Notes under the pieces: generated by a model | Databases searched by the model: none | What the model was told of the DNA's origin: nothing | Seen by the model: the letters and a program-made list of their open reading frames with translations, nothing else | Translations under genes and position numbers: made by a program | Part shown: positions 1 through 64,000 of the stretch, one piece after another | How positions within the stretch are numbered: position 1 is the first letter of the stretch | Layout of the letters: each line of letters begins with the position of its first letter | Assembly (NCBI RefSeq): GCF_004364865.1 | Contig: NZ_SOAU01000001.1 | Span: forward strand, 1,178,001-1,242,000 | Reading direction: 5' to 3' | Origin: Ilumatobacter fluminis | GTDB taxonomy: Bacteria; Actinomycetota; Acidimicrobiia; Acidimicrobiales; Ilumatobacteraceae | DNA: 64,000 nucleotides

Positions 1-2
1 GC

Positions 3-431
3 TCCGGACGTCGCGTCGTGGGCGTGTGCGGCGGGGCGATGATGCTCGGTCGTCGCATCCACGATCCCGACGGTGTCGAGTCGGACCGTTCCACGATCGA
101 CGGCATCGGTCTGCTGCCCTACGACACCCACATGGCCGGCGACAAGCTCGTGACGCCGACGACGGTGACCGTGGACGGGCTCGACGTCGACGGCTACGAG
201 ATCCGCCACGGTCGGCTGGTGGGCGTCGACGGTGCACCGATCGGAACGCTGGTCGAGCAGGGCGGCATCACGGCGACGACCGTGCACGGGGTGTTCGAAG
301 ACGAGCGGCTGCTCGAGCGGTGGTTCGCCCGGCGGGTCGTCGACCCGCTGCCGGACACGTTCGACCTGCTCGCCGATGCCGTCGACGAGCACCTCGACAC
401 CGACCTGCTCGAGCGTCTCATCGGATGCTGA
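3..431 (+). CDS. cobQ: Cobyric acid synthase, C-terminal glutamine amidotransferase part (5' truncated by window edge)
   Basis: The frame is open from the window edge, so this is the 3' end of a longer gene. CobQ amidates the side chains of adenosylcobyrinic acid a,c-diamide using glutamine-derived ammonia, in the cytoplasm. The 142 visible residues are the end of its class I-like amidotransferase domain: the nucleophile elbow VGVCGGAMMLG carries the catalytic Cys at residue 9 of the fragment, and a TVHGVF segment supplies the usual histidine. The stop codon overlaps the cobD start (ATGCTGA), so the two genes are translationally coupled in a cobalamin operon entering from the left. CobB has a similar domain, but linkage and the CobQ-like elbow favour CobQ. 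Confidence 0.85.
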   Translation, partial: SGRRVVGVCGGAMMLGRRIHDPDGVESDRSTIDGIGLLPYDTHMAGDKLVTPTTVTVDGLDVDGYEIRHGRLVGVDGAPIGTLVEQGGITATTVHGVFEDERLLERWFARRVVDPLPDTFDLLADAVDEHLDTDLLERLIGC

Positions 432-1342
432 CCCCGCTCGCCGTGCTCGCCGCCGATCGGGTGGTCGGCGAGCCGCCCGCCCGTTGGCATCCCGTCGTGT
501 GGTTCGGCCGGGCCGCGCACGAGGCCGAACGTCGGCTGTATCGAGATGGTGTCGCAGCAGGTGTGCTCCACTCCGCCGTTCTCGTCGGCGGCGCAGCCGG
601 CATCGGGATCGTGATGAACCGCGTGCTCGGTCGTCGCACTGCTGCCGTGGTCGCCGGTGCGATGTCGGTCGCCGGCCGCATGCTCGCCGACGAGGTCACC
701 TCCGTCGGATCAGCGCTCGCCGCGGATGACCTGGCGCTCGCTCGGCAGCGGGTGAGCCGCATCGTCGGTCGCGAGACGGGTTCGCTCGACGCCGGCGGTG
801 TGGCGAGGGCAGCGATCGAGTCGCTCGCGGAGAACTCGGTCGATGCGGTCACTGCGCCGTTGTTCTTCGCTGCGGTCGGTGGTGCCCCGGCCGTCTTGGC
901 GCACCGCGCGGTGAACACCCTCGACGCGATGGTCGGCCACCGCACCGACCGCTACGAACGGTTCGGCAAGTCGGCGGCGCGCATCGACGACGCCATGGCC
1001 TGGCTCCCCGCGCGGCTGACCGCAGCGGTCGTGATGACGGTCCGGCCGCGTCGCGCACGCCAGGTCGTCCTGATCGTTCGGCGCGACGCCCGTGCGCACC
1101 CGTCCCCGAACGGGGGAGTGGTCGAGGCGGCGTTCGCCGCTGCGCTGGGCGTTCGTCTCGGCGGCGTCAACCGCTACGGAACCGAGGTCGACGACCGCGG
1201 CACGCTCGGTGACGGAGGCCCTCCCACGTCGCTCGATGTCGGTCGGGCCGTGCGTCTCGCCCGGCAGACGTGGTGGGCAACCGCCGTGGTGCTGACGCTC
1301 GTCCGGCTCGGGGTGCCCCGCCGGATCAACCCCACACGGTGA
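425..1342 (+). CDS. cobD: Adenosylcobinamide-phosphate synthase CobD/CbiB
   Basis: Integral membrane protein of 305 residues that attaches aminopropanol (or its phosphate) to adenosylcobyric acid to make adenosylcobinamide (phosphate). CbiB family motifs are in order: DEVTSVGSAL and IVGRETGSLD near residues 80-120, AIESLAENSVDAVTAPLFF, VNTLDAMVGHRTDRYERFG, and AHPSPNGGVVEAAFAAALG. Several hydrophobic segments separate them. The ATG at 425 overlaps the cobQ stop by 7 nt and gives the normal family length and N-terminus (MLTPLAVLAADRVVGEPP). The 3' end overlaps the convergent DMT transporter by 17 nt, so no terminator space exists between them. Confidence 0.92.
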   Translation: MLTPLAVLAADRVVGEPPARWHPVVWFGRAAHEAERRLYRDGVAAGVLHSAVLVGGAAGIGIVMNRVLGRRTAAVVAGAMSVAGRMLADEVTSVGSALAADDLALARQRVSRIVGRETGSLDAGGVARAAIESLAENSVDAVTAPLFFAAVGGAPAVLAHRAVNTLDAMVGHRTDRYERFGKSAARIDDAMAWLPARLTAAVVMTVRPRRARQVVLIVRRDARAHPSPNGGVVEAAFAAALGVRLGGVNRYGTEVDDRGTLGDGGPPTSLDVGRAVRLARQTWWATAVVLTLVRLGVPRRINPTR

Positions 1343-2216
1343 CGAGGACGACGCCGAGGAGGACGAGCCCACTCGCGAGATGGTCGGCCCGGGTGTGACG
1401 CTCGCCGAGCGTCACACGGGCGAGGACGAACGCGATGATCAGCTCGACCTGGCCGAGCGTCCGCACCTTCGCGGCGCTCTCGAGCGTGAACGCCCACGCC
1501 CACCCGATCGAGCCGAGCAGGCTCAACACGCCCACCGGGATCGCCGGTCGCCACGCGCCGATGGTCCGGGCGATCTGGGAGGGATCGGTGGCCACGAACC
1601 ACCCGGCATTCAGCAGCGTCTGGACCACGAGCAACGCCGTGAGGGTGAGCACGGCGCGATCGAACGAGGGCGCATCGATCAGCGACCGAGAGGCCGATCC
1701 GATGCCGAGCGACGCAGCAGCGAACCCGGCGCCCGCTGCGAGTCCGAGCAGCGCGGCCGGATCGCCGGCCCGTTCCAGCAGGCTGGCCAACGAGCCCTTC
1801 GACGCGAGCCACGCGACGCCGATCGTGACCAGCACGGCACCGAACCAGCCGGCCGGACGGAGTGCGGTCTCGAAGCCGATGGCGCCGAGCGCAGCGACGA
1901 ACAGCACCTCGGACTTCGAGTAGACGGTCCCGACCGCGAAGTCGCGCACCTTGAAGGACTGGAGGAGTGCAACGGTGCCGGCGATCTGTCCGACGGCCCC
2001 GACCAGGAGCGCCGGCCAGAACGAGGCAGGGACGCCGGGCAGGTCGCGGTCGAGCGCACCGAAGAGGACGAGGCTCAGCAGCAGAGCCAACGGGGCGCCG
2101 TAGGCGTAGCGGACGAAGCCGGCGGCAGCGGTCGAGAGCACCGAGCGGAGCTGGTGCTGACGTGACGTCCTCAGGATCTGGAACGTTGCGGCCGCGAGCG
2201 TGATGAGGATCCACAT
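1326..2216 (-). CDS. DMT/EamA-type membrane transporter
   Basis: 296-residue, very hydrophobic protein with about ten predicted transmembrane segments in two repeated halves, the architecture of drug/metabolite (EamA-type) transporters. The second half carries the typical SLLGSIGWAWAF...VRTLGQVELIIAFVLA...LGERHTRADHLASGLVLLG pattern (shown in pieces). The substrate cannot be inferred. It is encoded convergent to cobD with overlapping 3' ends. The ATG at 2216 has no clear Shine-Dalgarno sequence. It resembles a second DMT gene at 16.5-17.5 kb only in general fold, not as a close duplicate. Confidence 0.8.
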   Translation of the reverse strand: MWILITLAAATFQILRTSRQHQLRSVLSTAAAGFVRYAYGAPLALLLSLVLFGALDRDLPGVPASFWPALLVGAVGQIAGTVALLQSFKVRDFAVGTVYSKSEVLFVAALGAIGFETALRPAGWFGAVLVTIGVAWLASKGSLASLLERAGDPAALLGLAAGAGFAAASLGIGSASRSLIDAPSFDRAVLTLTALLVVQTLLNAGWFVATDPSQIARTIGAWRPAIPVGVLSLLGSIGWAWAFTLESAAKVRTLGQVELIIAFVLARVTLGERHTRADHLASGLVLLGVVLVTVWG

Positions 2217-2464
2217 GGCTTGTCTCGAAATATGGGACTGGTTGTCCCGACGTGTAAGAACTGTAGCGGCGTCGGCCAGGCGAGCGCGAACCGCAGGGCA
2301 TCGACCGGAATGCGGCGGTCGTGACCGGACGGTGACGACGGGATGTCGGGGAGATCAAGCTTCGGTCACGAGTGCGCTCCGGGGCTCGGATTGCCCCGAT
2401 CGGCTGCCGATGCACTGGTACCCAAGGAGTGCGACAGCCGCCGCACACCGACGAGGAGCCCACG
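2217..2464. other. 248-bp divergent intergenic region
   Basis: Lies between the divergent DMT transporter and the flippase-like gene. It contains a short inverted repeat GGGAC-TGGTT-GTCCC at 2234-2248 next to the DMT start, and a GAGGAG ribosome binding site about 8 nt before the ATG at 2465. No convincing -35/-10 pair or small ORF was recognised. Confidence 0.4.
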
Positions 2465-3577
2465 ATGCGATCCCGCACGCGCCACATCCTGATGATCGCC
2501 GTCGCCGCCGGATTGCTCGCCGTGTTCGCGTCGGGGTACGGCGAACCGGTCCGTTTCATGATCGGACGGATCGGCGACCTGCGGCCGATTCCGGTCGTCG
2601 TCGGCGTCGCGGTGTCGATGCTGGCGATGTGGAACCGGGGATGGATGAACCAGGTCGCGCACGAGGCGGTCGGCGTGCGATGCGGGGCGACCGAGATGAC
2701 TCGGACCGCAGCCGTCGGGTTCACCGCCCAGAAGGTCGTGAAGTCGGCCGGCGCCGCCGGGCTCGCCGTCTTCGTCCGGCACGGACGTCGACGCGGGCAT
2801 CAGCCCGGCGCCGTCGTCGCCGCCTGCGTTCTCACGGCGGTCGCTGCCTTCCTGGCGCTCGGCGGACTGCTCGCCATCGCCATCGGCGTCCTCGCAGCGA
2901 CGGATCGTCTGACCGGATGGTGGATCGCTGCCGCCGTCGGCTTCTCGCTCTACGCCGTCGTCGTGATCGTCGGCGCCGTCGTCGTGATCCGCAGCCGGTC
3001 GACGGTGTCGTGGGCGTGGGATCGGGTGCAGCGGCTGCGACGCCGTCCGCCGACGCCGATGCCGACGGGCTGGTTCGATGCCCTCGACGTCGGACGCCGA
3101 CGCCCGACCGGGCTCGTGCGTCTCGTCGGACACGCCGTGCTCGGCAAGCTGCTCGGAGCCACCGTGCTCACCGCTGCGCTGGCCGCCACCGGGCTCGACG
3201 TCGGGCTCTCCGATGCCCTGATCATCTACGCCACGGCCCTCGCTGCCTCGATGGTGGCGATCGTGCCGGGTGGCGTCGGCGTGGTCGAGGGGTCGCTCGT
3301 CGCCCTGCTCGTCGCCGGCGGAGCCGAGGCAGGGCCGGCCGCCCTGGCCGTCGCCCTGTTCCGCGTGCTCGACCTGTGGTTGCCGGTATTGGCGGGGTTC
3401 ATCGCCGCTCGAGGCGAGCTGTCGAACCGTGAACCTGAGGTCGAGGTCACCCCGGTCGTGTCGATGGACCCGGCCGGCGCCCCTCACGGCGCCGTGCTTG
3501 ACGTCGTGCCCGGCCCGGCGCCCGATGCGTCGCCGGGCATCGCCGGCGCCGGTCGGCCGGTTCCCGCTCTCGTGTGA
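2465..3577 (+). CDS. Lysylphosphatidylglycerol synthase TM region / UPF0104 family membrane protein
   Basis: 370-residue polytopic membrane protein. The family comprises flippase-like domains, either free-standing or as the N-terminal part of MprF; free-standing members are usually uncharacterised membrane proteins. The signature near the C-terminus is [10 protein letters not shown] followed by hydrophobic helices. An Arg/Pro-rich cytoplasmic loop (about residues 185-205) splits two membrane blocks. The last 55 or so residues are hydrophilic and Pro/Gly/Ala-rich. The ATG at 2465 was chosen because a GAGGAG site precedes it and an in-frame upstream extension would encode low-complexity, basic sequence. 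The downstream M23 peptidase gene follows on the same strand. Confidence 0.75.
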
Positions 3578-3615
3578 ACGTCGCGGGGTGCTGCCCGTTG
3601 TTCGTCATCGTTCTG

Positions 3616-3621
3616 TAACGT
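3616..3621 (+). promoter_or_regulatory. Leaderless -10 box for the M23 peptidase gene
   Basis: TAACGT lies 8 nt before GTG 3630 and no Shine-Dalgarno sequence is present. It matches the TAnnnT pattern repeated at many starts in this window and supports GTG 3630 as the start. Confidence 0.5.
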
Positions 3622-3629
3622 TGTTGCTC

Positions 3630-4910
3630 GTGCCTGGAACAGCGACAACCCGGACGTGGGCCGCGATCGTCGGCTTGCTGGTGGCGTTCGCGCCCCACCA
3701 CGTCGTCGTCGCGGGCGCCGACGACCCCGCTGCCGTGCAGGCAGCACGCGAGATCCAGGCAGCTCGCGACCGTGCCAACGCTGCAGCGCAGGCGCTGTTC
3801 GACGCCGAGTCGCAGATCGACGTGCTCTCGGGTGAGATCGAACTCGCCGAGGCACGTCTCGACGATCTCGAGGCCGAGGTCGGCGATATGCGCGACAGCC
3901 TCGCCGATGTCGCCGTCAGACGATTCGTCTCGGGTGGCGTCACCTCGAACCCGCTGCTGACCCCGCTCGACGAGGTCCAGGCGTCGTCTCGTGCGGCCGT
4001 GCTCAGCAGTACGGCGACGGGCGACGTGCTCGTGAGCGTCGACGATTTCGACGCGGCGATCGACGAGGTCAACGACGCGCGCTCCGACCTCGAACGCCAG
4101 CGGGCGCAGCAGCTGTCGGCCGTCGAGGAGTACGAGCAGCTGCGTCTGAACGCCGAAGCCGAGGTCGTCCGGTTGCAGGAGATCGAGGAGCAGCGGCTCC
4201 AGGACGTCGCCGTCCAACGCGAACTCGAACGCCAGCGTCAGGAACAGCTCGCCGCCGAACAGGCCGAACAGCAGCGTCAGGCCGAGGCGGCCGCAGCCGC
4301 GCAGCCCCAAGATCAGCCCCAGGCGGTGAGCGGCGGCAACTCCCAGGCCGTTGCCGACAGCGGCGGATCGAGCGACGACAGCGGTGGGTCGGACTCGAGC
4401 AGCGACGACGCCGGGAGCAACGACGCCGGCGGCTCGAACGACGAGCCTGCACCCGCACCCGCTCCAGCGCCCGCCCCCGAGCCGGCACCGGCGCCGGCCC
4501 CCGAGCCCGCGCCGGCACCCGTCACGTCGGGCATCGCCTGTCCGGTGCGTGGCGCCACCGGCTTCGCCGACACGTGGGGTGCACCCCGTTCGGGTGGGCG
4601 CACGCACAAGGGCGTCGACATGATCTCGGCCACGGGCACCCCGCTGGTCGCCGTCACGTCCGGCCGAGTGAACTTCAAGACGAACACACTCGGCGGGAAC
4701 GCCGTGTGGCTCTACGGCAACAACGGCGACAGCTACTACTACGCCCACTTGAGTGCGTGGGAGGGTTCGAGCCGCACGGTCTCCAAGGGCGAGGTGATCG
4801 GCTACGTCGGTGCGACCGGCAACGCCGGCGTCCCGCACCTCCACTTCGAGATCCACCCGGGTGGCGGTTCGGCCGTCAACCCGTACCCCGCCGTCCGCGC
4901 CGCCTGCTGA
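3630..4910 (+). CDS. Secreted coiled-coil M23 (LytM-type) peptidase
   Basis: 426 residues from GTG 3630. A signal peptide (about 1-29, hydrophobic core [11 protein letters not shown]) is followed by a long Glu/Gln/Ala-rich coiled coil (about 35-235), a low-complexity Ser/Gly/Asp then Ala-Pro-Glu-repeat linker (about 236-300), and a C-terminal M23 domain. Zinc ligands are visible: the first His in HKGVD (residue 326) with its Asp, and HLHFE (H403 and H405), so the peptidase should be active on cell-wall peptides. The layout is that of EnvC/RipA-like hydrolases whose coiled coil restrains or localises the enzyme. Possible alternative starts are TTG 3621/3624 or GTG 3588. It ends 4 nt before the convergent zwf stop. 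Confidence 0.85.
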
Positions 4911-4914
4911 CCCC

Positions 4915-6321
4915 CTAGCTCGGCATGTACCAGTGGTCGCCGTCCTCGAGGAGGCGGTCGGCTTCGGCCGGTCCCCACGAGCCACGGAAGTACGGATGCA
5001 CCGGGCCCGGTTCGTCGAGCAGCGGCTGCACGACCCGCCACGTCTCTTCGACCACGTCCTGGCGGGCGAACCGCCGGTTCGAACCCTGGATCGCGTCGCC
5101 GAGCAGCCGCTCGTACGCGGACGACCGTTCGCCGAGCGCGGCCGCGAAGTCGACGGAGATGTCGACGTCCTGGCTGTCGAGGTGCGGACCGGGCGTCTTT
5201 GCCTGGAGCGTGAAGGTCACGCCGTCCTGGCTGCCGAGGCGGAGCCGCACGAGGTTCCGTCCGGGCGGCGGACCACCGGCCTCGTCGAACAACAGACGCG
5301 GCGGTGGCTGGAACTCGATCACCGCTTCGGTCGCGGCCTCGGTCAGCCCCTTCCCGACGCGCACGAACCACGGCACGCCGGCCCAGCGCCACGAGTCGAT
5401 CTCGAGCCGGGCGGCGACGTACGTCTCCACCGTCGAGTCGGTCTCGACCCCCGGCTCGTCGCGGTACCCGACGTACTGGCCGCGGACGACCTCGGTCGGA
5501 TCGATCGCCTGCATCGCGGCGAGCACCTTGGCCTTCTCGTCTTGCAGATACTGGCTGTCGGAGCCGGCCGGCGGTTCCATGGCCAGCAAGGCGACGACCT
5601 GCAAGAGGTGGTTCTGCAGCACGTCTCGGATCGCGCCGACCCCGTCGTAGAACGACCCTCGCCCTTCGACGCCGATCGTCTCCGACATCGTCACCTGGAC
5701 ACTGCGCACGTAGCGCCGGTTCCAGACCGGTTCGAGCAGGGTGTTCGAGAACCGGAAGACCAGGAGGTCCTCGACCGACTCCTTGCCGAGATAGTGATCG
5801 ATGCGGAAGATGCGCTCTTCGGGGAAGACCGAGGCGAGCGTCTGGTTGAGTTCGCATGCCGAGGCGAAGTCCCGACCGAAGGGTTTCTCGACCACGATGC
5901 GGCCGCGCTGGTTGAGGCCGACCGAGGCGAGCCGTCGGGCGACCTCGGGGAACATCGACGGTGGGATCGCCATGTAGTACACGGCGTTCTTCGAGCCGTG
6001 TCGGTCGAGGGTGTCGCGCAGTTCGTTCCAGGTGGCCTGGTCGGCGTAGTCGCCCTGGATGAGATCCATCCGGTCCTTCAGCGGATCGATGACCGCCGCG
6101 TCGGCGTGCGCCTCGGCGGCCACGATCGCGTCGCGGGCGTGCTCGCGGAAACCGTCGTCGGTCCAGTCGGAGCGAGCGACACCGATGACCGGCACGTTGA
6201 GCACACCGGTCCGCTCGAGGTGATAGAGCGCCGGGAACAGCTTCCGCTTGGCGAGGTCGCCGGTGGCACCGAAGAGGACGAGGGCGTCGGCTTCGGGCTG
6301 GGTCGAGAGCGGCAGCGTCAT
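4915..6321 (-). CDS. zwf: Glucose-6-phosphate 1-dehydrogenase
   Basis: 468-residue cytoplasmic enzyme oxidising glucose-6-phosphate to 6-phosphogluconolactone with NADP+, first step of the oxidative pentose phosphate pathway. The N-terminal nucleotide site GATGDLAKRK is at 18-27, EKPFG at 145-149, and the active-site signature RIDHYLGKE at 173-181 with its catalytic His/Lys. Length is normal for bacterial G6PD. The start overlaps the gnd stop by 4 nt (ATGA), so it is the second gene of a gnd-zwf operon transcribed leftward. No opcA or pgl gene is adjacent. Confidence 0.96.
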   Translation of the reverse strand: MTLPLSTQPEADALVLFGATGDLAKRKLFPALYHLERTGVLNVPVIGVARSDWTDDGFREHARDAIVAAEAHADAAVIDPLKDRMDLIQGDYADQATWNELRDTLDRHGSKNAVYYMAIPPSMFPEVARRLASVGLNQRGRIVVEKPFGRDFASACELNQTLASVFPEERIFRIDHYLGKESVEDLLVFRFSNTLLEPVWNRRYVRSVQVTMSETIGVEGRGSFYDGVGAIRDVLQNHLLQVVALLAMEPPAGSDSQYLQDEKAKVLAAMQAIDPTEVVRGQYVGYRDEPGVETDSTVETYVAARLEIDSWRWAGVPWFVRVGKGLTEAATEAVIEFQPPPRLLFDEAGGPPPGRNLVRLRLGSQDGVTFTLQAKTPGPHLDSQDVDISVDFAAALGERSSAYERLLGDAIQGSNRRFARQDVVEETWRVVQPLLDEPGPVHPYFRGSWGPAEADRLLEDGDHWYMPS

Positions 6322-7352
6322 CGGGTGGAGTCCTTCCGCTCGTGGTGGCCACCGAAGCCGGCGCGCATCGCCGACAGCACCTTGTTGGCGTCGTCGGCCC
6401 GCCCGCGCGACTCGAAGCGGGCGTACAGCGCCGCCGACAACGCGGGGACCGGGACCCCCTCGTCGATCGCAGCGTGCAGCGTCCACCGGCCCTCGCCCGA
6501 GTCGCTCACGTGGCCGGCGTACTCCTCGAGTCGTGGATCGGCGAGGTAGGCCTCGGCGGTGAGGTCGAGGAGCCAGCTCGTGATCACCGACCCGCGCCGC
6601 CAGACCTCGCTCACCGACGACAGGTCGATGTCGTACTGGTAGTACTTCGCGTCGTCGAGGGGTGCCGTTTCGGCGTCGGCGGCGTGGTCGACGGCGCCGA
6701 TGTTCGCCTTGGCGAGCACGTTGAAGCCCTCGGCATACGCCTGCATGAGGCCGTACTCGATGCCGTTGTGCACCATCTTCACGAAGTGGCCGGCTCCCGA
6801 GGGGCCGCAGTGCAACCAGCCCTGCTCGGCGGGCGTCGGGTCGCCCTCGCGACCGGGCGTCCGTTCCGCTGCGTCGACACCGGGTGCCAGGGTCGAAAAG
6901 ATCGGTGACAGCCGGTCGACGGCGTCGGTGTCGCCGCCGATCATCAGGCAATAGCCCCGTTCGAGACCGTGGATGCCGCCGCTCGTGCCGACGTCGAGGT
7001 AGTGCAGTTGCCGATCGCGCAGCGCCTCGCTGCGGTCGACGTCGTGGCGGTACCACGAGTTGCCGCCGTCGATGATCGTGTCGTCGGGCGACAGCAGGGG
7101 AGCCAGCTGTTCGACCGTGCTCCCGACGTAGGCGGCCGGGATCATCACCCAGATGTTGCGCGGCGGCTCGAGTGCGGCGACCAGTTCTTCGAGCGAGTGC
7201 GCTGGTGTCGCTCCTTCGGCCGCCATCTGGTCGACGGCCTCGTCGCTCACGTCGTGCACCACGCACTCGTGACCGGCGGCCATCAGGCGGCGAACCATGT
7301 TGGCGCCCATCCGGCCCAGGCCGACCATTCCCAACTGCATCGTCTGTTGCAT
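6318..7352 (-). CDS. gnd: 6-phosphogluconate dehydrogenase, decarboxylating (short form)
   Basis: 344 residues; converts 6-phosphogluconate to ribulose-5-phosphate with CO2 release. The Rossmann motif GLGRMGANM is near the N-terminus, followed by DGGNSWYRHD (substrate loop), TSGGIHGLERGYCLMIGG and the catalytic HNGIEYGLMQAYAEG region (about 185-205). The length matches the roughly 300-340-residue GndA-type enzymes rather than the 470-residue form. The first ATG (7352) is used here; the second in-frame ATG at 7340 gives the family-typical MQLGMVGLGRMG start and is equally plausible. It is coupled to zwf by a 4-nt overlap, giving both NADPH-producing steps one transcript. Confidence 0.93.
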   Translation of the reverse strand: MQQTMQLGMVGLGRMGANMVRRLMAAGHECVVHDVSDEAVDQMAAEGATPAHSLEELVAALEPPRNIWVMIPAAYVGSTVEQLAPLLSPDDTIIDGGNSWYRHDVDRSEALRDRQLHYLDVGTSGGIHGLERGYCLMIGGDTDAVDRLSPIFSTLAPGVDAAERTPGREGDPTPAEQGWLHCGPSGAGHFVKMVHNGIEYGLMQAYAEGFNVLAKANIGAVDHAADAETAPLDDAKYYQYDIDLSSVSEVWRRGSVITSWLLDLTAEAYLADPRLEEYAGHVSDSGEGRWTLHAAIDEGVPVPALSAALYARFESRGRADDANKVLSAMRAGFGGHHERKDSTR

Positions 7353-7403
7353 GCTCTCAGCCTGCCACGTCGCGATGCGGTTGCCGACCGGGTCGGCGCG
7401 ACG

Positions 7404-8024
7404 TCACCAGATGTTCGCCGGGCCGAGCCCGTCGATCTCTGCGCGGCCCATCATCCACGCCAGTCGACGCGGTGGTGGGGTTCGCAAGGCGGCCTCGGGC
7501 AGCGGCGTGAGCCCCATTGGTTTGCCGGCCCGCCACAGCATCTCCATCGCTCGGAGTTCCTTGCGCACGTACCGGCTCGGGAAATCGTCGAACCCGTAAC
7601 CGAGCCCGAGGTCGGCACGGTGCACCTCGACCTCGCGCTGGCGGAGGAACGGCAGCATCTCCTTCGGGCGTGCCGCTGCGATGGTGTCGACCGTTCCCGA
7701 CCAGTCGTCGACCGTCGCCAGCGCCTCGTCGACCGCGGCAGCGCTCCGTTCGACGTCGTCGACGAGCTCTTCCCAGCTCCGGTCGGCGCCCGCCTCGATG
7801 TCGGCGTTGCGCCCGTCGCGGCCGTGCGGATACTGCGGGTTCCCGTCGAGCATCGACAGGATGCTGTCGGCGTTGCGGGCGAGGTGGGTGAGCACGTGCC
7901 CGATGGACCAGTCGGGGAGCGCCGACGCCGTCGCCGGGTCGAGCGGCTCCAGCGTGCGCAGGTGGGTCACCAGCCCGGCGTGTGCCCCCGCCAGATCCGC
8001 CACGTCGGTCTCGATCTCCGTCAT
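7404..8024 (-). CDS. Maleylpyruvate isomerase-family mycothiol-dependent (DinB-like) protein
   Basis: 206 residues. The N-terminal helical bundle has the metal-binding pattern of the mycothiol-dependent DinB-like fold: WSIGHVLTHLARNADS (about 40-56) provides the first histidine, with REVEVHRADLG further on supplying the others. Family members use mycothiol as thiol cofactor for isomerisation or transfer; the substrate here is unknown. It is one of three such proteins in the first 21 kb (others at 18350 and 19919). It is transcribed leftward ahead of gnd, with 51 nt between. A TAGGTT box 7 nt before the ATG suggests its own leaderless promoter. Confidence 0.78.
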   Translation of the reverse strand: MTEIETDVADLAGAHAGLVTHLRTLEPLDPATASALPDWSIGHVLTHLARNADSILSMLDGNPQYPHGRDGRNADIEAGADRSWEELVDDVERSAAAVDEALATVDDWSGTVDTIAAARPKEMLPFLRQREVEVHRADLGLGYGFDDFPSRYVRKELRAMEMLWRAGKPMGLTPLPEAALRTPPPRRLAWMMGRAEIDGLGPANIW

Positions 8025-8031
8025 GTTCGGG

Positions 8032-8037
8032 AACCTA
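8032..8037 (-). promoter_or_regulatory. Leaderless -10 box for the mycothiol-type gene at 7404-8024
   Basis: TAGGTT (read on the minus strand), 7 nt before the ATG, without a Shine-Dalgarno sequence. It sits just outside the inverted repeat at 8044-8130. Confidence 0.5.
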
Positions 8038-8043
8038 CAGCGC

Positions 8044-8130
8044 GAACAGAAGGGGTCAGGCACCTTCTGTTCCCCACCACGTAATCGCGGGCAAGCGGGC
8101 AGAACAGAAGGTGCCTGACCCCTTCTGTTC
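8044..8130. repeat. GGGGTCAGGCACC-type paired palindrome, locus 1
   Basis: Two 29-nt arms, 8044-8072 and 8102-8130, are exact reverse complements separated by 29 nt. Each arm is itself a hairpin: GAACAGAAGG and CCTTCTGTTC flank a 9-nt loop GGTCAGGCA. The region can therefore fold as two small hairpins or one long one. The right end shares two bases with the stop codon of the DUF1295 gene (8129-8131). Four further copies of this family are at 22.5, 27.4, 51.6 and 56.5 kb. It could act as a terminator for the DUF1295 transcript; there is no U-run. Confidence 0.9.
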
Positions 8131-9043
8131 AGGAGCGGGGCGGGAGGGGCACGAGAACCGATGTGCGTTCCACGTAGGCCCGGTAGTCGGGGTCGTCGCC
8201 CCAGCGCTTCGCACCCCGGGCTTCGAGGAGCGGAATGCCGCTGATGCGGGTGAGCAGCACGATGACGAACACGGGTGAGATCAGCATCACCCAGCGCCAG
8301 CCCGACAGGATCGGGAGTGCCAGGACCGCCATCCCGATCCAGAGGGTGATCTCGCCGAAGTAGTTGGGATGCCTCGACCACGACCAGAGCCCCGAGGTGA
8401 TGAAGCGGCCGTCGTTCGCAGGGTCGCGCTTGAACGCCGACTTCTGTTGATCGGCCACGACCTCGATCACGAAGCCGACTGCCCAGAGGGCGATGCCGAC
8501 GTAGCCGACCCACTCGAGCTCCTCGCGGTCGGCAGCGGTGATGATCGCCAAGGCGCAGGCGGCGGTGAAGAGCACCCAGAGCCCCTGCAGCGTCCAGGTC
8601 ATGAAGAAGCGGAGCGGGTTCGTCTTGATCGCGTCGAACCGGCCGTCGCGCCCGTCGCGCTTGACACGACGGAACAGGAAGCTGCCGAGCCGGCCGGCCC
8701 AGACGGCGACGAGGATCGCTGCGATCCAGGCACGAGCATCGAGATCGTCGCTCAGCACGACGGCAGCGGCGACGACGCTGACGTAGGTGATGCTGCCGGT
8801 CAGGTCGTAGTACGCCTCGGTCTGGGCGGCGTTCGACGGGACGAACACGATCCAGTTGATGAGGTAGGCGAGCGCGGCACAGATCGCGAAGACCGGGAAC
8901 GAGCCGACCTCGACGCTGCCCGAACTGCCGGCGAGGGCGACCAGCACACCGATCGCAATGCTGGCGACGATGCCGATGATGGAGACCTGGTCACGACGGC
9001 GCACGAACGGATGGTACGAAAGCGCGGCCCTCCGGGGATGCAT
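8129..9043 (-). CDS. DUF1295 / steroid 5-alpha-reductase-like membrane protein
   Basis: 304 residues with six to eight transmembrane segments. The C-terminal signature of the DUF1295/isoprenylcysteine methyltransferase-like fold is clear: GLWSWSRHPNYFGEITLWIG (about 240-260), and WGDDPDYRAYVERTSVLVP at the end. Relatives include steroid 5-alpha reductases and NADPH-dependent enoyl reductases of membrane substrates; the bacterial substrate is unknown. The ATG at 9043 is the first in frame; GTG 9004 is an alternative that removes a basic N-terminus. It follows the GNAT gene by 20 nt on the same strand, and its stop codon lies in the flanking palindrome. Confidence 0.78.
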   Translation of the reverse strand: MHPRRAALSYHPFVRRRDQVSIIGIVASIAIGVLVALAGSSGSVEVGSFPVFAICAALAYLINWIVFVPSNAAQTEAYYDLTGSITYVSVVAAAVVLSDDLDARAWIAAILVAVWAGRLGSFLFRRVKRDGRDGRFDAIKTNPLRFFMTWTLQGLWVLFTAACALAIITAADREELEWVGYVGIALWAVGFVIEVVADQQKSAFKRDPANDGRFITSGLWSWSRHPNYFGEITLWIGMAVLALPILSGWRWVMLISPVFVIVLLTRISGIPLLEARGAKRWGDDPDYRAYVERTSVLVPLPPRS

Positions 9044-9063
9044 CGTGGCGCCGACGGGCGCAG

Positions 9064-9504
9064 CTACACGTGCCGGACGATGTCGATGTGGGGGAGGCCG
9101 GTCGCGAGGTCGGTGTACTCCGGGCCCTTCGCCTCGAACCCGTGCCGCTCGTAGAAACCCAGGGCTGCGATGCGCGCCCGTGCCCACACCACCTCGGCAG
9201 CCTGCGAGCGGCATCGGTCGATGCCGCCGTCGAGGAGAGCGGCGCCGACCCCGCTGCCGCGGCGCGACGGGGCGATCGCCATACCGCGTAGTTGATAGCC
9301 GGCGATGGCGGGCAGGTCGGGGTACCGACGGGCCATCCACGTCGAAATCGCGATCAGCGCCTCACCGTCGCGGACACCGAGGTGGAACGTCGTCGACTCG
9401 TCGTCACCGTCGAACACCACCTGATCGCTCCGTGTGCCGTCGCGCAGCACCGAACGTCGGAGCGGATGGGTGTCTCCCGCGGTCAACTCGACGATCCTCA
9501 CCAC
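9064..9504 (-). CDS. GNAT-family N-acetyltransferase
   Basis: 146 residues. The acetyl-CoA-binding core is visible as LRGMAIAPSRRGSGVGAALL (the R/QxxGxG/A pyrophosphate loop) near residues 72-91, followed by the usual ARARIAALGFYERHGFEAKG strand-helix that closes the fold. Substrate unknown; the length fits small-molecule acetyltransferases. It starts with tandem GTG codons (9504/9501). It probably shares a transcript with the DUF1295 gene 20 nt downstream, although the two have no evident functional link. Confidence 0.8.
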   Translation of the reverse strand: MVRIVELTAGDTHPLRRSVLRDGTRSDQVVFDGDDESTTFHLGVRDGEALIAISTWMARRYPDLPAIAGYQLRGMAIAPSRRGSGVGAALLDGGIDRCRSQAAEVVWARARIAALGFYERHGFEAKGPEYTDLATGLPHIDIVRHV

Positions 9505-9519
9505 CGGAGTATGCCGTTC

Positions 9520-9582
9520 GATCCGGGTCGGGTGTCGGACGGAACGGCGACGGAGCGATCCGGGTCGGGTGTCGGATGGAAC
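9520..9582. repeat. 26-bp direct repeat pair, 37-bp period
   Basis: GATCCGGGTCGGGTGTCGGA plus six bases occurs at 9520-9545 and 9557-9582 with one mismatch. It lies in the 166-bp gap between the GNAT start and the thiQ stop. No gene was seen in the gap. Confidence 0.7.
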
Positions 9583-9670
9583 GCCGAGGCGTTTCGGGAG
9601 ATCACCCGACCCGACGTGGTCGTGCGTCTTGCCGTGCCCGCTGGCACCGGCCCTGAACGGTCGTGTCGTT

Positions 9671-10303
9671 TCAGAGGTCGCCGAGGTGGACGGTGCGGTC
9701 GGCGACGGTGGCGGCTTCGTCGGCGTCGTGGGTGACCCACACGGCCGTCGTGCCGACCCGGCGGAGGATCGCAGCGATCTCCACCATCAACCGATCGTGG
9801 AGTTCTCGGTCGAGACCCGTCAGCGGCTCGTCGAGCAGCAGCACCTTCGGGTGCGGCGCCAACGAGCGGGCGACGGCGACGCGTTTCGCCTCACCGCCCG
9901 ACAGGTCGCCGACGTCGCGACCCTCGAACCCCGGGAGACCGACCACCTCGAGGAACTCCGACACCCGGCGCGTGCGTTCGCCACCGGGCATGCGCTGCAT
10001 CTTCAGGCCGTACCCGACGTTGTCGCCGACCGAGAGGTGTGGGAAGAGCTGCTCGTCCTGGAACACCATGCCGACGGCGCGCCGGTGCGTCGGCACGTGC
10101 GTCACGTCGGCGTCGCCGATCCGCACCGTTCCGCTGTCGGGCGGCACCAGTCCGGCGACGACGCGCAGCAGTGTGCTCTTCCCGCTGCCGGAGGGCCCGA
10201 GCAGAGCGACGATCTCACCGTCGGCGACGCGCAACGACACCTCGTCGAGCACGGTGGTGTCGCCGAAGACGACGCTCACATCAGCGACGTCGAGCACGAT
10301 CAC
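9671..10303 (-). CDS. thiQ: Thiamine ABC transporter ATP-binding protein
   Basis: 210-residue ABC ATPase with Walker A GPSGSGKST (about 36-44), Q-loop in MVFQDEQLFPHLSVGDNV, signature LSGGEAKRVAVARSL, Walker B VLLLDEPLTGLD and the switch His in VWVTHDADEA. It energises the permease encoded just upstream; the two ORFs overlap by 23 nt. On sequence alone it could serve thiamine, iron or polyamine uptake. The operon starts with a TPP riboswitch and thiN, so thiamine or a derivative is the inferred substrate. The start is GTG 10303; GTG 10297 is possible. Confidence 0.85.
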   Translation of the reverse strand: MIVLDVADVSVVFGDTTVLDEVSLRVADGEIVALLGPSGSGKSTLLRVVAGLVPPDSGTVRIGDADVTHVPTHRRAVGMVFQDEQLFPHLSVGDNVGYGLKMQRMPGGERTRRVSEFLEVVGLPGFEGRDVGDLSGGEAKRVAVARSLAPHPKVLLLDEPLTGLDRELHDRLMVEIAAILRRVGTTAVWVTHDADEAATVADRTVHLGDL

Positions 10304-11915
10304 CTCGCTTCGTGCCGCTCACGTCGCCACCTGCCAGATCGACCAGGACCACGATCGTGATCGTGGCAGCTGCAAGGATCGCCGACAACGCGAACGCCTG
10401 CGCCTGGAACGAGCCGCCGGTGCGGCCGAGCAGCCGCTCGATGGCGATGGGAAGCGTGTCCGACCCGGTTCGTGACAGGAAGCTCGTCGCTCCGAACTCA
10501 CCGAGCGAGATCGCAGCAGCCAAGCCGGCGGCGATCGCGAGCGGGCGGCGCATCATCGGCAGGGTGGTGGTCGCCCAGGCCCGGATCGGTGGTGCGCCCA
10601 GGGTGGCGGCGGCGGCGCGCAGATCGGGATCGATCGCCCGCACCACCCCGAGCCCCGACCGGACGACGAACGGCAGCGCGACGAGGGCATGGCCGATCGG
10701 AACGAGCCACCACGAGGCGCGCCAGTCGAACGGGTCGGAGTCGAACGTGATCAGCATGCCGAAGCCGATCGTCACCGCCGAGGTGCCGAGCGGGAGCATC
10801 AGCCCGGCGTCGAGCAGCTTGCCGGCGCGGCCGAGTGCGCTGATCGCCACGATGGCGATCGCCCCCAACAGCACGGAGAAGATCGTGGCCCACATCGCCG
10901 TCGTCACCGACCGCCACAGGGCGCCGAGCGGATCGATGCCGAGCGTGAGCCCGGGCCGGATCTCGTCGTTGCCGAGATTGCGCCAGGCGCGGAGGGTGTA
11001 TCCGTCGCGACTCCACAACGAGCGCTCGATCAGGGCGAGGAGCGGTGTCGCGACGAGGACGGTCGCCAGCCCGACCGACAGGCCGACGTACCACCGCTCG
11101 CGCCCACGGGGGCGGCGCCGTTGTGGGGTGGCGACGAGGTCGACGGTGCGAGCGGTGCGACGCTGGATCGAGGTCGACACGACGACGAGCGCGGCGAGGA
11201 CGATCAGCTGCAGGACCGCGAGCACAGCGGCACCGCCGAGATCGCCGAGCTGGGTCGCCCGCCGCCACACCTCGACCTCGATCGTCGCCCGCCCCGTCGT
11301 GCCGAGTACCCGGATCACGCCGTACGAGGTGAACGTGAAGAGGAACACGATCGCCGTGGCCGAAGCGATCGCCGGACGCAGCAGCGGGAGCGTGACGGTG
11401 CGGAACACCCGCCACGGACCCGCGCCGAGCGTGGCGGCGGCCTGCTCGAGTCCGAGCGGCAGTCGCTCCCACACTGCACCGACGGTGCGCACGACCACGG
11501 CGAGATTGAACACGACGTGGGCCCCGAGGATCGCCCACACGCCCCGGTCCATCGAGTCGGGGAGCACGGCGATGATCGCGGCGCCGACGACGACCGTCGG
11601 GAGCACGAACACCGCCGTGAGCAGACCGAGCAGAGCGCGACGACCGCGGAATTCGAACCGGGAGACGGCCCAGGCCGGCCCGAGCCCGGCGGCGAGCGTG
11701 AGCAGGGTGCTCGCGACCGCCTGCCAGGTCGTGAACCAGAGCACCTCCCACGTCGAGTCCCGACCGAACGTCTCGCTCACGGCGTCGGCGCTCAGGCCGC
11801 GCCACATCAGGGTGACGAACGGCCACGCGTAGAACAGCACCAGGAACAGCAACGGCGGCAGCGTGACCGCCGCCACGAACCAGCGCGGCAGACGGTTCGG
11901 GTCGGGCCGGGCCAT
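10281..11915 (-). CDS. thiP: Thiamine ABC transporter permease (fused two-domain)
   Basis: 544-residue inner-membrane protein with about twelve transmembrane segments, made of two BPD-type permease domains in one chain, as in ThiP and FbpB. EAA-loop-like sequences appear in both halves: LEQAAATLGAGPWRVFRTVTLP-like in the first (about 155-175) and DLRAAAATLGAPPIRAWATT in the second. It forms the channel for the ThiB-ThiP-ThiQ importer. It starts 6 nt after the thiB stop and overlaps thiQ, consistent with one operon. Confidence 0.85.
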   Translation of the reverse strand: MARPDPNRLPRWFVAAVTLPPLLFLVLFYAWPFVTLMWRGLSADAVSETFGRDSTWEVLWFTTWQAVASTLLTLAAGLGPAWAVSRFEFRGRRALLGLLTAVFVLPTVVVGAAIIAVLPDSMDRGVWAILGAHVVFNLAVVVRTVGAVWERLPLGLEQAAATLGAGPWRVFRTVTLPLLRPAIASATAIVFLFTFTSYGVIRVLGTTGRATIEVEVWRRATQLGDLGGAAVLAVLQLIVLAALVVVSTSIQRRTARTVDLVATPQRRRPRGRERWYVGLSVGLATVLVATPLLALIERSLWSRDGYTLRAWRNLGNDEIRPGLTLGIDPLGALWRSVTTAMWATIFSVLLGAIAIVAISALGRAGKLLDAGLMLPLGTSAVTIGFGMLITFDSDPFDWRASWWLVPIGHALVALPFVVRSGLGVVRAIDPDLRAAAATLGAPPIRAWATTTLPMMRRPLAIAAGLAAAISLGEFGATSFLSRTGSDTLPIAIERLLGRTGGSFQAQAFALSAILAAATITIVVLVDLAGGDVSGTKRGDRARRR

Positions 11916-11921
11916 GTCAGG

Positions 11922-13115
11922 TCACGACATGATCTCGGTCCACTCGTCGATCCAGGCCGAGCGGTTGGCGTCGATCTCGGCCGGGTCGAGCGACAGCGGC
12001 GAGTCGGGGATCGTCGCGAAGTCGGTGAAGACGGGGTCGAGCTCGACGGTCTCGTTCACCGGCCACACGAACAGGTTGAGCGGCACCTCGCGCTGGAAGC
12101 GCTCCGACACGAGGAAGTCGACGAGCTGACGCGCCGCCTCGGGTGCGTCGGTGCCGGCGAGCACACCGGCGAACTCGACCTGACGGAAGCACGTCTCCGC
12201 GATCACGCCCGTCGGGGCGGTGTCCATCGGCTCCTCGGCGTACAGCACCTCGAACGGCGGGCTCGATCCGTAGCTGACGACGAACGGCCGCTCGCCGCCG
12301 GCCCACGAGAACGACTCGTAGTAGGCGGTCGTCCAGCTGTCGACCACCTCGACGCCGCCGTCGGCGAGCGCCTGCCAGAACTCGGTCCAGTCGTCGCCGA
12401 ACTCGGCGATGGTCGCCATCATGAACGCCAGCCCGGGCGACGACGTCGCCGGGTTCTCCACGACGAGCAGGTCGGCGTGCTCCTCGGCGAGTTCTTCGAG
12501 TGAGGTCGGCGGGTCGATGCCCAGTTCGTCGAGCGCGGCGATGTCGTAGTTCACACACACGTCACCGAAGTCGACCGGGGTCGCCTCGCCGTTCGGCACG
12601 AGGGCGGTGAACTCGGCGGGGACGTCGGCGAGCGCCGGCGACACGTACGGTTCGAACACGCCGGCGTCGACGGCGCGCGACAGGAACGTGTTGTCGATGC
12701 CCCACATCACGTCACCTTCGGGGTTGCCGGCGGTCAGCTCGGCCTTCGAGAGCATCGTCCCGGTGTCACCGGCGACGAGCAGCTCGACCTCGACCCCGGT
12801 CTCGGCGGTGAACTCGGCGAGTGCCTGGTGCACGGGGTTCTCGTCGTCGGCCGCCGGGAACGAGTCGTACGCCACGAGGGTGACGGTCTCGGCGCCGGCC
12901 CCGTCGTCGCTCTCCTCGTCGGCTTCGTCGGTCGCCGACGTCGTCTCGTCGGTCACGACGGTGTCGTCAACGGGTTCGTCGGCCGACTCCTCGACAGCGG
13001 CGTCGTTCGGTTGGGTGTCGGCGCTGCCCTCGGTGTCATTGCTGTCGTCGCCGCAGGCGGCGACGACGAGGCCGAGTGCGAGCACGGCGGCAGTCAGGCG
13101 AGTGGTGGCTCTCAT
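11922..13115 (-). CDS. thiB: Thiamine-type ABC transporter substrate-binding lipoprotein
   Basis: 397 residues. A lipoprotein signal peptide ends at VVAAC (Cys21), followed by an unusually long acidic Asp/Glu/Thr/Ser-rich linker (about 22-75) that would tether the domain to the membrane. The mature part has the ThiB-type opening TLVAYDSFPAADDENP and a WGIDNTFLSRAVDAGVFEPY segment typical of family 1 iron/thiamine-binding proteins. A strong site AAGGAGTT precedes the ATG at 13115, which overlaps the thiN stop by 4 nt. It captures thiamine, TMP or TPP outside the membrane for ThiP/ThiQ; the ligand is inferred from riboswitch context. Confidence 0.87.
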   Translation of the reverse strand: MRATTRLTAAVLALGLVVAACGDDSNDTEGSADTQPNDAAVEESADEPVDDTVVTDETTSATDEADEESDDGAGAETVTLVAYDSFPAADDENPVHQALAEFTAETGVEVELLVAGDTGTMLSKAELTAGNPEGDVMWGIDNTFLSRAVDAGVFEPYVSPALADVPAEFTALVPNGEATPVDFGDVCVNYDIAALDELGIDPPTSLEELAEEHADLLVVENPATSSPGLAFMMATIAEFGDDWTEFWQALADGGVEVVDSWTTAYYESFSWAGGERPFVVSYGSSPPFEVLYAEEPMDTAPTGVIAETCFRQVEFAGVLAGTDAPEAARQLVDFLVSERFQREVPLNLFVWPVNETVELDPVFTDFATIPDSPLSLDPAEIDANRSAWIDEWTEIMS

Positions 13116-13777
13116 GGCAACTCCTTGGTCGTTGCAGGGGGATGGGAGAAGATGGTCAGGACGCCGGTCGAGACGGTGACCTCGGTGTCGGCGCCGGTCG
13201 TGACGTTGCTGACGCCGTGCCCGACGAGGGGTGCGAGTTCGGCGTCGTGGAGCGGCCACTCGGCGCCGGTGATCGACACGCCGGTGCACCGTCCGTGGGT
13301 CGCCACGAGCGAGATCGTCGCGCCGGGTTCGGTGACGAGATGGATTCGGCCTGGCCCGTGCAGCACGTGGAACCGCTGGGCGCCCCACCACCCTTCGAGC
13401 ACCGGGACTCCGGTCAGACCCGGTGCCCCGAGTGCACCGATCGCGGTGAACGTGTGATCGAGCCGATCACCGGGCCCGGCGATCAACACGACTCGGGCGG
13501 GGGCGAACGACAGCGCCATCGCGAGTGCGAGTTCGGTGTCGGTGAGGTCTTTCGCCGGGTCGTGCCGCTCGATGGTGGTGTGTGCTTCGGCCCAGGCGAG
13601 GCCGTCGGCCGAGATCGAGTCGAGATCGCCCACCAACGCCGCAGGGGTCACGCCGGCGGCGAGTGCATGGTCGAGCGCTCCGTCCGCGGCGATGACGATC
13701 GCGTTCGGCGGGATGTGCGCAACGGCGTCGGCGTCGAGCGGGGCTGCCCCGGTGACGACGACCACGGTTTCGTTCAT
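13112..13777 (-). CDS. thiN: Thiamine diphosphokinase
   Basis: 221 residues; transfers pyrophosphate from ATP to thiamine to make the cofactor TPP. ThiN/Tnr3 motifs visible are VIAADGALDHALAAG (about 28-42), LVGDLDSIS with its metal-binding acidic residues, HDPAKDLTDTELAL (the conserved K-D-x-TD-x-E block), GPGDRLDHTFTAI, and a C-terminal ISLVATHGRCTGVSITGAEW beta domain. It is the first gene after the TPP riboswitch, with GGAGG 6 nt before the ATG. It is coupled to thiB, so imported thiamine is pyrophosphorylated by the same operon. Confidence 0.93.
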   Translation of the reverse strand: MNETVVVVTGAAPLDADAVAHIPPNAIVIAADGALDHALAAGVTPAALVGDLDSISADGLAWAEAHTTIERHDPAKDLTDTELALAMALSFAPARVVLIAGPGDRLDHTFTAIGALGAPGLTGVPVLEGWWGAQRFHVLHGPGRIHLVTEPGATISLVATHGRCTGVSITGAEWPLHDAELAPLVGHGVSNVTTGADTEVTVSTGVLTIFSHPPATTKELP

Positions 13778-13782
13778 GCGCT

Positions 13783-13868
13783 TCCTCCGCCGGCATTATC
13801 CGGATCAGGTTCTCGGGTCGGTGGAGGCGTCCACCCTCTCAGCCCGTCGTTCCGCGAGCTCCCCGTTC
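13783..13868 (-). promoter_or_regulatory. TPP (thi-box) riboswitch
   Basis: Read on the minus strand the leader holds the conserved aptamer blocks in order: GGGGAGC, GGGCTGAGAGGG, ACCCGAGAACCTGATCCGG, and GGATAATGCCGGCGGAGG. The CTGAGA and CTGATC..ATAATGCC cores are the invariant TPP-binding elements. The 3' end of the aptamer includes the GGAGG that is also the ribosome binding site of thiN. Translational control (site hidden when TPP is bound) is therefore likely, and no intervening terminator is visible. It would control thiN-thiB-thiP-thiQ together. Confidence 0.95.
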
Positions 13869-13927
13869 GGTTGCCGTTCACATTACCGCGACTTGTCGGC
13901 GAACCACCGGTGTGATCGGATGGCCGA

Positions 13928-15343
13928 GTGGACGGGGACCGCATCGAGATCGAACTCGTCCCCACCGACGGGGGCGCTCATCGCTCGTCGCCGCCGACCC
14001 GGCAACCCAGTTCGTCGGCTGCCCCGTCGTCCGGATCGCCCCACGTGCTCGAGGCCGACACGTCCGACGTCGAGTCGCCGGACGAACCCTCGGACGGCCA
14101 GAGCCGAACCGTCGCGATCGCAGCCGGTGTCGGACTCGTGGCGCTGCTGCTCGGATGGGTCGTCGGCCGTGCCGGCGGCAGCGACGAGACGGCGACAGAG
14201 CCTGCGACCACGGCCGAGGCGACCTCGCCGCCGACGACCGAACAGGACGACGCGGCGACACCGATCGACACGATCGCACCACTCGACGAACCCGAGCCGC
14301 TCGACGAACGCGGGCCGCTCGAGTCGTGGCCGCCCGTGTCCCGGCAACAGAACGCGACCGACCTGGTCGAGAACGGCGCCGCCATCTCGACCCGCGACGT
14401 CGAGATCGACGAACGGCTCGTCGGATACGACCTCCGTCTCGTCGCCCTGGCCGGCATCGACGTCGCCGAGCTCGATCTCGGGAGCGGCACGGTCAGCGAC
14501 TACGTGCTCGACGGACTGCCCCGCAACCTCAGCTCCGCACTGATCGCCGGCGACGACTGGATCGTGCTGCCGATGTACGACGGCCGCGACGCCTACGTGG
14601 TCTTCGACGACGGCACGGTCGACCGGTCCCGTCTGGCTCCCGATGGTCACCAGACGCTGTATGTCGAGGGCACCGATCGGTTCTGGCGACCTCCGTCGTC
14701 GTACTTCCCGAGCGGCGGGTTCGAACTCGAGGAGGTGGGCCTCGACGGTGAACCGACGGGCCGGACGATCCTGTTGCCGTCGAACGTCTGGCCGGCATTC
14801 GTCGACCCGCGCGGCGGTGTGATCGTCCAGTCGAGCGGTCGATGGTTCACCGTCGACGAGGTGGATTCGGCCGCACTCGGCGTCGGCGAGCTGATCGCGC
14901 TCGACGCGAACACCCTGGTCCTGAACGACTGCGTCACGCTCGACGACTGTGGCCTGTGGCGGGTCGACCGGGAGACGGGGACGACCACGCGAGCGCCGAT
15001 CGATCTCGAACGGTTGGGGACGCGACTCCTGCCGGCCGCGTGGTGGACCGGCGACCCCGGTGCAGGCCTCTCGCCCGACGGCCGGTGGCTCGCCGCGACC
15101 GTCGAACGCGACGGCGGCGCCGTCGACGCCGTCCTCGTCGACCTGTTGACGGGTGCGTCGACCGATCTCGAAGGTGGACGACCCGGCCCGCCGGCGCTGG
15201 TGTGGACCGACGACAGCCGGTTCGTGATCTCGCTCACGCCGATGGGCTCACCGACGGCGTACGACGTCGAGACCGGCGAGACGTTCCCGGTCGTGACCGA
15301 CGATCAACCCGTCGGCTGGAACACCCTCACCGCCCGCAGCTGA
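13928..15343 (+). CDS. Membrane-anchored protein with predicted beta-propeller ectodomain, unknown function
   Basis: 471 residues. A hydrophilic, Ser/Pro-rich cytoplasmic N-terminus (1-60) is followed by one transmembrane helix (about 62-82, AIAAGVGLVALLLGWVVG), a Thr/Pro/Asp-rich stalk (about 85-140), and a roughly 330-residue external domain. The ectodomain repeats short strand patterns such as LSPDGRWLAATVERDGG and LVWTDDSRFVISLTPMG, as in WD40/TolB-like propellers. Two Cys in NDCVTLDDCGLWRV may form a disulphide. The start is GTG 13928, with no clear ribosome binding site. No family was recognised. It is divergent from the thiamine operon and convergent with surE. Confidence 0.7.
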   Translation: MDGDRIEIELVPTDGGAHRSSPPTRQPSSSAAPSSGSPHVLEADTSDVESPDEPSDGQSRTVAIAAGVGLVALLLGWVVGRAGGSDETATEPATTAEATSPPTTEQDDAATPIDTIAPLDEPEPLDERGPLESWPPVSRQQNATDLVENGAAISTRDVEIDERLVGYDLRLVALAGIDVAELDLGSGTVSDYVLDGLPRNLSSALIAGDDWIVLPMYDGRDAYVVFDDGTVDRSRLAPDGHQTLYVEGTDRFWRPPSSYFPSGGFELEEVGLDGEPTGRTILLPSNVWPAFVDPRGGVIVQSSGRWFTVDEVDSAALGVGELIALDANTLVLNDCVTLDDCGLWRVDRETGTTTRAPIDLERLGTRLLPAAWWTGDPGAGLSPDGRWLAATVERDGGAVDAVLVDLLTGASTDLEGGRPGPPALVWTDDSRFVISLTPMGSPTAYDVETGETFPVVTDDQPVGWNTLTARS

Positions 15344-15391
15344 CGTAACGGTCACACAGCGAACGGGGTCGTCTCCGACCACATTCGTGCG

Positions 15392-16219
15392 TCAGGTGAA
15401 CATCGAGGCGAGCGACGCTTCGGCCGAGCCCATGTCGGTGCGGGGTTCGTGGACGAACCGGCTGAGGTAGCTGACCGAGACGATGCCGGCCTCGACCGCG
15501 CCACCGTCGGTGTCGACGGGCAGGTCGACGAGGTCGCCGGAGCGGATGTCGAAGTCGAACACGCCGGGTTCACCGTCACGCTCGACCAGCTGGGCCTTCG
15601 TCATCGAACGCGGTGGCTGGTGTCCGACTTCGGTGATCGACCAGCCCTGCAACTCGTCGAGTTCGACGTTCGGGACGTTGACGTTCGCGACCACCGGCTC
15701 GCTCGGGAGATCGGTGAGCATGCCCTCGACGAAGTGGGCGGCGACCGCGGCGGCGGTCGGCCACTTCTGCTGGGAGATGGCGTCCTGGTAGGCCTGGCCC
15801 TCGGTCGCCCACGTCGACTGCTGGCTGATCGCCACGCCCGACCAGCCGCCGTTGCGACCGGTGAGGCACGCGCCGACGGTGCCCGAGTGGTAGACCGACC
15901 GGCCGACGTTGGCGCCCGGGTTGATGCCCGACACGACCAGGTCGAACGGGGCGCCGAACGCTCCCAGGCGGGCGTAGAACGTGCAGAGTGCCGGCGGGCC
16001 GTCGATCGCCCACGCCTCGACGATGCCGCCGACGGGGAAGTCGGGACGGCGTGTCACCGTCGGGTGGCTCTCCCAGATCGCGCCGATCGCTGCGCCGGCT
16101 CCCGAGTACTCGCTCGCCGGGGCGATCACGGTCACCTCGCCGAGCGGGGCGACCGCCTCGGCCAGATGCATGATGCCGGGAGCGTCGATGCCGTCGTCGT
16201 TCGTCACCAGGATGCGCAC
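15392..16219 (-). CDS. surE: 5'/3'-nucleotidase SurE
   Basis: 275 residues. SurE hydrolyses nucleoside 5'- and 3'-monophosphates using a divalent metal. The N-terminal signature MRILVTNDDGIDAPGI supplies two metal-binding aspartates; YSGAGAAIG holds the usual Ser, and VSGINPGANVGRSVYHSGTVGA includes the conserved Asn. Length is normal. The GTG at 16219 is preceded by GGGAGG. The upstream side (toward 16.5 kb) carries the five-copy palindromic array, so its promoter must lie in or beside that array. Confidence 0.93.
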   Translation of the reverse strand: MRILVTNDDGIDAPGIMHLAEAVAPLGEVTVIAPASEYSGAGAAIGAIWESHPTVTRRPDFPVGGIVEAWAIDGPPALCTFYARLGAFGAPFDLVVSGINPGANVGRSVYHSGTVGACLTGRNGGWSGVAISQQSTWATEGQAYQDAISQQKWPTAAAVAAHFVEGMLTDLPSEPVVANVNVPNVELDELQGWSITEVGHQPPRSMTKAQLVERDGEPGVFDFDIRSGDLVDLPVDTDGGAVEAGIVSVSYLSRFVHEPRTDMGSAEASLASMFT

Positions 16220-16299
16220 CCTCCCTGCCTACCAGCCCCCGGTGAACAACCGGCCATCGCACGATGAACGCCGCCCCCCTCCCGACCACCAACCGCCCC

Positions 16300-16534
16300 G
16301 GACGCCCAGGCGATTGAATCGACCAGGTGTCCGGCCGGACGTGGGTGTGGTGCCCGGCCCCGGACGCCCAGGCGATTGAATCCACCAGGTGTCCGACGGT
16401 GGACGCCCAGGCGATTTGATCGACCAGGCGTCCGGCCGGACGTGGGTGTGGTGCCCGGCCCCGGACGCCCAGGCGATTGAATCCACCAGGTGTCCACCGG
16501 TGGACGCCCAGGCGATTTAATCGACCAGGCGTCC
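16300..16534. repeat. Array of five 33-bp imperfect palindromes with alternating spacing
   Basis: Units at 16300, 16362, 16401, 16463 and 16502 each begin GGACGCCCAGGCGATT and end GACCAGGTGTCC or GACCAGGCGTCC. Start-to-start distances are 62, 39, 62 and 39 bp, so the larger tandem unit is 101 bp. The long spacer (29 nt) is identical in both occurrences; the short ones are GACGGT and ACCGGT. Within a unit, base n pairs with base 34-n at 13 of 16 positions. The last copy contains the stop codon (TAA) of the DMT gene. Spacers are not unique, so this is not CRISPR. Confidence 0.9.
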
Positions 16535-17488
16535 GGGTTCGGGGTCTGAGCCGGGGTCGGGGCTCGAGGTGGCGGTGGCGGTGCGGGTGACGGCGCGTTG
16601 GCTCGACCACACGACGAGGGCGATGCCGAGCATCACGAGGATCATGCCCGGCACCTGGGCGAGGGCGATCGCCTCGCCGACGATGAGCCACCCCCAGAAC
16701 GCGGCGAGCGCCGGCTGGCCGACCTGCATGACCGAGATGGTGGCGATCGGCACCGACCGGTGGGCGTAGAACAGCAACCCGTGCCCGGCCATGCCGGTCA
16801 GCACCGACAGCAGCCCGATCGACACCCACGTCTGCCAGGTCAGGGGCCAGAGTTCGTCCCCGGCGAGCACCAGGGCGATCGGCGTCGCGGTCACGAGCCC
16901 GATCGGCATGATCGTCGACATGAAGTCGATGATCGGCACCCCCTTGCCGCGTGCGTACTTCGAGGTCGAGTAGTAGGCGACGGTCAGGATGAGCACGCCG
17001 CCCATGAGCAGGTCGCCCTGCCAGGTGGCGACGCCGGCGTCGGGCCCGTAGAGCAGCACGATCACCAGGCCGGCGACCGACAGCACGCCCCAACGCAGCG
17101 CTTTCCAGTTGGGTTGTTCGTGGAAGACGAGGAAGCCCGTCGGGATGATGAGCAGTGGCGCCAGCGCGGCGATGAACTCGGCGTGGGCGATGGAGGTCTT
17201 CGTCACCGCCGTGAAGAAGAGCGAGATCTGCAAGCCGAGACACAGCGCTGCGGGTGTACTCGCCACGACGCTCGCACGCGACGGCAGCGGGCGGTCACGC
17301 GCGACGCGCAGCGTCAGGGTCAGCGACCACCACAGGATCGACGATCCGATCAGCCGCCACCACGCGATCACCGACCCGGGCGCACCCGGCCACTTGATGA
17401 TGCCGGACGACATGCCGAAGCAGATGATCGCGGCGACGACAGCGGTCAGACCGAGCAGACGCTGCGAGCGGGTGGGGTCGGCTTCCAT
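16517..17488 (-). CDS. EamA/DMT-family transporter
   Basis: 323 residues with ten predicted membrane helices in two EamA repeats. The first repeat contains AHAEFIAALAPLLIIPTGFL and the second HRSVPIATISVMQVGQPALA, with conserved Pro/Gly positions of drug/metabolite exporters. The substrate is unknown. The ATG at 17488 starts MEADPTRSQRLLG just before the first helix; an upstream GTG at 17590 would overlap the divergent SDR gene and adds basic low-complexity residues. The last six codons and the stop fall inside the final unit of the palindromic array, so the C-terminus (GRLVD) has been shaped by the repeat. Confidence 0.8.
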   Translation of the reverse strand: MEADPTRSQRLLGLTAVVAAIICFGMSSGIIKWPGAPGSVIAWWRLIGSSILWWSLTLTLRVARDRPLPSRASVVASTPAALCLGLQISLFFTAVTKTSIAHAEFIAALAPLLIIPTGFLVFHEQPNWKALRWGVLSVAGLVIVLLYGPDAGVATWQGDLLMGGVLILTVAYYSTSKYARGKGVPIIDFMSTIMPIGLVTATPIALVLAGDELWPLTWQTWVSIGLLSVLTGMAGHGLLFYAHRSVPIATISVMQVGQPALAAFWGWLIVGEAIALAQVPGMILVMLGIALVVWSSQRAVTRTATATSSPDPGSDPEPGRLVD

Positions 17489-17553
17489 GGAAGGGGCCAG
17501 CTTGCCAGTCGGCCGATCCGTCGTGCGGGTCGGCGGCCTGCCATCGTGGCGGC

Positions 17554-18345
17554 ATGACGACGACGCAGCACCTGGCCGGCCGGATCGCACTCGTGACCGG
17601 TGGCGGCCGCGGGATCGGGCGGTCCATCAGCGAGCACCTCGCGTCGCACGGGGCAGCCGTGGCCGTCAACTATCGACGCGACGCCGACGCGGCCGCCGAG
17701 GTGGTCGCAGCGATCGAGGCGAGCGGCGGGCGAGCCGCTGCGTACGCCGCGTCGGTCGACGACGCCGATGCCATGGCGTCGATGGTCGAGGCGATCACCG
17801 CCGACCTCGGCCCCGTCGACCTGCTCGTCTGCAACGCAGGGATCGCATCACGCGGCCAATCGGTCGCCGACACCGACCCGGTCGAGCTCGTGCGGGTGAT
17901 CAACACCCACGCCGTGGGGGCCCACCACGCCGCCCGCCTCGTGCTGCCGGGGATGCGCCAGGCGGCCCGTGGCGACATCGTCATGATCTCGTCGGTCGCC
18001 GCTCACACACACGGCGCGAACGGGGCGCCGTACAGCATGGGGAAGGCGGCGCTCGAGTCGCTCGCCTACACCCTCGCCAAGGAAGAGCTGCCGAACGGCA
18101 TCCACGTCAACATCGTGGCGCCGGGCCTGGTCGAGACCGACATGGGTGTCCGGCTCGCACGCGCGGTGTACGGCAAGCGTGAGATGGACGACCTGCGCGA
18201 GCTCGACAGCCAGTTTCCGTTCGGTCGCGTCTGCCAGCCCGACGACATCGCGAACGTCGTCACGTTCCTCTGCAGCGATGCTGCGGGTTACGTGACGGGG
18301 CAGCGGATCGTCGTCGACGGTGGTGCCGGCTCGTTCCGCAGCTGA
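17554..18345 (+). CDS. SDR-family oxidoreductase (FabG-like)
   Basis: 263-residue classical short-chain dehydrogenase. It shows TGGGRGIG (about 15-22) for NAD(P) binding, CNAGIAS, catalytic SSVAAHTHGANGAPYSMGKAA with Ser, Tyr and Lys, and the C-terminal YVTGQRIVVDGG typical of FabG-type reductases. An Arg after the second strand (NYRRDAD) suggests NADP(H) preference. The substrate cannot be assigned. It stands alone: divergent from the DMT gene and ending 4 nt before the convergent mycothiol-type gene. Confidence 0.87.
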   Translation: MTTTQHLAGRIALVTGGGRGIGRSISEHLASHGAAVAVNYRRDADAAAEVVAAIEASGGRAAAYAASVDDADAMASMVEAITADLGPVDLLVCNAGIASRGQSVADTDPVELVRVINTHAVGAHHAARLVLPGMRQAARGDIVMISSVAAHTHGANGAPYSMGKAALESLAYTLAKEELPNGIHVNIVAPGLVETDMGVRLARAVYGKREMDDLRELDSQFPFGRVCQPDDIANVVTFLCSDAAGYVTGQRIVVDGGAGSFRS

Positions 18346-18349
18346 GCTG

Positions 18350-19111
18350 TCACATCCCGGCGATCGACAGCCAGTCGGCGAGCACCTGCTCGTCACCGAC
18401 CGGGCTGAGTTCGTCGCTGAGCGGCGAGTCCCGACCCCACAGCCGGAGCAGGATCGCTGCCGCCGGACCCCGCAGCGCTGCGTCGCCTTTCTCGTGCGCC
18501 CGCTTCAGCCGGTACTCGCCGCCGTCGTTCCAGACGAGCCATTCGCCTTCGACGTCGGTGCAGTGGACGTGCAGACTCCCGGTGGGCAGCTCGATGCCCT
18601 CGCGGACCATGAGGCGGGGGATGGTGATCTCGAAGTACTCGTCGATCCCGTCGCTCGCCAGTTCGGGGTCGAACGGCGACGGCTCGCCGACGGCGCGTTC
18701 GGCGTCCCATCGGTGCATCGCCGTCTCGTGGGCCTGGCGACGAGGCCACACGCGTCCCACCTGCTCGACGGGGAACGGGTGCCACGTCGGGCCGTCGGGG
18801 TCGAGCCGATCGAGCGCAGCGAGGAGCCCGGCGAGGCTCTCGCGATACCACCCGGCCAGGTCGTCACGACCGGGTTTGGGCGGAGGGCCGGCATCGGCGG
18901 TCGGGGGTTCGCCGTGCTCGACGACGTAGGTCGCCCACCGGTGGATCAGGCCGAGGTGCTCGACGAGATTCGTCAGCTGCCAGCCGGGGCACGCAGCGAC
19001 ACCCGCGTCGAGCGGCCCGCGTTCGACCGCCGCTGCGAACCGTGCGCCTTCTTCGGTCAGATGCCGGATGTACCAGCTCGAGTCGTGCAGCGGTTCCAGG
19101 GCGTCACTCAC
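18350..19111 (-). CDS. Maleylpyruvate isomerase-family mycothiol-dependent protein
   Basis: 253 residues. Features of the family are PGWQLTNLVEHLGLIHRWAT (helix with metal-ligand His), RRQAHETAMHRWDAE (second ligand pair), and a C-terminal sterol-carrier-like region ending WGRDSPLSDELSPVGDEQV. Substrate unknown. GTG 19111 (VSDALEPL) is chosen because a TACGGT box lies 8 nt upstream; GTG 19135 is the alternative. It is divergent from nfuA. With the proteins at 7404 and 19919 it forms a local set of three paralogues. Confidence 0.78.
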   Translation of the reverse strand: MSDALEPLHDSSWYIRHLTEEGARFAAAVERGPLDAGVAACPGWQLTNLVEHLGLIHRWATYVVEHGEPPTADAGPPPKPGRDDLAGWYRESLAGLLAALDRLDPDGPTWHPFPVEQVGRVWPRRQAHETAMHRWDAERAVGEPSPFDPELASDGIDEYFEITIPRLMVREGIELPTGSLHVHCTDVEGEWLVWNDGGEYRLKRAHEKGDAALRGPAAAILLRLWGRDSPLSDELSPVGDEQVLADWLSIAGM

Positions 19112-19119
19112 ATCGGTGG

Positions 19120-19125
19120 ACCGTA
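19120..19125 (-). promoter_or_regulatory. Leaderless -10 box for the mycothiol-type gene at 18350-19111
   Basis: TACGGT on the minus strand, 8 nt from GTG 19111, no Shine-Dalgarno sequence. Confidence 0.45.
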
Positions 19126-19172
19126 GTGCGAGCACCCGTCGGCCGCCATCTGTGCCCGGGGGAGGTCGCCGG

Positions 19173-19178
19173 TAGCCT
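19173..19178 (+). promoter_or_regulatory. Leaderless -10 box for nfuA
   Basis: TAGCCT, 7 nt before ATG 19186, no Shine-Dalgarno sequence. Confidence 0.5.
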
Positions 19179-19185
19179 CGAACTC

Positions 19186-19839
19186 ATGAGCCCCCTCGAA
19201 GCACTCGCAGCGGACAGTGGTGACGGTCGGAGCAAGCCGATCATCTCGATCACCGACGCCGCCCTCTCCAAGCTGATCGAGTTGCGCTCCGACGAGCCCG
19301 ACGCCGACCAGCTCGGGCTGCGTCTCTCGATCGTGTCCGGCCCGGGCGAGGACTTCCGCTACGACTTGAGCTTCGACGACTACCTCCAGGCGGCGTTCAC
19401 CGACGAGGTGCGCACCCACGAGGGCGACGCCGGGACGTTCAAGGTCGTGATCCCCGCCGACAGCGTCGAGCGGCTCACCGACGCCACGCTCGACTACACC
19501 GACAACCAGGGTCTCGTCATCCGGAACCCCAACCGGCCGCAGGCCCCCGACGTCGAGGGCCTCACGAGCGACGACGAGCTGTCGGCCCAGATCGAGACGA
19601 TCGTGTCGGCCGAGGTCAACCCGGCGCTCGCCGCGCACGGCGGCTTCGTCACCTACGTCGGTCACGACGGTGAAGGCACCGTCTTCATGACGATGGGCGG
19701 CGGCTGTCACGGTTGCTCGATGAGCAAGATGACGATGCTCGAGGGTGTGCAGACCATGCTCACCGAGCAGCTCCCCGAGGTGCAGCGGGTCAAGGACCTC
19801 ACCGATCACTCGACCGGCGAGAACCCCTTCTACAGCTGA
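19186..19839 (+). CDS. nfuA: NfuA-type Fe-S cluster carrier (degenerate A-type + NifU domains)
   Basis: 217 residues. The N-terminal half (about 15-115) has the HesB/IscA-like fold pattern (ISITDAALSKLIELRS... LRLSIVSGPG) but no cysteines, as in NfuA. The C-terminal half (about 130-205) is a NifU domain with the cluster-binding CxxC in GGGCHGCSMSKMT (Cys174, Cys177). Such proteins receive and deliver [4Fe-4S] clusters in the cytoplasm. Candidate clients in this window include MoaA; that link is inference. The stop codon lies inside a 21-bp direct repeat. Confidence 0.9.
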   Translation: MSPLEALAADSGDGRSKPIISITDAALSKLIELRSDEPDADQLGLRLSIVSGPGEDFRYDLSFDDYLQAAFTDEVRTHEGDAGTFKVVIPADSVERLTDATLDYTDNQGLVIRNPNRPQAPDVEGLTSDDELSAQIETIVSAEVNPALAAHGGFVTYVGHDGEGTVFMTMGGGCHGCSMSKMTMLEGVQTMLTEQLPEVQRVKDLTDHSTGENPFYS

Positions 19840-19890
19840 CCGTCGGGGTTCGCGCCGCGACCCCCGCTCCAGCTGACCGTCGGGGTTCGC
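19833..19890. repeat. 21-bp perfect direct repeat, 37-bp period, over the nfuA stop
   Basis: CAGCTGACCGTCGGGGTTCG plus C occurs at 19833-19853 and 19870-19890 with no mismatch. The first copy contains the nfuA stop codon; the second precedes the next gene's promoter. The 37-bp period equals that of the repeat pair at 9520. Confidence 0.8.
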
Positions 19891-19906
19891 CCGACGACCC
19901 GTGTCG

Positions 19907-19912
19907 TAGTCT
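19907..19912 (+). promoter_or_regulatory. Leaderless -10 box for the gene at 19919
   Basis: TAGTCT, 6 nt before ATG 19919, no Shine-Dalgarno sequence. Confidence 0.5.
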
Positions 19913-19918
19913 CCACCC

Positions 19919-20572
19919 ATGGAGATCGCGCGCCTCTACCGTGACGTCCAGCGTTCGTTCGTCGAACTCGTCGCCGACCTCGACGCCGACCAGTGGGCGC
20001 TCCCGTCGCCCTGCACGCCGGAGTGGACCGTTCGCGACGTGTTGTCCCACGTCGCCGGGGTGAGCATCGACATCGTCGACGGCAACGTCGAGGGAGCGGC
20101 CACCGATCCGTGGACGGCTGCCCAGGTCGACCGATGGCGCGACACTCCGGTCGACGAACTGATCGAACGCTGGAACGCCGCCATCGGACCGGCGGCCGAC
20201 GGTATCGAGGCGTTCGGCCAGCCGCTGCCGATCTTCGACTGCCACAGTCACGAACACGACGTGCGCACCGCGGTCGGTCGCCCCGGCAACCGCGACAGCG
20301 AGGCGATGAGCGTCATCGTCGACGCCCTGCTCCACCACGACTTCGGCCGTCCTCTCACGATCGACTGCACCGACAGGGCGGCGGTGACGAACGAGGGCGA
20401 GGGCGAGCCGCTCCAACTGTCGGGAGTGACGGGGTTCGAGGTCGCACGGTCGCGGCTCGGTCGTCGCTCGCGACGTCAGGTCGAATCGTGGGACTGGAGC
20501 GAGCCGATCGGCGACGATGTGTTCGCCGCCTGGTTCCGCTTCGGGCCGAACCCCGTCGACATCGTCGAGTAG
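19919..20572 (+). CDS. Maleylpyruvate isomerase-family mycothiol-dependent protein
   Basis: 217 residues. The N-terminal DinB-like bundle has CTPEWTVRDVLSHVAGVSID, in which the WTVRDVLSHV helix carries the first metal His, and FDCHSHEHDVRTAVGRPG, in which the HxHEHD cluster supplies the others. A C-terminal sterol-carrier-like part follows (FEVARSRLGRRSRRQVESWD). The family is known for mycothiol-dependent isomerases, but the substrate here is unknown. It follows nfuA by 79 nt with its own TAGTCT box. It is convergent with the PLP enzyme, with 16 nt between stops. Confidence 0.78.
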   Translation: MEIARLYRDVQRSFVELVADLDADQWALPSPCTPEWTVRDVLSHVAGVSIDIVDGNVEGAATDPWTAAQVDRWRDTPVDELIERWNAAIGPAADGIEAFGQPLPIFDCHSHEHDVRTAVGRPGNRDSEAMSVIVDALLHHDFGRPLTIDCTDRAAVTNEGEGEPLQLSGVTGFEVARSRLGRRSRRQVESWDWSEPIGDDVFAAWFRFGPNPVDIVE

Positions 20573-20588
20573 CCGGCTCGGCTCGTCG

Positions 20589-21755
20589 TCAGCCGAGGGC
20601 GCGGGTGAGGTCGGCGACGAGGTCGCCGGCGTCTTCCAGGCCGATGGTCATCCGCACCAGCCCGTCGGTGACGCCGCACGCCACCTGCTCGTCGGGCGTG
20701 AGGCTGGCGTGGGTCGTCGTCTGCGGGTGGCACAGCAGCGTTTCGGGCCCCCCGAGCGAGGTCGCGGGCCGAGCGAGCTCGATTCGGTCGATCAGGCGCC
20801 GGACTCCTTCGTGGCCTTCGACGAGGTCGAACGCCAGCACGGTGCCGAACTGGCGCATCTGTCGTTTGGCGAGGTCGTGCTGGGGATGTGACGACAGACC
20901 GGGGTAGTGCACCGCGGCGATCGCCGGGTGCTCGGTGAGCCACTCGGCGAGATGCTGGGCCGTTGCCGCCTGGTGAGCGGTGCGCACGGCGAGCGTGCGG
21001 ACCCCGCGAAGGGCGTTGAGCGCGTCGAACGGCGACGCCATCGCCCCGTGCAGCACGCCGTACCCCCAGATCGCATCGACGAGTTCGCGCTCGCCGGCGA
21101 CGACGCCGATCGTGGCGTCGTTGTGCCCGGCGATCCCCTTCGTGGCCGAGTGCACGACGAGGTCGACCCCATGGGCGAGCGGTTGCTGTCCGACGGGGGT
21201 GGCGAACGTGGAGTCGACCACGGTGAACGGGCTCATGATCGACCCGATCTCGTCGAGGTCGCACAGCTCGAGCCGTGGGTTGGACGGGGTCTCGATCAGC
21301 ACCATCGTGGTCCGGCCCGGCTCGACGGCAGCGCCGACCGCGCCGGGTTCGGTGCCGTCGACGATCGTGACGTCGATCCCGAAGCGCTGGCACGGACCCT
21401 GCAGGAACGCCAGCGTGCCGGCGTACAGCTGGCGAGTGGCCACGATGTGATCGCCCGAGGAGCACAGCGCCAGCACCGTCGATGCGATCGCGCCCATGCC
21501 CGACGCGAACGCCATTGCGTCCTCGGCGCCCTCGAGGTCGGCGATCGCCTCCTCGAAACTGCGGACGGTCGGGTTCGAGTACCGGCCGTAGAACTCGTCG
21601 GCGCGCAAGGCGGTCGCACGACGATGGGCATCGTCGAAGCCATCGGACTCCCAGACACTCGATGCCCACAGCGCCGGCGCCATGGAGCGGCCGCTCGCGT
21701 CGCGGCCGGCCCTGATCGCCCGACTCGACGGCTTCAGTGACGGATCAGGTGACAC
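20589..21755 (-). CDS. Cys/Met metabolism PLP-dependent enzyme (cystathionine gamma-synthase/lyase type)
   Basis: 388 residues of fold-type I. Visible motifs are YGRYSNPTVRSFEEAIADLEG (PLP-phosphate loop, about 55-75), SGMGAIASTVLAL, ETPSNPRLELCDLDEI, and HSATKGIAGHND, in which the Lys forms the internal aldimine. The C-terminal SLGGPETLLCHPQTTTHASL is the usual substrate-side loop. Members act as cystathionine gamma-synthase or lyase, methionine gamma-lyase or O-acetylhomoserine sulfhydrylase; sequence reading alone cannot separate these. It starts at GTG 21755 and overlaps the 3' end of the VOC gene by 11 nt. Confidence 0.85.
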   Translation of the reverse strand: MSPDPSLKPSSRAIRAGRDASGRSMAPALWASSVWESDGFDDAHRRATALRADEFYGRYSNPTVRSFEEAIADLEGAEDAMAFASGMGAIASTVLALCSSGDHIVATRQLYAGTLAFLQGPCQRFGIDVTIVDGTEPGAVGAAVEPGRTTMVLIETPSNPRLELCDLDEIGSIMSPFTVVDSTFATPVGQQPLAHGVDLVVHSATKGIAGHNDATIGVVAGERELVDAIWGYGVLHGAMASPFDALNALRGVRTLAVRTAHQAATAQHLAEWLTEHPAIAAVHYPGLSSHPQHDLAKRQMRQFGTVLAFDLVEGHEGVRRLIDRIELARPATSLGGPETLLCHPQTTTHASLTPDEQVACGVTDGLVRMTIGLEDAGDLVADLTRALG

Positions 21756-22155
21756 AGAACTCGTTCCCCTCGGGGTCGTGCATCACCATCCACCAGCCGC
21801 CGTGTTCGTCGACGCGCCGGACCTCGGTCGCCCCCGCCTCGACGAGCTCGCTGATCTTCTGGCGCTTGCCGTCGTCGGTGCGGTCGGAACGGATGTCGAG
21901 ATGGACCCGGTTCTTCACCGTCTTCGGTTCGGGGACGCGCAGGAACAGGATGCGGGGACCGATCTCGTCGGGGTCGACGATCGCCGAGATCGAGTGCGCC
22001 GGAGGCAGTGGGATGTCGTTCGAACGCAGGAAGTCCTCCCAGGAGAGGAATCCCGCCGGCGGCGGTTCGACCACATAGCCGAGCGCTGCTGACCAGAACG
22101 CCGACATCGCATCGGCGTCCTGACAGTCGATCGTGATCTGGAACCGCACGGCCAC
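21745..22155 (-). CDS. VOC-family (glyoxalase/bleomycin-resistance-like) protein
   Basis: 136 residues. The paired beta-alpha-beta-beta-beta pattern is visible: FQITIDCQDADAMSAFWSAALGYVV at the start, NRVHLDIRSD in the middle, and WWMVMHDPEGNEFCVT at the end. The last is the typical metal-ligand strand with Glu. This resembles glyoxalase-like domain proteins of actinobacteria with unassigned substrates. GTG 22155 is used because a TACGGT box lies 7 nt upstream; GTG 22149 is possible. It is divergent from, and paralogous to, the VOC gene at 22175, with only 19 nt between the starts. Confidence 0.82.
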   Translation of the reverse strand: MAVRFQITIDCQDADAMSAFWSAALGYVVEPPPAGFLSWEDFLRSNDIPLPPAHSISAIVDPDEIGPRILFLRVPEPKTVKNRVHLDIRSDRTDDGKRQKISELVEAGATEVRRVDEHGGWWMVMHDPEGNEFCVT

Positions 22156-22161
22156 AGGGCG

Positions 22162-22168
22162 TACCGTA
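22162..22168. promoter_or_regulatory. Overlapping divergent leaderless -10 boxes of the two VOC genes
   Basis: The sequence GTACCGTACC gives TACCGT on the plus strand (22162-22167, 7 nt before ATG 22175) and TACGGT on the minus strand (22163-22168, 7 nt before GTG 22155). The two -10 boxes share five bases, so RNA polymerase could occupy only one at a time. Confidence 0.55.
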
Positions 22169-22174
22169 CCGCTC

Positions 22175-22525
22175 ATGCCCATCGGCTCGTTGCATGAGAT
22201 CGTCGTCGACTGCTCCAACCCGATCGCGCTCGCCCGGTTCTGGCAAGCGCTGATCGGGGGCGAGGTGATCGAGGAGGCCGACGACTGGGTCGTCCTCGAC
22301 GGCGACGAGGACGGCTTCTACATCGGGTTCCAGAAGGTCTCCGAGCGGAAGTCCGGAAAGAATCGCGTCCATCTCGATGTCGACGTCGACGATCTCGATC
22401 GGGCGATCGACGAGGCCGAACAGCTCGGTGCACGCAAGATCGGCGGCCTCGTCGACACCGACGACGGGCCGTTCCAGGTCATGGCCGACCCCGAAGGCAA
22501 CGAGTTCTGCTTCATCACCGGCTGA
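22175..22525 (+). CDS. VOC-family (glyoxalase-like) protein
   Basis: 116 residues with the same fold pattern as its divergent neighbour: LHEIVVDCSNPIALARFWQA, NRVHLDVDVDDLDRAIDEAE, and a closing VMADPEGNEFCFITG strand. Shared NRVHLD and DPEGNEFC motifs show that the two are related domains, probably an old inverted duplication or heterodimer partners. Substrate unknown. The start ATG 22175 fits a leaderless promoter. Its stop codon TGA shares two bases with the palindrome at 22524-22610. Confidence 0.82.
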   Translation: MPIGSLHEIVVDCSNPIALARFWQALIGGEVIEEADDWVVLDGDEDGFYIGFQKVSERKSGKNRVHLDVDVDDLDRAIDEAEQLGARKIGGLVDTDDGPFQVMADPEGNEFCFITG

Positions 22526-22610
22526 ACAGATGGGGTCAGGCACCTTCTGTCCATCCCGTCACTGTCCGCCGGACTCTCTCGGAACAGAAGGTGCCTGACC
22601 CCATCTGTTC
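22524..22610. repeat. GGGGTCAGGCACC-type paired palindrome, locus 2
   Basis: Arms at 22524-22552 and 22582-22610 start and end GAACAGATGGGG / CCCCATCTGTTC and are reverse complements except for one base. The spacer is 29 nt, the same as in locus 1. The left end overlaps the VOC stop (22523-22525) and the right end overlaps the phosphatase stop (22609-22611), so the element exactly fills the gap between two convergent genes. Here the third-position pair is AT/AT instead of AA/TT, changed on both arms. Confidence 0.9.
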
Positions 22611-23376
22611 AGGTGAGGAGCCGGATGACGTCGTCGTGGAGGTGGCCATTGCTGCTGATGGCGGAGTCGTGTTCGTGGGTCGGGGTGCCGTGGCGGTCGG
22701 TGAAGCGACCCCCCGCCTCGTCGACGATCAGCCGGACTGCGGCCAGGTCGTAGGGCTGGACACCGATCGCGTCGACCGCCACGTCGACCGCTCCTTCGGC
22801 GACGAGGCAGTGCTGCCAGAAATCGCCGAACGCACGTGCCCGTCGTGCCCGCTGGAGGAGCGACACCAGCGCGCCCGTCTTGCCGATCTCGTCCCAACCC
22901 GGGCTGAAGGTGACGTTGACCTGGGCGTCGTCGAGACTCGCCACATCGGACACGTTGCACCGCCGTCCGTTCGCGAACGCGCCCTCACCGCTCGCCGCCC
23001 ACCATCGTCGGCCGAGCGCCGGTGCCGACACGACACCCACCACCGGTCCGCGTTCGTCGTGCAGCAGCGCGATCAGCGTCGCCCACACCGGGATCCCGCG
23101 GACGAACCCCGACGTGCCGTCGATCGGATCGACGATCCAACGCCACGGTGAGTCCGGCGGGCCTTGGAAACCGTGCTCCTCGCCGAAGAAGCCGTGGTCG
23201 GGGCGCTCGGCGAGGACGCGGTCGGCGAGCAGTGATTCGGCGCCGCGGTCGGCTTCGGTGACCTCGCTCCGGTCGTCTTTCCACCCGAGGGTGAAGTCGG
23301 CCGCCTCGAAGCGGGGGAGGGTGAACGCGTCGGCGGTGTCGGCGAGCGAGAGCGCGAACTCGAGATCGGGGTGCAC
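22609..23376 (-). CDS. hisN: Inositol monophosphatase-family phosphatase, probable histidinol-phosphatase
   Basis: 255 residues. Metal-binding motifs of the IMPase superfamily are complete: GEEHG (about 70-74), WIVDPIDGTSGFVRG (DPIDGT core) and QPYDLAAVRLIVDEAGG near the C-terminus. In actinobacteria this length and the GTSGFVRGIPVWATLIAL stretch are common in HisN, the histidinol-phosphate phosphatase; inositol-1-phosphatase activity is the alternative. It starts at GTG 23376 with a TACGCT box 6 nt upstream. It is the last gene of a leftward run dxs-cupin-hisN but has its own apparent promoter. Confidence 0.75.
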   Translation of the reverse strand: MHPDLEFALSLADTADAFTLPRFEAADFTLGWKDDRSEVTEADRGAESLLADRVLAERPDHGFFGEEHGFQGPPDSPWRWIVDPIDGTSGFVRGIPVWATLIALLHDERGPVVGVVSAPALGRRWWAASGEGAFANGRRCNVSDVASLDDAQVNVTFSPGWDEIGKTGALVSLLQRARRARAFGDFWQHCLVAEGAVDVAVDAIGVQPYDLAAVRLIVDEAGGRFTDRHGTPTHEHDSAISSNGHLHDDVIRLLT

Positions 23377-23382
23377 GCTGCG

Positions 23383-23388
23383 AGCGTA
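23383..23388 (-). promoter_or_regulatory. Leaderless -10 box for the hisN-like gene
   Basis: TACGCT on the minus strand, 6 nt before GTG 23376, no Shine-Dalgarno sequence. Confidence 0.5.
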
Positions 23389-23394
23389 CGAGGC

Positions 23395-23706
23395 TCAGAC
23401 CGAGCCGGCGCGCTCGACGACCAGGACGCGGGCGGGGCCGTCGGGGTGCGCCACGTGTTCGGTCCCGGCGTCGGCGTAGAAGACGTCGCCGACTTCGAGC
23501 CGGTGCACGCTCACCTCGCCGTCGGAGCGCACGTGCATGTCGACGACGCCGTCGAGCACGGCGAACACCTCGTCGCCGTCGTTGACGTGCCACACGTACG
23601 GCTCGTCGGTCCAGTGCAGCCGGACCGTTGCGCCGTCGATCGACGCGATGTGATCGGCGTCCCACGCTCGTTCGCCGGTGTACTCGGCGGCGCGCAGGAT
23701 GCGCAC
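23395..23706 (-). CDS. Small cupin-domain protein
   Basis: 103 residues forming one cupin barrel: first motif region YVWHVNDGDEVFAVLDG, and second motif VGDVFYADAGTEHVAHPDG. The two-His pattern is partly kept (WHVNDGDE and EHVAHP), so a metal site is possible. Function unknown. GTG 23706 lies 1 nt after the dxs stop (TGA-C-GTG), suggesting translational coupling, although no biochemical link to isoprenoid synthesis is evident. Confidence 0.75.
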   Translation of the reverse strand: MRILRAAEYTGERAWDADHIASIDGATVRLHWTDEPYVWHVNDGDEVFAVLDGVVDMHVRSDGEVSVHRLEVGDVFYADAGTEHVAHPDGPARVLVVERAGSV

Positions 23707-23707
23707 G

Positions 23708-25654
23708 TCAGACGTCCGGATCGAGGACGGCGCGAGCCGCGAGCACGATGCCGTCGGTGTCGAGACCGAGGCGGGCCATGATCGTCTTCGGGTCGCCGTG
23801 CGGGATGAACTGGGTCGGGGTGCCGAGCGAAGCGACGGGGACGGCCGGGGCGATCGCTCCGACCTGGTCGGCGATCATCATGCCGATGCCGCCGTCGCGG
23901 ACGCCGTCCTCGACGGTGACGATCGCCCGATGCGTCGCGGCGTCGGTGATCATCGCCGGGTCGAGCGGGGCGCACGAGCGCACGTCCCAGACCGTCGTGT
24001 CGATCCCCGACTCGGCGAGTGCGGCGGCTGCCTTCTCGGCGAACTCGAGCATCCGGCCGACGGCGAGGATGCAGAGCGTGCCGTCGCCGGCCTGCACCTG
24101 TCGGGCCGACAGGCCGCTGCCGACCTGATCGTCGGCGACCTGGCGGGCCGACCCCCGCGGGTAGCGGATGACGACCGGACCGTCGTCGGAGAGCGTCGCG
24201 GCGTCGTCGATCATCTGGTGCAGTTCTTGCGCGCTCGACGGCGCCAGGACCCGCATGCCGGGAACCTTCGACAGCAACGCCATGTCGTAGACGCCGTGGT
24301 GGCTGGCACCGTCGGGGCCGGTGATGCCGGCGCGGTCGAGGCAGAACACGACCGGCAGACGGTGCAGCGCGACGTCGTAGACGACCTGGTCCCAGGCCCG
24401 CGACAGGAACGTCGAGTAGATCGCCACGAACGGGCGGAGGCCACCCATCGCCATGCCGGCGGCGCCGGCCACGGCGTGCTGCTCGGCGATGCCGACGTCG
24501 AAGAAGCGCTTCGGGAAGTGCTCCTGGAACGGGAGCAGGCCGGTCGGGCCGGGCATCGCGGCCGTGATCGCGACGATCCGGTCGTCGCGTTCGGCGGCCT
24601 TGATGACGCCCTCTGCGAAGGCCTGGGTGTACCCGGTCGGGACCGCCTTGGGCGGGCCCGTCATCGGGTCGAACACCGGCGCATCGTGCAGGTGCTTCTC
24701 GTCGTCGTCCTCGGCGGGTGAGTACCCGCGCCCTTTCTGGGTGAGGACGTGGACGACGATCGGCCCCTCGGCCGAGAGCTCGATCGCGTTGTGGAACGCC
24801 TGCTCGAGCTCGTCGATGTTGTGTCCGTCGACCGGGCCCGTGTAGCGGACGCCCAACGCCTCGAAGAACGACGGCGGCTGCAGAAACTCGCGCACGCCGG
24901 CCTTGAAGCCCTCGACCGCCTTCTCGGCCTGCGGGCCGACGGCCGGCAGGCTCGCGAGGAAGTCCTCGAGTCGCCGCTGACGGCGGACGTACACCGGGTT
25001 GAGACGGATGTCGGTCAGCGCGTGCGAGAGCTTGTCGGTGACCCGGTCGGTGAACGACGGGTGCGCCTCGTGTTCGTCGGCGCCCTGCACGTTGGCGGCC
25101 AGGTTCGACACGGTGGGGGCGTAGCTCCGTCCGTTGTCGTTCAGCACGATGATGACGCGGCGTTTGCCGTGGCCGAGGTTGTTGATCGCCTCGTAGGCCA
25201 TGCCACCCGTCATTGCGCCGTCGCCGATCACGGCGACGATGTGGCGATGGTCGTCGGTGCCCGTGTCACGCGCGACCGCCATGCCGTACGCGTACGAGAG
25301 CACGGTGGAGGCGTGGCTGTTCTCGATGTGGTCGTGGCGGCTCTCTTCGCGACTCGGGTACCCCGACAGGCCGCCCTCCTGGCGGAGCTGTTCGAACTGG
25401 GTCCGACGACCGGTCACGAGTTTGTGGACGTACGCCTGGTGGCCCGTGTCCCACATGATCGCGTCGGTCGGGGAGTCGAACACGCGGTGCAGCGCCAAAG
25501 ACAGCTCGACGGCACCGAGGTTCGAGCCGAGGTGGCCGCCGGTCTCGCTCACAGCCGCGACGATGAAGTCGCGGATCTCGCCGGCGAGTGCGTCGAGTTC
25601 GTCGTGATCGAGGGCCCGTAGGTCGGCCGGTTCGTTGATGCGCTCCAGATACAT
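23708..25654 (-). CDS. dxs: 1-deoxy-D-xylulose-5-phosphate synthase
   Basis: 648 residues; condenses pyruvate and glyceraldehyde-3-phosphate, first step of the MEP isoprenoid pathway, using TPP. Motifs in order are ETGGHLGSNLGAVELSLALH, WDTGHQAYVHKLVTGR, the TPP-Mg motif GDGAMTGGMAYEAINN with LNDNGRSYAPTV, and the transketolase pyrimidine domain (AITAAMPGPTGL, DVGIAEQHAVAGAAGMA). The DRAGITGPDGASHHGVYD loop is typical of Dxs. Length is normal. A TAGCGT box lies 10 nt before the ATG, and the gene is divergent from the acetolactate-synthase-like gene. Confidence 0.96.
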   Translation of the reverse strand: MYLERINEPADLRALDHDELDALAGEIRDFIVAAVSETGGHLGSNLGAVELSLALHRVFDSPTDAIMWDTGHQAYVHKLVTGRRTQFEQLRQEGGLSGYPSREESRHDHIENSHASTVLSYAYGMAVARDTGTDDHRHIVAVIGDGAMTGGMAYEAINNLGHGKRRVIIVLNDNGRSYAPTVSNLAANVQGADEHEAHPSFTDRVTDKLSHALTDIRLNPVYVRRQRRLEDFLASLPAVGPQAEKAVEGFKAGVREFLQPPSFFEALGVRYTGPVDGHNIDELEQAFHNAIELSAEGPIVVHVLTQKGRGYSPAEDDDEKHLHDAPVFDPMTGPPKAVPTGYTQAFAEGVIKAAERDDRIVAITAAMPGPTGLLPFQEHFPKRFFDVGIAEQHAVAGAAGMAMGGLRPFVAIYSTFLSRAWDQVVYDVALHRLPVVFCLDRAGITGPDGASHHGVYDMALLSKVPGMRVLAPSSAQELHQMIDDAATLSDDGPVVIRYPRGSARQVADDQVGSGLSARQVQAGDGTLCILAVGRMLEFAEKAAAALAESGIDTTVWDVRSCAPLDPAMITDAATHRAIVTVEDGVRDGGIGMMIADQVGAIAPAVPVASLGTPTQFIPHGDPKTIMARLGLDTDGIVLAARAVLDPDV

Positions 25655-25664
25655 CTGGGCTTCA

Positions 25665-25670
25665 ACGCTA
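25665..25670 (-). promoter_or_regulatory. Leaderless or short-leader -10 box for dxs
   Basis: TAGCGT on the minus strand, 10 nt before the dxs ATG. Confidence 0.45.
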
Positions 25671-25726
25671 CCTCGTCGCCCGCGGGGAACGTCCAGCAGG
25701 TGCCGTCACGCCACGGCCCGGATCGG

Positions 25727-25732
25727 TACGGT
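25727..25732 (+). promoter_or_regulatory. Leaderless -10 box for the acetolactate-synthase-like gene
   Basis: TACGGT, 7 nt before ATG 25740, no Shine-Dalgarno sequence. Confidence 0.5.
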
Positions 25733-25739
25733 TCGGGCC

Positions 25740-27353
25740 ATGACACGGATCGAGGGACACGCCGGACAGCAGACGATCGCCGCACTGCAGCAGTTCGGCA
25801 CCGACGTGATGTTTACCCTGAACGGGGCGCACATCTGGCCGTTCTACGACGCCGCACGTGATCGGGGGATGCGGGTGGTCGACACCCGCCACGAGCAGGC
25901 CGCTGCGTTCGCCGCCGAGGCGTACGCCAAGCTGACCCGCAAGCCCGGACTCGCCGCGCTCACCGCAGGCCCCGGCGTGACCAACGGCATCTCGGCGGTC
26001 ACGTCGGCGATGTTCAACGGCGCGCCGCTCGTCGTGCTCGGCGGGCGAGCACCCGAGGGTCGGTGGGGAGCCGGGTCGCTCCAGGAGTTCGATCACGTCC
26101 CGGTGCTCCAACCGATCACCAAGCTCGCCACGACGGTGAAGCAGGCCGAACTGGCCGGTGAGATCGTCCACGGCGCGGTCACGCTGGCCGCGTCGCCGCA
26201 CCGCGGCCCGGTGTTCCTCGACTTCCCGTTCGACCTGTTCGCTCCGACCGAGGGTGAGGTGCCCGACGGTGGCGCCGACCTGTCGCCGGCCGCCGATCCC
26301 GCCGCGATCGACCGCCTCGCCGAGCTGATCGCGAAGGCGGAGCGGCCCGCCTTCCTCGTCGGGAGCGACGCCTACTGGGACGGAGCCTGGAACGAGCTCG
26401 AGGCCGCAGCGACGGCGCTCGGCGTGCCCTGCTTCTTCAACGGCCTGGGCCGCGGCATGTTGCCCGCCGATCATCCCCACGCCTTCCTCCGGACGCGCGG
26501 CGTGCTGAAGCAGCGTGCCGACCTCGTGGTCGTGATCGGCACCCCGCTCGACTTCCGTGTCGGCTTCGGCACGTTCGGTGATGCGACCGTCGCCCACGTC
26601 GTCGACGACGAGTCGCAGGCGGCGGGGCACGTCGACGCCACGACGGTTGCCGGCGACATCGCCGTCACCCTCGCCGGTCTGGCGAACCACACCGGCGACC
26701 GGGTCGATCACAGCGGCTGGCTGGCCGAGTTGCGCGAGGCCGAGGAGGCGGCACGTGCCAAGGAGGCGCCACTGCTCGAGGCCGACGACGCGGCGATCAA
26801 GCCCACCCGCATCTACGGCGAACTTCGCAAGCGTCTCGAACGGGATGCGATCGTGATCTGCGACGGCGGCGACTTCGTGTCGTACGCCGGCAAGTACGTC
26901 GAGACGTATCAACCCGGCTGCTGGCTCGACACCGGCCCGTACGGCTGCCTCGGCAACGGCATGGGCTATGCGATCGCGGCGCGCACCGTGCACCCCGACC
27001 GTCAGATCGTCGTGATGCTCGGCGACGGTGCGGCCGGGTTCTCGTTGATGGACGTCGACTCGCTGGTGCGCCACGACCTGCCGGTGGTGATGGTGGTCGG
27101 CAACAACGGCATCTGGGGGCTCGAGAAGCACCCGATGCAGATGATCTACGGCTGGGACATGGCCTGCGATCTGCAGCCCGAGACCCGGTACGACGAGGTC
27201 GTCAAGGCGCTCGGTGGTGCCGGCGAGACGGTCACCTCCCCGGACGAGATCGGCCCGGCGATGGACCGAGCCTTCGCGAGCGGCGTGCCGTACCTCGTGA
27301 ACGTCATGACCGACCCGAGCGACGTCTACCCCCGCTCCAGCAACCTCGCCTAG
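25740..27353 (+). CDS. Acetolactate-synthase-like TPP-dependent enzyme
   Basis: 537 residues with the three-domain layout of the POX/ALS family. The pyrimidine-binding domain has the activating Glu in DTRHEQAAAFAAEAYAK (about 44-60) and the conserved TAGPGVTNGISAV. A central domain follows, then a C-terminal TPP domain with MLGDGAAGFSLMDVDSLV and VGNNGIWG (GDG...NN Mg-TPP motif). Relatives include acetolactate synthase, oxalyl-CoA decarboxylase, benzaldehyde lyase and 2-hydroxyacyl-CoA lyase. No regulatory subunit (ilvN) is next to it and the length is shorter than IlvB, so classical valine biosynthesis is less likely. Confidence 0.82.
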   Translation: MTRIEGHAGQQTIAALQQFGTDVMFTLNGAHIWPFYDAARDRGMRVVDTRHEQAAAFAAEAYAKLTRKPGLAALTAGPGVTNGISAVTSAMFNGAPLVVLGGRAPEGRWGAGSLQEFDHVPVLQPITKLATTVKQAELAGEIVHGAVTLAASPHRGPVFLDFPFDLFAPTEGEVPDGGADLSPAADPAAIDRLAELIAKAERPAFLVGSDAYWDGAWNELEAAATALGVPCFFNGLGRGMLPADHPHAFLRTRGVLKQRADLVVVIGTPLDFRVGFGTFGDATVAHVVDDESQAAGHVDATTVAGDIAVTLAGLANHTGDRVDHSGWLAELREAEEAARAKEAPLLEADDAAIKPTRIYGELRKRLERDAIVICDGGDFVSYAGKYVETYQPGCWLDTGPYGCLGNGMGYAIAARTVHPDRQIVVMLGDGAAGFSLMDVDSLVRHDLPVVMVVGNNGIWGLEKHPMQMIYGWDMACDLQPETRYDEVVKALGGAGETVTSPDEIGPAMDRAFASGVPYLVNVMTDPSDVYPRSSNLA

Positions 27354-27364
27354 GGCTCGAGCGA

Positions 27365-27446
27365 CCAGAAGGGGTCAGGCACCCTCTGGCCCCCGACGTC
27401 GAGCAGGCGATCGCTGCCACGCCAGAAGGTGCCTGACCCCTTCTGA
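27365..27446. repeat. GGGGTCAGGCACC-type paired palindrome, locus 3
   Basis: Arms at about 27365-27389 and 27422-27446 start CCAGAAGGGGTCAGGCACC and return GGTGCCTGACCCCTTCTG. This is the CCAG/CTGG end variant shared with locus 5, instead of GAACAG/CTGTTC. Arms match except for one or two bases. It sits between convergent stops at 27353 and 27455. Confidence 0.88.
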
Positions 27447-27454
27447 TCCGACCC

Positions 27455-28072
27455 CTAGCCGGCGAGGGGCGTGCAGGGGCTGTCGTCGGTGGGGACGAGT
27501 TCGTCGGTGTCCGACACGGTCCAGAGCTCGGGCAGCTCGCCGAGGTAGCCGGCGTCGACGAGGTCGGGAAGTCCGGCTGGGTCGACGCCCTGCTCCTCGG
27601 CGAAGCGCGGTGCCGCAGCGAGGATCTCGGTGAGTTCGGTCGCGCACTCGAGTCCGCCGACACCATCGATCTGGTCGTCGGTCCACGATGCGAGGATCTG
27701 CTCGCCGGTCGGGAGCTCGGACGACGACGTGATGATGTCGTCGAGCGGCACCACCTCCGGCACGTCGCCACAGGCCGGGTTCTCGGCGACGATCTCGCCG
27801 TCGACGATGTCCCAGTCGGTCGTTGCTTCCCGGATGTAGTCGGGCACCAGAGCAGCCTCGTCGACGGGCGGTTCGCCCTCGAGGATCGTGTACGTGTCGA
27901 TCGCCTGCCGCAAGACCGATGCGTTCGCCGCACAGGTCTCGCTGCGGGCTTCCTCGATGGCGGTGATACCGGGGCGGACGACGGCGTCTTCGATCTCGTC
28001 ACCGCCACCGCACGAGGCGAGCAGGGCGACGCCGCAGGCGACGAGCGAGGCGGTCAGTCGGCGCGGCAGCAC
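27455..28072 (-). CDS. Putative lipoprotein with pilin-like segment, unknown function
   Basis: 205 residues. The lipoprotein signal peptide ends LLASC (Cys21). The mature part begins with an acidic stretch, then CAANASVLRQAIDTYTILEG followed by EPPVDEAALVPDYIRE, a pattern like the helix-loop after the processing site of type II pseudopilins (residues selected for size and charge). Four further cysteines may form disulphides. No family was recognised. The GTG start at 28072 overlaps the upstream thioesterase stop by 19 nt, so the two are probably co-transcribed. Confidence 0.65.
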   Translation of the reverse strand: MLPRRLTASLVACGVALLASCGGGDEIEDAVVRPGITAIEEARSETCAANASVLRQAIDTYTILEGEPPVDEAALVPDYIREATTDWDIVDGEIVAENPACGDVPEVVPLDDIITSSSELPTGEQILASWTDDQIDGVGGLECATELTEILAAAPRFAEEQGVDPAGLPDLVDAGYLGELPELWTVSDTDELVPTDDSPCTPLAG

Positions 28073-28440
28073 TTCGACATGAACTTCTGCACGTCGACGA
28101 GGACTCGGGTGACCTTGCCGGCAGCCACGAGCCCGCCGGAGTCGCTGGCCGTGACGGCGAAGGTGATGCGACGGCCCTCGACCTTGTCGAGCATGGCCTC
28201 GACGACGACCTCGGCACCGACCGGGGTCGGCTGGAGGTGGTCGATCTGGACCCGCATGCCGACCGAGGACTGACCCTCTTCGAGCATGCCGCGCAGCGCA
28301 TCGATCGTGGCCTGTTCGAACAGGGCGACCATGCGGGGCGTGCCGAGCACGTTGACGTCACCGGAGCCGAGCGCGCTGGCGGTGTCGGCCTCACCGACCA
28401 CCAGTCGTGCTTCACCCTTGAGTCCGACAGCGACGTTCAC
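28054..28440 (-). CDS. Hotdog-fold thioesterase-like protein
   Basis: 128 residues resembling the FlK/fluoroacetyl-CoA-type thioesterases: LGSGDVNVLGTPRMVALFEQ at the start of the central helix, SSVGMRVQIDHLQPTPVGAEVVVEA across the hotdog strands, and KVEGRRITFAVTASDSGG. The T-P-x-M/L-V-x-L-x-E motif near residues 33-43 is the usual catalytic helix. The substrate is unknown. It starts at GTG 28440 and is divergent from tldD (125 nt). Confidence 0.75.
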   Translation of the reverse strand: MNVAVGLKGEARLVVGEADTASALGSGDVNVLGTPRMVALFEQATIDALRGMLEEGQSSVGMRVQIDHLQPTPVGAEVVVEAMLDKVEGRRITFAVTASDSGGLVAAGKVTRVLVDVQKFMSKCCRAD

Positions 28441-28552
28441 GGCGAGTCACGCTAACGCCTCCGGCGCACTCACACACGCACCGGGCAGGTGACGGTTTCG
28501 TCACGGAACGATGGCGGTGATCGCCCGCGTGGGCACGGCCCGGCGTGGTCCG

Positions 28553-28558
28553 TATCCT
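28553..28558 (+). promoter_or_regulatory. Leaderless -10 box for tldD
   Basis: TATCCT, 7 nt before ATG 28566, no Shine-Dalgarno sequence. Confidence 0.5.
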
Positions 28559-28565
28559 CGGAACC

Positions 28566-29957
28566 ATGATCGACCACGATGTCGTCGAACGCACGATCGC
28601 CGAAGCCCTCCGAACCGGGGCCGACTTCGCCGAGGTCTACGCGGAAGACAAACGCAACACCTCGGTCGCGCTCGACGACGGACGCGTCGAACAGGTGACG
28701 TCCGGTCGCGATCGCGGTGCCGGAATCCGCGTCATCAAGGGCGAGACGACCGGCTTCGCGCACACGAGCGATTTGTCCGAGTCGGGCCTCGCCGAGGCCG
28801 CCCGGGCCGCAGCGGCGGCCGCCAGCCAGGGCGACGGCGGTGTCCGCACCGTGGCGCTCTCCCAGTCGCCGGCGCATCGGCCGAACTCGATCGTCACCTA
28901 TCCGGAAGACATCGCGAAGGCCGACAAGGTCTCGTTGATGCAGCGCGTCGACGAGGCGGCACGGTCGTTCGGTAGCGAGATCGTCCAGGTCTCGGCCGGC
29001 TACGGCGACAGCCGCAAGCGCGTCCTGGTCGCGAACAGCGACGGGCTCCTCGCCGACGACGACGTCGTCCGGCTGCTCGTGCGCATCTCGGCGGTCGCGA
29101 GCGGCGACACCGGTATGCAGACCGGGTTCCAGTCGATGGGCCGGACCGTCGGCTGGGAGACCTTCGACGAGCTCGATGTCGAGGCGCTCGCCCGTGATGC
29201 GGCCCGCCAGGCGATCGTCAAGCTCAAGGCACGCCCCGCCCCGTCCGGCGCGATGCCCGTCGTCATCAAGAACGGCACGGGTGGCGTGCTCTTCCACGAG
29301 GCGTGCGGCCACGGTCTCGAGGCCGACCACGTCCAGAAGGGCGCCTCGGTGTACGCCGACAAGATCGGCGAGCTGGTCGCGTCGCCGCTCGTCACGCTGG
29401 TCGACGACGGCACGATGGGCACCGAGTGGGGCACGCTGGGCATCGACGACGAGGGCCACCGCACGCGCCGCAACGTCCTGATCGAGGACGGTGTGCTGGT
29501 CGACTACATGTGGGATCACATTCGTGCCCGCAAAGACGGCCGTGATCCGTCGGGCAACGGGCGTCGGCAGAGCTATATGCATCTGCCCATGGTCCGCATG
29601 ACCAACACCTACGTGATGAACGGCGAGTCGGAGCCCGACGACATCGTCGCCGACACCGAGAACGGCGTGTACATCGCGCACCTCGGCGGTGGCAGCGTCA
29701 ACACCGCCACCGGCGACTTCGTGTTCGGCATGAACGAGGCGTACCTGATCGAGAACGGCGAGATCACCGAGCCGCTGCGGGAGGGCAACCTGATCGGCAA
29801 CGGCCCGCAGGTCCTCCGCGACATCGACCTACTCGGCAACGACTTCGCGATGGGCAACCCGGGCACGTGCGGCAAGGACGGCCAGGGCGTGCCGGTGGGC
29901 GACGGCCAGCCGACGCTGCGAGTGAAGTCGCTGACGATCGGCGGGACGGCGTCATGA
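28566..29957 (+). CDS. tldD: TldD-type metalloprotease subunit
   Basis: 463 residues. TldD is the zinc-bearing, catalytic half of the TldD/TldE heterodimer, which degrades unfolded peptides and matures some peptides such as microcin B17. The zinc motif HExxxH is visible in VLFHEACGHGLEADHV, and downstream GGGSVNTATGDFVFGMNEAYL supplies the usual Cys-free C-terminal ligand region. Full family length. The stop overlaps the pmbA start (ATGA). ATG 28566 is favoured over a GTG/ATG 21 nt upstream because of the -10 spacing. Confidence 0.92.
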   Translation: MIDHDVVERTIAEALRTGADFAEVYAEDKRNTSVALDDGRVEQVTSGRDRGAGIRVIKGETTGFAHTSDLSESGLAEAARAAAAAASQGDGGVRTVALSQSPAHRPNSIVTYPEDIAKADKVSLMQRVDEAARSFGSEIVQVSAGYGDSRKRVLVANSDGLLADDDVVRLLVRISAVASGDTGMQTGFQSMGRTVGWETFDELDVEALARDAARQAIVKLKARPAPSGAMPVVIKNGTGGVLFHEACGHGLEADHVQKGASVYADKIGELVASPLVTLVDDGTMGTEWGTLGIDDEGHRTRRNVLIEDGVLVDYMWDHIRARKDGRDPSGNGRRQSYMHLPMVRMTNTYVMNGESEPDDIVADTENGVYIAHLGGGSVNTATGDFVFGMNEAYLIENGEITEPLREGNLIGNGPQVLRDIDLLGNDFAMGNPGTCGKDGQGVPVGDGQPTLRVKSLTIGGTAS

Positions 29958-31336
29958 CCGACCTCGCGACCGGGCCCGCGGCCGGCCATGCCGACGGTGC
30001 CGAACTCCTCGAACTCGCCGACCGGGTGATCGCCCAGGCCAAGCCGGGCGAACAGATCGAGGCATTCGTGTCTCGCGGCGGCGACACCGAGGTCCGCGTG
30101 TACCAGGGCGAGGTCGAGCACTTCGTGTCCGCCCAGGCCGAAGGCATCGGGATCCGGGTCATCCGTGACGGCCGGACCGGTTTCGCCTACGCCGGCACGC
30201 TCGAGTCGTCGGCGATCGCCGAGGTGCTCGCCGAGGCCCGTGACAACGTCGAGTTCGGCACCCCCGACGAGTGGGCCGGCCTGGCCGAACCCGACGGTGT
30301 GCCGATGACCGACCAGTCGTTGTGGAACGACGAACTGGCCGAGTACCCGACCGATCGCAAGATCGAGCTCGCGATGGAACTCGAACGGCTCGCCGCCGGT
30401 GAGGACGCTCGCGTACGCATCGACGAGGCGAACTACGCCGACGCCCACGGTGAAGCCGCCGTCGCCACGACGACGGGTATCCGGCAGTGGGGTCGTGAGA
30501 ACGGCTGCTACGTGAGCCTGTCGACCCTCGCCGACGAGGGCGACGAGACCCAGACCGGTTTCGGCTTCAGCGTCGGACGCACCCCCGACTCGCTCGACCT
30601 CGGTCGGGCCGCCCGCGAGGGCGCCGAGCGGGCGACGCGCCTGCTGGGCGCCACCAAGCCGGCGTCGAAGCGCACCACGATCGTGCTCGACCCGCTCGTG
30701 ACCGCACAGTTCCTCGGCATCATCGCGTCGACGCTCAACGGCGAGGCCGTCGTCAAGGGGCGCAGCCTGTTCAAGGACCGCCTCGGTGACGAGGTCGCCC
30801 CGTCGTACGTGACCCTGGTCGACGACCCCACCAACCCGCTCGCCTACACCGCGACCGACGTCGACGGCGAGGGCCTGGCGGCCCGTCGCAACCCCCTCAT
30901 CGAGGACGGCGTCCTGCGTCAGTTCACCCACAACTCGTACTCGGCCCGTCGCGCCGCCACGGTGTCGACCGGCAACGCCGTTCGCGGCGGGTTCGCCGGC
31001 ACCCCCGGCGTCGGCGCCCTCGCGTTGTCGCTCGTGCCCGGCACCCGTTCGCAGAGCGAACTGATCGCCGGCATCGACGAGGGGCTGCTCGTGCAGAGCG
31101 TCTCCGGCCTCCATTCGGGCGTCAATCCGATCAGCGGCGACTTCTCGACCGGTGCCGCCGGCCTGATGATCCGCAACGGTGCGGTCGCCGAACCGGTCCG
31201 CGAGTTCACGATCGCGTCGACACTGCAGCGAATGCTGCTCGACATCGCGGAGATCGGTGGCGACCTCGACTGGCTCCCGATGCGCGCCGCCGGCGTCAGC
31301 CTCGTGATCCACGACGTCACGATGTCGGGCTCCTGA
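29954..31336 (+). CDS. pmbA: TldE/PmbA-type metalloprotease partner subunit
   Basis: 460 residues; partner of TldD, related in fold but without the HExxxH motif. Family features are RVYQGEVEHFVSAQAEGIGI near the N-terminus, RNPLIEDGVLRQFTHNSYSA and the C-terminal SGLHSGVNPISGDFSTGAAG. It begins with a 4-nt overlap with tldD, so equal synthesis of both subunits is expected. No ribosomally made peptide precursor was found next to the pair, so a housekeeping peptidase role is the simplest reading. Confidence 0.92.
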   Translation: MTDLATGPAAGHADGAELLELADRVIAQAKPGEQIEAFVSRGGDTEVRVYQGEVEHFVSAQAEGIGIRVIRDGRTGFAYAGTLESSAIAEVLAEARDNVEFGTPDEWAGLAEPDGVPMTDQSLWNDELAEYPTDRKIELAMELERLAAGEDARVRIDEANYADAHGEAAVATTTGIRQWGRENGCYVSLSTLADEGDETQTGFGFSVGRTPDSLDLGRAAREGAERATRLLGATKPASKRTTIVLDPLVTAQFLGIIASTLNGEAVVKGRSLFKDRLGDEVAPSYVTLVDDPTNPLAYTATDVDGEGLAARRNPLIEDGVLRQFTHNSYSARRAATVSTGNAVRGGFAGTPGVGALALSLVPGTRSQSELIAGIDEGLLVQSVSGLHSGVNPISGDFSTGAAGLMIRNGAVAEPVREFTIASTLQRMLLDIAEIGGDLDWLPMRAAGVSLVIHDVTMSGS

Positions 31337-31375
31337 GCTGCGAACGCCCTGCCGCGTAACGGCGTCCCGCGCCGT

Positions 31376-31381
31376 TACGCT
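31376..31381 (+). promoter_or_regulatory. Leaderless -10 box for uppP
   Basis: TACGCT, 8 nt before GTG 31390, no Shine-Dalgarno sequence. Confidence 0.5.
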
Positions 31382-31389
31382 CGGCCGAC

Positions 31390-32220
31390 GTGCCGTGGTA
31401 CCAGGCGTTCGTGTTGGGGCTCGTCCAAGGGTTCTCGGAGTTCCTCCCGATCTCGTCGAGCGGCCACCTCCTGCTGACCCGCTGGGTGTTCGGCTGGGAC
31501 CCGCCCGGTGACGAGTCGGTCGAGAAGGCGTTCGACGTCGCCCTCCACTTCGGCACGTTCATGGCGGTCGTCGCGTATTTCCGTCACGACCTGAAGCGGT
31601 ACATCCGTGAAGGGGTCCGTCTGATCTGGAATCGCGAGAAGCCGATCGATCCGGACGGACGGATCGCGTGGCTGCTCGTCGTCGCCACGATCCCGGCGGC
31701 CCTGGTCGGGGTGGTGCTCGAGGACTGGATCGACGAACGCCTCGGCACGCCGGCGATCATCGGCGTGTCGTTGATCGTGTTCGGTGTGCTCCTGTGGTGG
31801 GCCGACCAGAAGCACGGCAAGCGCACGATCGACGAGTTCCACCTGAAGGACTCCCTGATCGTCGGTGCGGCACAGACACTCGCGCTCAACCCGGGCACGT
31901 CGCGGTCGGGCATCACGATGACGGCCGCCCGATGGATCGGTTTCGACCGCGACACCGCCGCACGGGTCAGCTTCCTCCTGAGTTTGCCGGTGATCCTCGG
32001 GGCGGTCGTCTTCAAGGTCGGTGGCCTGTTCGCCGACGGCGTTCCCGACGGGCTCGGCGGAGCACTGGTCATCGGCGTGATCACGAGTGCCATCTCCGGA
32101 TGGGTCGCGGTGTGGGGCACCCTCGCGCTGGTGCGCAACTTCAGCTTCACGCCGTTCGTCGTGTACCGCATCGTGGTCGGCGTCGCCGTCCTGATCGCGG
32201 TCGCGTTCGGCGCCGGCTGA
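31390..32220 (+). CDS. uppP: Undecaprenyl-diphosphatase UppP (BacA)
   Basis: 276-residue integral membrane enzyme that dephosphorylates undecaprenyl diphosphate, recycling the lipid carrier for cell wall synthesis; overproduction gives bacitracin resistance. Both family signatures are intact: VQGFSEFLPISSSGHLLL (about 12-29, catalytic Glu and Ser/His) and LNPGTSRSGITMTAARWIG (about 165-183, PGxSRSG). Seven or eight helices. It begins at GTG 31390 with a TACGCT box and ends 6 nt before the convergent CpaB-like gene. Confidence 0.95.
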   Translation: MPWYQAFVLGLVQGFSEFLPISSSGHLLLTRWVFGWDPPGDESVEKAFDVALHFGTFMAVVAYFRHDLKRYIREGVRLIWNREKPIDPDGRIAWLLVVATIPAALVGVVLEDWIDERLGTPAIIGVSLIVFGVLLWWADQKHGKRTIDEFHLKDSLIVGAAQTLALNPGTSRSGITMTAARWIGFDRDTAARVSFLLSLPVILGAVVFKVGGLFADGVPDGLGGALVIGVITSAISGWVAVWGTLALVRNFSFTPFVVYRIVVGVAVLIAVAFGAG

Positions 32221-32226
32221 CCGAGC

Positions 32227-32817
32227 TCACGGCATCCGCAGCAAGGTGACGCCCGACTCGTTGGCGAGTGCCACGATCGGGGCGACGTCGGCCGGCACCG
32301 CCACCATCGGCGCTCCGCCGAGATCGGCCACGACGAGTCCGTCGTCGGCCACGACGACGCCGTCGGTGGTCACGACCACCCGTTCGCCGATGGCGGCCGA
32401 CGACGGCGCAGCCTCGACGATCGGCACCGCCAGCCAGCCGGCCGGGATCAGATCGGCGGGTGCCCCGTTCGGGGCGACGTCGACGTTCACGACGACCTCA
32501 CCGGCACCGATCGCCTGTCGCGCCACCGTGCCCGACGGGTCGTGTCCGACGGGATCATCGGGGAGGACCACCGTCGGGTGGTCGGTCGGCGTCGCCGTGA
32601 TCGGCTCGCCGGCGGCGACGCTGCGGTCGGTCACCCAGACCGTTCGCGTCTCGCCCCATCCGTCCCGCGCCGAGGTCACCTGGCGGCGGTGATCGGCCAA
32701 GGCCGCCAGGAACAGTGCACTGCACACGACCATGACGGTCCATCGCACCCACGGGCGCGGCGCCAGCACTCGACGGAGCAGCGCCATGCCGCTCCCCATT
32801 CGGTCGATGATCGACAT
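32227..32817 (-). CDS. SAF-domain/CpaB-like pilus assembly protein
   Basis: 196 residues. One transmembrane helix (about 26-45, WTVMVVCSALFLAALADH) is followed by an SAF domain (VWVTDRSVAAGEPITATPTD, then AIGAGEVVVNVDVAP, and VPIVEAAPSSAAIGERVVV). This is the layout of the CpaB/RcpC component of Flp/Tad pili, but no other tad genes are in the window, and the protein is shorter than typical CpaB (RcpC domain reduced). It has one of the strongest ribosome binding sites seen here (GAGGAGGGTT before the ATG). Confidence 0.7.
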   Translation of the reverse strand: MSIIDRMGSGMALLRRVLAPRPWVRWTVMVVCSALFLAALADHRRQVTSARDGWGETRTVWVTDRSVAAGEPITATPTDHPTVVLPDDPVGHDPSGTVARQAIGAGEVVVNVDVAPNGAPADLIPAGWLAVPIVEAAPSSAAIGERVVVTTDGVVVADDGLVVADLGGAPMVAVPADVAPIVALANESGVTLLRMP

Positions 32818-32892
32818 CGCAACCCTCCTCGAGACGGGGGAGGGGAAGTCGGTGCGTCCGAGGCTATCCGTGTCCCGGCCCCGTGCGGGCCG

Positions 32893-33693
32893 TCAGCCGA
32901 CCGACGGGATGGCGTGCTCCAGCACGTCGCGCAGCCGGGCGATGTTCTCGCGCATCACGGCGAGGACGCCGTCCATGGTCACCGGTTCGTGACCGTCGAC
33001 GCCGGCGTCGTAGTCGGTGACCAGAGCGACCGACGCGTAGGCCATGCCGGCCTCGGCGGCGAGCACGGCTTCGGGCATGCCGGTCATGTTGACGACCGAC
33101 CATCCCATCTCCCGGAACCAGCGGCTCTCGGCTCGGGTGGAGAAGCGGGGGCCGTTGATCACGACCATCGCGCCGCCGTCGTGGGCCGTCACCCCGACCC
33201 GGCGTGCGGCGTCGAGGAGGGCACGGCGCAGGCCCGGGTCGTATGGGTCGGCGAAGGCCTGATGGTGCAGCGGCTGGTCGAATCCCGGTGCGTCGTCGGG
33301 TGCGCCGCGATCGAAGAAGGTGGCGTCGCGACCCCAGGTGCGGTCGACGATCTGGTCGACGACGACGAAATCTCCCGGGTGCAGATCGGGTTGCAGCGAG
33401 CCGCAGGAACACGGACCGAACACGGAGCGGACGCCGAGCGACGCCATCGCCCAGATGTTCGCCCGGAACGGCACACGATGTGCGACGTAGTCGTGGTCGC
33501 GGCCGTGGCGGGGCAGGAACGCGACGGTTCGTCCGGCGACCTCGCCGACCGTGATCGCCGCGGAGGGCGCGCCGTACGGCGTGTCGAACTCGAGGTCGAC
33601 CGGGTCGTCGATGAATTCGTAGAACCCCGATCCGCCGATGACGCCCACCTCGATGCCGAACTCGCTGGCCCGGTCGTCGAGGGGGATCAGCAT
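32893..33693 (-). CDS. mtnP: S-methyl-5'-thioadenosine phosphorylase
   Basis: 266 residues; phosphorolysis of methylthioadenosine to adenine and methylthioribose-1-phosphate in methionine salvage. Motifs: VGVIGGSGFYEF at the N-terminus (phosphate site), PRHGRDHDYVAHRVPFRANIWA, GPCSCGSLQP, and VINGPRFSTRAESRWFREMG with VNMTGMPEAVLAAEAGMAYA (substrate Met/Glu). The two adjacent Cys (CSC) are typical of MTAP. It starts with a TGATG overlap with the FmdB-like gene, so both are on one leftward transcript. Adenine released would join the purine salvage functions seen at 51-59 kb. Confidence 0.9.
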   Translation of the reverse strand: MLIPLDDRASEFGIEVGVIGGSGFYEFIDDPVDLEFDTPYGAPSAAITVGEVAGRTVAFLPRHGRDHDYVAHRVPFRANIWAMASLGVRSVFGPCSCGSLQPDLHPGDFVVVDQIVDRTWGRDATFFDRGAPDDAPGFDQPLHHQAFADPYDPGLRRALLDAARRVGVTAHDGGAMVVINGPRFSTRAESRWFREMGWSVVNMTGMPEAVLAAEAGMAYASVALVTDYDAGVDGHEPVTMDGVLAVMRENIARLRDVLEHAIPSVG

Positions 33694-34016
33694 CAGTCGC
33701 TCGACGAGCTACCGGTGGAGCTGCTCGACGACGAGCTGTCGCTCGAACCGCTGCTCGACGAGGAGCTGTCGCTCGACGTGCTGGTGGCAGTCGACGACGA
33801 GCTGCTCGACGAGCTCTTCTTCGATCCGGAACGGCTGTCGGTCTTGTAGAACCCCTGGCCCTTGAACGTGACGCCGACCGGCTGGAAGACCTTCTTCACC
33901 GGCATGGTCTTCCCGCTCTCGGGGTGCACGGCCTCGGTGAGGGTGTCCTCGTCGAACGACTGCTGGATTTCGATGGTTTCGTCGGTCTCGACGAACTTGT
34001 ACACGTAGGTGGGCAT
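33693..34016 (-). CDS. FmdB-family small protein lacking all zinc-ligand cysteines, poly-Ser tail
   Basis: 107 residues. The first 60 align by eye with FmdB-type regulatory zinc-ribbon proteins: MPTYVYKF at the start, QQSFDEDTLTE, and VGVTFKGQGFYKTDSR at the end of the ribbon. In normal members two CxxC pairs bind zinc; here those positions read FVETDE and VHPESG, and the protein contains no Cys at all. Residues 61-107 are almost only Ser with a few Thr, Asp and Gly. A TATCTT box lies 10 nt before the ATG. It is coupled to mtnP by TGATG. Function is unknown; loss of zinc suggests a structural or interaction role. Confidence 0.8.
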   Translation of the reverse strand: MPTYVYKFVETDETIEIQQSFDEDTLTEAVHPESGKTMPVKKVFQPVGVTFKGQGFYKTDSRSGSKKSSSSSSSSTATSTSSDSSSSSSGSSDSSSSSSSTGSSSSD

Positions 34017-34026
34017 GGCGTCACAA

Positions 34027-34032
34027 AAGATA
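34027..34032 (-). promoter_or_regulatory. -10 box for the FmdB-like/mtnP transcript
   Basis: TATCTT on the minus strand, 10 nt before ATG 34016, immediately beside the 52-bp palindrome. Confidence 0.4.
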
Positions 34033-34037
34033 GCGAC

Positions 34038-34089
34038 AATGGGGTCGGATACGTTTCGTCGGGCCCGACGAAACGTATCCGACCCCATT
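34038..34089. repeat. 52-bp perfect palindrome, GGGGTCGGATACG type
   Basis: All 52 bases are self-complementary with no loop; the centre is GGGCCC and each half runs AATGGGGTCGGATACG then TTTCGTCGGG. It lies 4 nt past the stop of the glycolipid-binding gene and directly upstream of the FmdB-like promoter. The outer GGGGTC matches the start of the two other palindrome families in the window. Possible roles are a terminator of the upstream gene, cruciform or protein site, or a REP-like mobile element. Confidence 0.92.
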
Positions 34090-34093
34090 CGGG

Positions 34094-34645
34094 TCAGGGG
34101 GTTCGGAACGAGTCGGTGACCTCGGTGGGGATGCCGTGGGCGTCGACGGTCACCGTGGCGGTGCCGTCGGCACGATCGACCACGTAGGTGTGTTCGTCGG
34201 TCCGGCGGTACGTGGCCGCCGCCGGCACGATGCCGAGTGTGTCGACGTCGACGTCGAGCACGACCGTGGGCGCCTCTTGGCCGACGGCGAGGGCGAGCCG
34301 ACGGATCGGCCCGGCGTGACTGAACGGCGTGACCGCCATGGCGATGTCGATGCCGCCGTCGAGATCGACCCGATGGGCGCCGTTCATCTCCCCCCATCGT
34401 CCGTGTCCGTCGGTGCCGAGCCACAGGTCGGGCTCGGCGAGGTCGCGGAACAACAGGAACTGGCGCACCTGCCACATGGGGGAGAGGCGGACGACGTATT
34501 GAACGTCGTGGCTGCCGACCTGGCCGGTCGCCGTCCAGGCCTCGTTGTCCCAGACCAGGGTGAACGATTCCTCGTGGTTGCCGTCCCACGTCTGCCAGCG
34601 CGTGGCGTAGCCGTCGGCGGGGATGGGCTCGTGGAGCGGATTCAC
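34094..34645 (-). CDS. Putative glycolipid-binding family protein
   Basis: 183 residues. The sequence follows the putative glycolipid-binding family (bacterial, about 180-200 residues): WQTWDGNHEESFTLVWDNEA, VQYVVRLSPMWQVRQFLLFR, DLWLGTDGHGRWGEMNG, and IDIAMAVTPFSHAGPIRRL with a closing YRRTDEHTYVVDRADG. No signal peptide, so probably cytoplasmic. Biochemistry is not established for most members. It starts at GTG 34645 and is divergent from moeA, with 39 nt between the starts. Confidence 0.75.
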   Translation of the reverse strand: MNPLHEPIPADGYATRWQTWDGNHEESFTLVWDNEAWTATGQVGSHDVQYVVRLSPMWQVRQFLLFRDLAEPDLWLGTDGHGRWGEMNGAHRVDLDGGIDIAMAVTPFSHAGPIRRLALAVGQEAPTVVLDVDVDTLGIVPAAATYRRTDEHTYVVDRADGTATVTVDAHGIPTEVTDSFRTP

Positions 34646-34672
34646 CGTTCCAGTGTGCCGTGGCGTGGCCGG

Positions 34673-34678
34673 TACGGT
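34673..34678 (+). promoter_or_regulatory. Leaderless -10 box for moeA/glp
   Basis: TACGGT, 6 nt before GTG 34685, no Shine-Dalgarno sequence. Confidence 0.5.
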
Positions 34679-34684
34679 GCGGGT

Positions 34685-35896
34685 GTGAAACCGCTCGAAG
34701 ACGCCCAGACGTTCGTGTTGTCCGAGTGCCCGCCGCACGACCCGGTCGCCGTCGATTTCGTCGTCGCCGAAGGTCTCGTCCTGGCCGACGACGTGGTCGC
34801 CACCGAACAGGTGCCGCCGTTCGACAACACGGCGGTCGACGGCTACGCGGTGATCGCCGCCGACGTCGCGGGCGCCGCCGACTCGCCGGTCGAACTGCCC
34901 GTCGTCGACGAGATCGCGGCGGGTGCCCACAGCGCGCATGTGCTGCAGCGCGGCGAGGCGATCAGGATCATGACCGGCGCCCCGATGCCCGCCGGTGCCG
35001 ACGCCGTGGTCATGGTCGAGGACACCGAACGGGTCGGCGACGACCGTGTCCGCATCTCGGCGTCGGTCGAGTCGGGTGCGGCGGTCCGCCGGGCCGGTGA
35101 CGACGTCCAGCCCGGCGACCTGCTGTTCGAGGCGGGCACCGTGGTCACCCCGGCCATCGTCGGCGTGCTGGCCTCGATCAACGCACGGCGAGTACACGTT
35201 CACCCCCGGCTGAAGGTCGCCGTGTTGTCGACCGGCGACGAGCTCGTCGAGGACGGGCGCGAGCTGCAGCCGGGCGAGATCCGCGAGAGCAATCGGCGGA
35301 TGCTCGCCGGCATGCTGCGCGAGACCGGTTGCGAGGTGGTCGACGTCGGCATCGTCCGAGACGACGAGGACGCGCTCGAGACCGTGCTCCTGAACGCGGC
35401 GGCGTCGTGCGACGCGATCGTCACGAGCGGCGGCGTCAGCATGGGCGACTACGACGTGGTCAAGGCCGTCCTCGGCCAGATCGCCGACATGACGTGGATG
35501 CAGATCGCGATCAAGCCCGCCAAGCCGTTCGCGTTCGGCAAGATCGAGGGCACGCCGATCTTCGGACTGCCGGGCAACCCGGTGAGCTCGATCGTCAGTT
35601 TCGAGATGCTCGCCCGTCCTGCTCTGCGCCGGATGATGGGGCACCGACGCCTCGCCCGGCCGAGCCTCGTCGCCGTCGCCGACGAGGGGTTGCCCCGCCG
35701 CTCCGACGGCAAGGTCCACCTGGTTCGGGTGCTGGCCGAGTTCGGCGACGACGGTCGTTGCCATGTTCGCTCCGCCCGGGCCCAGGGCAGCCACCAGCTC
35801 GCCGCCACAGCCCTCTCGAACGCGATCGCCATCGTCCCCGACGGCGACGGCATCCCCGACGGCGCCGACGTCGCCATCGTCATGCTCCAGGGCTGA
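34685..35896 (+). CDS. moeA: MoeA/gephyrin-like molybdopterin molybdotransferase (Glp-type candidate)
   Basis: 403 residues. MoeA inserts molybdate into adenylated molybdopterin. Motifs: PPFDNTAVDGYAV (about 48-60), IMTGAPMPAGADAVVMVE, VAVLSTGDELVEDG, SGGVSMGDYDVVKAVL, KPAKPFAFGKI and FGLPGNPVSSIVSFEML, then the C-terminal domain IV. In Corynebacteriales a MoeA-like protein, Glp, binds FtsZ and a membrane receptor GlpR encoded nearby. A GlpR/SepX-like gene lies at 38657, so this protein may act in division, in cofactor synthesis, or both. It heads the run moeA-moaA-36933-moaC. Confidence 0.9.
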   Translation: MKPLEDAQTFVLSECPPHDPVAVDFVVAEGLVLADDVVATEQVPPFDNTAVDGYAVIAADVAGAADSPVELPVVDEIAAGAHSAHVLQRGEAIRIMTGAPMPAGADAVVMVEDTERVGDDRVRISASVESGAAVRRAGDDVQPGDLLFEAGTVVTPAIVGVLASINARRVHVHPRLKVAVLSTGDELVEDGRELQPGEIRESNRRMLAGMLRETGCEVVDVGIVRDDEDALETVLLNAAASCDAIVTSGGVSMGDYDVVKAVLGQIADMTWMQIAIKPAKPFAFGKIEGTPIFGLPGNPVSSIVSFEMLARPALRRMMGHRRLARPSLVAVADEGLPRRSDGKVHLVRVLAEFGDDGRCHVRSARAQGSHQLAATALSNAIAIVPDGDGIPDGADVAIVMLQG

Positions 35897-35921
35897 CCCC
35901 GTCCGTACGGGGAATCGCCCG

Positions 35922-35927
35922 TAGGCT
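35922..35927 (+). promoter_or_regulatory. Leaderless -10 box for moaA
   Basis: TAGGCT, 6 nt before ATG 35934, no Shine-Dalgarno sequence. Confidence 0.5.
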
Positions 35928-35933
35928 GGTCGC

Positions 35934-36932
35934 ATGGGAGCAGGGGAAGCTCGTGATCTGGTCGACCCGTACGGTCGCGTCGTGCGCGACCTGCGCATCG
36001 CCGTCACCGACCGCTGCAACTTCCGGTGCACGTACTGCATGCCCGAGGAGGGCATGGAGTGGATGCCCCGCTCGGAGATCCTCACGTTCGAAGAGATCAC
36101 CCGCGTCGCCCGCATCTGCGTCGAACAGTACGGCTTCACCGGCATCAGGCTCACGGGTGGTGAGCCCACGATCCGAGCTCACTTCAGCCGGCTGGTCAGC
36201 CAGCTGTCCGGGCTCGGCATCGACGTGGCGATGACCACCAACGCTGCGACGCTCCGCAACACGGCCCACGATCTGCATGCGGCAGGGCTGAACCGCATCA
36301 ACATCAGTCTCGACACGCTCGACCGCGAGAAATTCGAGCGGATGACCCGCCGCGACGAGTTGGAGAACGTCCTCGCCGGCATCGACGCGGCGATCGACGC
36401 CGGTTTCGAGCCGGTGAAGATCAACGCCGTGATCGAACGCGGCGTCAACGACGACGAGCTCGTCGATCTCGCCCGCTTCGGGCGCGACACCGGCGTCGAG
36501 GTCCGGTTCATCGAGTTCATGCCGCTCGACGCCACCGACGAATGGCAGCGGTCGAAGGTCGTCGGCCAGGACGAGATCGTCGCCCGACTCTCCGAGGTGT
36601 GGGAACTCGAACAGGTGCCGGCCCGCGGCGCCGCGCCGGCCGACCGGTGGCGGTACACCGACGGCGGGGGACTGGTCGGCGTGATCCCGACGGTCACGAA
36701 GCCATTCTGTGGCGACTGTGACCGCGTCCGGCTCACCGCCGACGGTCAGCTCCGAACCTGCCTGTTCTCGACCGACGAGTTCGATCTCCGTGCCGCTCTG
36801 CGCGACGGCGAGACCGACGAGCAGATCGCCGCTCGCATCGAGGCTGCCGTCGGTACGAAGTGGGCGGGTCACCAGATCAACCAGGTCAACTTCATCCGCC
36901 CGAAGCGGAACATGAGCCAGATCGGCGGCTGA
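35934..36932 (+). CDS. moaA: GTP 3',8-cyclase MoaA
   Basis: 332 residues; radical-SAM enzyme that with MoaC turns GTP into cyclic pyranopterin monophosphate. The N-terminal cluster motif CNFRCTYC has Cys28, Cys32 and Cys35. The second [4Fe-4S] cluster uses Cys259, Cys262 (FCGDCDRVRL) and Cys276. TGGEPTIR is the SAM-binding GGE motif, and the chain ends in Gly-Gly, the C-terminal tail needed for catalysis. It is followed with no spacer by the secreted-protein gene (TGA then GTG). Confidence 0.96.
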   Translation: MGAGEARDLVDPYGRVVRDLRIAVTDRCNFRCTYCMPEEGMEWMPRSEILTFEEITRVARICVEQYGFTGIRLTGGEPTIRAHFSRLVSQLSGLGIDVAMTTNAATLRNTAHDLHAAGLNRINISLDTLDREKFERMTRRDELENVLAGIDAAIDAGFEPVKINAVIERGVNDDELVDLARFGRDTGVEVRFIEFMPLDATDEWQRSKVVGQDEIVARLSEVWELEQVPARGAAPADRWRYTDGGGLVGVIPTVTKPFCGDCDRVRLTADGQLRTCLFSTDEFDLRAALRDGETDEQIAARIEAAVGTKWAGHQINQVNFIRPKRNMSQIGG

Positions 36933-37907
36933 GTGCGACGCGGCGCGGCGATCGGGATGCTGGTCGCCGCCGGCGTTTCGGCGTCGGCCGTCGCCGCCCT
37001 TTCCGTCATCGACGAACCGGCGGTCGTCGACACCGTCGCAAGGCGGGTGCGATCGGCGGTGCCGACCGTCGGGGGGTGCGACGTGTTCCCGGCCGACAAC
37101 GCCTGGAACCGCGACGTCTCGGCCGACCCGCTCCGTGCCGACTCCGATGCGATCATCGCCACGATCCAGTCGAACGGCGGGACCCGGCTGCACCCCGACT
37201 TCGGCGAGAACCCGGACTACGGCATCCCGTACGTGGTCGTTCCACCCGATCAACCGCTGGTGCCGGTCGACTACGTCGCGTACGGCGACGAGAGCGACCC
37301 GGGTCCGTTCCCGATCCCGCTCGACGCGCCGGTCGAGGGTGGCAGCGCGGCCACCGGTGACCGTCACGTCCTGGCGGTGCGAGCCGGCACGTGCGAGCTG
37401 TTCGAGCTGTACCGGGCCTTCCCGACCGGCAACCGCTGGCGCGCCGACAGCGGCGCCCGGTTCGACCTGTCGTCCAACGCGCTCCGGCCCGCCGGTTGGA
37501 CGTCGGCAGACGCGGCCGGGCTCCCGATCCTGCCCGGCTTGGTCCGCTACGAGGAGGTGGCGTCGGGCGCCATCCATCACGCGATCCGGGTCACGTTCTC
37601 GCGCACGCAGCGGGGCTACATCGCTCCCGCCACCCACTTCGCCTCCACGCGTACCGACCCGACGCTGCCGCCGATGGGGTTGCGCCTTCGTCTGAAGGCG
37701 TCGTACGACGTGAGCAGCCTGTCGGGGCAGGCGAAGGTGATCGCCGTGGCCATGCAGCGGTACGGGTTGATCGTCGCCGACAACGGGTCGAACTGGTACT
37801 TCCAGGGAGCGCCCGACCCGGGCTGGGACGACGACGACCTGAACCAGCTGAAGGCGGTGCCGGGCACCGCCTTCGAGGTCGTCGACACGGGTTCGATCCA
37901 ACGGTGA
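36933..37907 (+). CDS. Secreted protein of unknown function
   Basis: 324 residues starting at the GTG directly after the moaA stop. A signal peptide (about 1-24, AIGMLVAAGVSASAVAALS) precedes a single large domain. Recurrent features are CDVFPADNAWNRDVSADPLR, PDYGIPYVVVPPDQPLVPVD, GDRHVLAVRAGTCELFELYR (two Cys may pair), FDLSSNALRPAGWTSADAAG, IHHAIRVTF and GLIVADNGSNWYFQGAPDP. Trp- and Asp-rich segments suggest a carbohydrate- or surface-related fold, but no family was recognised. Zero spacing to moaA implies co-translation, which is odd for a secreted product inside a cofactor operon. Confidence 0.72.
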   Translation: MRRGAAIGMLVAAGVSASAVAALSVIDEPAVVDTVARRVRSAVPTVGGCDVFPADNAWNRDVSADPLRADSDAIIATIQSNGGTRLHPDFGENPDYGIPYVVVPPDQPLVPVDYVAYGDESDPGPFPIPLDAPVEGGSAATGDRHVLAVRAGTCELFELYRAFPTGNRWRADSGARFDLSSNALRPAGWTSADAAGLPILPGLVRYEEVASGAIHHAIRVTFSRTQRGYIAPATHFASTRTDPTLPPMGLRLRLKASYDVSSLSGQAKVIAVAMQRYGLIVADNGSNWYFQGAPDPGWDDDDLNQLKAVPGTAFEVVDTGSIQR

Positions 37908-37933
37908 CCCTGCCCGGGGCCGGTGCGGCGAAC

Positions 37934-37939
37934 TAACCT
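37934..37939 (+). promoter_or_regulatory. -10 box for moaC
   Basis: TAACCT, 9 nt before ATG 37949, no Shine-Dalgarno sequence. Confidence 0.4.
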
Positions 37940-37948
37940 CGTGGCCGC

Positions 37949-38443
37949 ATGAGTGACGCCGCGAACGACCTCGAGTTCACCCACCTCGACCCGCTCGGGC
38001 ACGCCCGGATGGTCGACGTGACACCGAAGGAGCCGACGCACCGCCGTGCGGTTGCCCGCTGCAAGGTGTTCATGAAACCGGAGACGACGGTGGCGATCGC
38101 CAACCGTGAGGTCAAGAAGGGTGACGTGTTGGCCGTCGCCAGAGTGGCCGGGATCCAGGCCGCCAAGCGGACGGCCGATCTGATCCCGCTGTGTCACCCA
38201 CTCCTCGTCGGTGCGGTCTCGATCAGCTTCGACATCGGTGACGATCACGTGGCGGTCGAGACGTTCGTCGACACCGTCGACCGGACCGGCGTCGAGATGG
38301 AAGCGCTGCACGCCTGTGCGACTGCGGCGCTCACGATCTACGACATGTGCAAGTCGGCCGACCGTGCGATGACGATCGGCGAACTCGCGCTGTGGGAGAA
38401 GACGGGCGGCCGTTCGGGCACCTATCGCCGGGTCGAGGACTGA
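37949..38443 (+). CDS. moaC: Cyclic pyranopterin monophosphate synthase MoaC
   Basis: 164 residues; completes cPMP formation from the MoaA product. Motifs: MVDVTPKEPTHRRAVA near the N-terminus, GDVLAVARVAGIQAAKRTAD, LIPLCHPLLVGAVSISFD (catalytic His region), and DRTGVEMEALHACATAALTI with YDMCKSADR. Normal length. It is the last molybdopterin gene of the cluster; moaB, moaD, moaE and mobA are not in the window. Confidence 0.95.
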   Translation: MSDAANDLEFTHLDPLGHARMVDVTPKEPTHRRAVARCKVFMKPETTVAIANREVKKGDVLAVARVAGIQAAKRTADLIPLCHPLLVGAVSISFDIGDDHVAVETFVDTVDRTGVEMEALHACATAALTIYDMCKSADRAMTIGELALWEKTGGRSGTYRRVED

Positions 38444-38536
38444 GACTGCGTAAGCTCTCGCACATGTCCCCGACGGCACCAACCCTGCGACGGTGTCCGG
38501 GAGATGGACGACAGATGACGAATCACACCTCCTGCG

Positions 38537-38566
38537 TTGCCGTACCTGTTACAAATGTCGTAGAAT
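38537..38566 (+). promoter_or_regulatory. Sigma-A-like promoter for the GlpR/SepX-like gene
   Basis: TTGCCG (38537-38542), an 18-nt spacer and TAGAAT (38561-38566) lie in an unusually AT-rich stretch of the 213-bp gap after moaC. A GGAA ribosome site and about 85 nt of leader precede ATG 38657. This is one of the few non-leaderless arrangements here. Confidence 0.55.
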
Positions 38567-38656
38567 CGTAATGAAACGTCGTTCTTGTGATCGCGGCCTC
38601 GCGAACCGGAACCGATCGAACGCTCCCGCCGAAAGACTCTGAAGGAACTCACACAC

Positions 38657-39340
38657 ATGGGCGAACTCGTCCTCCTGGTGATCGCCGCCGCTTGGGCGGC
38701 CGTGCTGATCCCGCCGCTGCTCCGTAACCGCATCGAGAACCGACCCAACTCGTCGGTGACCGACTTCCGTCGTCAGCTCAACAAGCTGCAGAGCACCGTG
38801 CCCAGTCGGGCGGGTGCCCCGATGCGCGGCATGGCCCGCCCGCTCGCCCAGTCGCCGCTCCAGCGTCCCGCCGCCGGTGGACGCCCCGGCCAGCAGCCGG
38901 CGCAGCTCCGTCGTGGTGCCGGTGGTCGCACCCACGGCGCCCGCTCCGGCGCGCAGGTTCGCGAGCGGGAGCAGGCTCCCCGTCAGCGCAGCCACGGCGA
39001 CCCCACCGGTGGCCAGCGTCGTCCCCAGTACCGCGACGAACAGCCCCGTCAGCGGAGCCACGGCGATCCGACCGGTGGCCAGCGCCGTCCGCAGCACCGC
39101 GACGAGCGCCGTCCGGCGGCCGCCTCGAACGAGATGATCCGTCGTCGCCGCTCGAACGTGCTGTTCATGCTCGTCGTCACCGTCGCTGCCACCCTGTTCC
39201 TCGCTGCGACCACTCAGTCGGCCGTCATGCTGTACGTGTTCGCCGCAGCGTTCCTCGCCCTGTGTGCCTACGGCTACATGCTGTCCCAGGCCCGCCAGCG
39301 CGAGACCAGCTCGTGGCCGAGCGACTGGATGCAGCACTGA
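38657..39340 (+). CDS. GlpR/SepX-like actinobacterial division membrane protein
   Basis: 227 residues. One N-terminal helix (3-20) is followed by a conserved-looking juxtamembrane segment (VTDFRRQLNKLQSTVPS, 34-50), a long basic disordered region, and two closely spaced helices at 166-186 and 188-208. This topology, and a location beside a MoeA/Glp homologue, match SepX of Streptomyces and GlpR of Corynebacterium (Rv0996-like in mycobacteria), a membrane receptor for Glp at the septum. Two 22-residue tandem repeats (108-129 and 130-151, PRQRSHGDPTGGQRRPQ core) occupy the disordered part. Assignment rests on topology and synteny, not on alignment. Confidence 0.65.
   Translation: MGELVLLVIAAAWAAVLIPPLLRNRIENRPNSSVTDFRRQLNKLQSTVPSRAGAPMRGMARPLAQSPLQRPAAGGRPGQQPAQLRRGAGGRTHGARSGAQVREREQAPRQRSHGDPTGGQRRPQYRDEQPRQRSHGDPTGGQRRPQHRDERRPAAASNEMIRRRRSNVLFMLVVTVAATLFLAATTQSAVMLYVFAAAFLALCAYGYMLSQARQRETSSWPSDWMQH
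38978..39109 (+). repeat. 66-bp in-frame tandem repeat in the GlpR/SepX-like gene
   Basis: Two copies, 38978-39043 and 39044-39109, encode 22 residues each; they differ at several third positions and by Tyr/His and Gln/Arg, so the duplication is not brand new. Confidence 0.8.
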
Positions 39341-39397
39341 GCCACTGATCCGGCTCGTGCGAGCCGAACCGGGCGGTGCAACCGTCCATGGCGCCGC

Positions 39398-39403
39398 TAC
39401 ACT
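39398..39403 (+). promoter_or_regulatory. -10 box for tRNA-Ala
   Basis: TACACT, 15 nt upstream of the mature tRNA 5' end. No clear -35 was found. Confidence 0.35.
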
Positions 39404-39418
39404 GCGGCCGTCACTTAC

Positions 39419-39494
39419 GGGGCTGTAGCTCAGTTGGCAGAGCGCTTCGTTCGCAATGAAGAGGTCAGGGGTTCAATTCCCCTCAGCTCCACCA
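39419..39494 (+). tRNA. tRNA-Ala (anticodon CGC)
   Basis: 76 nt with CCA encoded. The acceptor stem GGGGCTG/CAGCTCC includes the G3-U70 wobble that identifies alanine tRNAs. The D arm is GCTC-AGTTGGCA-GAGC, the anticodon arm CTTCG-TTCGCAA-TGAAG with CGC at positions 34-36, a 5-nt variable loop, and the T arm AGGGG-TTCAATT-CCCCT. It reads GCG codons. Confidence 0.97.
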
Positions 39495-39503
39495 GAACCG
39501 TGA

Positions 39504-39529
39504 AGATCCGGCCCCTCGGGGCCGGATCT
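39504..39529 (+). terminator. Hairpin terminator after tRNA-Ala
   Basis: AGATCCGGCCC and GGGCCGGATCT form an 11-bp perfect stem around CTCG, starting 9 nt after the tRNA. Only short T-rich sequence (CGTCGTCTC) follows, so termination may be partly factor dependent. Confidence 0.7.
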
Positions 39530-39628
39530 CGTCGTCTCGGGCCGTGGTGAGCCGGGGCGCCCGAACCCGCTCGACATAACCCCGTTCGTGCGTGCCCGAG
39601 CGACCGTCGGTGGAGTACGTTGCCGACC

Positions 39629-42298
39629 ATGATTCTGCGCTCCATGCGTGGGCGGGCGCTGTTCGTGGTCGGGGCGGTTCTGGCGACCTCGATCGTGGCG
39701 ATCGTCCAACCGGTGACCCCTGCAACGGCCGCTGCGGCGGCCAGTGTCAGCTGCGCGCCCACGCCGGCCGGGCCGGACGCCGACGTGCCGCCGTTGGCCA
39801 GCTTCACGGCACAGGAGCCGCCGCAGCGCCTGGTCGACACCCGCATCGGCACGGGCGGCGTGACCGGACGGGTCGGTGCCGGCTGCACCATGCGCATCGA
39901 CGCGTCTGCGGCCGGCGTGCCGACGGCGGCCGAGGCGCTCGCCCTGTCGGTGACGGCGCTGGCGACCGAGCGGGGCTACCTCACCGTGTTCCCGTGTGCG
40001 TCGGGACGGCCCGAGACCTCGAACGTCAACGCCCGCACCAACCAGATGCCGACGCCGAACCTGGCGATCGCGCTGCTCGACGACGACGGAACCGTGTGCA
40101 TCTTCAGCCAGAAGGCCGCTCACCTCGTGGTCGACATGACCGGATGGTGGACCGCGGACGGCGCGACGCGGTTCCGATCGATCTCGCCCGAACGTGTCGA
40201 GGACACCCGCCTCGGCGGCGGTGCAGCGGTGCCCGCCGAGACCAACCACGAGATCGACCTGTCCGGCATCGTCCCCGCCGGAACCTCGGCCGTGGTCGCC
40301 AACCTGACCGTCGCCCGGCCCGCCGGACCCGGCTACGTCACGGCGTTCCCGTGCGGCGCCACACCGGCGTCGTCCAACCTGAACTTCCTGGCCGGCGAAG
40401 CCCGCGCCGTGGCGATCACGGTCGGCATCAGCAACGACCTCAAGCTCTGCACCCGATCGAACGTCGCCCACCACGTCGTCGTCGACCTGATGGGCTTCTA
40501 CGAGCCGACTCCGCAGTTCGGTCCGACCGCATCGCTGACGCCGGTCGCCGGCACGCGCCTCGCCGACTCCCGGACGGCTGCAGCGCCGTGGACGTCACGG
40601 TTCGGTGCCGGGACGGTGCGCTCGTTGCGCCCGACCGCGGGTCGCGCCGACGATTCCCAGGCCACTGCCGTCGTCGTCAACACGGTCGCGACGGGTGCAT
40701 CGGGGCCGGGCCACGTCTCGATCTTCCCGTGCGACGTCGACGTGCCGTCGACGTCGGTGCTCAACTTCACCGCCGGCGAGGAGGCGACCAACCTGGCCGT
40801 GGTCGACCTGTCGGCCGACGGTGAGATCTGCTTCTACGCCTCGACACCGGTCGACCTGGTCGTCGACCTGTTCGGGGTGATGGCGGCGCCGAGCGGTTCG
40901 CTGGTGGAGCATCTCCGGTTCGATGCCCACACCTGGCCGGCCTACTCGCCGGCGGCGACCGACTACGCAGTCGAGTGCGACGACGCCCCGGTCGATCTCG
41001 AACTCGACCCCCTCGTCGGCACCACGATGCGAGTCAACAACGTGCCCGTCAGCGGCGGCACCATCCGGCTGCCCGGCGACGACGACCGGCTCACGACCGT
41101 GTCGCTCCGACGCGGCTCGACGACGCAGATGTACTACTTCCGGTGTGTCCCCGACGGGTTCCCCCGTCTCGAGGCCAACCGGCCCGGTACCCCCACACCG
41201 GGCTGGTACCTGACGCTCACCGGCATGACGGGCGGCGGGTCGTTCGCCGTGATCCTCGACGAATACGGCGGGCCCGTCTGGTACAAGCGACTCGACCGCA
41301 GCGGGACCGACATCGAACGACGCAGTGACGGCCGGATCGTCTGGGTGCCGAACCTCGGTTCGCGGTACGGCATCGAGCCCGACGCCGGCTACCGGGCCAT
41401 CAGCCTCTACGGCACACTGGTCGACGAGTACATCTCCTACGACGAGGGCGGCGTCGAACACCCGACCGATCATCACGACTTCGTCGAACTGCCGAACGGT
41501 CGCTATGCCTTGATCAGCTACCCGATCGTCTCCGGGGTCGACCTCACGGCGCTGCCGGGCAACGGGTGGACGGCGAACGACACGATCGCCGACAACGTGA
41601 TCCAGGAGTTCGACGCCAACGGCAACGTCGTCTGGTCGTGGACGCTGAGCGACCACTTCGGCTACGACGAGGTCCCGTACCCGGTTCGGTGGGACGCCGG
41701 CGGACCGGTCGACGTGTGGCACATGAACGCATTGACCGCAACCGACGACGGCAGCGGCGACTACATCGTGACCGCCCGACACCTCGACGCGGCCTTCCGA
41801 GTCGATCGGGTGACCGATCAGATCGACTGGATCCTGGGCGCCCTCCCGGTCAGCGCGCCGCAGTTGTCGGGTGCGCCTCGCCTCCAGATCCTGAACGACC
41901 CGCTCGGCGGGCCGCGCCGCCCCCACCACGCCCAGCTGAACGGCGACGTCGTGACGCTGTTCGACAATCGCACCGACATGGGGCAGGCGTCGCGTGCCGT
42001 CGCCTATCGGATCGACACGGTGGCCGAGACGGCGACGTTGTTGTGGTCGGTGAGCGCTCCGTCCGGTCAGACGGCATTCGGGCTCGGCTCGGTCGATCCG
42101 GCGGGTGACGGCTCCTTCGTCGTGGGTTGGGGGCCGGTCCAGCCGATGATCCAGGAGTTCGACGCCAACCGGAACCTGGTGTTCGAGGTGCGTCAGTTGC
42201 CGGGCGGCCAGATCTACCGAGTGCTGAAGGAGCCGAAGGCGGCCTGGTCGGCCAGCCAGCTCAGGGCTGCGGCGGGCGGTATCGCCGAAGCTCCCTGA
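39629..42298 (+). CDS. Secreted arylsulfotransferase-like protein with three N-terminal repeat modules
   Basis: 889 residues. A signal peptide (about 1-36) is followed by three roughly 120-residue modules, each opening with a VDTR-like motif (RLVDTRIGTGG, RVEDTRLGGGA, TRLADSRTAAA) and containing a Cys in a V/TFPCG/S strand plus SN/LN. A cadherin-like beta domain (about 435-515, AYSPAATDYAVEC) leads to the arylsulfotransferase propeller: GGPVWYKRL, HHDFVELPNGRYALISY, VIQEFDANGNVVWSW, DVWHMNALTAT, DQIDWILG, HHAQLNGDVVTLFDNR. The conserved His residues of ASST-type enzymes, which move sulfate between phenols, are present by eye. Sulfatase-type donors are unknown here. Confidence 0.8.
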   Translation: MILRSMRGRALFVVGAVLATSIVAIVQPVTPATAAAAASVSCAPTPAGPDADVPPLASFTAQEPPQRLVDTRIGTGGVTGRVGAGCTMRIDASAAGVPTAAEALALSVTALATERGYLTVFPCASGRPETSNVNARTNQMPTPNLAIALLDDDGTVCIFSQKAAHLVVDMTGWWTADGATRFRSISPERVEDTRLGGGAAVPAETNHEIDLSGIVPAGTSAVVANLTVARPAGPGYVTAFPCGATPASSNLNFLAGEARAVAITVGISNDLKLCTRSNVAHHVVVDLMGFYEPTPQFGPTASLTPVAGTRLADSRTAAAPWTSRFGAGTVRSLRPTAGRADDSQATAVVVNTVATGASGPGHVSIFPCDVDVPSTSVLNFTAGEEATNLAVVDLSADGEICFYASTPVDLVVDLFGVMAAPSGSLVEHLRFDAHTWPAYSPAATDYAVECDDAPVDLELDPLVGTTMRVNNVPVSGGTIRLPGDDDRLTTVSLRRGSTTQMYYFRCVPDGFPRLEANRPGTPTPGWYLTLTGMTGGGSFAVILDEYGGPVWYKRLDRSGTDIERRSDGRIVWVPNLGSRYGIEPDAGYRAISLYGTLVDEYISYDEGGVEHPTDHHDFVELPNGRYALISYPIVSGVDLTALPGNGWTANDTIADNVIQEFDANGNVVWSWTLSDHFGYDEVPYPVRWDAGGPVDVWHMNALTATDDGSGDYIVTARHLDAAFRVDRVTDQIDWILGALPVSAPQLSGAPRLQILNDPLGGPRRPHHAQLNGDVVTLFDNRTDMGQASRAVAYRIDTVAETATLLWSVSAPSGQTAFGLGSVDPAGDGSFVVGWGPVQPMIQEFDANRNLVFEVRQLPGGQIYRVLKEPKAAWSASQLRAAAGGIAEAP

Positions 42299-42322
42299 CG
42301 AGGGTCGTGATTCGAGCAGTGT

Positions 42323-44638
42323 TCACGGGCGCTGCTGGAACCACCATGCGACCGCCTCGCCGCGTCCTCGAACGTGCAGCTTGCGGTAGATCGCGGCGGC
42401 ATGGTGCATGACGGTTTTCGGGCGGATGCCGAGCGCGGCGGCGACGTCCTTGTTCGTCCCACCGTTCGCGAGTTCCCGGAGCACCTCGACTTCCCGAGCG
42501 GTGAGGTCGGCGCCGTCGTCGGTCGCGATGTCGTCGTGGTCCGTCTCGTGCTCGCGACGCAACTCGCTCACGACTCGGGCAGCGAACGCCGTCGCCCGAT
42601 CGAACGTCATCATGGTGCCGTCGGTGAACGCCGAGACGACCCCGGCGTCGGCCGATGCGCGAGCGTCGGCGATGGCCGACCGGACTCGTCGGACGAGGTC
42701 GAGTGGGAGGCTGCTCTCGAATCCGTCGACCTGCGCGTCGAGGACGCCGAGCAGGGTCGCGGCGGCGACGTGCTGCTCCCGGATCGAGGCCATCGTTGCG
42801 AGGGCGGTGAACGGCGGACACGTGTACCACGTCCAGGTGCCGGCACGACGTGCGATCGACAGTGACTCGTCGGTCAGATCGAGCGCCGGGCCGACGTCGC
42901 CCGCGGCGAGGGCCTCCGACGCTGCCGCCGGCACCACCCACGTGAGGGTGCGAGTGTCGTCGTTGCGGCGGGCGATGTCGGCGAGGTCGACGAGCGTCGG
43001 CACCACGATGTCGGTCGCCTGACCGGGCGGCAGGGTTCGGAGCAGTCCGGCCGCTGCGACCATCCCCGGCTCGTCGCCGATCTGACGTGCCCGGCCGAGG
43101 GCCGTGCCGGCCCACTGCCGCGCCGTGGCGACGTCGCCGTCCTGATGGGCGAGCATGCCCAGCCAGACCTCGAAGCGCACGACGCTCGCCTGGTCGCCGA
43201 GTTCTGACGCCGTGGACCGACCGAGTCGGGCGAGGTCGATGACGTCGGCGCGATCGGCGAGTGCACGTGCGGGCCGGACTGCGAGCGCCAGGAGTCGGAC
43301 TCGGACATCGGGCTCGACCCGGTCGAGCAGGGCGAGTGAACCGGCGCGCTGATCGATGAACTCGTCGAGTTCGACGTCGACGACGACCCGTTCTGCGAGC
43401 AGGTTCGCGAGCCAGCCGCGAGCGATCGCCGTGGAGGGTTCGGATACGGTTCCGTCGGCGAGCTCGACGGTGCGTCGCGCCAAAGCGACCTCGTCGGCCA
43501 GGACGCCCCGTCCGAGCCAGACCGGGGCCAATGCCACGGTCAGATTCGCCGCTGCGTCGGCGTCGCCGCTGTCGAGGGCGTCGACGAGTGCGGCCCTGAG
43601 GTCGTCCTCGGCGGCGGTGAGACGTGGATCGGGTAGTCCGGTCTCGCCACGGGAGGTCGACGTCGCCTCGGCGGCGAGTTCGGTCGCCCAGCCGAGCCGT
43701 GCCGTGCGTCGGCGTGTGTCGTCGACGTCGGTGGCGCGATGTCGGAGTACCTCGGCGACCAGCGGGGGGAGCGAGTAGAGGCTGCCGTCGGCGGCATGAT
43801 CGGCGTCGACGAGGTGGGCGTCGACGAGGCTCGACACGACCTCGAGTAGGTCGTCGGATCGGTCGTCGACGACCCGCTCGAGCGCCTCGACCGGGACCGG
43901 GCCCTCGAACACGCTGAGTGCGGTCAGCACCGAGACCGCTCGGTCGGCGAGGTCGGCGGCCGACCACTGGATCGTCCCGAGCAGGTCGTCGGTGCCGTCG
44001 AGGAGATCGGCCACCGCCGAGTGCCGATCGGAGGCGAGCTGTTCGGCGAGTGATGTCGGGGAGTACGCCGGGGTGCGTGCGGCGAGGAGCTCGATCGCCA
44101 TCGGATGCCCACCGACGGCTCGGGCGATGTCGGCGACCGCTCGGAGATCGGTGCCGTCCCAGTCGGCGGTGCTCCCGCTCCGCACTGCCACGTGCCGGAA
44201 CAGCTCGATGGTCGGTTCGGCGGCGAGCGTCTCGGTCGTGGCGTCGGGTTCGGGGACCGGCAGGGCGGGGACACGCACGATCCGTTCCCGGGGGAGGCGG
44301 AGCGGGCCTCGGGCGGTCGCGACGACATCGACGCCTCGGTCGACGAGACGGGCGACAGCCGCCAGCTGTTCGCCGTCGGTGACACCGTCGACGACGACGA
44401 GGTCGCCCGCGCCGACGTCGTCGGCGGACGGGAGGTGGTGCGGGAGCGTCGTGGCGGCGATCCAACGGTGTGGGCGGTCGGCGAGGGCGCCCCGCACGAC
44501 TGTTGTCTTGCCGACCCCTGGGAGGCCGGTGAGGGTGAGGAGACCGAGGCCGCCCCGGTCGACCAAGGTGGTGATCTGGTCGATGAGCCATCCCCGCCCG
44601 ATGGGAGGCTTCGGTCCGATCGGCGGATCGATCGGCAT
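42323..44638 (-). CDS. Large ATP-binding LuxR-family transcriptional regulator (LAL/MalT-like)
   Basis: 771 residues from ATG 44638. The N-terminal STAND-type NTPase has Walker A GLPGVGKTT (about 33-41), Walker B-like DLVVVDGVTDGEQ and a winged-helix region, followed by TPR-like helices (about 330-660) rich in Ala/Asp/Leu. The C-terminal LuxR helix-turn-helix is LTAREVEVLRELANGGTNKD followed by VAAALGIRPKTVMHHAAAIY. Such proteins activate genes on binding ligand and ATP; the target is unknown. An in-frame ATG at 44752 would add 38 residues but begins inside the TetR operator palindrome, so the shorter form is preferred. Confidence 0.8.
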   Translation of the reverse strand: MPIDPPIGPKPPIGRGWLIDQITTLVDRGGLGLLTLTGLPGVGKTTVVRGALADRPHRWIAATTLPHHLPSADDVGAGDLVVVDGVTDGEQLAAVARLVDRGVDVVATARGPLRLPRERIVRVPALPVPEPDATTETLAAEPTIELFRHVAVRSGSTADWDGTDLRAVADIARAVGGHPMAIELLAARTPAYSPTSLAEQLASDRHSAVADLLDGTDDLLGTIQWSAADLADRAVSVLTALSVFEGPVPVEALERVVDDRSDDLLEVVSSLVDAHLVDADHAADGSLYSLPPLVAEVLRHRATDVDDTRRRTARLGWATELAAEATSTSRGETGLPDPRLTAAEDDLRAALVDALDSGDADAAANLTVALAPVWLGRGVLADEVALARRTVELADGTVSEPSTAIARGWLANLLAERVVVDVELDEFIDQRAGSLALLDRVEPDVRVRLLALAVRPARALADRADVIDLARLGRSTASELGDQASVVRFEVWLGMLAHQDGDVATARQWAGTALGRARQIGDEPGMVAAAGLLRTLPPGQATDIVVPTLVDLADIARRNDDTRTLTWVVPAAASEALAAGDVGPALDLTDESLSIARRAGTWTWYTCPPFTALATMASIREQHVAAATLLGVLDAQVDGFESSLPLDLVRRVRSAIADARASADAGVVSAFTDGTMMTFDRATAFAARVVSELRREHETDHDDIATDDGADLTAREVEVLRELANGGTNKDVAAALGIRPKTVMHHAAAIYRKLHVRGRGEAVAWWFQQRP

Positions 44639-44736
44639 GTCGGCAGTATCGCATCGACCACGCTCGGTGGGCGAATTCTCGATCCTGCCTGCTCGGTCGC
44701 GCACGGAGGTTGGATGCGAGCCGTTCGGCCGATTGG

Positions 44737-44752
44737 ATGAATGATCATTCAT
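44737..44752. promoter_or_regulatory. 16-bp palindromic operator, probably for the adjacent TetR regulator
   Basis: ATGAATGATCATTCAT is a perfect palindrome placed 24 nt before the SDR start. Size, AT content against a high-GC background, and linkage to an SDR-TetR gene pair fit a TetR-family operator controlling its own operon. It also overlaps the upstream ATG alternative for the LuxR gene. Confidence 0.7.
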
Positions 44753-44776
44753 TCAGTTCGAGGTAAGGAGAGAACG

Positions 44777-45709
44777 ATGAGCTGGACCACGAACGACATC
44801 CCCGACCTGAGCGGCAAGATCGCCGTCGTCACCGGTGCCAACGGCGGGCTGGGGCTCGAGACGAGCCGAGCGCTCGCTGCAGCTGGCGCACACGTCGTCA
44901 TGGCGGCACGTAACCAGGACAAGGCCGCGAACGCTCGCGATGACATCCTCGCCGGTCTGCCCGATGCCTCGCTCGAGATCGTCGAGCTCGACCTGGGCTC
45001 GTTCGAGAGCACGACGGCGGCCGCCGCGACGATCGTCGCCGCACATCCGACGGTCGACATCGTCGTCAACAACGCCGGGTTGATGGCGATGCCCGAACGT
45101 CGGACAGCCGATGGCTACGAGATGCAGTTCGGCGTGAACCACCTCGGGCACTGGATCTTCACGGCAGGGCTCCTGCCGTCGATACTCGCCGCCGACGCAG
45201 CGCGCGTGGTGACGGTGTCGAGCACCGCCCACCACATGGGTCGCGCCGTCGACCCCGACAACGTCAACATGGAGGGCGAGTATTCGCCCTGGGGCGCCTA
45301 TGGACGAGCGAAGCTCGCCAACCTCCACTTCGCGATCGGACTCCAGCGCGAGTTCGAACGGGCAGGGTTCGCCGCTCAGAGCCTCGCCGCGCACCCCGGG
45401 CTGTCGAACACCGATCTCCAGACCCACACCGTGGCCGAAGGTGGCGGCGGCTGGATGGCGTCGGCGTCCGAGTGGCTCGCCTCGAAGACCGGGATGTCAG
45501 CCGACGACGGCGCCCGATCGCAACTGCGGGCCGCGACGGACCCGAACGCGAAGGGCGGCGAGTTCTACGGACCGCGATGGGTCAACAACGGGGCCCCGAT
45601 CCGCAAGCCCATCATCCGGCCCGGCATCGACTCGGCGATCGAGAAGCTCTGGCTCGTCTCCGAACGGGAGACCGGCGTGTCGATCGACGTCGAGGCTGCG
45701 GCGGGGTGA
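44777..45709 (+). CDS. SDR-family oxidoreductase (retinol-dehydrogenase/WW-oxidoreductase-like)
   Basis: 310 residues. The NAD(P) motif TGANGGLGLE (about 19-28), NNAGLMAMPE, GYEMQFGVNHLGHWIFT, catalytic SSTAHHMG with Ser, and YGRAKLANLHFA with Tyr/Lys are typical of the retinol-dehydrogenase-like SDR subgroup. An Arg-Asn pair after the second strand (AARNQDKA) suggests NADP(H). A clear AAGGAG site (44765-44770) precedes the ATG. Its stop overlaps the TetR start (GTGA), and the palindrome upstream suggests repression by that regulator until an inducing lipid or xenobiotic appears. Confidence 0.88.
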   Translation: MSWTTNDIPDLSGKIAVVTGANGGLGLETSRALAAAGAHVVMAARNQDKAANARDDILAGLPDASLEIVELDLGSFESTTAAAATIVAAHPTVDIVVNNAGLMAMPERRTADGYEMQFGVNHLGHWIFTAGLLPSILAADAARVVTVSSTAHHMGRAVDPDNVNMEGEYSPWGAYGRAKLANLHFAIGLQREFERAGFAAQSLAAHPGLSNTDLQTHTVAEGGGGWMASASEWLASKTGMSADDGARSQLRAATDPNAKGGEFYGPRWVNNGAPIRKPIIRPGIDSAIEKLWLVSERETGVSIDVEAAAG

Positions 45710-46263
45710 GCCCGGTCGACCGGCCGGCAGCGATCAGGAAGGCGTTGCGCGACCTCGTGGCGGAGCGAGGGTTCCACGGTGCCTCGATGGGAGCGATCGC
45801 CAAGGCAGCCGGCGTCGCAGCCGGGACGGCCTACGTCCACTACGCCTCCAAAGAAGAGCTCGTGTACGCGACGTACCTCGAGATCAAGGCCGCGTTGGGG
45901 TCGGCGGCGCTCGACGGCATCGATCCGACGGCGCCGCCGGCGGATCGTTGGCGTCACGTGATGACACGGGCATACGAGTTCTTCGCCGCCGAGCCCGAAC
46001 GCGCCCGCTTCCTCACCCAGCTCGAAGAGTCGCCCTTCTACGCCGAGGCCCACGATCGATTGATCGCGGGCGGTGATCCGCTCGTTGCACTCGCCGAAGC
46101 GGACGACCTGGCGCCGCTTGTCGTCGAGCTGCCATGGCAGGCCGTCTACGGCCTGTCACTCGGCGTCGTGGTTCGTCTCGTCGCTGCCGGTGCGACGCTC
46201 ACCTCGGCCGAGCTCGATCGACTGATCGAGGCGACGTGGCGAGCCATCACCCGGCCCGGCTGA
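45706..46263 (+). CDS. TetR-family transcriptional regulator
   Basis: 185 residues. The N-terminal helix-turn-helix is canonical: AIRKALRDLVAERGFHGASM, then GAIAKAAGVAAGTAYVHYAS-KEEL, with Tyr-His-Tyr recognition-helix end. The C-terminal ligand domain is divergent. Starting at GTG 45706 it overlaps the SDR stop by 4 nt. Auto-repression of the SDR-TetR operon through the palindrome at 44737-44752 is inferred. It is convergent with pepN (6 nt between). Confidence 0.9.
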   Translation: MSPVDRPAAIRKALRDLVAERGFHGASMGAIAKAAGVAAGTAYVHYASKEELVYATYLEIKAALGSAALDGIDPTAPPADRWRHVMTRAYEFFAAEPERARFLTQLEESPFYAEAHDRLIAGGDPLVALAEADDLAPLVVELPWQAVYGLSLGVVVRLVAAGATLTSAELDRLIEATWRAITRPG

Positions 46264-46269
46264 CGCCGG

Positions 46270-48807
46270 TCAGCCGGCCAGGGCGTCGCGGACCGCGTCC
46301 TCGTTCTCGACTCGAACGCGAGCGTTGACCCGCTGGCGTTCGAGCAACTGCTCGAGCGTCTGGACCGCCTGTTCGATCGGATGCTCGTCGAAGAACGCCT
46401 GCGCCTCGTGGACGTGCTCCGGACGGTCGAGCAGCTTCACCGTCTCGACCATGCGGACGATCGTGTTGCGCGGGAAGCGCTCGTTGGCCTCCGACCAGTG
46501 CTCGCGGACGAATCGCCACGCGACCTCGCCGTGCGAACGGTTGCCGATGCAGGCCCGGAGCAGGAACGGGGCGTTCTGGGTCTTGACCGCCGGGCTCATG
46601 GCGTACTCGCACGTACGCCGCACCAGCTCGTCGTCGTCGAACTCGGCGAGCAGATAGAGGTGGCGCAGTTGCGCCTGCGGTGTGTCGCCGTGCTGCGCGA
46701 CGTGCAGGAACCGCTCGTAGGTGTCGGCATCGCCGGTCGCGGCGACCACGCCGGTCGCCGCGGCGGCGAGTTCGGCGTCGACCGAGGACGGATCGTCGTT
46801 CCAGGCGGCGTAGATCGCCGTCGCTCGGTCGACGGCGTCGGCGTCGGCGGCCTGGATCGCCATCATGCCCAGCAGGAGGCCTCTGGCCTTGGCGGTGAGG
46901 TCGGACTCGCCATCGGCAGGATCGCCGAGATCGGCGAGCGCCGGACCGGCGAGATCGCTCACGACGGCACGGAACCCGTCGACCGACGGTCCCTCCTCCG
47001 GCAGGAGGCGTCGTACGCCACGCAGCCCGATCGCGAGTGCCTGCCAGACGCCGTAGTCGCGCTCGGCGGCGAACCGTCGAGCCAGCTCGACGAAGTCGGC
47101 GGCACTCATCGTGCCCGCCGTCACCGCGTTCCACGCGTCGTCGACGAGGTTGTAGCGCTCGAGGGTCGACAGCGACGCGACCACCTCGGCGGTCAACCGC
47201 TCGCGCAACTCGTCGGAGTACTCGACCCGGAAGAAGCCGTGGCCGTCGGCATTGACGACGATCGGACCGTCGCCGGCGGGCAGACGGATCTCGTCACCGT
47301 CGAGGAGGACGTCGGTCGACTCGTCGCCCTGGCGTACACGCACCGGCACCGCCCACAGCGAGGCATCGGCGATGTCGCGGTCGAACGAGAAGCGACGCTG
47401 CGAGAGCACGAGGTCGCCGCCGTCGAGCTTGGCCGACACGAGCGGGTAGCCCGGCTGCCAGATCCACGAGTCCATGATCCGTCGCACCGGCTCGCCAGAG
47501 GTGTGCTCGATCGCATCCCAGAGATCGCCGGTTTCGGTGTTCCCGTACGAATGGCTGGTGAGGTAGTGGCGAACCCCGTCGCGGAAGCGTTCCTCGCCGA
47601 GGTACTGCTCGAGCATGCGGAGCAGCGCGCCGCCCTTCTGATACGTCAGCACGTCGAACATGCCCTCGGCGTCGGCGGGGCTTCGCACCTCGAACTCGAC
47701 CGACCGCGTCGACGAGAGCGAGTCGGTCTCGAAGGCCACACTGCGCTCCAGCCCGAAGCTGGTCCAGCGTTCCCAGTGTGGGGCGTAGGCGTCGCAGGCG
47801 GCGATCTCCATGAACGTGGCGAACGCCTCGTTCAGCCAGATGCCGTTCCACCACCGCATCGTCACGAGGTCGCCGAACCACATGTGGGCGAGCTCGTGCG
47901 CCACCACGTCGGCGACGAGCTGGCGTTCGTTCTGGGTCGAGGTGGCCGGATCGACGAGCAGCAGGTTCTCGCGGAACGTGATGCAGCCGAGGTTCTCCAT
48001 CGCACCGGCGGCGAAGTCGGGGAGGGCGAGCAGATCGACCTTGTCGCTCGGGTAGGCGATGCCGTAGTAGTCCTGGAACCAACGCAGGCAGAACGTGGCG
48101 ACGTCGAGGCCGAAGCCGGTCAGGTGGCTCTTGCCGGGCACGTGCACGAGCCGGACGGGAATGCCGTCGGCGTCGTGCCACTCGGTCGCCTCGAGCGGAC
48201 CGACCACGAACGCGACCAGGTACGAACTCATCACCATCGTGTCGGCGAACCGGAGCTCGAGCTTGCCGTCGCGCTCGGTGCGATCGAGCTCGCGACCGTT
48301 CGACACCGCGAGCAGGTGCGGCTCGACGACCAACGTGATGCCGAACACCGCCTTGAAGTCGGGTTCGTCCCAGCACGGGAAGGCCCGGCGGCAGTCGGTC
48401 GACTGCATCTGGGTCGTCGCGATGACCTGCTCGTTGCCGTCGGTGTCGCGATACGTGCTGCGGTAGAAGCCGCGGAGCTGATCGTTGAGGATGCCCGTGA
48501 AGACGATGTGCAGCGAGTGATCGCCGGTCGTGACGCCGCCCTCCGGACGGACGACCAGTCGTTCGGTCGCCTCGTCGAGTTCGAACGTCGCCGGTGTGCC
48601 GTCGACCGTCACCGACGCGATGTCGAGCTCGATCGCGTTGAGGACGAACTCGTCGCTCGCCTCGTCGGTCGTCACCTCGATCGTCACCTGGCCGGTGAAC
48701 GAGGCGGCGCCCAGATCGGGCTCGAGGGTGACGTCGTAGCGGCTCGGCCGGGTGTGGCGAGGGAGGCGGTACGGGTCGGCGGCGTGCGGAGCATCGACAG
48801 CAGTCAC
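46270..48807 (-). CDS. pepN: Aminopeptidase N (M1 family)
   Basis: 845 residues from GTG 48807; zinc aminopeptidase releasing N-terminal residues from peptides in the cytoplasm. The substrate-anchoring GAMEN is at about 268-272, and the zinc site HELAH at 304-308 is followed after 18 residues by the third ligand Glu in WLNEAFATF (about 327). The actinobacterial ERAP1-like C-terminal domain (ELARRFAAERDYGVWQALAI, helical repeats) is complete. Upstream in-frame GTG 48858 would add 17 residues; GTG 48807 is favoured by a TACGCT box 7 nt away and a family-like N-terminus. Confidence 0.94.
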   Translation of the reverse strand: MTAVDAPHAADPYRLPRHTRPSRYDVTLEPDLGAASFTGQVTIEVTTDEASDEFVLNAIELDIASVTVDGTPATFELDEATERLVVRPEGGVTTGDHSLHIVFTGILNDQLRGFYRSTYRDTDGNEQVIATTQMQSTDCRRAFPCWDEPDFKAVFGITLVVEPHLLAVSNGRELDRTERDGKLELRFADTMVMSSYLVAFVVGPLEATEWHDADGIPVRLVHVPGKSHLTGFGLDVATFCLRWFQDYYGIAYPSDKVDLLALPDFAAGAMENLGCITFRENLLLVDPATSTQNERQLVADVVAHELAHMWFGDLVTMRWWNGIWLNEAFATFMEIAACDAYAPHWERWTSFGLERSVAFETDSLSSTRSVEFEVRSPADAEGMFDVLTYQKGGALLRMLEQYLGEERFRDGVRHYLTSHSYGNTETGDLWDAIEHTSGEPVRRIMDSWIWQPGYPLVSAKLDGGDLVLSQRRFSFDRDIADASLWAVPVRVRQGDESTDVLLDGDEIRLPAGDGPIVVNADGHGFFRVEYSDELRERLTAEVVASLSTLERYNLVDDAWNAVTAGTMSAADFVELARRFAAERDYGVWQALAIGLRGVRRLLPEEGPSVDGFRAVVSDLAGPALADLGDPADGESDLTAKARGLLLGMMAIQAADADAVDRATAIYAAWNDDPSSVDAELAAAATGVVAATGDADTYERFLHVAQHGDTPQAQLRHLYLLAEFDDDELVRRTCEYAMSPAVKTQNAPFLLRACIGNRSHGEVAWRFVREHWSEANERFPRNTIVRMVETVKLLDRPEHVHEAQAFFDEHPIEQAVQTLEQLLERQRVNARVRVENEDAVRDALAG

Positions 48808-48814
48808 ACCGCCG

Positions 48815-48820
48815 AGCGTA
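48815..48820 (-). promoter_or_regulatory. Leaderless -10 box for pepN
   Basis: TACGCT on the minus strand, 7 nt before GTG 48807, no Shine-Dalgarno sequence. Confidence 0.5.
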
Positions 48821-48896
48821 TCGGTCGACCGGCCGACCGTTTCCTCGGGTTCGGGCACCAGCGGGCGCTATCTGTTCGTGATCGCTGCTGTACCGC

Positions 48897-48902
48897 TAGC
48901 GT
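48897..48902 (+). promoter_or_regulatory. Leaderless -10 box for the PfkB kinase gene
   Basis: TAGCGT, 7 nt before GTG 48910, no Shine-Dalgarno sequence. Confidence 0.5.
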
Positions 48903-48909
48903 CTCGACG

Positions 48910-49914
48910 GTGACCGGGCATCTTGCAGACTTCGACGGTGACGACGCACGCTTCGACGTGGTCGGGATCGGCAACGCACTCGTCGACGTGATCTCGCACG
49001 CGCCCGACGCGTTCCTCGACGAACACGGCCTCACCAAGGGGTGGATGGACCTGATCGACACCGATCGAGCCGTCATGCTCTACCAGGCGCTCGGCTCGGC
49101 GGTCGAGATGTCGGGCGGTTCGGCGGCGAACACCATGTGCGGCGTGGCCAGCTTCGGCGGCACGGCGGCGTACATCGGCAAGGTGTCCGACGACGAGCTC
49201 GGCCGGGTGTTCGGACACGACCTGCACGCCGTCGGGGTGAGCTTCCGTGCCGGGAGCCACGATCCCGACACGCCGACCGGTCGTTGCATCATCGTCGTCA
49301 CCCCCGACGCCGAGCGCACCATGAACACCTACCTCGGCGCGTCGAGCCTGCTCGGCACCACCGACCTCGACGAGACGGCGATCGCCGACGGCCGGGTGCT
49401 CTACATGGAGGGCTACCTCTACGACCGCGACGATGCGAAAGAGGCATTCCGGCACGCCTCGACCGTCGCCCACGACGCCGGTCGCATGGTGTCGCTCACC
49501 CTGTCCGACTCGTTCTGCGTCGATCGGCACCGCGACGACTTCCGTGCCCTCGTGAGTGACCAGGTCGACCTGCTCTTCGGCAACGAAGCCGAGCTGATCG
49601 CCCTGTACGAGACCGAGACGTTCTTCGAGGCCGTGACGGAACTGCGCAAACACTGTGAGTTCGCCGCCATCACCGTCGGCGCCAAGGGATCGATCGTCGT
49701 CACCGGCGACGAGCTGATCGAGGTGGCTCCCCGTTCCGTGCCGAAAGTCGTCGATACGACCGGCGCCGGTGACCTCTACGCCGCCGGATTCCTCCACGGG
49801 CTCACGTCCGGGCAGCCTCTCGCTCGCTGCGGCGAGCTGGGCTCGATCGCGGCGTCGGAGGTCATCTCCCACGTCGGGCCGCGTCCGCTCGTCGAACTCC
49901 GCACCCTGGCCTGA
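48910..49914 (+). CDS. PfkB-family carbohydrate/nucleoside kinase (adenosine-kinase-like)
   Basis: 334 residues. The first PfkB signature lies in MSGGSAANTMCGVASFGG (about 72-89), and the second DTTGAGDLYAAGFLHGL (about 280-296) contains the catalytic Asp and anion hole. The opening VVGIGNALVDVISHAPDAFL, GKVSDDELGRVF and PTGRCIIVVTPDAERTMNTY are shared with adenosine kinase-type members in proteobacteria and actinobacteria, so adenosine is a plausible substrate, in keeping with the adenosine deaminases nearby; sugar kinases cannot be excluded. It is followed after 52 nt by the phosphohexomutase. Confidence 0.82.
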   Translation: MTGHLADFDGDDARFDVVGIGNALVDVISHAPDAFLDEHGLTKGWMDLIDTDRAVMLYQALGSAVEMSGGSAANTMCGVASFGGTAAYIGKVSDDELGRVFGHDLHAVGVSFRAGSHDPDTPTGRCIIVVTPDAERTMNTYLGASSLLGTTDLDETAIADGRVLYMEGYLYDRDDAKEAFRHASTVAHDAGRMVSLTLSDSFCVDRHRDDFRALVSDQVDLLFGNEAELIALYETETFFEAVTELRKHCEFAAITVGAKGSIVVTGDELIEVAPRSVPKVVDTTGAGDLYAAGFLHGLTSGQPLARCGELGSIAASEVISHVGPRPLVELRTLA

Positions 49915-49954
49915 CCGGGCCCCGCCCGGGGCTGACGCGCCGCCGGTTCGGACC

Positions 49955-49960
49955 TACGCT
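49955..49960 (+). promoter_or_regulatory. Leaderless -10 box for the phosphohexomutase gene
   Basis: TACGCT, 6 nt before GTG 49967, no Shine-Dalgarno sequence. Confidence 0.5.
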
Positions 49961-49966
49961 GGTGAC

Positions 49967-51559
49967 GTGACCGAATCTCCACGCACCGCCGCCGAGCGTT
50001 GGCTCGCCGCCGAACCCGACGACGACATCCGTGACGAACTCGCTCGGCTCGTCGACGGCGCCGCCGACGAGCTGACCGCCCGTTTCACCGGCCGACTGCA
50101 GTTCGGCACGGCCGGGCTGCGCGCCGCCGTCGGTGCCGGCCCGCAGCGGATGAACCGGTTGGTGGTCCGACAGGCCGCGGCCGGCCTCGGCGCCTACTTG
50201 CTCGATCAGGGCGACGAGGCACGAGACCGGGGCATCATCATCGGCTACGACGCTCGCCGCAAGAGCGACGTCTTCGCGCTCGACTCGGCCCGGGTCTGGG
50301 CGAAGATGGGCATCAGGGTCAAGCTGTTCGACCAGCAGGTGGCGACGCCCGTGCTGGCCTGGTCGATCACCGAAACCGGGTCGGCGGCCGGCGTCGTGGT
50401 CACGGCGTCGCACAACCCGCCCGCCGACAACGGCTACAAGGTGTACCTCGGCGACGGTGCGCAGATCGTGCCGCCCCACGACACCGGGATCGCCGAGTGC
50501 ATCGACCGTTACGACCCGACCACCGTCGAACTGGCCGGCGCCGACGACCCGCTGATCGAGATGGTCGGCGATCCGCTCGTCGAGGCCTACATCGCGTCGG
50601 TGCCGGCAGTGCGGCGACGCCCTGACGTCGCCGGCGTCACGGTCGCTTACACGGCGATGCACGGCGTCGGCGGCGAGACGATCCTCCGGTCGTTCGCGGC
50701 GGCGGGGCTGCCGAAGCCGGCCGTCGTCGAGGCCCAGTTCGAACCCGACGGCACGTTCCCGACGGTCTCGTTCCCGAATCCGGAGGAGCCGGGGGCGATG
50801 GATCTGTTGCTCGAGACGGCGGCCGCCGCCGAGGCCCAGGTGGCGATCGCCAACGACCCCGACGCCGACCGACTCGGTGCGGCGATCCGCCAACCGGACG
50901 GTTCGTGGCGGCGCCTCGGTGGTGACGAGATCGGCTGGTTGTTCGCCGACTACATCCTGTCGACGACCGAGGGTGACGACCGGTTGGCGGTGACGACCCT
51001 CGTGTCGTCGTCACTGCTCGGCAAGATGGCCGAACGGCACGGCGTCGCGTCGGTCGAGACGTTCACCGGGTTCAAGTGGATCGCCCGCGCCGTGCACGAT
51101 CATCCCGATCACCGGTTCGTGTTCGGCTACGAGCAGGCGCTCGGCTATCTCGTCGCCGGTCAGCCGCTCGACAAGGACGGCATCACGGCGGCCGTGCTGT
51201 TCGCCGAGATGGCGGCCGTCGCCGCGGCCGACGGCCGGACGATGCAGGACTGGCTCGACGACATCGCCGACCGGTACGGCAAACACGTGCTCGCCGATGC
51301 GTCGGTGCGGATGCCACCCGCCGAGGCCAAGGCCAAGGTCCTCGAGCTGCGCACCAACCCGCCCTCCGAGATCGGCGGTCGAGCCGTCCGTGCCACCGAG
51401 GAGTATCCCGAGGCCGATCTGCTGCGATTCGATCTCGACGGAGGCGTCAGGGTGCAGGTCCGTCCCAGCGGCACCGAGCCCAAAGTCAAGCTCTACGGCG
51501 AAGCCGTCGACGAAGACCCCGCCCCCTTCGTCGACGCCCTCGCCGCCCTCCTCACCTGA
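49967..51559 (+). CDS. Phospho-sugar mutase (PGM/PMM alpha-D-phosphohexomutase family)
   Basis: 530 residues with the four-domain mutase layout: the catalytic phosphoserine loop TASHNPPADNGYKVY (about 146-160), the metal loop NDPDADRLG (about 298-306), the sugar-binding FTGFKWIARAVHDH and GYEQALGYL, and the phosphate-binding RPSGTEPKVKLYG at the C-terminus. FGTAGLRAAVGAGPQRMN near the N-terminus is typical of the PgcA/phosphoglucomutase-phosphopentomutase type (PGM2-like). It may therefore interconvert ribose-1- and ribose-5-phosphate from nucleoside breakdown as well as hexose phosphates. The stop is 1 nt before the palindrome of locus 4. Confidence 0.9.
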   Translation: MTESPRTAAERWLAAEPDDDIRDELARLVDGAADELTARFTGRLQFGTAGLRAAVGAGPQRMNRLVVRQAAAGLGAYLLDQGDEARDRGIIIGYDARRKSDVFALDSARVWAKMGIRVKLFDQQVATPVLAWSITETGSAAGVVVTASHNPPADNGYKVYLGDGAQIVPPHDTGIAECIDRYDPTTVELAGADDPLIEMVGDPLVEAYIASVPAVRRRPDVAGVTVAYTAMHGVGGETILRSFAAAGLPKPAVVEAQFEPDGTFPTVSFPNPEEPGAMDLLLETAAAAEAQVAIANDPDADRLGAAIRQPDGSWRRLGGDEIGWLFADYILSTTEGDDRLAVTTLVSSSLLGKMAERHGVASVETFTGFKWIARAVHDHPDHRFVFGYEQALGYLVAGQPLDKDGITAAVLFAEMAAVAAADGRTMQDWLDDIADRYGKHVLADASVRMPPAEAKAKVLELRTNPPSEIGGRAVRATEEYPEADLLRFDLDGGVRVQVRPSGTEPKVKLYGEAVDEDPAPFVDALAALLT

Positions 51560-51560
51560 C

Positions 51561-51647
51561 GAACAGATGGGGTCAGGCACCTTCTGTTCGGAGCAGGCGG
51601 GTTGGTCGAAGGGGTCGTGCACAGAAGGTGCCTGACCCCATCTGTTC
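51561..51647. repeat. GGGGTCAGGCACC-type paired palindrome, locus 4
   Basis: Left arm 51561-51589 (GAACAGATGGGG ... CTTCTGTTC) and right arm 51621-51647 (ACAGAAGGTG ... CCCCATCTGTTC) are reverse complements apart from two bases missing at the inner end of the right arm. As in locus 2, the ATGG/CCAT variant is present on both arms. It fills the gap between the convergent mutase and membrane-protein genes. Confidence 0.9.
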
Positions 51648-51660
51648 ACGACACCTTTCG

Positions 51661-53316
51661 TCAGCGGAGGGCGTAGATGCGGAACCGGGAGTTGGACCAG
51701 ATGGCTTCGTAGCGGTCGCCGTGCTCGGTCAGCATCTCGTCGTCCATCGGTGCATTGACCTCGACCACGACGAGCGTCGGTGACCACTCGTCGGGGAGCG
51801 GCCGCCACTGGTCGACCTGGATCGATCGCCGGTCGGTCATCAAGGTGAGCGCTCGAGCCTTCGGACCCGCCACCACGTCGTCGGGTTCGCTGTTGGCGAC
51901 GACCGCATCGAACATCTCGACCGCCGACGGGTGCGTCGGGCCGAACTCGACGGCGCCCGCCGCAGCGGTTCGGTCGGCGCTCTCGACGCGCAGGTTCACG
52001 TTCGCCAGGTTGCCCGCGACGATCGCCAGGCAGACGACGAACGCTGCCGCGAGACCCATCCATCGGCGTCGGTAGCCGACCAGGGTGGCCACGCCGACGA
52101 GTGCGAGCAGGAGCACGATCGGCCCGACCGTCGTCATGTACCGATTGATCGCCGACCGGAAGCTGCCACCGATCGCGAATGCGACGAGGCCGTACACGAC
52201 GAGGTGGAGGTCGCGTCGGCGATGGATCGTCACGGCCGCCACGACACCGACGAGCATCGAGATCAGGACGAACCACATCGCCGCGAGCCCGAGCCCCTCG
52301 CTGCCGAGCACGGTGACGTAACGATCCCACGGCCGCTTGAGGCCGATGATGTCGGCGACGTGTCGGAAGTGGCGCTCGGAGAAGCGGTACGTGTTGCGAA
52401 TGCTGGTGCCGTCGTACTGCGGCACGAGCGTGCTGGGCAGCGCGAACTGGAGTGTGTAGACCGTGACGAGTGCCGACAGGTGCGGTACCAGCACCCGCAG
52501 CACGAGGAGACGATCGCGGAACCACTCCCGCATCGGTGGGGCGCCGGTCGTGAGGAGTCCGAGTTGGGCGCCACCGATGGCGGCCGTCATCGCCAGACCT
52601 TCACGTCGGACGCTGAACGCCGCGGCGGCACCGACGCCGAGCAGGACCAGCGGCCACCATCGGGCGGTCACGTCGGTGAGCGTCTTCGAATCGACCGCGC
52701 AGTCGACCGCCACGAGCATGGCGAACGTCACGGCCAAGAACGGCCACTCCGACTGGATCAACTCGCTCCACGAGAACAGCGCCGGGGTCAAGGTGATCGC
52801 CGGTGTGCTGATAAAGGCGACCGCACGACCGAGCCGGCGCTTCACCAGGACGAACCAGGCGCAGGCGAACACACATGCGCTGAGCACCGGGACGACGGCG
52901 AGTGCGTCCACGTCGACGCCGACGACGGCCACGAAGGGGGCGAGGATGAGTGGGAAGCCCCACGGATAGAGCGGCGGACTGAACGGCGCGCCGAGCGACT
53001 CGGTGACGGTGAACTCGTTGTCGGCCGTCACTGCACCCGGGTTGCCGTCGACCAGGCTCTTCGCCTGGCGGATGTACAGCGCCCAGTCGTCACCCCACCA
53101 GTGGCCCGGTCGGTGGCTCGCGAACATGAGCGCCGCCATGGCGCCCACCATCAGGGCGAGGCCGAGACCGACGAGCACCGGGTGCGGCTGGCGCCACCAC
53201 GGCGTCGCGCCCGAGTCGGGCGGCGTCTCTTCGGGGCTGTCGGGTGGGGGCGCGTCGACGGTCTGGTCGTCATCGTGCACCGCCGGAGGCGCGTCGTCGA
53301 CGACCTGGCCGTCCAT
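51661..53316 (-). CDS. Polytopic membrane protein, glycosyltransferase-39/ArnT-like
   Basis: 551 residues. A hydrophilic Asp/Pro-rich N-terminus (1-40) is followed by about eleven transmembrane helices and a C-terminal soluble domain (about 455-551). The first external loop contains WWGDDWALYIRQAKSLVDGN, the Asp-Asp/Glu motif expected in GT-C lipid-sugar-dependent transferases, and PLYPWGFPLILAPFVAVVG follows as in that family. Donor and acceptor are unknown. It starts 9 nt after the upp stop, so it shares the add-upp transcript, an unexpected partner for nucleoside genes. Confidence 0.7.
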   Translation of the reverse strand: MDGQVVDDAPPAVHDDDQTVDAPPPDSPEETPPDSGATPWWRQPHPVLVGLGLALMVGAMAALMFASHRPGHWWGDDWALYIRQAKSLVDGNPGAVTADNEFTVTESLGAPFSPPLYPWGFPLILAPFVAVVGVDVDALAVVPVLSACVFACAWFVLVKRRLGRAVAFISTPAITLTPALFSWSELIQSEWPFLAVTFAMLVAVDCAVDSKTLTDVTARWWPLVLLGVGAAAAFSVRREGLAMTAAIGGAQLGLLTTGAPPMREWFRDRLLVLRVLVPHLSALVTVYTLQFALPSTLVPQYDGTSIRNTYRFSERHFRHVADIIGLKRPWDRYVTVLGSEGLGLAAMWFVLISMLVGVVAAVTIHRRRDLHLVVYGLVAFAIGGSFRSAINRYMTTVGPIVLLLALVGVATLVGYRRRWMGLAAAFVVCLAIVAGNLANVNLRVESADRTAAAGAVEFGPTHPSAVEMFDAVVANSEPDDVVAGPKARALTLMTDRRSIQVDQWRPLPDEWSPTLVVVEVNAPMDDEMLTEHGDRYEAIWSNSRFRIYALR

Positions 53317-53325
53317 GTGGTCCGA

Positions 53326-53961
53326 TCAGCCGCCGGTGCCGAACTGGCGGTCGCCGGCGTCGCCCAGCCCGGGCACGATGAAGGCCTGATCGTTCAGGTG
53401 ATCGTCGATCGCAGCCGTGAAGATCTCCAGGTCGTAGCCGTCGTCGGCGAGCCGCTGGATGCCCTCGGGGGCAGCCAACGCACAGACGACCGTGATCGGA
53501 GCCGGCGCGCCGCGCTCGAGGAGCAGCTGGATCGTGTAGGCGAGTGACCCACCCGTTGCCAGCATGGGGTCGAGCACGATCACCGGCCGGCCGGCCAGGG
53601 AGTCGGGCAACTTGTTGACATAGGCGTGGGGCTCGAACGTCTCCTCGTTGCGGGCGACGCCGACGAAGCCGACGTCGGCCACCGGCATCAGCTCCTGCGC
53701 TGCGTGCACGAACCCGAGCCCGGCCCGCAGGATCGGGACGAGGACCGGCTGCACCGACAGGCGCTTCGCCGGCGCCGTCGTGAGCGGCGTCTCGACATCG
53801 ACGTCCTCGGTCGGCAGGTTCTCCGTCGCCGCAGCGATCAGCAGGGTGCCGATCCGTTCGAGGTTGAGTCGGAAGAGCGCGTCGGGCGTCTCCTTGTCGC
53901 GGATCCGTCGCAACGAATCGGCGACCAGCGGATGATCGACCAGGTGGACTTCGACAGGCAT
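53326..53961 (-). CDS. upp: Uracil phosphoribosyltransferase
   Basis: 211 residues; makes UMP from uracil and PRPP. Motifs: VPILRAGLGFVHAAQELMP (about 76-94), and the PRPP loop VIVLDPMLATGGS (about 127-139). The C-terminal uracil-binding FIVPGLGDAGDRQFGT is complete. Normal length. Second gene of the leftward add-upp-GT39 run, linking purine and pyrimidine salvage. Confidence 0.96.
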   Translation of the reverse strand: MPVEVHLVDHPLVADSLRRIRDKETPDALFRLNLERIGTLLIAAATENLPTEDVDVETPLTTAPAKRLSVQPVLVPILRAGLGFVHAAQELMPVADVGFVGVARNEETFEPHAYVNKLPDSLAGRPVIVLDPMLATGGSLAYTIQLLLERGAPAPITVVCALAAPEGIQRLADDGYDLEIFTAAIDDHLNDQAFIVPGLGDAGDRQFGTGG

Positions 53962-54001
53962 CAGACAGCTCCTCGAGCAGGTTCGTTCGGGGTCGGGGAC
54001 A

Positions 54002-55081
54002 TCACTTGGCGCCGATCGTCGACTCGGCGCGGAGCAGGGCGTAGCGGGGCTTGATGTAGCCGTTGATGATCTTGAGCCGCTCCGGGAACGGGGCGAACGC
54101 CGACTTCATAGCGTTGATGGTGAGCCACTCGAAGTCGTAGAGGTCCCAGCCGAACGCATCGTGGAGCTGCTGCATCTCCTTGCTCATCGAGGTATCGCTC
54201 ATCAGCCGGTTGTCGGTGTTGAGCGTCACGCGGAAGCGGAGACGGCGGAGCAGACCGATCGGGTGGTCGGCGATCGAGGCACAGACGCCGGTGTTGACGT
54301 TGGACGTCGGGCACAGTTCGAGGCAGACGCGCCGGTCGCGGACGAACGACGCCAGCCGTCCGAGCTGCTCCTCGCCGGGCGGGCCGGTGATGTCGTCGAC
54401 GATGCGCACGCCGTGGCCGAGCCGGGCGGCACCGCAGTACTGAAGGGCTTCCCAGATCGACGGCAGGCCGAACGCCTCGCCGGCGTGGATGGTCGAGTGG
54501 AAGTTCTCGCGTGCCACGTACTGGAACGCATCGAGGTGGCGCGACGGCGGGTGGCCCGCCTCGGCGCCGGCGATGTCGAAGCCGACCACGCCACGGTCTC
54601 GGTTGGCGACCGCCAGCTCGGCGATGTCGCGGCTGTGCGCAGCGGTGCGCATCGCCGAGCAGATGGTGTAGATGGTCAGGTCGGTGCCGGCCGATCCCCG
54701 CTCGAATCCGGCCAGGACGGCGTCGAGCACCTCTTGCAGGGTGAGCCCGCCCTCGATGTGCAGCTCGGGAGCGAACCGCACCTCGGCGTACACGACGTTG
54801 TCGGCGGCGAGATCTTGGGCGCACTCGTAGGCGACCCGCTCGATCGCGTCCCGGTGCTGCATGACGCCGACGGTGTGGGCGAACGTCTCCAGATAGAGCA
54901 CCAGGTCGTTGCGCTTGGCGCCACGGTTGAACCAGGCGCTGAGGTCGTCGACGTCGTCGGTCGGCAGCGTCGTGTAACCGTACTCCCGGGCGAGATCGAC
55001 GACCGTCGCCGGGCGGACACCCCCGTCGAGGTGGTCGTGGAGCAACACCTTCGGCGCACGCTGGATCATCGGGTCGATCAT
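54002..55081 (-). CDS. add: Adenosine deaminase (copy 1)
   Basis: 359 residues; zinc enzyme converting adenosine to inosine. Ligands and catalytic residues are visible: HDHLDGG (His15, His17), [17 protein letters not shown] with His and the catalytic Glu, GHGVRI, and [10 protein letters not shown] with the metal Asp. It is closely similar in layout to the second adenosine deaminase at 58282, with many shared motifs but clear divergence, so they are old paralogues. ATG 55081 gives the normal family start. It heads the add-upp operon. Confidence 0.93.
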
Positions 55082-55118
55082 GCGGCACCTCGGCGAACGT
55101 CGTCGGTCGTCGTGGCGA

Positions 55119-55988
55119 TCATGCGGCCACGCTAGCGAGCCGACGCAGCGGGAGGCCGTCGTCGCGCCGTAACCAGTTCCAGTCCGGGTACTCGGCGGCG
55201 GCCGAGATGCAGTGGACGGTGTAGGCGTGGCGGCTGTGCCCGGAGCGGTTCGCGTCACTCCAGTGGGGGAGCAACCCGTCGAGCACGACCATCGTGCCGG
55301 CGGGCACTTCGAGCGGGACGAGATCGTCGGGCGGGCTGGGCAGCGGTGTCGGGTCGAGCACCTCGAAGACCGTGCCGTCGTCGTCGGTCATCGCCCCGGA
55401 CCGCTTGAACAGCTGTCGCAGGCCCGTTCGGTGGCCGCCCGGTGCCGCCCACAGGCAGCCGTTGTCGAGCGTGGCGTCCTCCAACGCGAACCAGAACCCG
55501 ACCACGCTGATCGGATTGGTGTAGAGGAACGTCGCATCCTGATGACACGTGACCTCGCCACCGATCGACGGCTGCTTGAAGATGTACATGCTCTGGAGGA
55601 CGAGGGCGTCGTCGAGCCCGATGTCGGCGGCCACGTCGGCGAGTCGGGGCGTGTACGTGAAACGCTCGAACACGGGGTCGAGGTCGTGCATCGCGTGCCC
55701 GAGCTTGTTGATGCTGAGCTCCTTGGCCTGGACGAGATCGCCGTCGGGGCCGAACGCCTCCTCCTCGAAGAAGCACCAGGTGGTGTCGCCGCTCGAGAGG
55801 AACTCACGATTGCTCGTGCGCTCCTGTTCCTCGGTGGTGAACACGGTGCGTTCCCCGGTCGGCTCCCACTCGTGCACGATCTCGACGGCGCGGGTGCGCA
55901 GCTCGGCGATCGATGCAGCGTCGACGAAGTCGGGAACCACGAGAAACCCGTCGCGCCGGAACCCCTCGACCTGTTCAGCACTCAACAT
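55119..55988 (-). CDS. Phytanoyl-CoA dioxygenase-family protein
   Basis: 289 residues; Fe(II)/2-oxoglutarate-dependent oxygenase fold. [20 protein letters not shown] is the usual N-terminus; the iron ligands are in [11 protein letters not shown] (HxD, about 176-178) and a distal His near [14 protein letters not shown], with the Arg there binding 2-oxoglutarate. [23 protein letters not shown] is the conserved barrel core. The substrate is unknown. ATG 55988 is chosen for its TACGAT box (7 nt); ATG 55997 is the alternative. Divergent from queF. Confidence 0.85.
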
Positions 55989-55995
55989 GGCGGCC

Positions 55996-56001
55996 ATCGT
56001 A
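55996..56001 (-). promoter_or_regulatory. Leaderless -10 box for the phytanoyl-CoA dioxygenase-like gene
   Basis: TACGAT on the minus strand, 7 nt before ATG 55988, no Shine-Dalgarno sequence. Confidence 0.5.
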
Positions 56002-56045
56002 GGCGCCTCGTCGGGCGCTCCGATCGGTGCGGATGATCGCGACCG

Positions 56046-56051
56046 TAGGCT
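56046..56051 (+). promoter_or_regulatory. Leaderless -10 box for queF
   Basis: TAGGCT, 6 nt before ATG 56058, no Shine-Dalgarno sequence. Confidence 0.5.
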
Positions 56052-56057
56052 GATCCG

Positions 56058-56444
56058 ATGAGTGAGCAGACCGAGAAGTTGACCGTGCTGGGCAACACCG
56101 TGCGGCACGCGATCGAGCACGTCGAGGTGTTCCCGGCGCCGCCGAACGTCTCGGTCGTGCGTTTCACGAACGACGAGCTGAACTCGATGTGCCCGGTCAC
56201 CGAGCAGCCCGATCTGTCGACCGTGGTGATCGAGTACGAACCCGACGCGTGGTGCATCGAGTCGAAGAGCCTCAAGCTCTACCTGTGGGGTTTCCGTGAC
56301 CGGGCCGTGTTCGCGGAGGCACTCGCCGCCGAGATCGCCGGCGAGGTGATGACGACCGCATCACCTCGCTGGGTCAAGGTCACGCTCACGCAGCGACCCC
56401 GTGGCGGCATCGAGATCCAGGTCGTCAGCGAACTCAACCGGTAA
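56058..56444 (+). CDS. queF: NADPH-dependent 7-cyano-7-deazaguanine reductase (unimodular QueF)
   Basis: 128 residues; reduces preQ0 to preQ1 for queuosine in tRNA. The nucleophilic Cys45 is in NSMCPVTEQPDL with the catalytic Asp52, and the QueF signature ESKSLKLYLWGFRD (68-81) for NADPH binding is intact. Length fits the short YkvM-type enzyme. No queC, queD, queE or tgt is adjacent, so those functions must lie elsewhere, or preQ0 is salvaged. The TAA stop is followed directly by palindrome locus 5. Confidence 0.93.
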   Translation: MSEQTEKLTVLGNTVRHAIEHVEVFPAPPNVSVVRFTNDELNSMCPVTEQPDLSTVVIEYEPDAWCIESKSLKLYLWGFRDRAVFAEALAAEIAGEVMTTASPRWVKVTLTQRPRGGIEIQVVSELNR

Positions 56445-56571
56445 CCAGAAGGGGTCAGGCACCTTCTGGCCGTCCAGGTCCTGCCCTGGTGCAGCTGCAG
56501 CGCCAGAAGGTGCCTGACCCCTTCTGGCCGTGGTGCAGCTGCAGCGCCAGAAGGTGCCTGGCCCCTTCTGG
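56445..56571. repeat. GGGGTCAGGCACC-type palindrome, locus 5 (three arms)
   Basis: A CCAGAAGGGG ... CCTTCTGG arm at 56445-56469 is followed by two arms in the opposite orientation at 56503-56527 and 56547-56571. The latter two are part of a 44-bp tandem duplication that includes TGGTGCAGCTGCAGCGCCAG. The third arm has one substitution (GGCC for GACC). The element starts on the base after the queF stop and ends 1 nt before the sulP stop codon. Confidence 0.9.
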
Positions 56572-56572
56572 C

Positions 56573-58090
56573 CTAGTGGGCGCTGACCTTGCCGGTGGTG
56601 TTGGCGTGGAGGCGTTCGGCGTGGCGGTTCATGCCGACCAGCACGGCCTCGATGTCGCGCTGGGCGAACTTCTCGACCACCGTGTCGAGGGCCCCGACCG
56701 CCGACGTGTCCCAGATGCGGGCGTCGGTCAGGTCGATCTCGACCCGCTTCACCTCGACGGCGTCGTAGTCGAAGGCGTGCACGATGTCGTGGGTCGAGGC
56801 GAAGAACAGCTCGCCGGTGACCGAGTAGAGCCGGCTCGTGTGATCGGGGTCGAGCACGCTCGTGACCTTCACGAGGCTGCTGACGTGGCGGGCGAGCAGG
56901 ATCGTCGACAGCACGACGCCGGCGCCGACGCCGTACGCGAGGTTGTGGGTGATGACGACGATCGCCACGGTCGTCGCCATGATCACGGTCTCGGCGACAG
57001 GGTGGGTCTTGATCGTGTGCGGACGCACGCTGCGCCAGTCGAACGTGCCGACCGACACCATGATCATCACGGCGACGAGCGCCGCCATCGGGATCCGTGC
57101 GACGAGGTCGCCGAGCGCCAGGATCAGCACCAGGAGGAACACACCGGCCGACAGCGTCGACAGGCGGGTACGTCCACCGGAGCGGAAGTTGATCATCGAC
57201 TGGCCGATCATGGCGCAGCCGGCCATGCCGCCGAGGAAGCCCGTCGCCACGTTGGCGACGCCCTGCCCGCGCGACTCCCGGTTCTTGTCGGAGTCGGTGT
57301 CGCTCAGGTCATCGAGGAGCTGGGCCGTCAGCAGCGACTCGAGGAGGCCGACGAGCGCGAGGGTGAACGCGACCGGGGCGATGATGCCGAGCGTCTCGAG
57401 GTCGAAGGGCAGGTCGGGCAGGGCCACGACGGGCAGCGCGCTCGGCAGGTCGCCCATGTCGCCGACCGTCGGCATGTCGATGTTCCAGATCAGCGCTGCT
57501 CCGGTGATCGCGACGATCGCCACCAGGGGCGACGGCACGGCGCGGGTGATGCGCGGGAGGCCGTAGATGATCACGAGACCGATCAGGATCGCGATCGTGT
57601 TGGCGACGATCAGGTCGCCGCGGTCGGCTTCGTCGCTGAGCAGGATGTGGGGCACCTGCGCCATGAAGATGAGGATCGCCAGAGCATTGACGAACCCGAC
57701 CATCACAGTGCGCGGCACGAACCGCATCAGCTCACCGACCCCGAGGTAGCCGAGCCCGACCTGGAAGATGCCGGCGAGGATCGTTGCCGCGAAGAGGTAC
57801 TCGATGCCGTGTTCCTCGACCAGCGGGACCAGGACCAGGGCCATGGCGCCGGTGGCGGCCGAGATCATGCCGGGGCGTCCGCCGGCGAAGGCGATGATGA
57901 TCGCGATCGAGAACGATGCGTAGAGGCCGACCTTGGGGTCGACGCCGGCGATGATCGAGAACGAGATCGCCTCGGGGATCAGCGCAAGCGCGACGACGAG
58001 GCCGGACAGGAGGTTCGCCTTCGGGTTCGCGAACCACTCGGCGCGGGTGAACGGGGCGCGCGTCGGACGCGCGGCGGTAGCAAGAGACAT
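56573..58090 (-). CDS. SulP-family anion transporter with STAS domain
   Basis: 505 residues. SLC26/SulP architecture: about twelve helices with the signature [20 protein letters not shown] and [16 protein letters not shown], a conserved central block [40 protein letters not shown], and a C-terminal STAS domain (about 400-490, [20 protein letters not shown]). Likely substrates are sulfate, bicarbonate or other small anions. ATG 58090 is preceded by GGGAG; the ORF's GTG 9 nt upstream is less likely. It lies downstream of the second add gene with a duplicated palindrome between. Confidence 0.87.
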
Positions 58091-58146
58091 TCGGGACACT
58101 CCCGGTTGCTGGGGGGCTTTCAGGGGAAGTCGTCAGGCTAGTGGAT

Positions 58147-58290
58147 GTCGGTTGAGGTCAGACCCCAACCGACATTGCTGGTCTGCGACGTCCAGGCATG
58201 CCCGTCGGTTGGGGTCTGACCTCAACCGACCAGGGAGGCGAGGCGGGTGCGGAGGTCGTGCCCGTCGGTTGGGGTCTGACCTCAACCGAC
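58147..58290. repeat. GGGGTCTGACC-type palindromes in inverted and tandem copies
   Basis: A 27-nt unit, GTCGGTTGGGGTCTGACCTC then AACCGAC, occurs at 58204-58230 and 58264-58290, and its exact reverse complement at 58147-58173. The last copy supplies the final codons (Val-Gly) and TGA of the add gene at 58282. The middle copy belongs to a perfect 60-bp tandem duplication (58199-58258 and 58259-58318). Confidence 0.92.
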
Positions 58291-58318
58291 CAGGGAGGCG
58301 AGGCGGGTGCGGAGGTCG
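58199..58318. repeat. Perfect 60-bp tandem duplication covering the 3' end of the second add gene
   Basis: 58199-58258 and 58259-58318 are identical. The unit joins one GGGGTCTGACC palindrome to the last codons of the add gene, so a remnant of the gene's 3' end is repeated past its stop. The lack of mismatches points to a recent event. Confidence 0.92.
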
Positions 58319-59334
58319 AGGGGGGCGAAGCCGGCCATGATGCCGTTGCGGAGCAGGCGCGCGACTTCGTCGTCGGAGAGATCGAACGTGCCGGCGACCG
58401 CCGCGAGCTCGGACGATGGCATGACGTCGCTCATCAACCGGTTGTCGGTGTTCACGTTCACGGCGAACCCGGCTCGCAGCATCGGCCCGATCGGATGGCT
58501 GGCCAGATCGGGGACGGCGCCGACGTGTACGTGGCAGGTCGGGGCGACTTCGAGGGGGATCTGGCGGTCGAGCACGTACGCGGCGAGCGGCCCCATCGCG
58601 ACGATCTCGCCGTCGCGGATGTCGAGGTCGGCCTGCAACCGCACGCCGTGCCCGATCCGGTGGGCACCGTGGGCCAGCGCATCGGAAATCAGCTCGAGAT
58701 CGGGTGGCTCGGAGGCGTGGATCGTGACGTTCAGGAGCCGCTCGCGAGCGAACGCGAGTGCCTCGGCGTGCAGTGAGGGCGGGAAGCCGGTCTCGGCGCC
58801 GGCGAGGTCGAACGCGACGACCTTGTCGTCGACGCTCCGCATCGAGTCGACGAGCTGGGCGATCTCGAGCGACCGGTGCTCGGTCCGCATCGCACACAGG
58901 ATGGCGAAGGCGTGGATCTCGTGGCCGCGTCGGACGGCGTCGTGCTCGGCTCTCCGGAACCCGTCGGTCACGGCGCCGACGATCACGTCGAGCGGAAGGC
59001 CCTGCTCCTGGTGGAGTTCGGGCGCGAACCGGATCTCGGCGTAGACGACGCCGTCGTCCGCGAGATCGCTCACCGCCTCGTACGCGACGCGCTCGATGTG
59101 ATCGGCGGTCTGCATGACCGCCAGGGTGTGCTCGAACGTGGCGAGATACTGCAGGAGGTCGCGGGTGTTCGCCCCGGCGGTGAACCACGCCTGCAACTCG
59201 TCGGGATCGGTGTGGGGGAGTGCCCACCCGATCTCGTCGGCGAGTTCGAGAATGGTGCCGACCCGCAGGCCGCCGTCGAGATGGTCGTGCAACACCGGTT
59301 TCGGTGTCGCGACGGCGGTCGCGGAATCGAGCAC
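58282..59334 (-). CDS. add: Adenosine deaminase (copy 2)
   Basis: 350 residues; second adenosine-to-inosine deaminase in the window. Zinc and catalytic motifs are HDHLDGG (near residue 16), [17 protein letters not shown] (catalytic Glu), GHGVRLQ and [10 protein letters not shown]. Compared with copy 1, the HAGE motif reads HASE, and the C-terminus is shorter. GTG 59334 starts 1 nt after the permease stop (TGA-C-GTG), placing it as the last gene of the nucleoside ABC operon, so this copy probably processes imported adenosine. Its last codons lie in the duplicated palindrome. Confidence 0.9.
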
Positions 59335-59335
59335 G

Positions 59336-60733
59336 TCAGTGGTCGCCGCGGCGGTACGGCACACCGGCCGCCTTCGGCGGACGGAGGCGCTGTGCGGCGA
59401 AGATCAGGACGAGCAGCACGACGATGTACGGCATCGTGTTGGGCAGCCAGGCGGCCGCACGCTCGGTGAGCAGGTACCAGATCAGCGAGATCGTGCCCAG
59501 TGCGAAGGCCAGCAGGGTGAGGCCGCCGCCCTTGCCGCCCAGGGTGGCGACCATCTTCATGTACGAGCTCGTGGGCGTGTCGTAGTCGGCTGCATCGATG
59601 TCGGGTGGTGGCGCCTCGTCACCGCCGGTCTTCCAGAGGTAGATCGCCGTGGCGTAGAGGGCGATGGCGATGACCAGCAGGAGTGCTCGAGTGGCGACGC
59701 CGCTGCCGCTGGCGTCGAAGTCGATCAGCTGGAGGCCGAACGGGTAGCTGAACAGGAGCGCACCGGCGAGGATGCCGAACGCTCGCCAGTTTCCGAAGAT
59801 CAGCGCGGCGAGGCCGATGAAACCGCGACCGACCGTCTGGCCACCACGGTAGAGACCCGACAACTCGATCGCGATGTAGGCACCGGCCATACCGGCGAGG
59901 GCACCCGAGATCATCACGGCGACGTACTTGTGGCGGTAGATGCCGACGCCGAGCGACTCGCCCGCGGACGGGTTCTCACCACAGATCCGGACCCGGAGCC
60001 CGAATCGTGTGCGCATCAGCACGAACGCCGACAGCGGCACGATCAGCAACGACAACAAGGTGAACCATCGCATGTTCGACACGAACCCGAGTAACACGTC
60101 GGCGACGTCGGAGATGAAGAAGATCCCCCAGTCCTTGATCGTCTCCAACACGTCCGAGACGCCGGGGATGGTGAACGAACCGGCGCCGGTGAGACGGGGC
60201 GACTGCGACACCGAGCCGCCCTGCATCTCGCCGAACACCCGCTCGGACAGGTAGCGGGTGAGCCCCGGGGCGAGGATGTTGATCGCGACGCCGGACACGA
60301 TCTGGTCGACGCCGAACTGGACGGTGGCGATGGCGTGCAGCAGGCCGCCGAGCGCACCACCGATCAGGCCGGTGAGCAGACCCCACCAGGGCGACCCGAA
60401 CTCGAGCGCACCCCACGCACCGCACCAGGTGCCGAGGATCATCATGCCCTCGAGACCGATGTTGACGACGCCCGAACGCTCGGAGAACAGACCGCCGAGA
60501 CCGGCGAGGAGGATCGGGATCGACCAGCGCAGCATGGCGCTCGACGTCACGTTCGAGGTGAGCAGCGACGTGCCGGCGATCTCCTGCACGATCGAGAGTA
60601 CGAGGATGCCGAGCGCCGCCGTGATCATCCACCGGGCCCAGCCGGGCAGCGACTTGTAGGTCTCGCCGAGGCCGCCGGGTCCGGGCGGACCGGAGTGGAC
60701 GTCGGCGATGTCGAGATCGGCCACGTTGCTCAT
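59336..60733 (-). CDS. Nucleoside ABC transporter permease (NupQ/YufQ type, extended)
   Basis: 465 residues, BPD_transp_2 family. The core has LLAGLGGLFSERSGVVNIGL (about 77-96) and RVRICGENPSAGESLGVGIY, the coupling-helix region for the ATPase, as in BMP-type nucleoside importers. Beyond the normal roughly 310-residue permease there is a C-terminal extension of about 100 residues with an acidic loop and two or three more helices. It begins with a 4-nt overlap with the partner permease. Confidence 0.9.
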   Translation of the reverse strand: MSNVADLDIADVHSGPPGPGGLGETYKSLPGWARWMITAALGILVLSIVQEIAGTSLLTSNVTSSAMLRWSIPILLAGLGGLFSERSGVVNIGLEGMMILGTWCGAWGALEFGSPWWGLLTGLIGGALGGLLHAIATVQFGVDQIVSGVAINILAPGLTRYLSERVFGEMQGGSVSQSPRLTGAGSFTIPGVSDVLETIKDWGIFFISDVADVLLGFVSNMRWFTLLSLLIVPLSAFVLMRTRFGLRVRICGENPSAGESLGVGIYRHKYVAVMISGALAGMAGAYIAIELSGLYRGGQTVGRGFIGLAALIFGNWRAFGILAGALLFSYPFGLQLIDFDASGSGVATRALLLVIAIALYATAIYLWKTGGDEAPPPDIDAADYDTPTSSYMKMVATLGGKGGGLTLLAFALGTISLIWYLLTERAAAWLPNTMPYIVVLLVLIFAAQRLRPPKAAGVPYRRGDH

Positions 60734-61839
60734 GCCGTTGCCTCCACGAGTTGTGCCGCCCGTCTGACTTCGTCACGTTGGCGGATCCGGTTGACGACCT
60801 CGTAGGCGATCACCGCTACGAGCAAGATGGTGGCCTGCATGATGACGACGATCTCGCTCGAGGCGAGGTTGCTCACCTGGAGCACGGCGGCCGACGAGTC
60901 GAGGAAGCCGAACAGCAGGGCGGCGAGTGCCATGCCGAGTGCCGAGTTGCGTCCGAGCAGGGCGACGGCGATGCCGGCGAAGCCGAGGCCCTGGATGAAG
61001 CCCTGGTCGTAGGCGTGGGTGTCGGAGAGGATCTCCGGCATGCCGACCAGGCCGGCGACGAGACCGCCACCGACCATGGCGAACATCACCATCCGCTTCG
61101 GAGGCACACCACCGGCGCGGGCGGCGGTCGGGTTCATGCCACTGGCCCGGATGTCGAAGCCGAGGCGGCTGCGGTTGATGACGATGTGGTAGATCACGCC
61201 GACGATCACGGCGATGAGGAACACGCCGGTGAGTCGTCGGCCCTTGGTGATCTCCCGGGTGAACACCTCGACCCAGCTGTTGAGGTCGGGCAGGCGGCCC
61301 GACTCGCCGATCGGGGTGGTGCCCTGGTTGGTCGCGGTCGGATCGTCGATGAACTTCGGCAGCAAGCCGGCGACCAGGCCACCGACCGCGATGAAGTTCA
61401 ACATGATCGTCGAGATGACCTCGTTGACGCCTCGCGTCACCTTGAGGAGGCCGGCGAGACCTGACCAGGCAGCGCCGACCAGCATGGCGGTCAGCAGGAT
61501 GACGGTGATGTGCAGCGGGCCCCAGAGGTTCAGTTCGGCACCGACGACGGCGGCGACGAACGCAGCGAGGATGTACTGACCCTCGACACCGATGTTGAAC
61601 AGGTTCATGCGGAAGCCGATCGCCGCGGCGATCGCCGAGAGGTACAGCGGCGTCGCCCGGTTCAGCATGTCGATGACCGATTCGAGCTTGGTGCCGTTCT
61701 CGAGCATCGTCTTGAACGTCTCGATCGCGTCGGATCCCGACAGTTCGAGGACGACCGACGAGATCAGGATGGCGATGACGGCGCTGACGAGCGGGGCGGC
61801 GGCCGCCAAGCCGATCCGGCGAAGGGTGCCGGCGTTCAT
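60730..61839 (-). CDS. Nucleoside ABC transporter permease (NupP/YufP type)
   Basis: 369 residues, BPD_transp_2 family with about ten helices. Diagnostic segments: AIAAAIGFRMNLFNIGVEGQ (about 72-91) and GFDIRASGMNPTAARAGGVP, the ATPase-facing loop. It pairs with the permease at 59336 to form the channel. ATG 61839 overlaps the ATPase stop by 4 nt. Confidence 0.92.
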   Translation of the reverse strand: MNAGTLRRIGLAAAAPLVSAVIAILISSVVLELSGSDAIETFKTMLENGTKLESVIDMLNRATPLYLSAIAAAIGFRMNLFNIGVEGQYILAAFVAAVVGAELNLWGPLHITVILLTAMLVGAAWSGLAGLLKVTRGVNEVISTIMLNFIAVGGLVAGLLPKFIDDPTATNQGTTPIGESGRLPDLNSWVEVFTREITKGRRLTGVFLIAVIVGVIYHIVINRSRLGFDIRASGMNPTAARAGGVPPKRMVMFAMVGGGLVAGLVGMPEILSDTHAYDQGFIQGLGFAGIAVALLGRNSALGMALAALLFGFLDSSAAVLQVSNLASSEIVVIMQATILLVAVIAYEVVNRIRQRDEVRRAAQLVEATA

Positions 61840-63392
61840 GCGTGGCCTCCGGTCACGGTGTCTCCTCCTGTGGTGGCGCCGTCCTGGAGCGCAGCGCCGG
61901 TCATGTAGCTGCCGAGGGTTCGCGGCGTGATCTCACTCGGGTCGAGGGTGGCGACGAGCTTGCCGTGGAACATCACGACGATCGTGTCGGACAGCCCGAT
62001 CAACTCGTCGAGGTCGGCCGAGATCAGCAGGGTGGCGAGCCCGTTGGCGCGTGCTTCGCGGATGTCGCTCCACACCTCGGCCTGGGCGCCGACGTCGATG
62101 CCGCGCGTGGGGTGCGCGGCGACGAGCAGGACCGGGTCACTCGTCATCTCGCGCCCGATGATCAGTTTCTGCTGGTTGCCGCCCGACAGCGCACGGGCGC
62201 TGACGTCGACGCCGGGTGATCGGACGTCGAACTCCTGGCGGATCTCCTCGGTGCGTTCGCGGCTGCCGGCACGGTCGATCCAGAAACCCTTGGAGAACGG
62301 CGACTTGGTCTGGTGCCCGAGTGCGGCGTTCTCCCAGAGTGCGGCGTCGAGCAGGAGACCCTCGGCGTGGCGGTCCTGGGGGACGAACCCGATGCCGGCT
62401 TCACGGCGGTGCCGCACCGATGCCTTCGTGATGTCGTCGCCCATCAGACGGATGCGGCCACGGACCGGCTCCTCGGTGCCGATCAGGGCTTCGATCAGTT
62501 CTGCTTGACCGTTGCCCTCGATGCCGGCGACGCCGAGGACCTCGCCGCGATGCACCTTGAGCGACACGTCGCTGACGGCCGGGCGCCCGTCGTCGTCGAG
62601 CACGGTGATGCCGGTGACCTCGAGTGCGACCTCGTCGGTGACGGTCGACTCGGTGGTCTCGGGCGACGGGAGCTCGGAGCCGACCATCAGCTCGGCCAGG
62701 TCGGCGGCGGTGACGGAGTCGGCGTCGACCGTCGTGACGGTCTTGCCGCGGCGGATGACCGTGATGCGGTCGGAGATCTCGAGGACCTCCTGCAGCTTGT
62801 GGTCGATGAAGATGATCGTCGCGCCGCCGGCCTGGAGCTCGCGCAGGTTGCGGAACAGCTCCTCGACCTCCTGGGGCACGAGGACGGCGGTCGGCTCGTC
62901 GAGGATCAGGATCTTGGCGCCGCGGAACAGCACCTTGATGATCTCGACGCGCTGCTTCTCGCCGACCTCGAGCGTCTCGACGAGGTCGTTCGGGTCGACG
63001 GTGAGCCCGTAGGCCTCGCCGACCTCGCGGAGGTGGCGCTCGGCCTCGGCCTGGTCGATGACGCCGTACTTGGCGGGCTCCGAGCCGAGGATCACGTTCT
63101 CGAGCACCGTCATCTGATCGGCCAGCATGAAGTGCTGGTGCACCATGCCGATGCCTTGTTCGATCGCATCGGTCGGGGAGGAGAAGTGGACCTCCTGCCC
63201 GTTGATTTTCATGACGCCCTCGTCGGCGGGCTGCATGCCGTACAGGATCTTCATCAGCGTCGATTTGCCGGCGCCGTTCTCACCGCAGATCGCGTGGATC
63301 TCGCCGGGTTCGACGCGCAGGTTGACGTCGTCGTTGGCGATGACGCCGGGGAACCGTTTCGTGATGCCGATGAGCTCGATCGCTGCCGTCAT
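61836..63392 (-). CDS. Nucleoside ABC transporter ATPase, two fused ABC domains
   Basis: 518 residues with two ATPase modules in one chain, as in NupO/YufO and RbsA. Module 1: GENGAGKSTLMKILYG (Walker A, about 37-52), LEVGEKQRVEIIKVL (signature), LILDEPTAVL. Module 2: GIEGNGQAELIEAL (degenerate Walker A lacking the Lys-Ser/Thr), LSGGNQQKLIIGREM and a modified Walker B (LLVAAHPTRGID). Asymmetric active sites are normal for this subfamily. A terminator-like hairpin separates it from the binding-protein gene upstream. Confidence 0.94.
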   Translation of the reverse strand: MTAAIELIGITKRFPGVIANDDVNLRVEPGEIHAICGENGAGKSTLMKILYGMQPADEGVMKINGQEVHFSSPTDAIEQGIGMVHQHFMLADQMTVLENVILGSEPAKYGVIDQAEAERHLREVGEAYGLTVDPNDLVETLEVGEKQRVEIIKVLFRGAKILILDEPTAVLVPQEVEELFRNLRELQAGGATIIFIDHKLQEVLEISDRITVIRRGKTVTTVDADSVTAADLAELMVGSELPSPETTESTVTDEVALEVTGITVLDDDGRPAVSDVSLKVHRGEVLGVAGIEGNGQAELIEALIGTEEPVRGRIRLMGDDITKASVRHRREAGIGFVPQDRHAEGLLLDAALWENAALGHQTKSPFSKGFWIDRAGSRERTEEIRQEFDVRSPGVDVSARALSGGNQQKLIIGREMTSDPVLLVAAHPTRGIDVGAQAEVWSDIREARANGLATLLISADLDELIGLSDTIVVMFHGKLVATLDPSEITPRTLGSYMTGAALQDGATTGGDTVTGGHA

Positions 63393-63458
63393 GCGGCGCC
63401 TCCTCCTGTCACACGCTCGTCAACCGATCCGGGTGTCGTCGGATCGGGTCGAAAAACG

Positions 63459-63496
63459 ACGGAGCGGAGGCCGAACATAGTCGACCTCCGCTCCGT
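63459..63496 (-). terminator. Rho-independent terminator/attenuator between the BMP gene and the transporter genes
   Basis: On the minus strand ACGGAGCGGAGG and CCTCCGCTCCGT form a 12-bp perfect stem with a 14-nt loop, followed by CGTTTTTCG. An outer GTCGAAAA/TTTTTCGAC pairing may extend it. Partial read-through here would give more binding protein than membrane components, a common arrangement in ABC operons. Confidence 0.85.
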
Positions 63497-63539
63497 TCCT
63501 TGATTTTCGACGACCGGCTTCAGCCGGCGTCAGGCCGGG

Positions 63540-64000
63540 TCAGCCTGCCGGGGTCGTGGGGACCTCGATGGTGCCGTCGATGATCTGGGCCTTGAAGTCC
63601 TCGATCTGGGTGATCTGCTCCTCGGAGAGGAAGTCACCCGACGTCGAGTAGCCGACGCCGTCGACCGAGAGGTCGTAGACCGTGTTGCCGGCGGCGAAGG
63701 TGCCGTCCTGCTGGGCCTTGGTGATCTCGAAGACGGCCGTGTCGACCCGCTTCAGCATCGAGGTGAGGATGTACTCCTGGACCTCGGGGGCAGCGGTCAG
63801 GTACTGGTCGCTGTCGACACCGATCGCCCACACCTTCGAGCCCGACGACTCGGACTGCTCGGCGGCGGCCTCGAAGAGGCCGGCGCCGGAACCGCCGGCT
63901 GCGTGGTAGATCACGTCAGCGCCCTGGTCGTACATGGCGAGAGCGATCTCGCGGGCACGGTCGGGGGCGGTGAAGCCGTCGAAGTCGGGGGCCTGGGTGA
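63540..64000 (-). CDS. BMP-family nucleoside-binding protein (N-terminus beyond window)
   Basis: C-terminal 152 or so residues of a PnrA/BmpA-type basic membrane lipoprotein, the purine-nucleoside receptor for the ABC importer encoded downstream. Visible are MYDQGADVIYHAAGGSGAGL, AIGVDSDQYL (ligand-binding Asp region), and SMLKRVDTAVFEITKAQQDG before a terminal GTFAAGNTVYDLSVDGVG segment. The frame stays open to the right edge, so the signal peptide and lipobox are not seen. It is the first gene of the operon BMP-ATPase-permease-permease-add. Confidence 0.9.
   Translation of the reverse strand, partial: TQAPDFDGFTAPDRAREIALAMYDQGADVIYHAAGGSGAGLFEAAAEQSESSGSKVWAIGVDSDQYLTAAPEVQEYILTSMLKRVDTAVFEITKAQQDGTFAAGNTVYDLSVDGVGYSTSGDFLSEEQITQIEDFKAQIIDGTIEVPTTPAG

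Follow-up and report, generated by a model that had tools for sequence, protein, structure and literature searches.

The window analysed here is a 64,000-nucleotide stretch of the Ilumatobacter fluminis genome (class Acidimicrobiia; NCBI RefSeq assembly GCF_004364865.1, contig NZ_SOAU01000001.1, positions 1,178,001 to 1,242,000), and all coordinates refer to it. Between positions 34685 and 39340, five open reading frames (ORFs) follow each other on the same strand in the order moeA, moaA, an ORF without a recognised family, moaC and a sepX/glpR homologue (Table 1). The coordinates and order given in the first-pass annotation, ending with a 227-residue three-helix protein, agreed with the ORFs found. 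The two divergent genes upstream are taken by us to be FmdB-like and methylthioadenosine phosphorylase-like. All six residues of MoaC that we take to be catalytic are intact in the window's copy. The 324-aa ORF gave no match at E ≤ 1 to NCBIfam and Pfam, and homologues of it were found at four of seven loci of the same family (L093, L094, L095 and L098) and at L231. A search for sigma-70-like promoters over 34500-39600 returned one match, where shuffled sequences gave 0.3 on average.

Table 1 Features of the locus and its flanks (window coordinates)
Feature	Coordinates	Strand	Description
Methylthioadenosine phosphorylase-like gene (presumed)	32893..33693	-	Member of the locus skeleton, common to several Actinomycetes Glp loci
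FmdB-like gene (presumed)	33693..34016	-	Ser-rich tail; divergent neighbour, belongs to the conserved locus skeleton
moeA	34685..35896	+	Molybdopterin molybdotransferase, 403 aa, GTG start; sole MoeA found in the genome
moaA	35934..36932	+	GTP 3',8-cyclase, 332 aa; TIGR02666 381 bits (cut-off 284)
324-aa ORF	36933..37907	+	Hydrophobic N-terminus; family-less
moaC	37949..38443	+	Cyclic pyranopterin monophosphate synthase, 164 aa; TIGR00581 195.5 bits (cut-off 141.5)
Putative sigma-70-like promoter	38537..38566	+	Weak match, 9/12; within the 213-bp gap preceding sepX
sepX/glpR homologue	38657..39340	+	227 aa; predicted helix 2-26, basic disordered region ~47-153, helix pair 154-186/189-218
tRNA-Ala(CGC)	39419..39494	+	Immediately 3' of sepX

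The 227-aa protein is, on profile evidence, a homologue of SepX/GlpR. The HMM comparison suggested in the first-pass annotation found this similarity, weak with NCBIfam and clear with a profile built from the class. The protein matched all four NCBIfam SepX/GlpR models (best NF050099, E 3.3e-9), with scores below every curated cut-off (37.1/150, 31.5/160, 25.8/150 and 20.3/110 bits), which serve naming and do not mark the limit of homology. With the class-only profile, some members of which had been recruited by an iterated search that contained sequences from outside the class, 15 of 44 other actinobacterial loci gave a hit to the three-helix protein (E 1.8e-31 to 1.3e-5), among them those of Streptomyces melanogenes (L288) and Nonomuraea (L180), and the best reversed decoy among 8,366 ORFs had an E-value of 0.059. 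The match at L166 reached 1.2e-12 in the iterated search and only 0.045 with the class-only profile, and that at L154 (4e-6 and 0.003, respectively) was regarded as spurious. A PDB search with the SepX homologue returned nothing at E ≤ 1. One N-terminal and two C-terminal helices around a disordered middle had been claimed for this protein, and prediction bears this out. Hydrophobic stretches lie at residues ~1-24 and within 165-210, and the AlphaFold2 model (mean pLDDT 67) has helices at 2-26, 34-46, 154-186 and 189-218 and a low-confidence coil (pLDDT ~50) at 47-153. Three transmembrane helices are predicted, with a single disordered region of basic character (pI 12.0) between the first and the second. 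Corynebacterium glutamicum GlpR (Cgl0885) and Streptomyces venezuelae SepX (vnz_14865) likewise have one helix at the N-terminus and two at the C-terminus with disorder in between; they also share with the window protein the conserved helix-1 tryptophan, arginines that precede the membrane portion of helix 2, a gene position downstream of a MoeA-family gene and profile homology. The window protein differs from these two, as described in PMC10522489 and PMC8748795, in being shorter, far under the curated cut-offs and devoid of the second long disordered region that both possess, and its basic region contrasts with the acidic IDR1 (pI 4.05) of the corynebacterial GlpR.

The neighbouring MoeA had been proposed to be Glp, which published work describes as a repurposed MoeA duplicate that occurs mostly in Actinomycetes, has GlpR as its partner and is probably catalytically inactive. 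This assignment did not hold: judged from its residues, the window MoeA is of the catalytic type and not Glp by most of the defining features tested. The N-terminal, central and C-terminal MoeA domains (PF03453, PF00994 and PF03454) all scored over the Pfam cut-off, and 12 of 13 active-site positions (E. coli numbering) were kept, the exception being position 275, with Q for the K of E. coli. Positions 259, 275, 298 and 301 are those which we presume to belong to the active site, and the other nine are PDB-listed mutants; Glp has also retained 350 and 371, so neither of these two discriminates. The stretch corresponding to the FtsZ-binding loop, VRVLAEFGDDGRCHVRSA, lacks the M and Y of Glp (M361/Y369 in Cgl0883 of C. 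glutamicum), which are present in the high-scoring Glp sequences L064, L065, L067 and L072 and missing also in the Streptomyces-type Glp sequences L066 and L071. The sequence scored 266 bits to E. coli MoeA versus 170 to Glp. The predicted monomer gave TM scores of 0.93 to Cnx1E, 0.76-0.90 to the E. coli chains listed, several of which were barely above Glp, and 0.68-0.74 to Glp (8BVE/8BVF), a monomer comparison that leaves the dimer hinge undecided. Hinge 1 reads SECPPHDPVAV and hinge 2 VHVHPRLKV, and the hinge-2 proline also occurs in a proteobacterial MoeA (L184). Two routes to the name Glp were rejected. The best NCBIfam match, NF045515, reached 391.7 bits against a cut-off of 475, with PRK10680 and MoeA_actino scoring close, and the PGAP name 'gephyrin-like molybdotransferase Glp' on proteobacterial plasmids was not accepted as evidence.

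The count of moeA copies, also suggested in the first-pass annotation, gave one MoeA; a second candidate at G000:C1:2277522 (L002) was a sub-threshold match of 23.5 bits in a frame judged from its translation to be ABC-permease-like. A single MoeA match was found in 148 of 164 MoeA-bearing genomes of the class, to which the I. fluminis genome can be added, as its second match is no MoeA. The genome contains MoaE and eight PF02738 and eight PF00384 matches over the cut-off, the latter possibly including NuoG, and from these molybdoenzymes and MoaE we infer that the window MoeA would be the working cofactor enzyme. It shares with Glp Cgl0883 the MoeA fold and a gene near that of SepX/GlpR, and several Actinomycetes Glp loci have the same FmdB- and phosphorylase-like skeleton upstream as its own locus. 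Unlike Glp, it is not a degenerate copy accompanied by a second, catalytic MoeA. In sequence score, catalytic residues and fold it resembles E. coli MoeA, plant Cnx1E and the gephyrin E domain, from which it differs in its proximity to a SepX gene; the genes of those proteins are not beside SepX, since SepX is described as actinobacterial-specific in PMC8748795.

SepX matches came from 58 of 61 family genomes and from 178 of 197 class genomes (weakest match in the class 6e-4). Among the matches listed for both genes, to which five moeA places were added, moeA and sepX were on one contig in 113 of 128 class genomes and on separate contigs in 15. In all 113 same-contig genomes, across many families, sepX was downstream of moeA on the same strand, within 12 kb in 109 and at 12.9-16.1 kb in four. 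The synteny is thus kept in relatives, and the co-occurrence is more than chance. Together with the profile similarity, this means that neither of the two outcomes named in the first-pass annotation as refuting its idea was obtained. The interleaving of moaC is not special, since two named Streptomyces (L288 and L296) likewise have it between SepX and a gene of the MoeA family; moaA joins the locus in only part of the class. Outside the class, SepX was found in 13 of 40 MoeA regions by the iterated search, with L154 left out, and in 12 of 40 when the class-only profile was used; in Janibacter terrae (L281), MoeA and MoaC were present and SepX was not found in the stretch examined.

For the MoeA tree, 72 of 103 rows were used; 20 class rows and 11 rows of ten loci (L185, L184, L131, L130, L028, L171, L165, L161, L150 and L160) were left out. 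A tree of all 103 rows was set aside on account of its long rows and an outgroup that did not fall on one side of a branch. Glp and the second MoeA copies formed one clade (support 100/97) inside an Actinomycetes group (99/93), and the class formed its own clade with modest support (89/84), the window MoeA being outside the Glp clade. This tree places the Glp/MoeA duplication inside Actinomycetes. Lineages on either side of the Glp/MoeA split have moeA, moaC and sepX linked, so the linkage probably predates the split, although such an ancestral linkage requires losses elsewhere, as SepX is present in just 13 of 40 MoeA regions outside the class.

These facts suggest that the locus is likely an old actinobacterial one, in which SepX/GlpR lies downstream of genes for the molybdenum cofactor and which represents the condition that preceded the MoeA/Glp duplication. 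The SepX homology, the synteny, the single catalytic-type MoeA in a molybdoenzyme-rich genome and the duplication inside Actinomycetes are the established elements of this reading. The idea of a joint cofactor and division locus accordingly stands as far as a conserved sepX homologue among cofactor genes is concerned, and falls as far as it made the MoeA a Glp. By analogy with SepX in Streptomyces, which helps to build or steady the Z-ring (PMC8748795), the three-helix membrane protein would do the same here, and its disordered region and helix pair may bind other division proteins. MoeA, MoaA and MoaC of the locus would make the cofactor, and a duplicated copy of its MoeA would later have turned into Glp in the Actinomycetes line. 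Here the Glp-GlpR gene order comes with a single MoeA of catalytic type and lies outside the duplication, apparently predating it, which makes the locus a natural system for asking whether MoeA already had two functions ahead of its duplication.

Thirty-three genomes of the class have no MoeA; all are multi-contig assemblies of 90-99% completeness. SepX is kept in 22 of them, so MoeA is not an obligate partner of SepX. MoaC is kept in 16, and in these MoaA and MoaE were each detected in 0/16; their orphan status rests on the MoaA, MoaE and MoeA searches. Both MoaC and SepX are missing in 10/33, and MoaC alone, with SepX kept, in 7/33; in one family (f27), all eight genomes lack MoeA and MoaC and six lack SepX. 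SepX accompanied MoaC in 15/16 genomes versus 7/17 without MoaC (Fisher test on the 33 genomes, p 0.0024); given the relatedness of these genomes, this test does not serve as main evidence. The orphan MoaCs are full-length members of the MoaC family, 13 of 15 full-length copies retaining all six catalytic residues and two having histidine 77 replaced, and differ from the usual MoaC setting in the undetected MoaA, MoaE and MoeA. The dN/dS ratio was 0.06-0.29 in the six of nine pairs for which it could be computed, all within one family (f4), which indicates purifying selection. In the MoaC tree, the orphan copies fall at several distinct positions. Two pathway losses lie behind them, and probably three or more. 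MoaC and sepX are adjacent at four of 15 orphan loci (L187, L190, L191 and L215) and not at the other 11. It seems from these searches that some related lineages lost molybdenum-cofactor synthesis yet kept SepX and MoaC.

The same comparison bears on how the neighbours of the window are tied together. A plausible alternative, which we hold to be somewhat short of probable, is that sepX stands beside the cofactor genes through descent alone, without a functional tie. It is in line with the persistence of SepX in MoeA-less genomes, the 11 orphan loci where MoaC has no adjacent SepX, the absence of SepX from 27 of 40 MoeA regions outside the class and a locus skeleton that also carries FmdB-, PmbA- and UppP-like genes without evident link. 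However, descent alone accounts poorly for an order kept in 113/113 same-contig genomes of many families, and for moaC and sepX still together at four orphan loci once moeA and moaA are gone. A second alternative is that the single MoeA moonlights, making the cofactor and also binding SepX and FtsZ in the way that gephyrin binds its receptors, and so forms a working Glp-GlpR-like module. That the linkage to SepX is seen in lineages on either side of the duplication favours it, as do the C-terminal end of FtsZ in this genome (...DFDVPSFLK), which has a P and an F in common with the Glp ligand (ligand residues from PMC10522489), and the hinge-2 segment VHPRLKV, which resembles VHPRPRL of Glp. 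Nevertheless, the FtsZ-binding loop residues are absent, though Streptomyces-type Glp lacks them too; SepX outlives MoeA in 22/33 genomes, and it stays near MoaC while being 14-16 kb from MoeA in G093, G134 and G015 and on a contig other than that of MoeA in G112. The gephyrin-like moonlighting raised in the first-pass annotation survives as a hypothesis, weakened by the MoeA-less genomes that keep SepX, and is unlikely.

The MoaC result is separate from the reading of an old pre-duplication locus, in that an enzyme is kept in genomes where MoaA, MoaE and MoeA were not found. The known substrate of MoaC is the product of MoaA. Since lineages apparently without the pathway keep MoaC, a second job outside cofactor synthesis is proposed for it, a suggestion that we rate close to evenly balanced; if orphan MoaC holds in closed genomes, MoaC has a further, testable function. 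It is a more tentative thought that MoaC of the class could have a conserved non-cofactor function with moaC-sepX as the locus core, given that lineages which drop moaA, moaE and moeA often retain moaC and sepX, in some cases next to each other. On this view the first division-linked cofactor enzyme might have been MoaC, and Glp-GlpR might have grown from a locus where cofactor enzymes and division were already combined. In the open-access literature, no paper was found that links moaC to SepX or deals with orphan MoaC; PMC6147048 treats orphan molybdoproteins and partial pathways, and orphan MoaC does not appear in the passages considered. Least probable of the alternatives is that the second role at this locus belongs to MoaC rather than to MoeA, possibly in conjunction with SepX, and that orphan MoaC performs that role alone: the distance of SepX from MoaC at 11/15 orphan loci, the replaced histidine 77, the 17 MoeA-less genomes without MoaC and the draft state of the 33 assemblies, in whose orphan genomes PF02738 molybdoenzymes were outside the search, weigh against it. 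The retention of MoaC without MoaA and MoaE, its largely intact and constrained sequence, its scattered places in the tree and its adjacency to sepX at four loci speak for it, and so does L223, where an orphan-type MoaC lies beside a second, distant MoaC within a molybdenum gene island.

The first-pass annotation, which had proposed a Glp-GlpR/SepX cell-division module embedded in molybdopterin genes, placed the open reading frames of the locus correctly on the genome of Ilumatobacter fluminis, which was searched as a single contig of 4,775,416 bases.

Genes of the moeA-sepX row in the window
Feature	Position	Strand	Remark
FmdB-like protein, long serine tail	33693-34016		divergent from moeA
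moeA	34685-35896	+	first gene in row
moaA	35934-36932	+	3' of moeA
324-aa ORF, no family	36933-37907	+	between moaA and moaC; homologues in 4/7 same-family loci
moaC	37949-38443	+	followed by a 213-bp gap
sepX/glpR homologue, 227 aa	38657-39340	+	after the 213-bp gap
tRNA-Ala			directly after the 227-aa protein gene, part of the same gene row

The proposed relationship of the 227-aa membrane protein to SepX/GlpR was supported by profile searches. With hmmscan it hit each of the four NCBIfam models for SepX/GlpR, at E-values between 3.3e-9 and 4.7e-4, every match scoring far under the curated cut-off. An iterated profile seeded with the window protein picked up a three-helix protein on the downstream side in 31 of the 40 class regions, and in 13 of 40 taken from elsewhere in the phylum (locus L154 excluded). 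A stricter profile built from class sequences only, which is not a wholly independent test because the iterated search had brought in some of its members during its later rounds, matched 15 of 44 other loci (E 1.8e-31 to 1.3e-5; best reversed decoy 0.059 among 8,366) and reached Streptomyces melanogenes and Nonomuraea. W13, R164 and R165 were invariant across the alignment (n = 33 members). In the AlphaFold2 model (mean pLDDT 67) residues 2-26 form a helix and 34-46 a short one; the chain then runs as low-confidence coil as far as 153 and ends in paired helices (154-186/189-218). According to PMC10522489, GlpR has two disordered regions, the first acidic and the second basic, whereas the window protein has a single one, with a pI of 12.0.

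Of the 61 genomes in the window's family, 58 had a SepX match; across the 197 genomes of the class, SepX was found in 178 and MoeA in 164. Among the matches listed for both genes, moeA and sepX shared a contig in 113 of 128 genomes; sepX lay downstream on the same strand in all 113, so that the synteny is kept in relatives, and the distance was below 12 kb in 109 (median of these, 2.7 kb). The skeleton FmdB (divergent)-moeA-(moaA)-moaC-sepX recurred across many class loci, moaA joining it in only part of the class. The same skeleton without moaA was found in Actinomycetes Glp loci, and two named Streptomyces (L288, L296) showed the order MoeA-family gene-moaC-sepX; moaC beside Glp and SepX is thus not special to this class.

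The suggestion that the window MoeA is itself a Glp did not hold. No other MoeA was found in the genome, which also carries MoaE and eight matches each to PF02738 and PF00384 above cut-off, and from these facts we infer that the window MoeA performs the chemistry as a working molybdotransferase. Twelve of the 13 active-site positions examined are conserved, position 275 being Q, while in five high-scoring Glp sequences (L064, L065, L067, L072, L074) positions 228 and 279 were changed in all and 259 in four. In four of these (L064, L065, L067, L072) a loop LMRD...EYL was seen, and its M and Y are absent from the window MoeA; Streptomyces-type sequences L066 and L071 likewise lack it, so the loop marks only part of Glp. 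A model of the monomer (mean pLDDT 94.3) gave TM-scores of 0.93 with Cnx1E, 0.76-0.90 with E. coli MoeA chains and 0.68-0.74 with the Glp structures 8BVE/8BVF (best Z 41.1, 39.6 and 38.5); these values do not decide between a Glp-like and a MoeA-like hinge. The window MoeA also fell outside the Glp clade.

A second match in the same genome (L002, G000:C1:2276022-2279246) was rejected as MoeA, since it sits in an ABC-permease-like frame and scored a sub-cut-off 23.5 bits; a stretch within the frame resembles MoeA_N positions 50-129, possibly through an inserted similar domain or by chance. The genome's strongest PF00384 match, outside the window (L176, G000:C1:1378177-1379448), contains one in-frame TGA and may be a selenocysteine formate dehydrogenase.

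In the careful MoeA tree (72 rows), Glp and second MoeA copies formed one clade (100/97) nested in an Actinomycetes group (99/93) that contains most SepX-linked loci from outside the class, and the window's class formed a separate clade (89/84). SepX linkage was found in the class clade, the Actinomycetes group and a third lineage (L148), and with this spread over several branches the linkage is probably older than the MoeA/Glp duplication. Other sampled lineages without SepX at MoeA would then have lost it; SepX was absent from 27 of 40 regions outside the class, some of which are second MoeA copies. The tree fits the view of PMC10522489 that a duplication in Actinobacteria gave rise to glp, a gene mostly confined to Actinomycetes; new beside it is a locus with an apparently pre-duplication state, and MoeA moonlighting before the duplication is possible. 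PMC11733289 states that Actinobacteria systematically retain at least two MoeA copies, which fails for the window's class: 148 of 164 MoeA-bearing genomes have one match and 15 have two or three, the remaining one being the window's own with its false second match. Tandem MoeA copies were seen in G123, G149, G050, G155, G174, G187 and G169 (the last in L131), and the few placed in a quick tree (L028, L131, with L130 of G086) branched outside the class clade.

Some distributions count against a tight MoeA-SepX pair. No MoeA was found in 33 of 197 class genomes, 22 of which keep SepX, several matches in family f4 being weak (E up to 6e-4). SepX lies 14-16 kb from MoeA, yet near MoaC, in G093, G134 and G015, and on a different contig from MoeA, yet near MoaC, in G112.

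The most rewarding lead at this locus is MoaC. It scored above the Pfam cut-off in 16 of the 33 MoeA-less genomes (G042, G048, G051, G054, G057, G081, G084, G109, G146, G164, G177, G182, G194, G009, G067, G094), full-length in 15 (L187, L190, L191, L210-L221) and truncated by a contig end in one. Absence of the pathway was judged by searches for MoeA, MoaA, MoaE and PF01568. Neither the MoaA C-terminal domain nor MoaE was found in any of the 16 by searches positive in all four control genomes (G000, G289, G307, G344). PF01568 gave one match in 15 (14 above cut-off) and none in one; these matches are weak, in long frames of 633-1053 aa, and we infer that they are Mo-independent NuoG. All six MoaC catalytic residues were intact in 13 of 15 full-length orphan proteins and in 57 of 57 other MoaCs; the two exceptions carry a changed histidine 77, to R in L214 and to Q in L220. 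By a crude counting method, dN/dS was 0.06-0.29 in six of nine orphan pairs, all within f4; the other three, two from f30 and one pairing f4 with f13, had saturated synonymous sites, with pN 0.07-0.23 against pS 0.80-0.89. An FmdB homologue divergently adjoined the orphan moaC in 12 of 12 loci examined, moeA and moaA being gone, and moaC and sepX were adjacent in 4 of 15 (L187, L190, L191, L215). No paper on MoaC without the pathway was found in an open-access literature search.

Within the locus stretch, MoaC without MoeA or MoaA was also seen in L222, L224, L226, L228-L230 and L232, which come from a set of named records collected through MoaC. In a relative, the MAG fen_670 (L223:6977-8143), an orphan-type MoaC adjoins a second, very distant MoaC. 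The pair belongs to a gene island that also carries molybdate-transport-like genes, MoaA, MoeA and a molybdoenzyme-like gene (transporter and enzyme named by reading translations), and the pathway there apparently has a MoaC to itself. Such islands could escape binning, hence caution with orphan MoaC in MAGs and the need for closed genomes.

In a quick MoaC tree, which left 39 of 94 inner forks open, the class clade (98) contained the orphans as f30 (99), a cluster of f13, f23 and a single f4 genome, and the main body of f4 (99). Because f4 is split, this tree is not by itself proof of three losses; f30 against the other orphans gives two, and a third is suggested by f13, where MoeA is still present in G124 and G188 and missing from G194.
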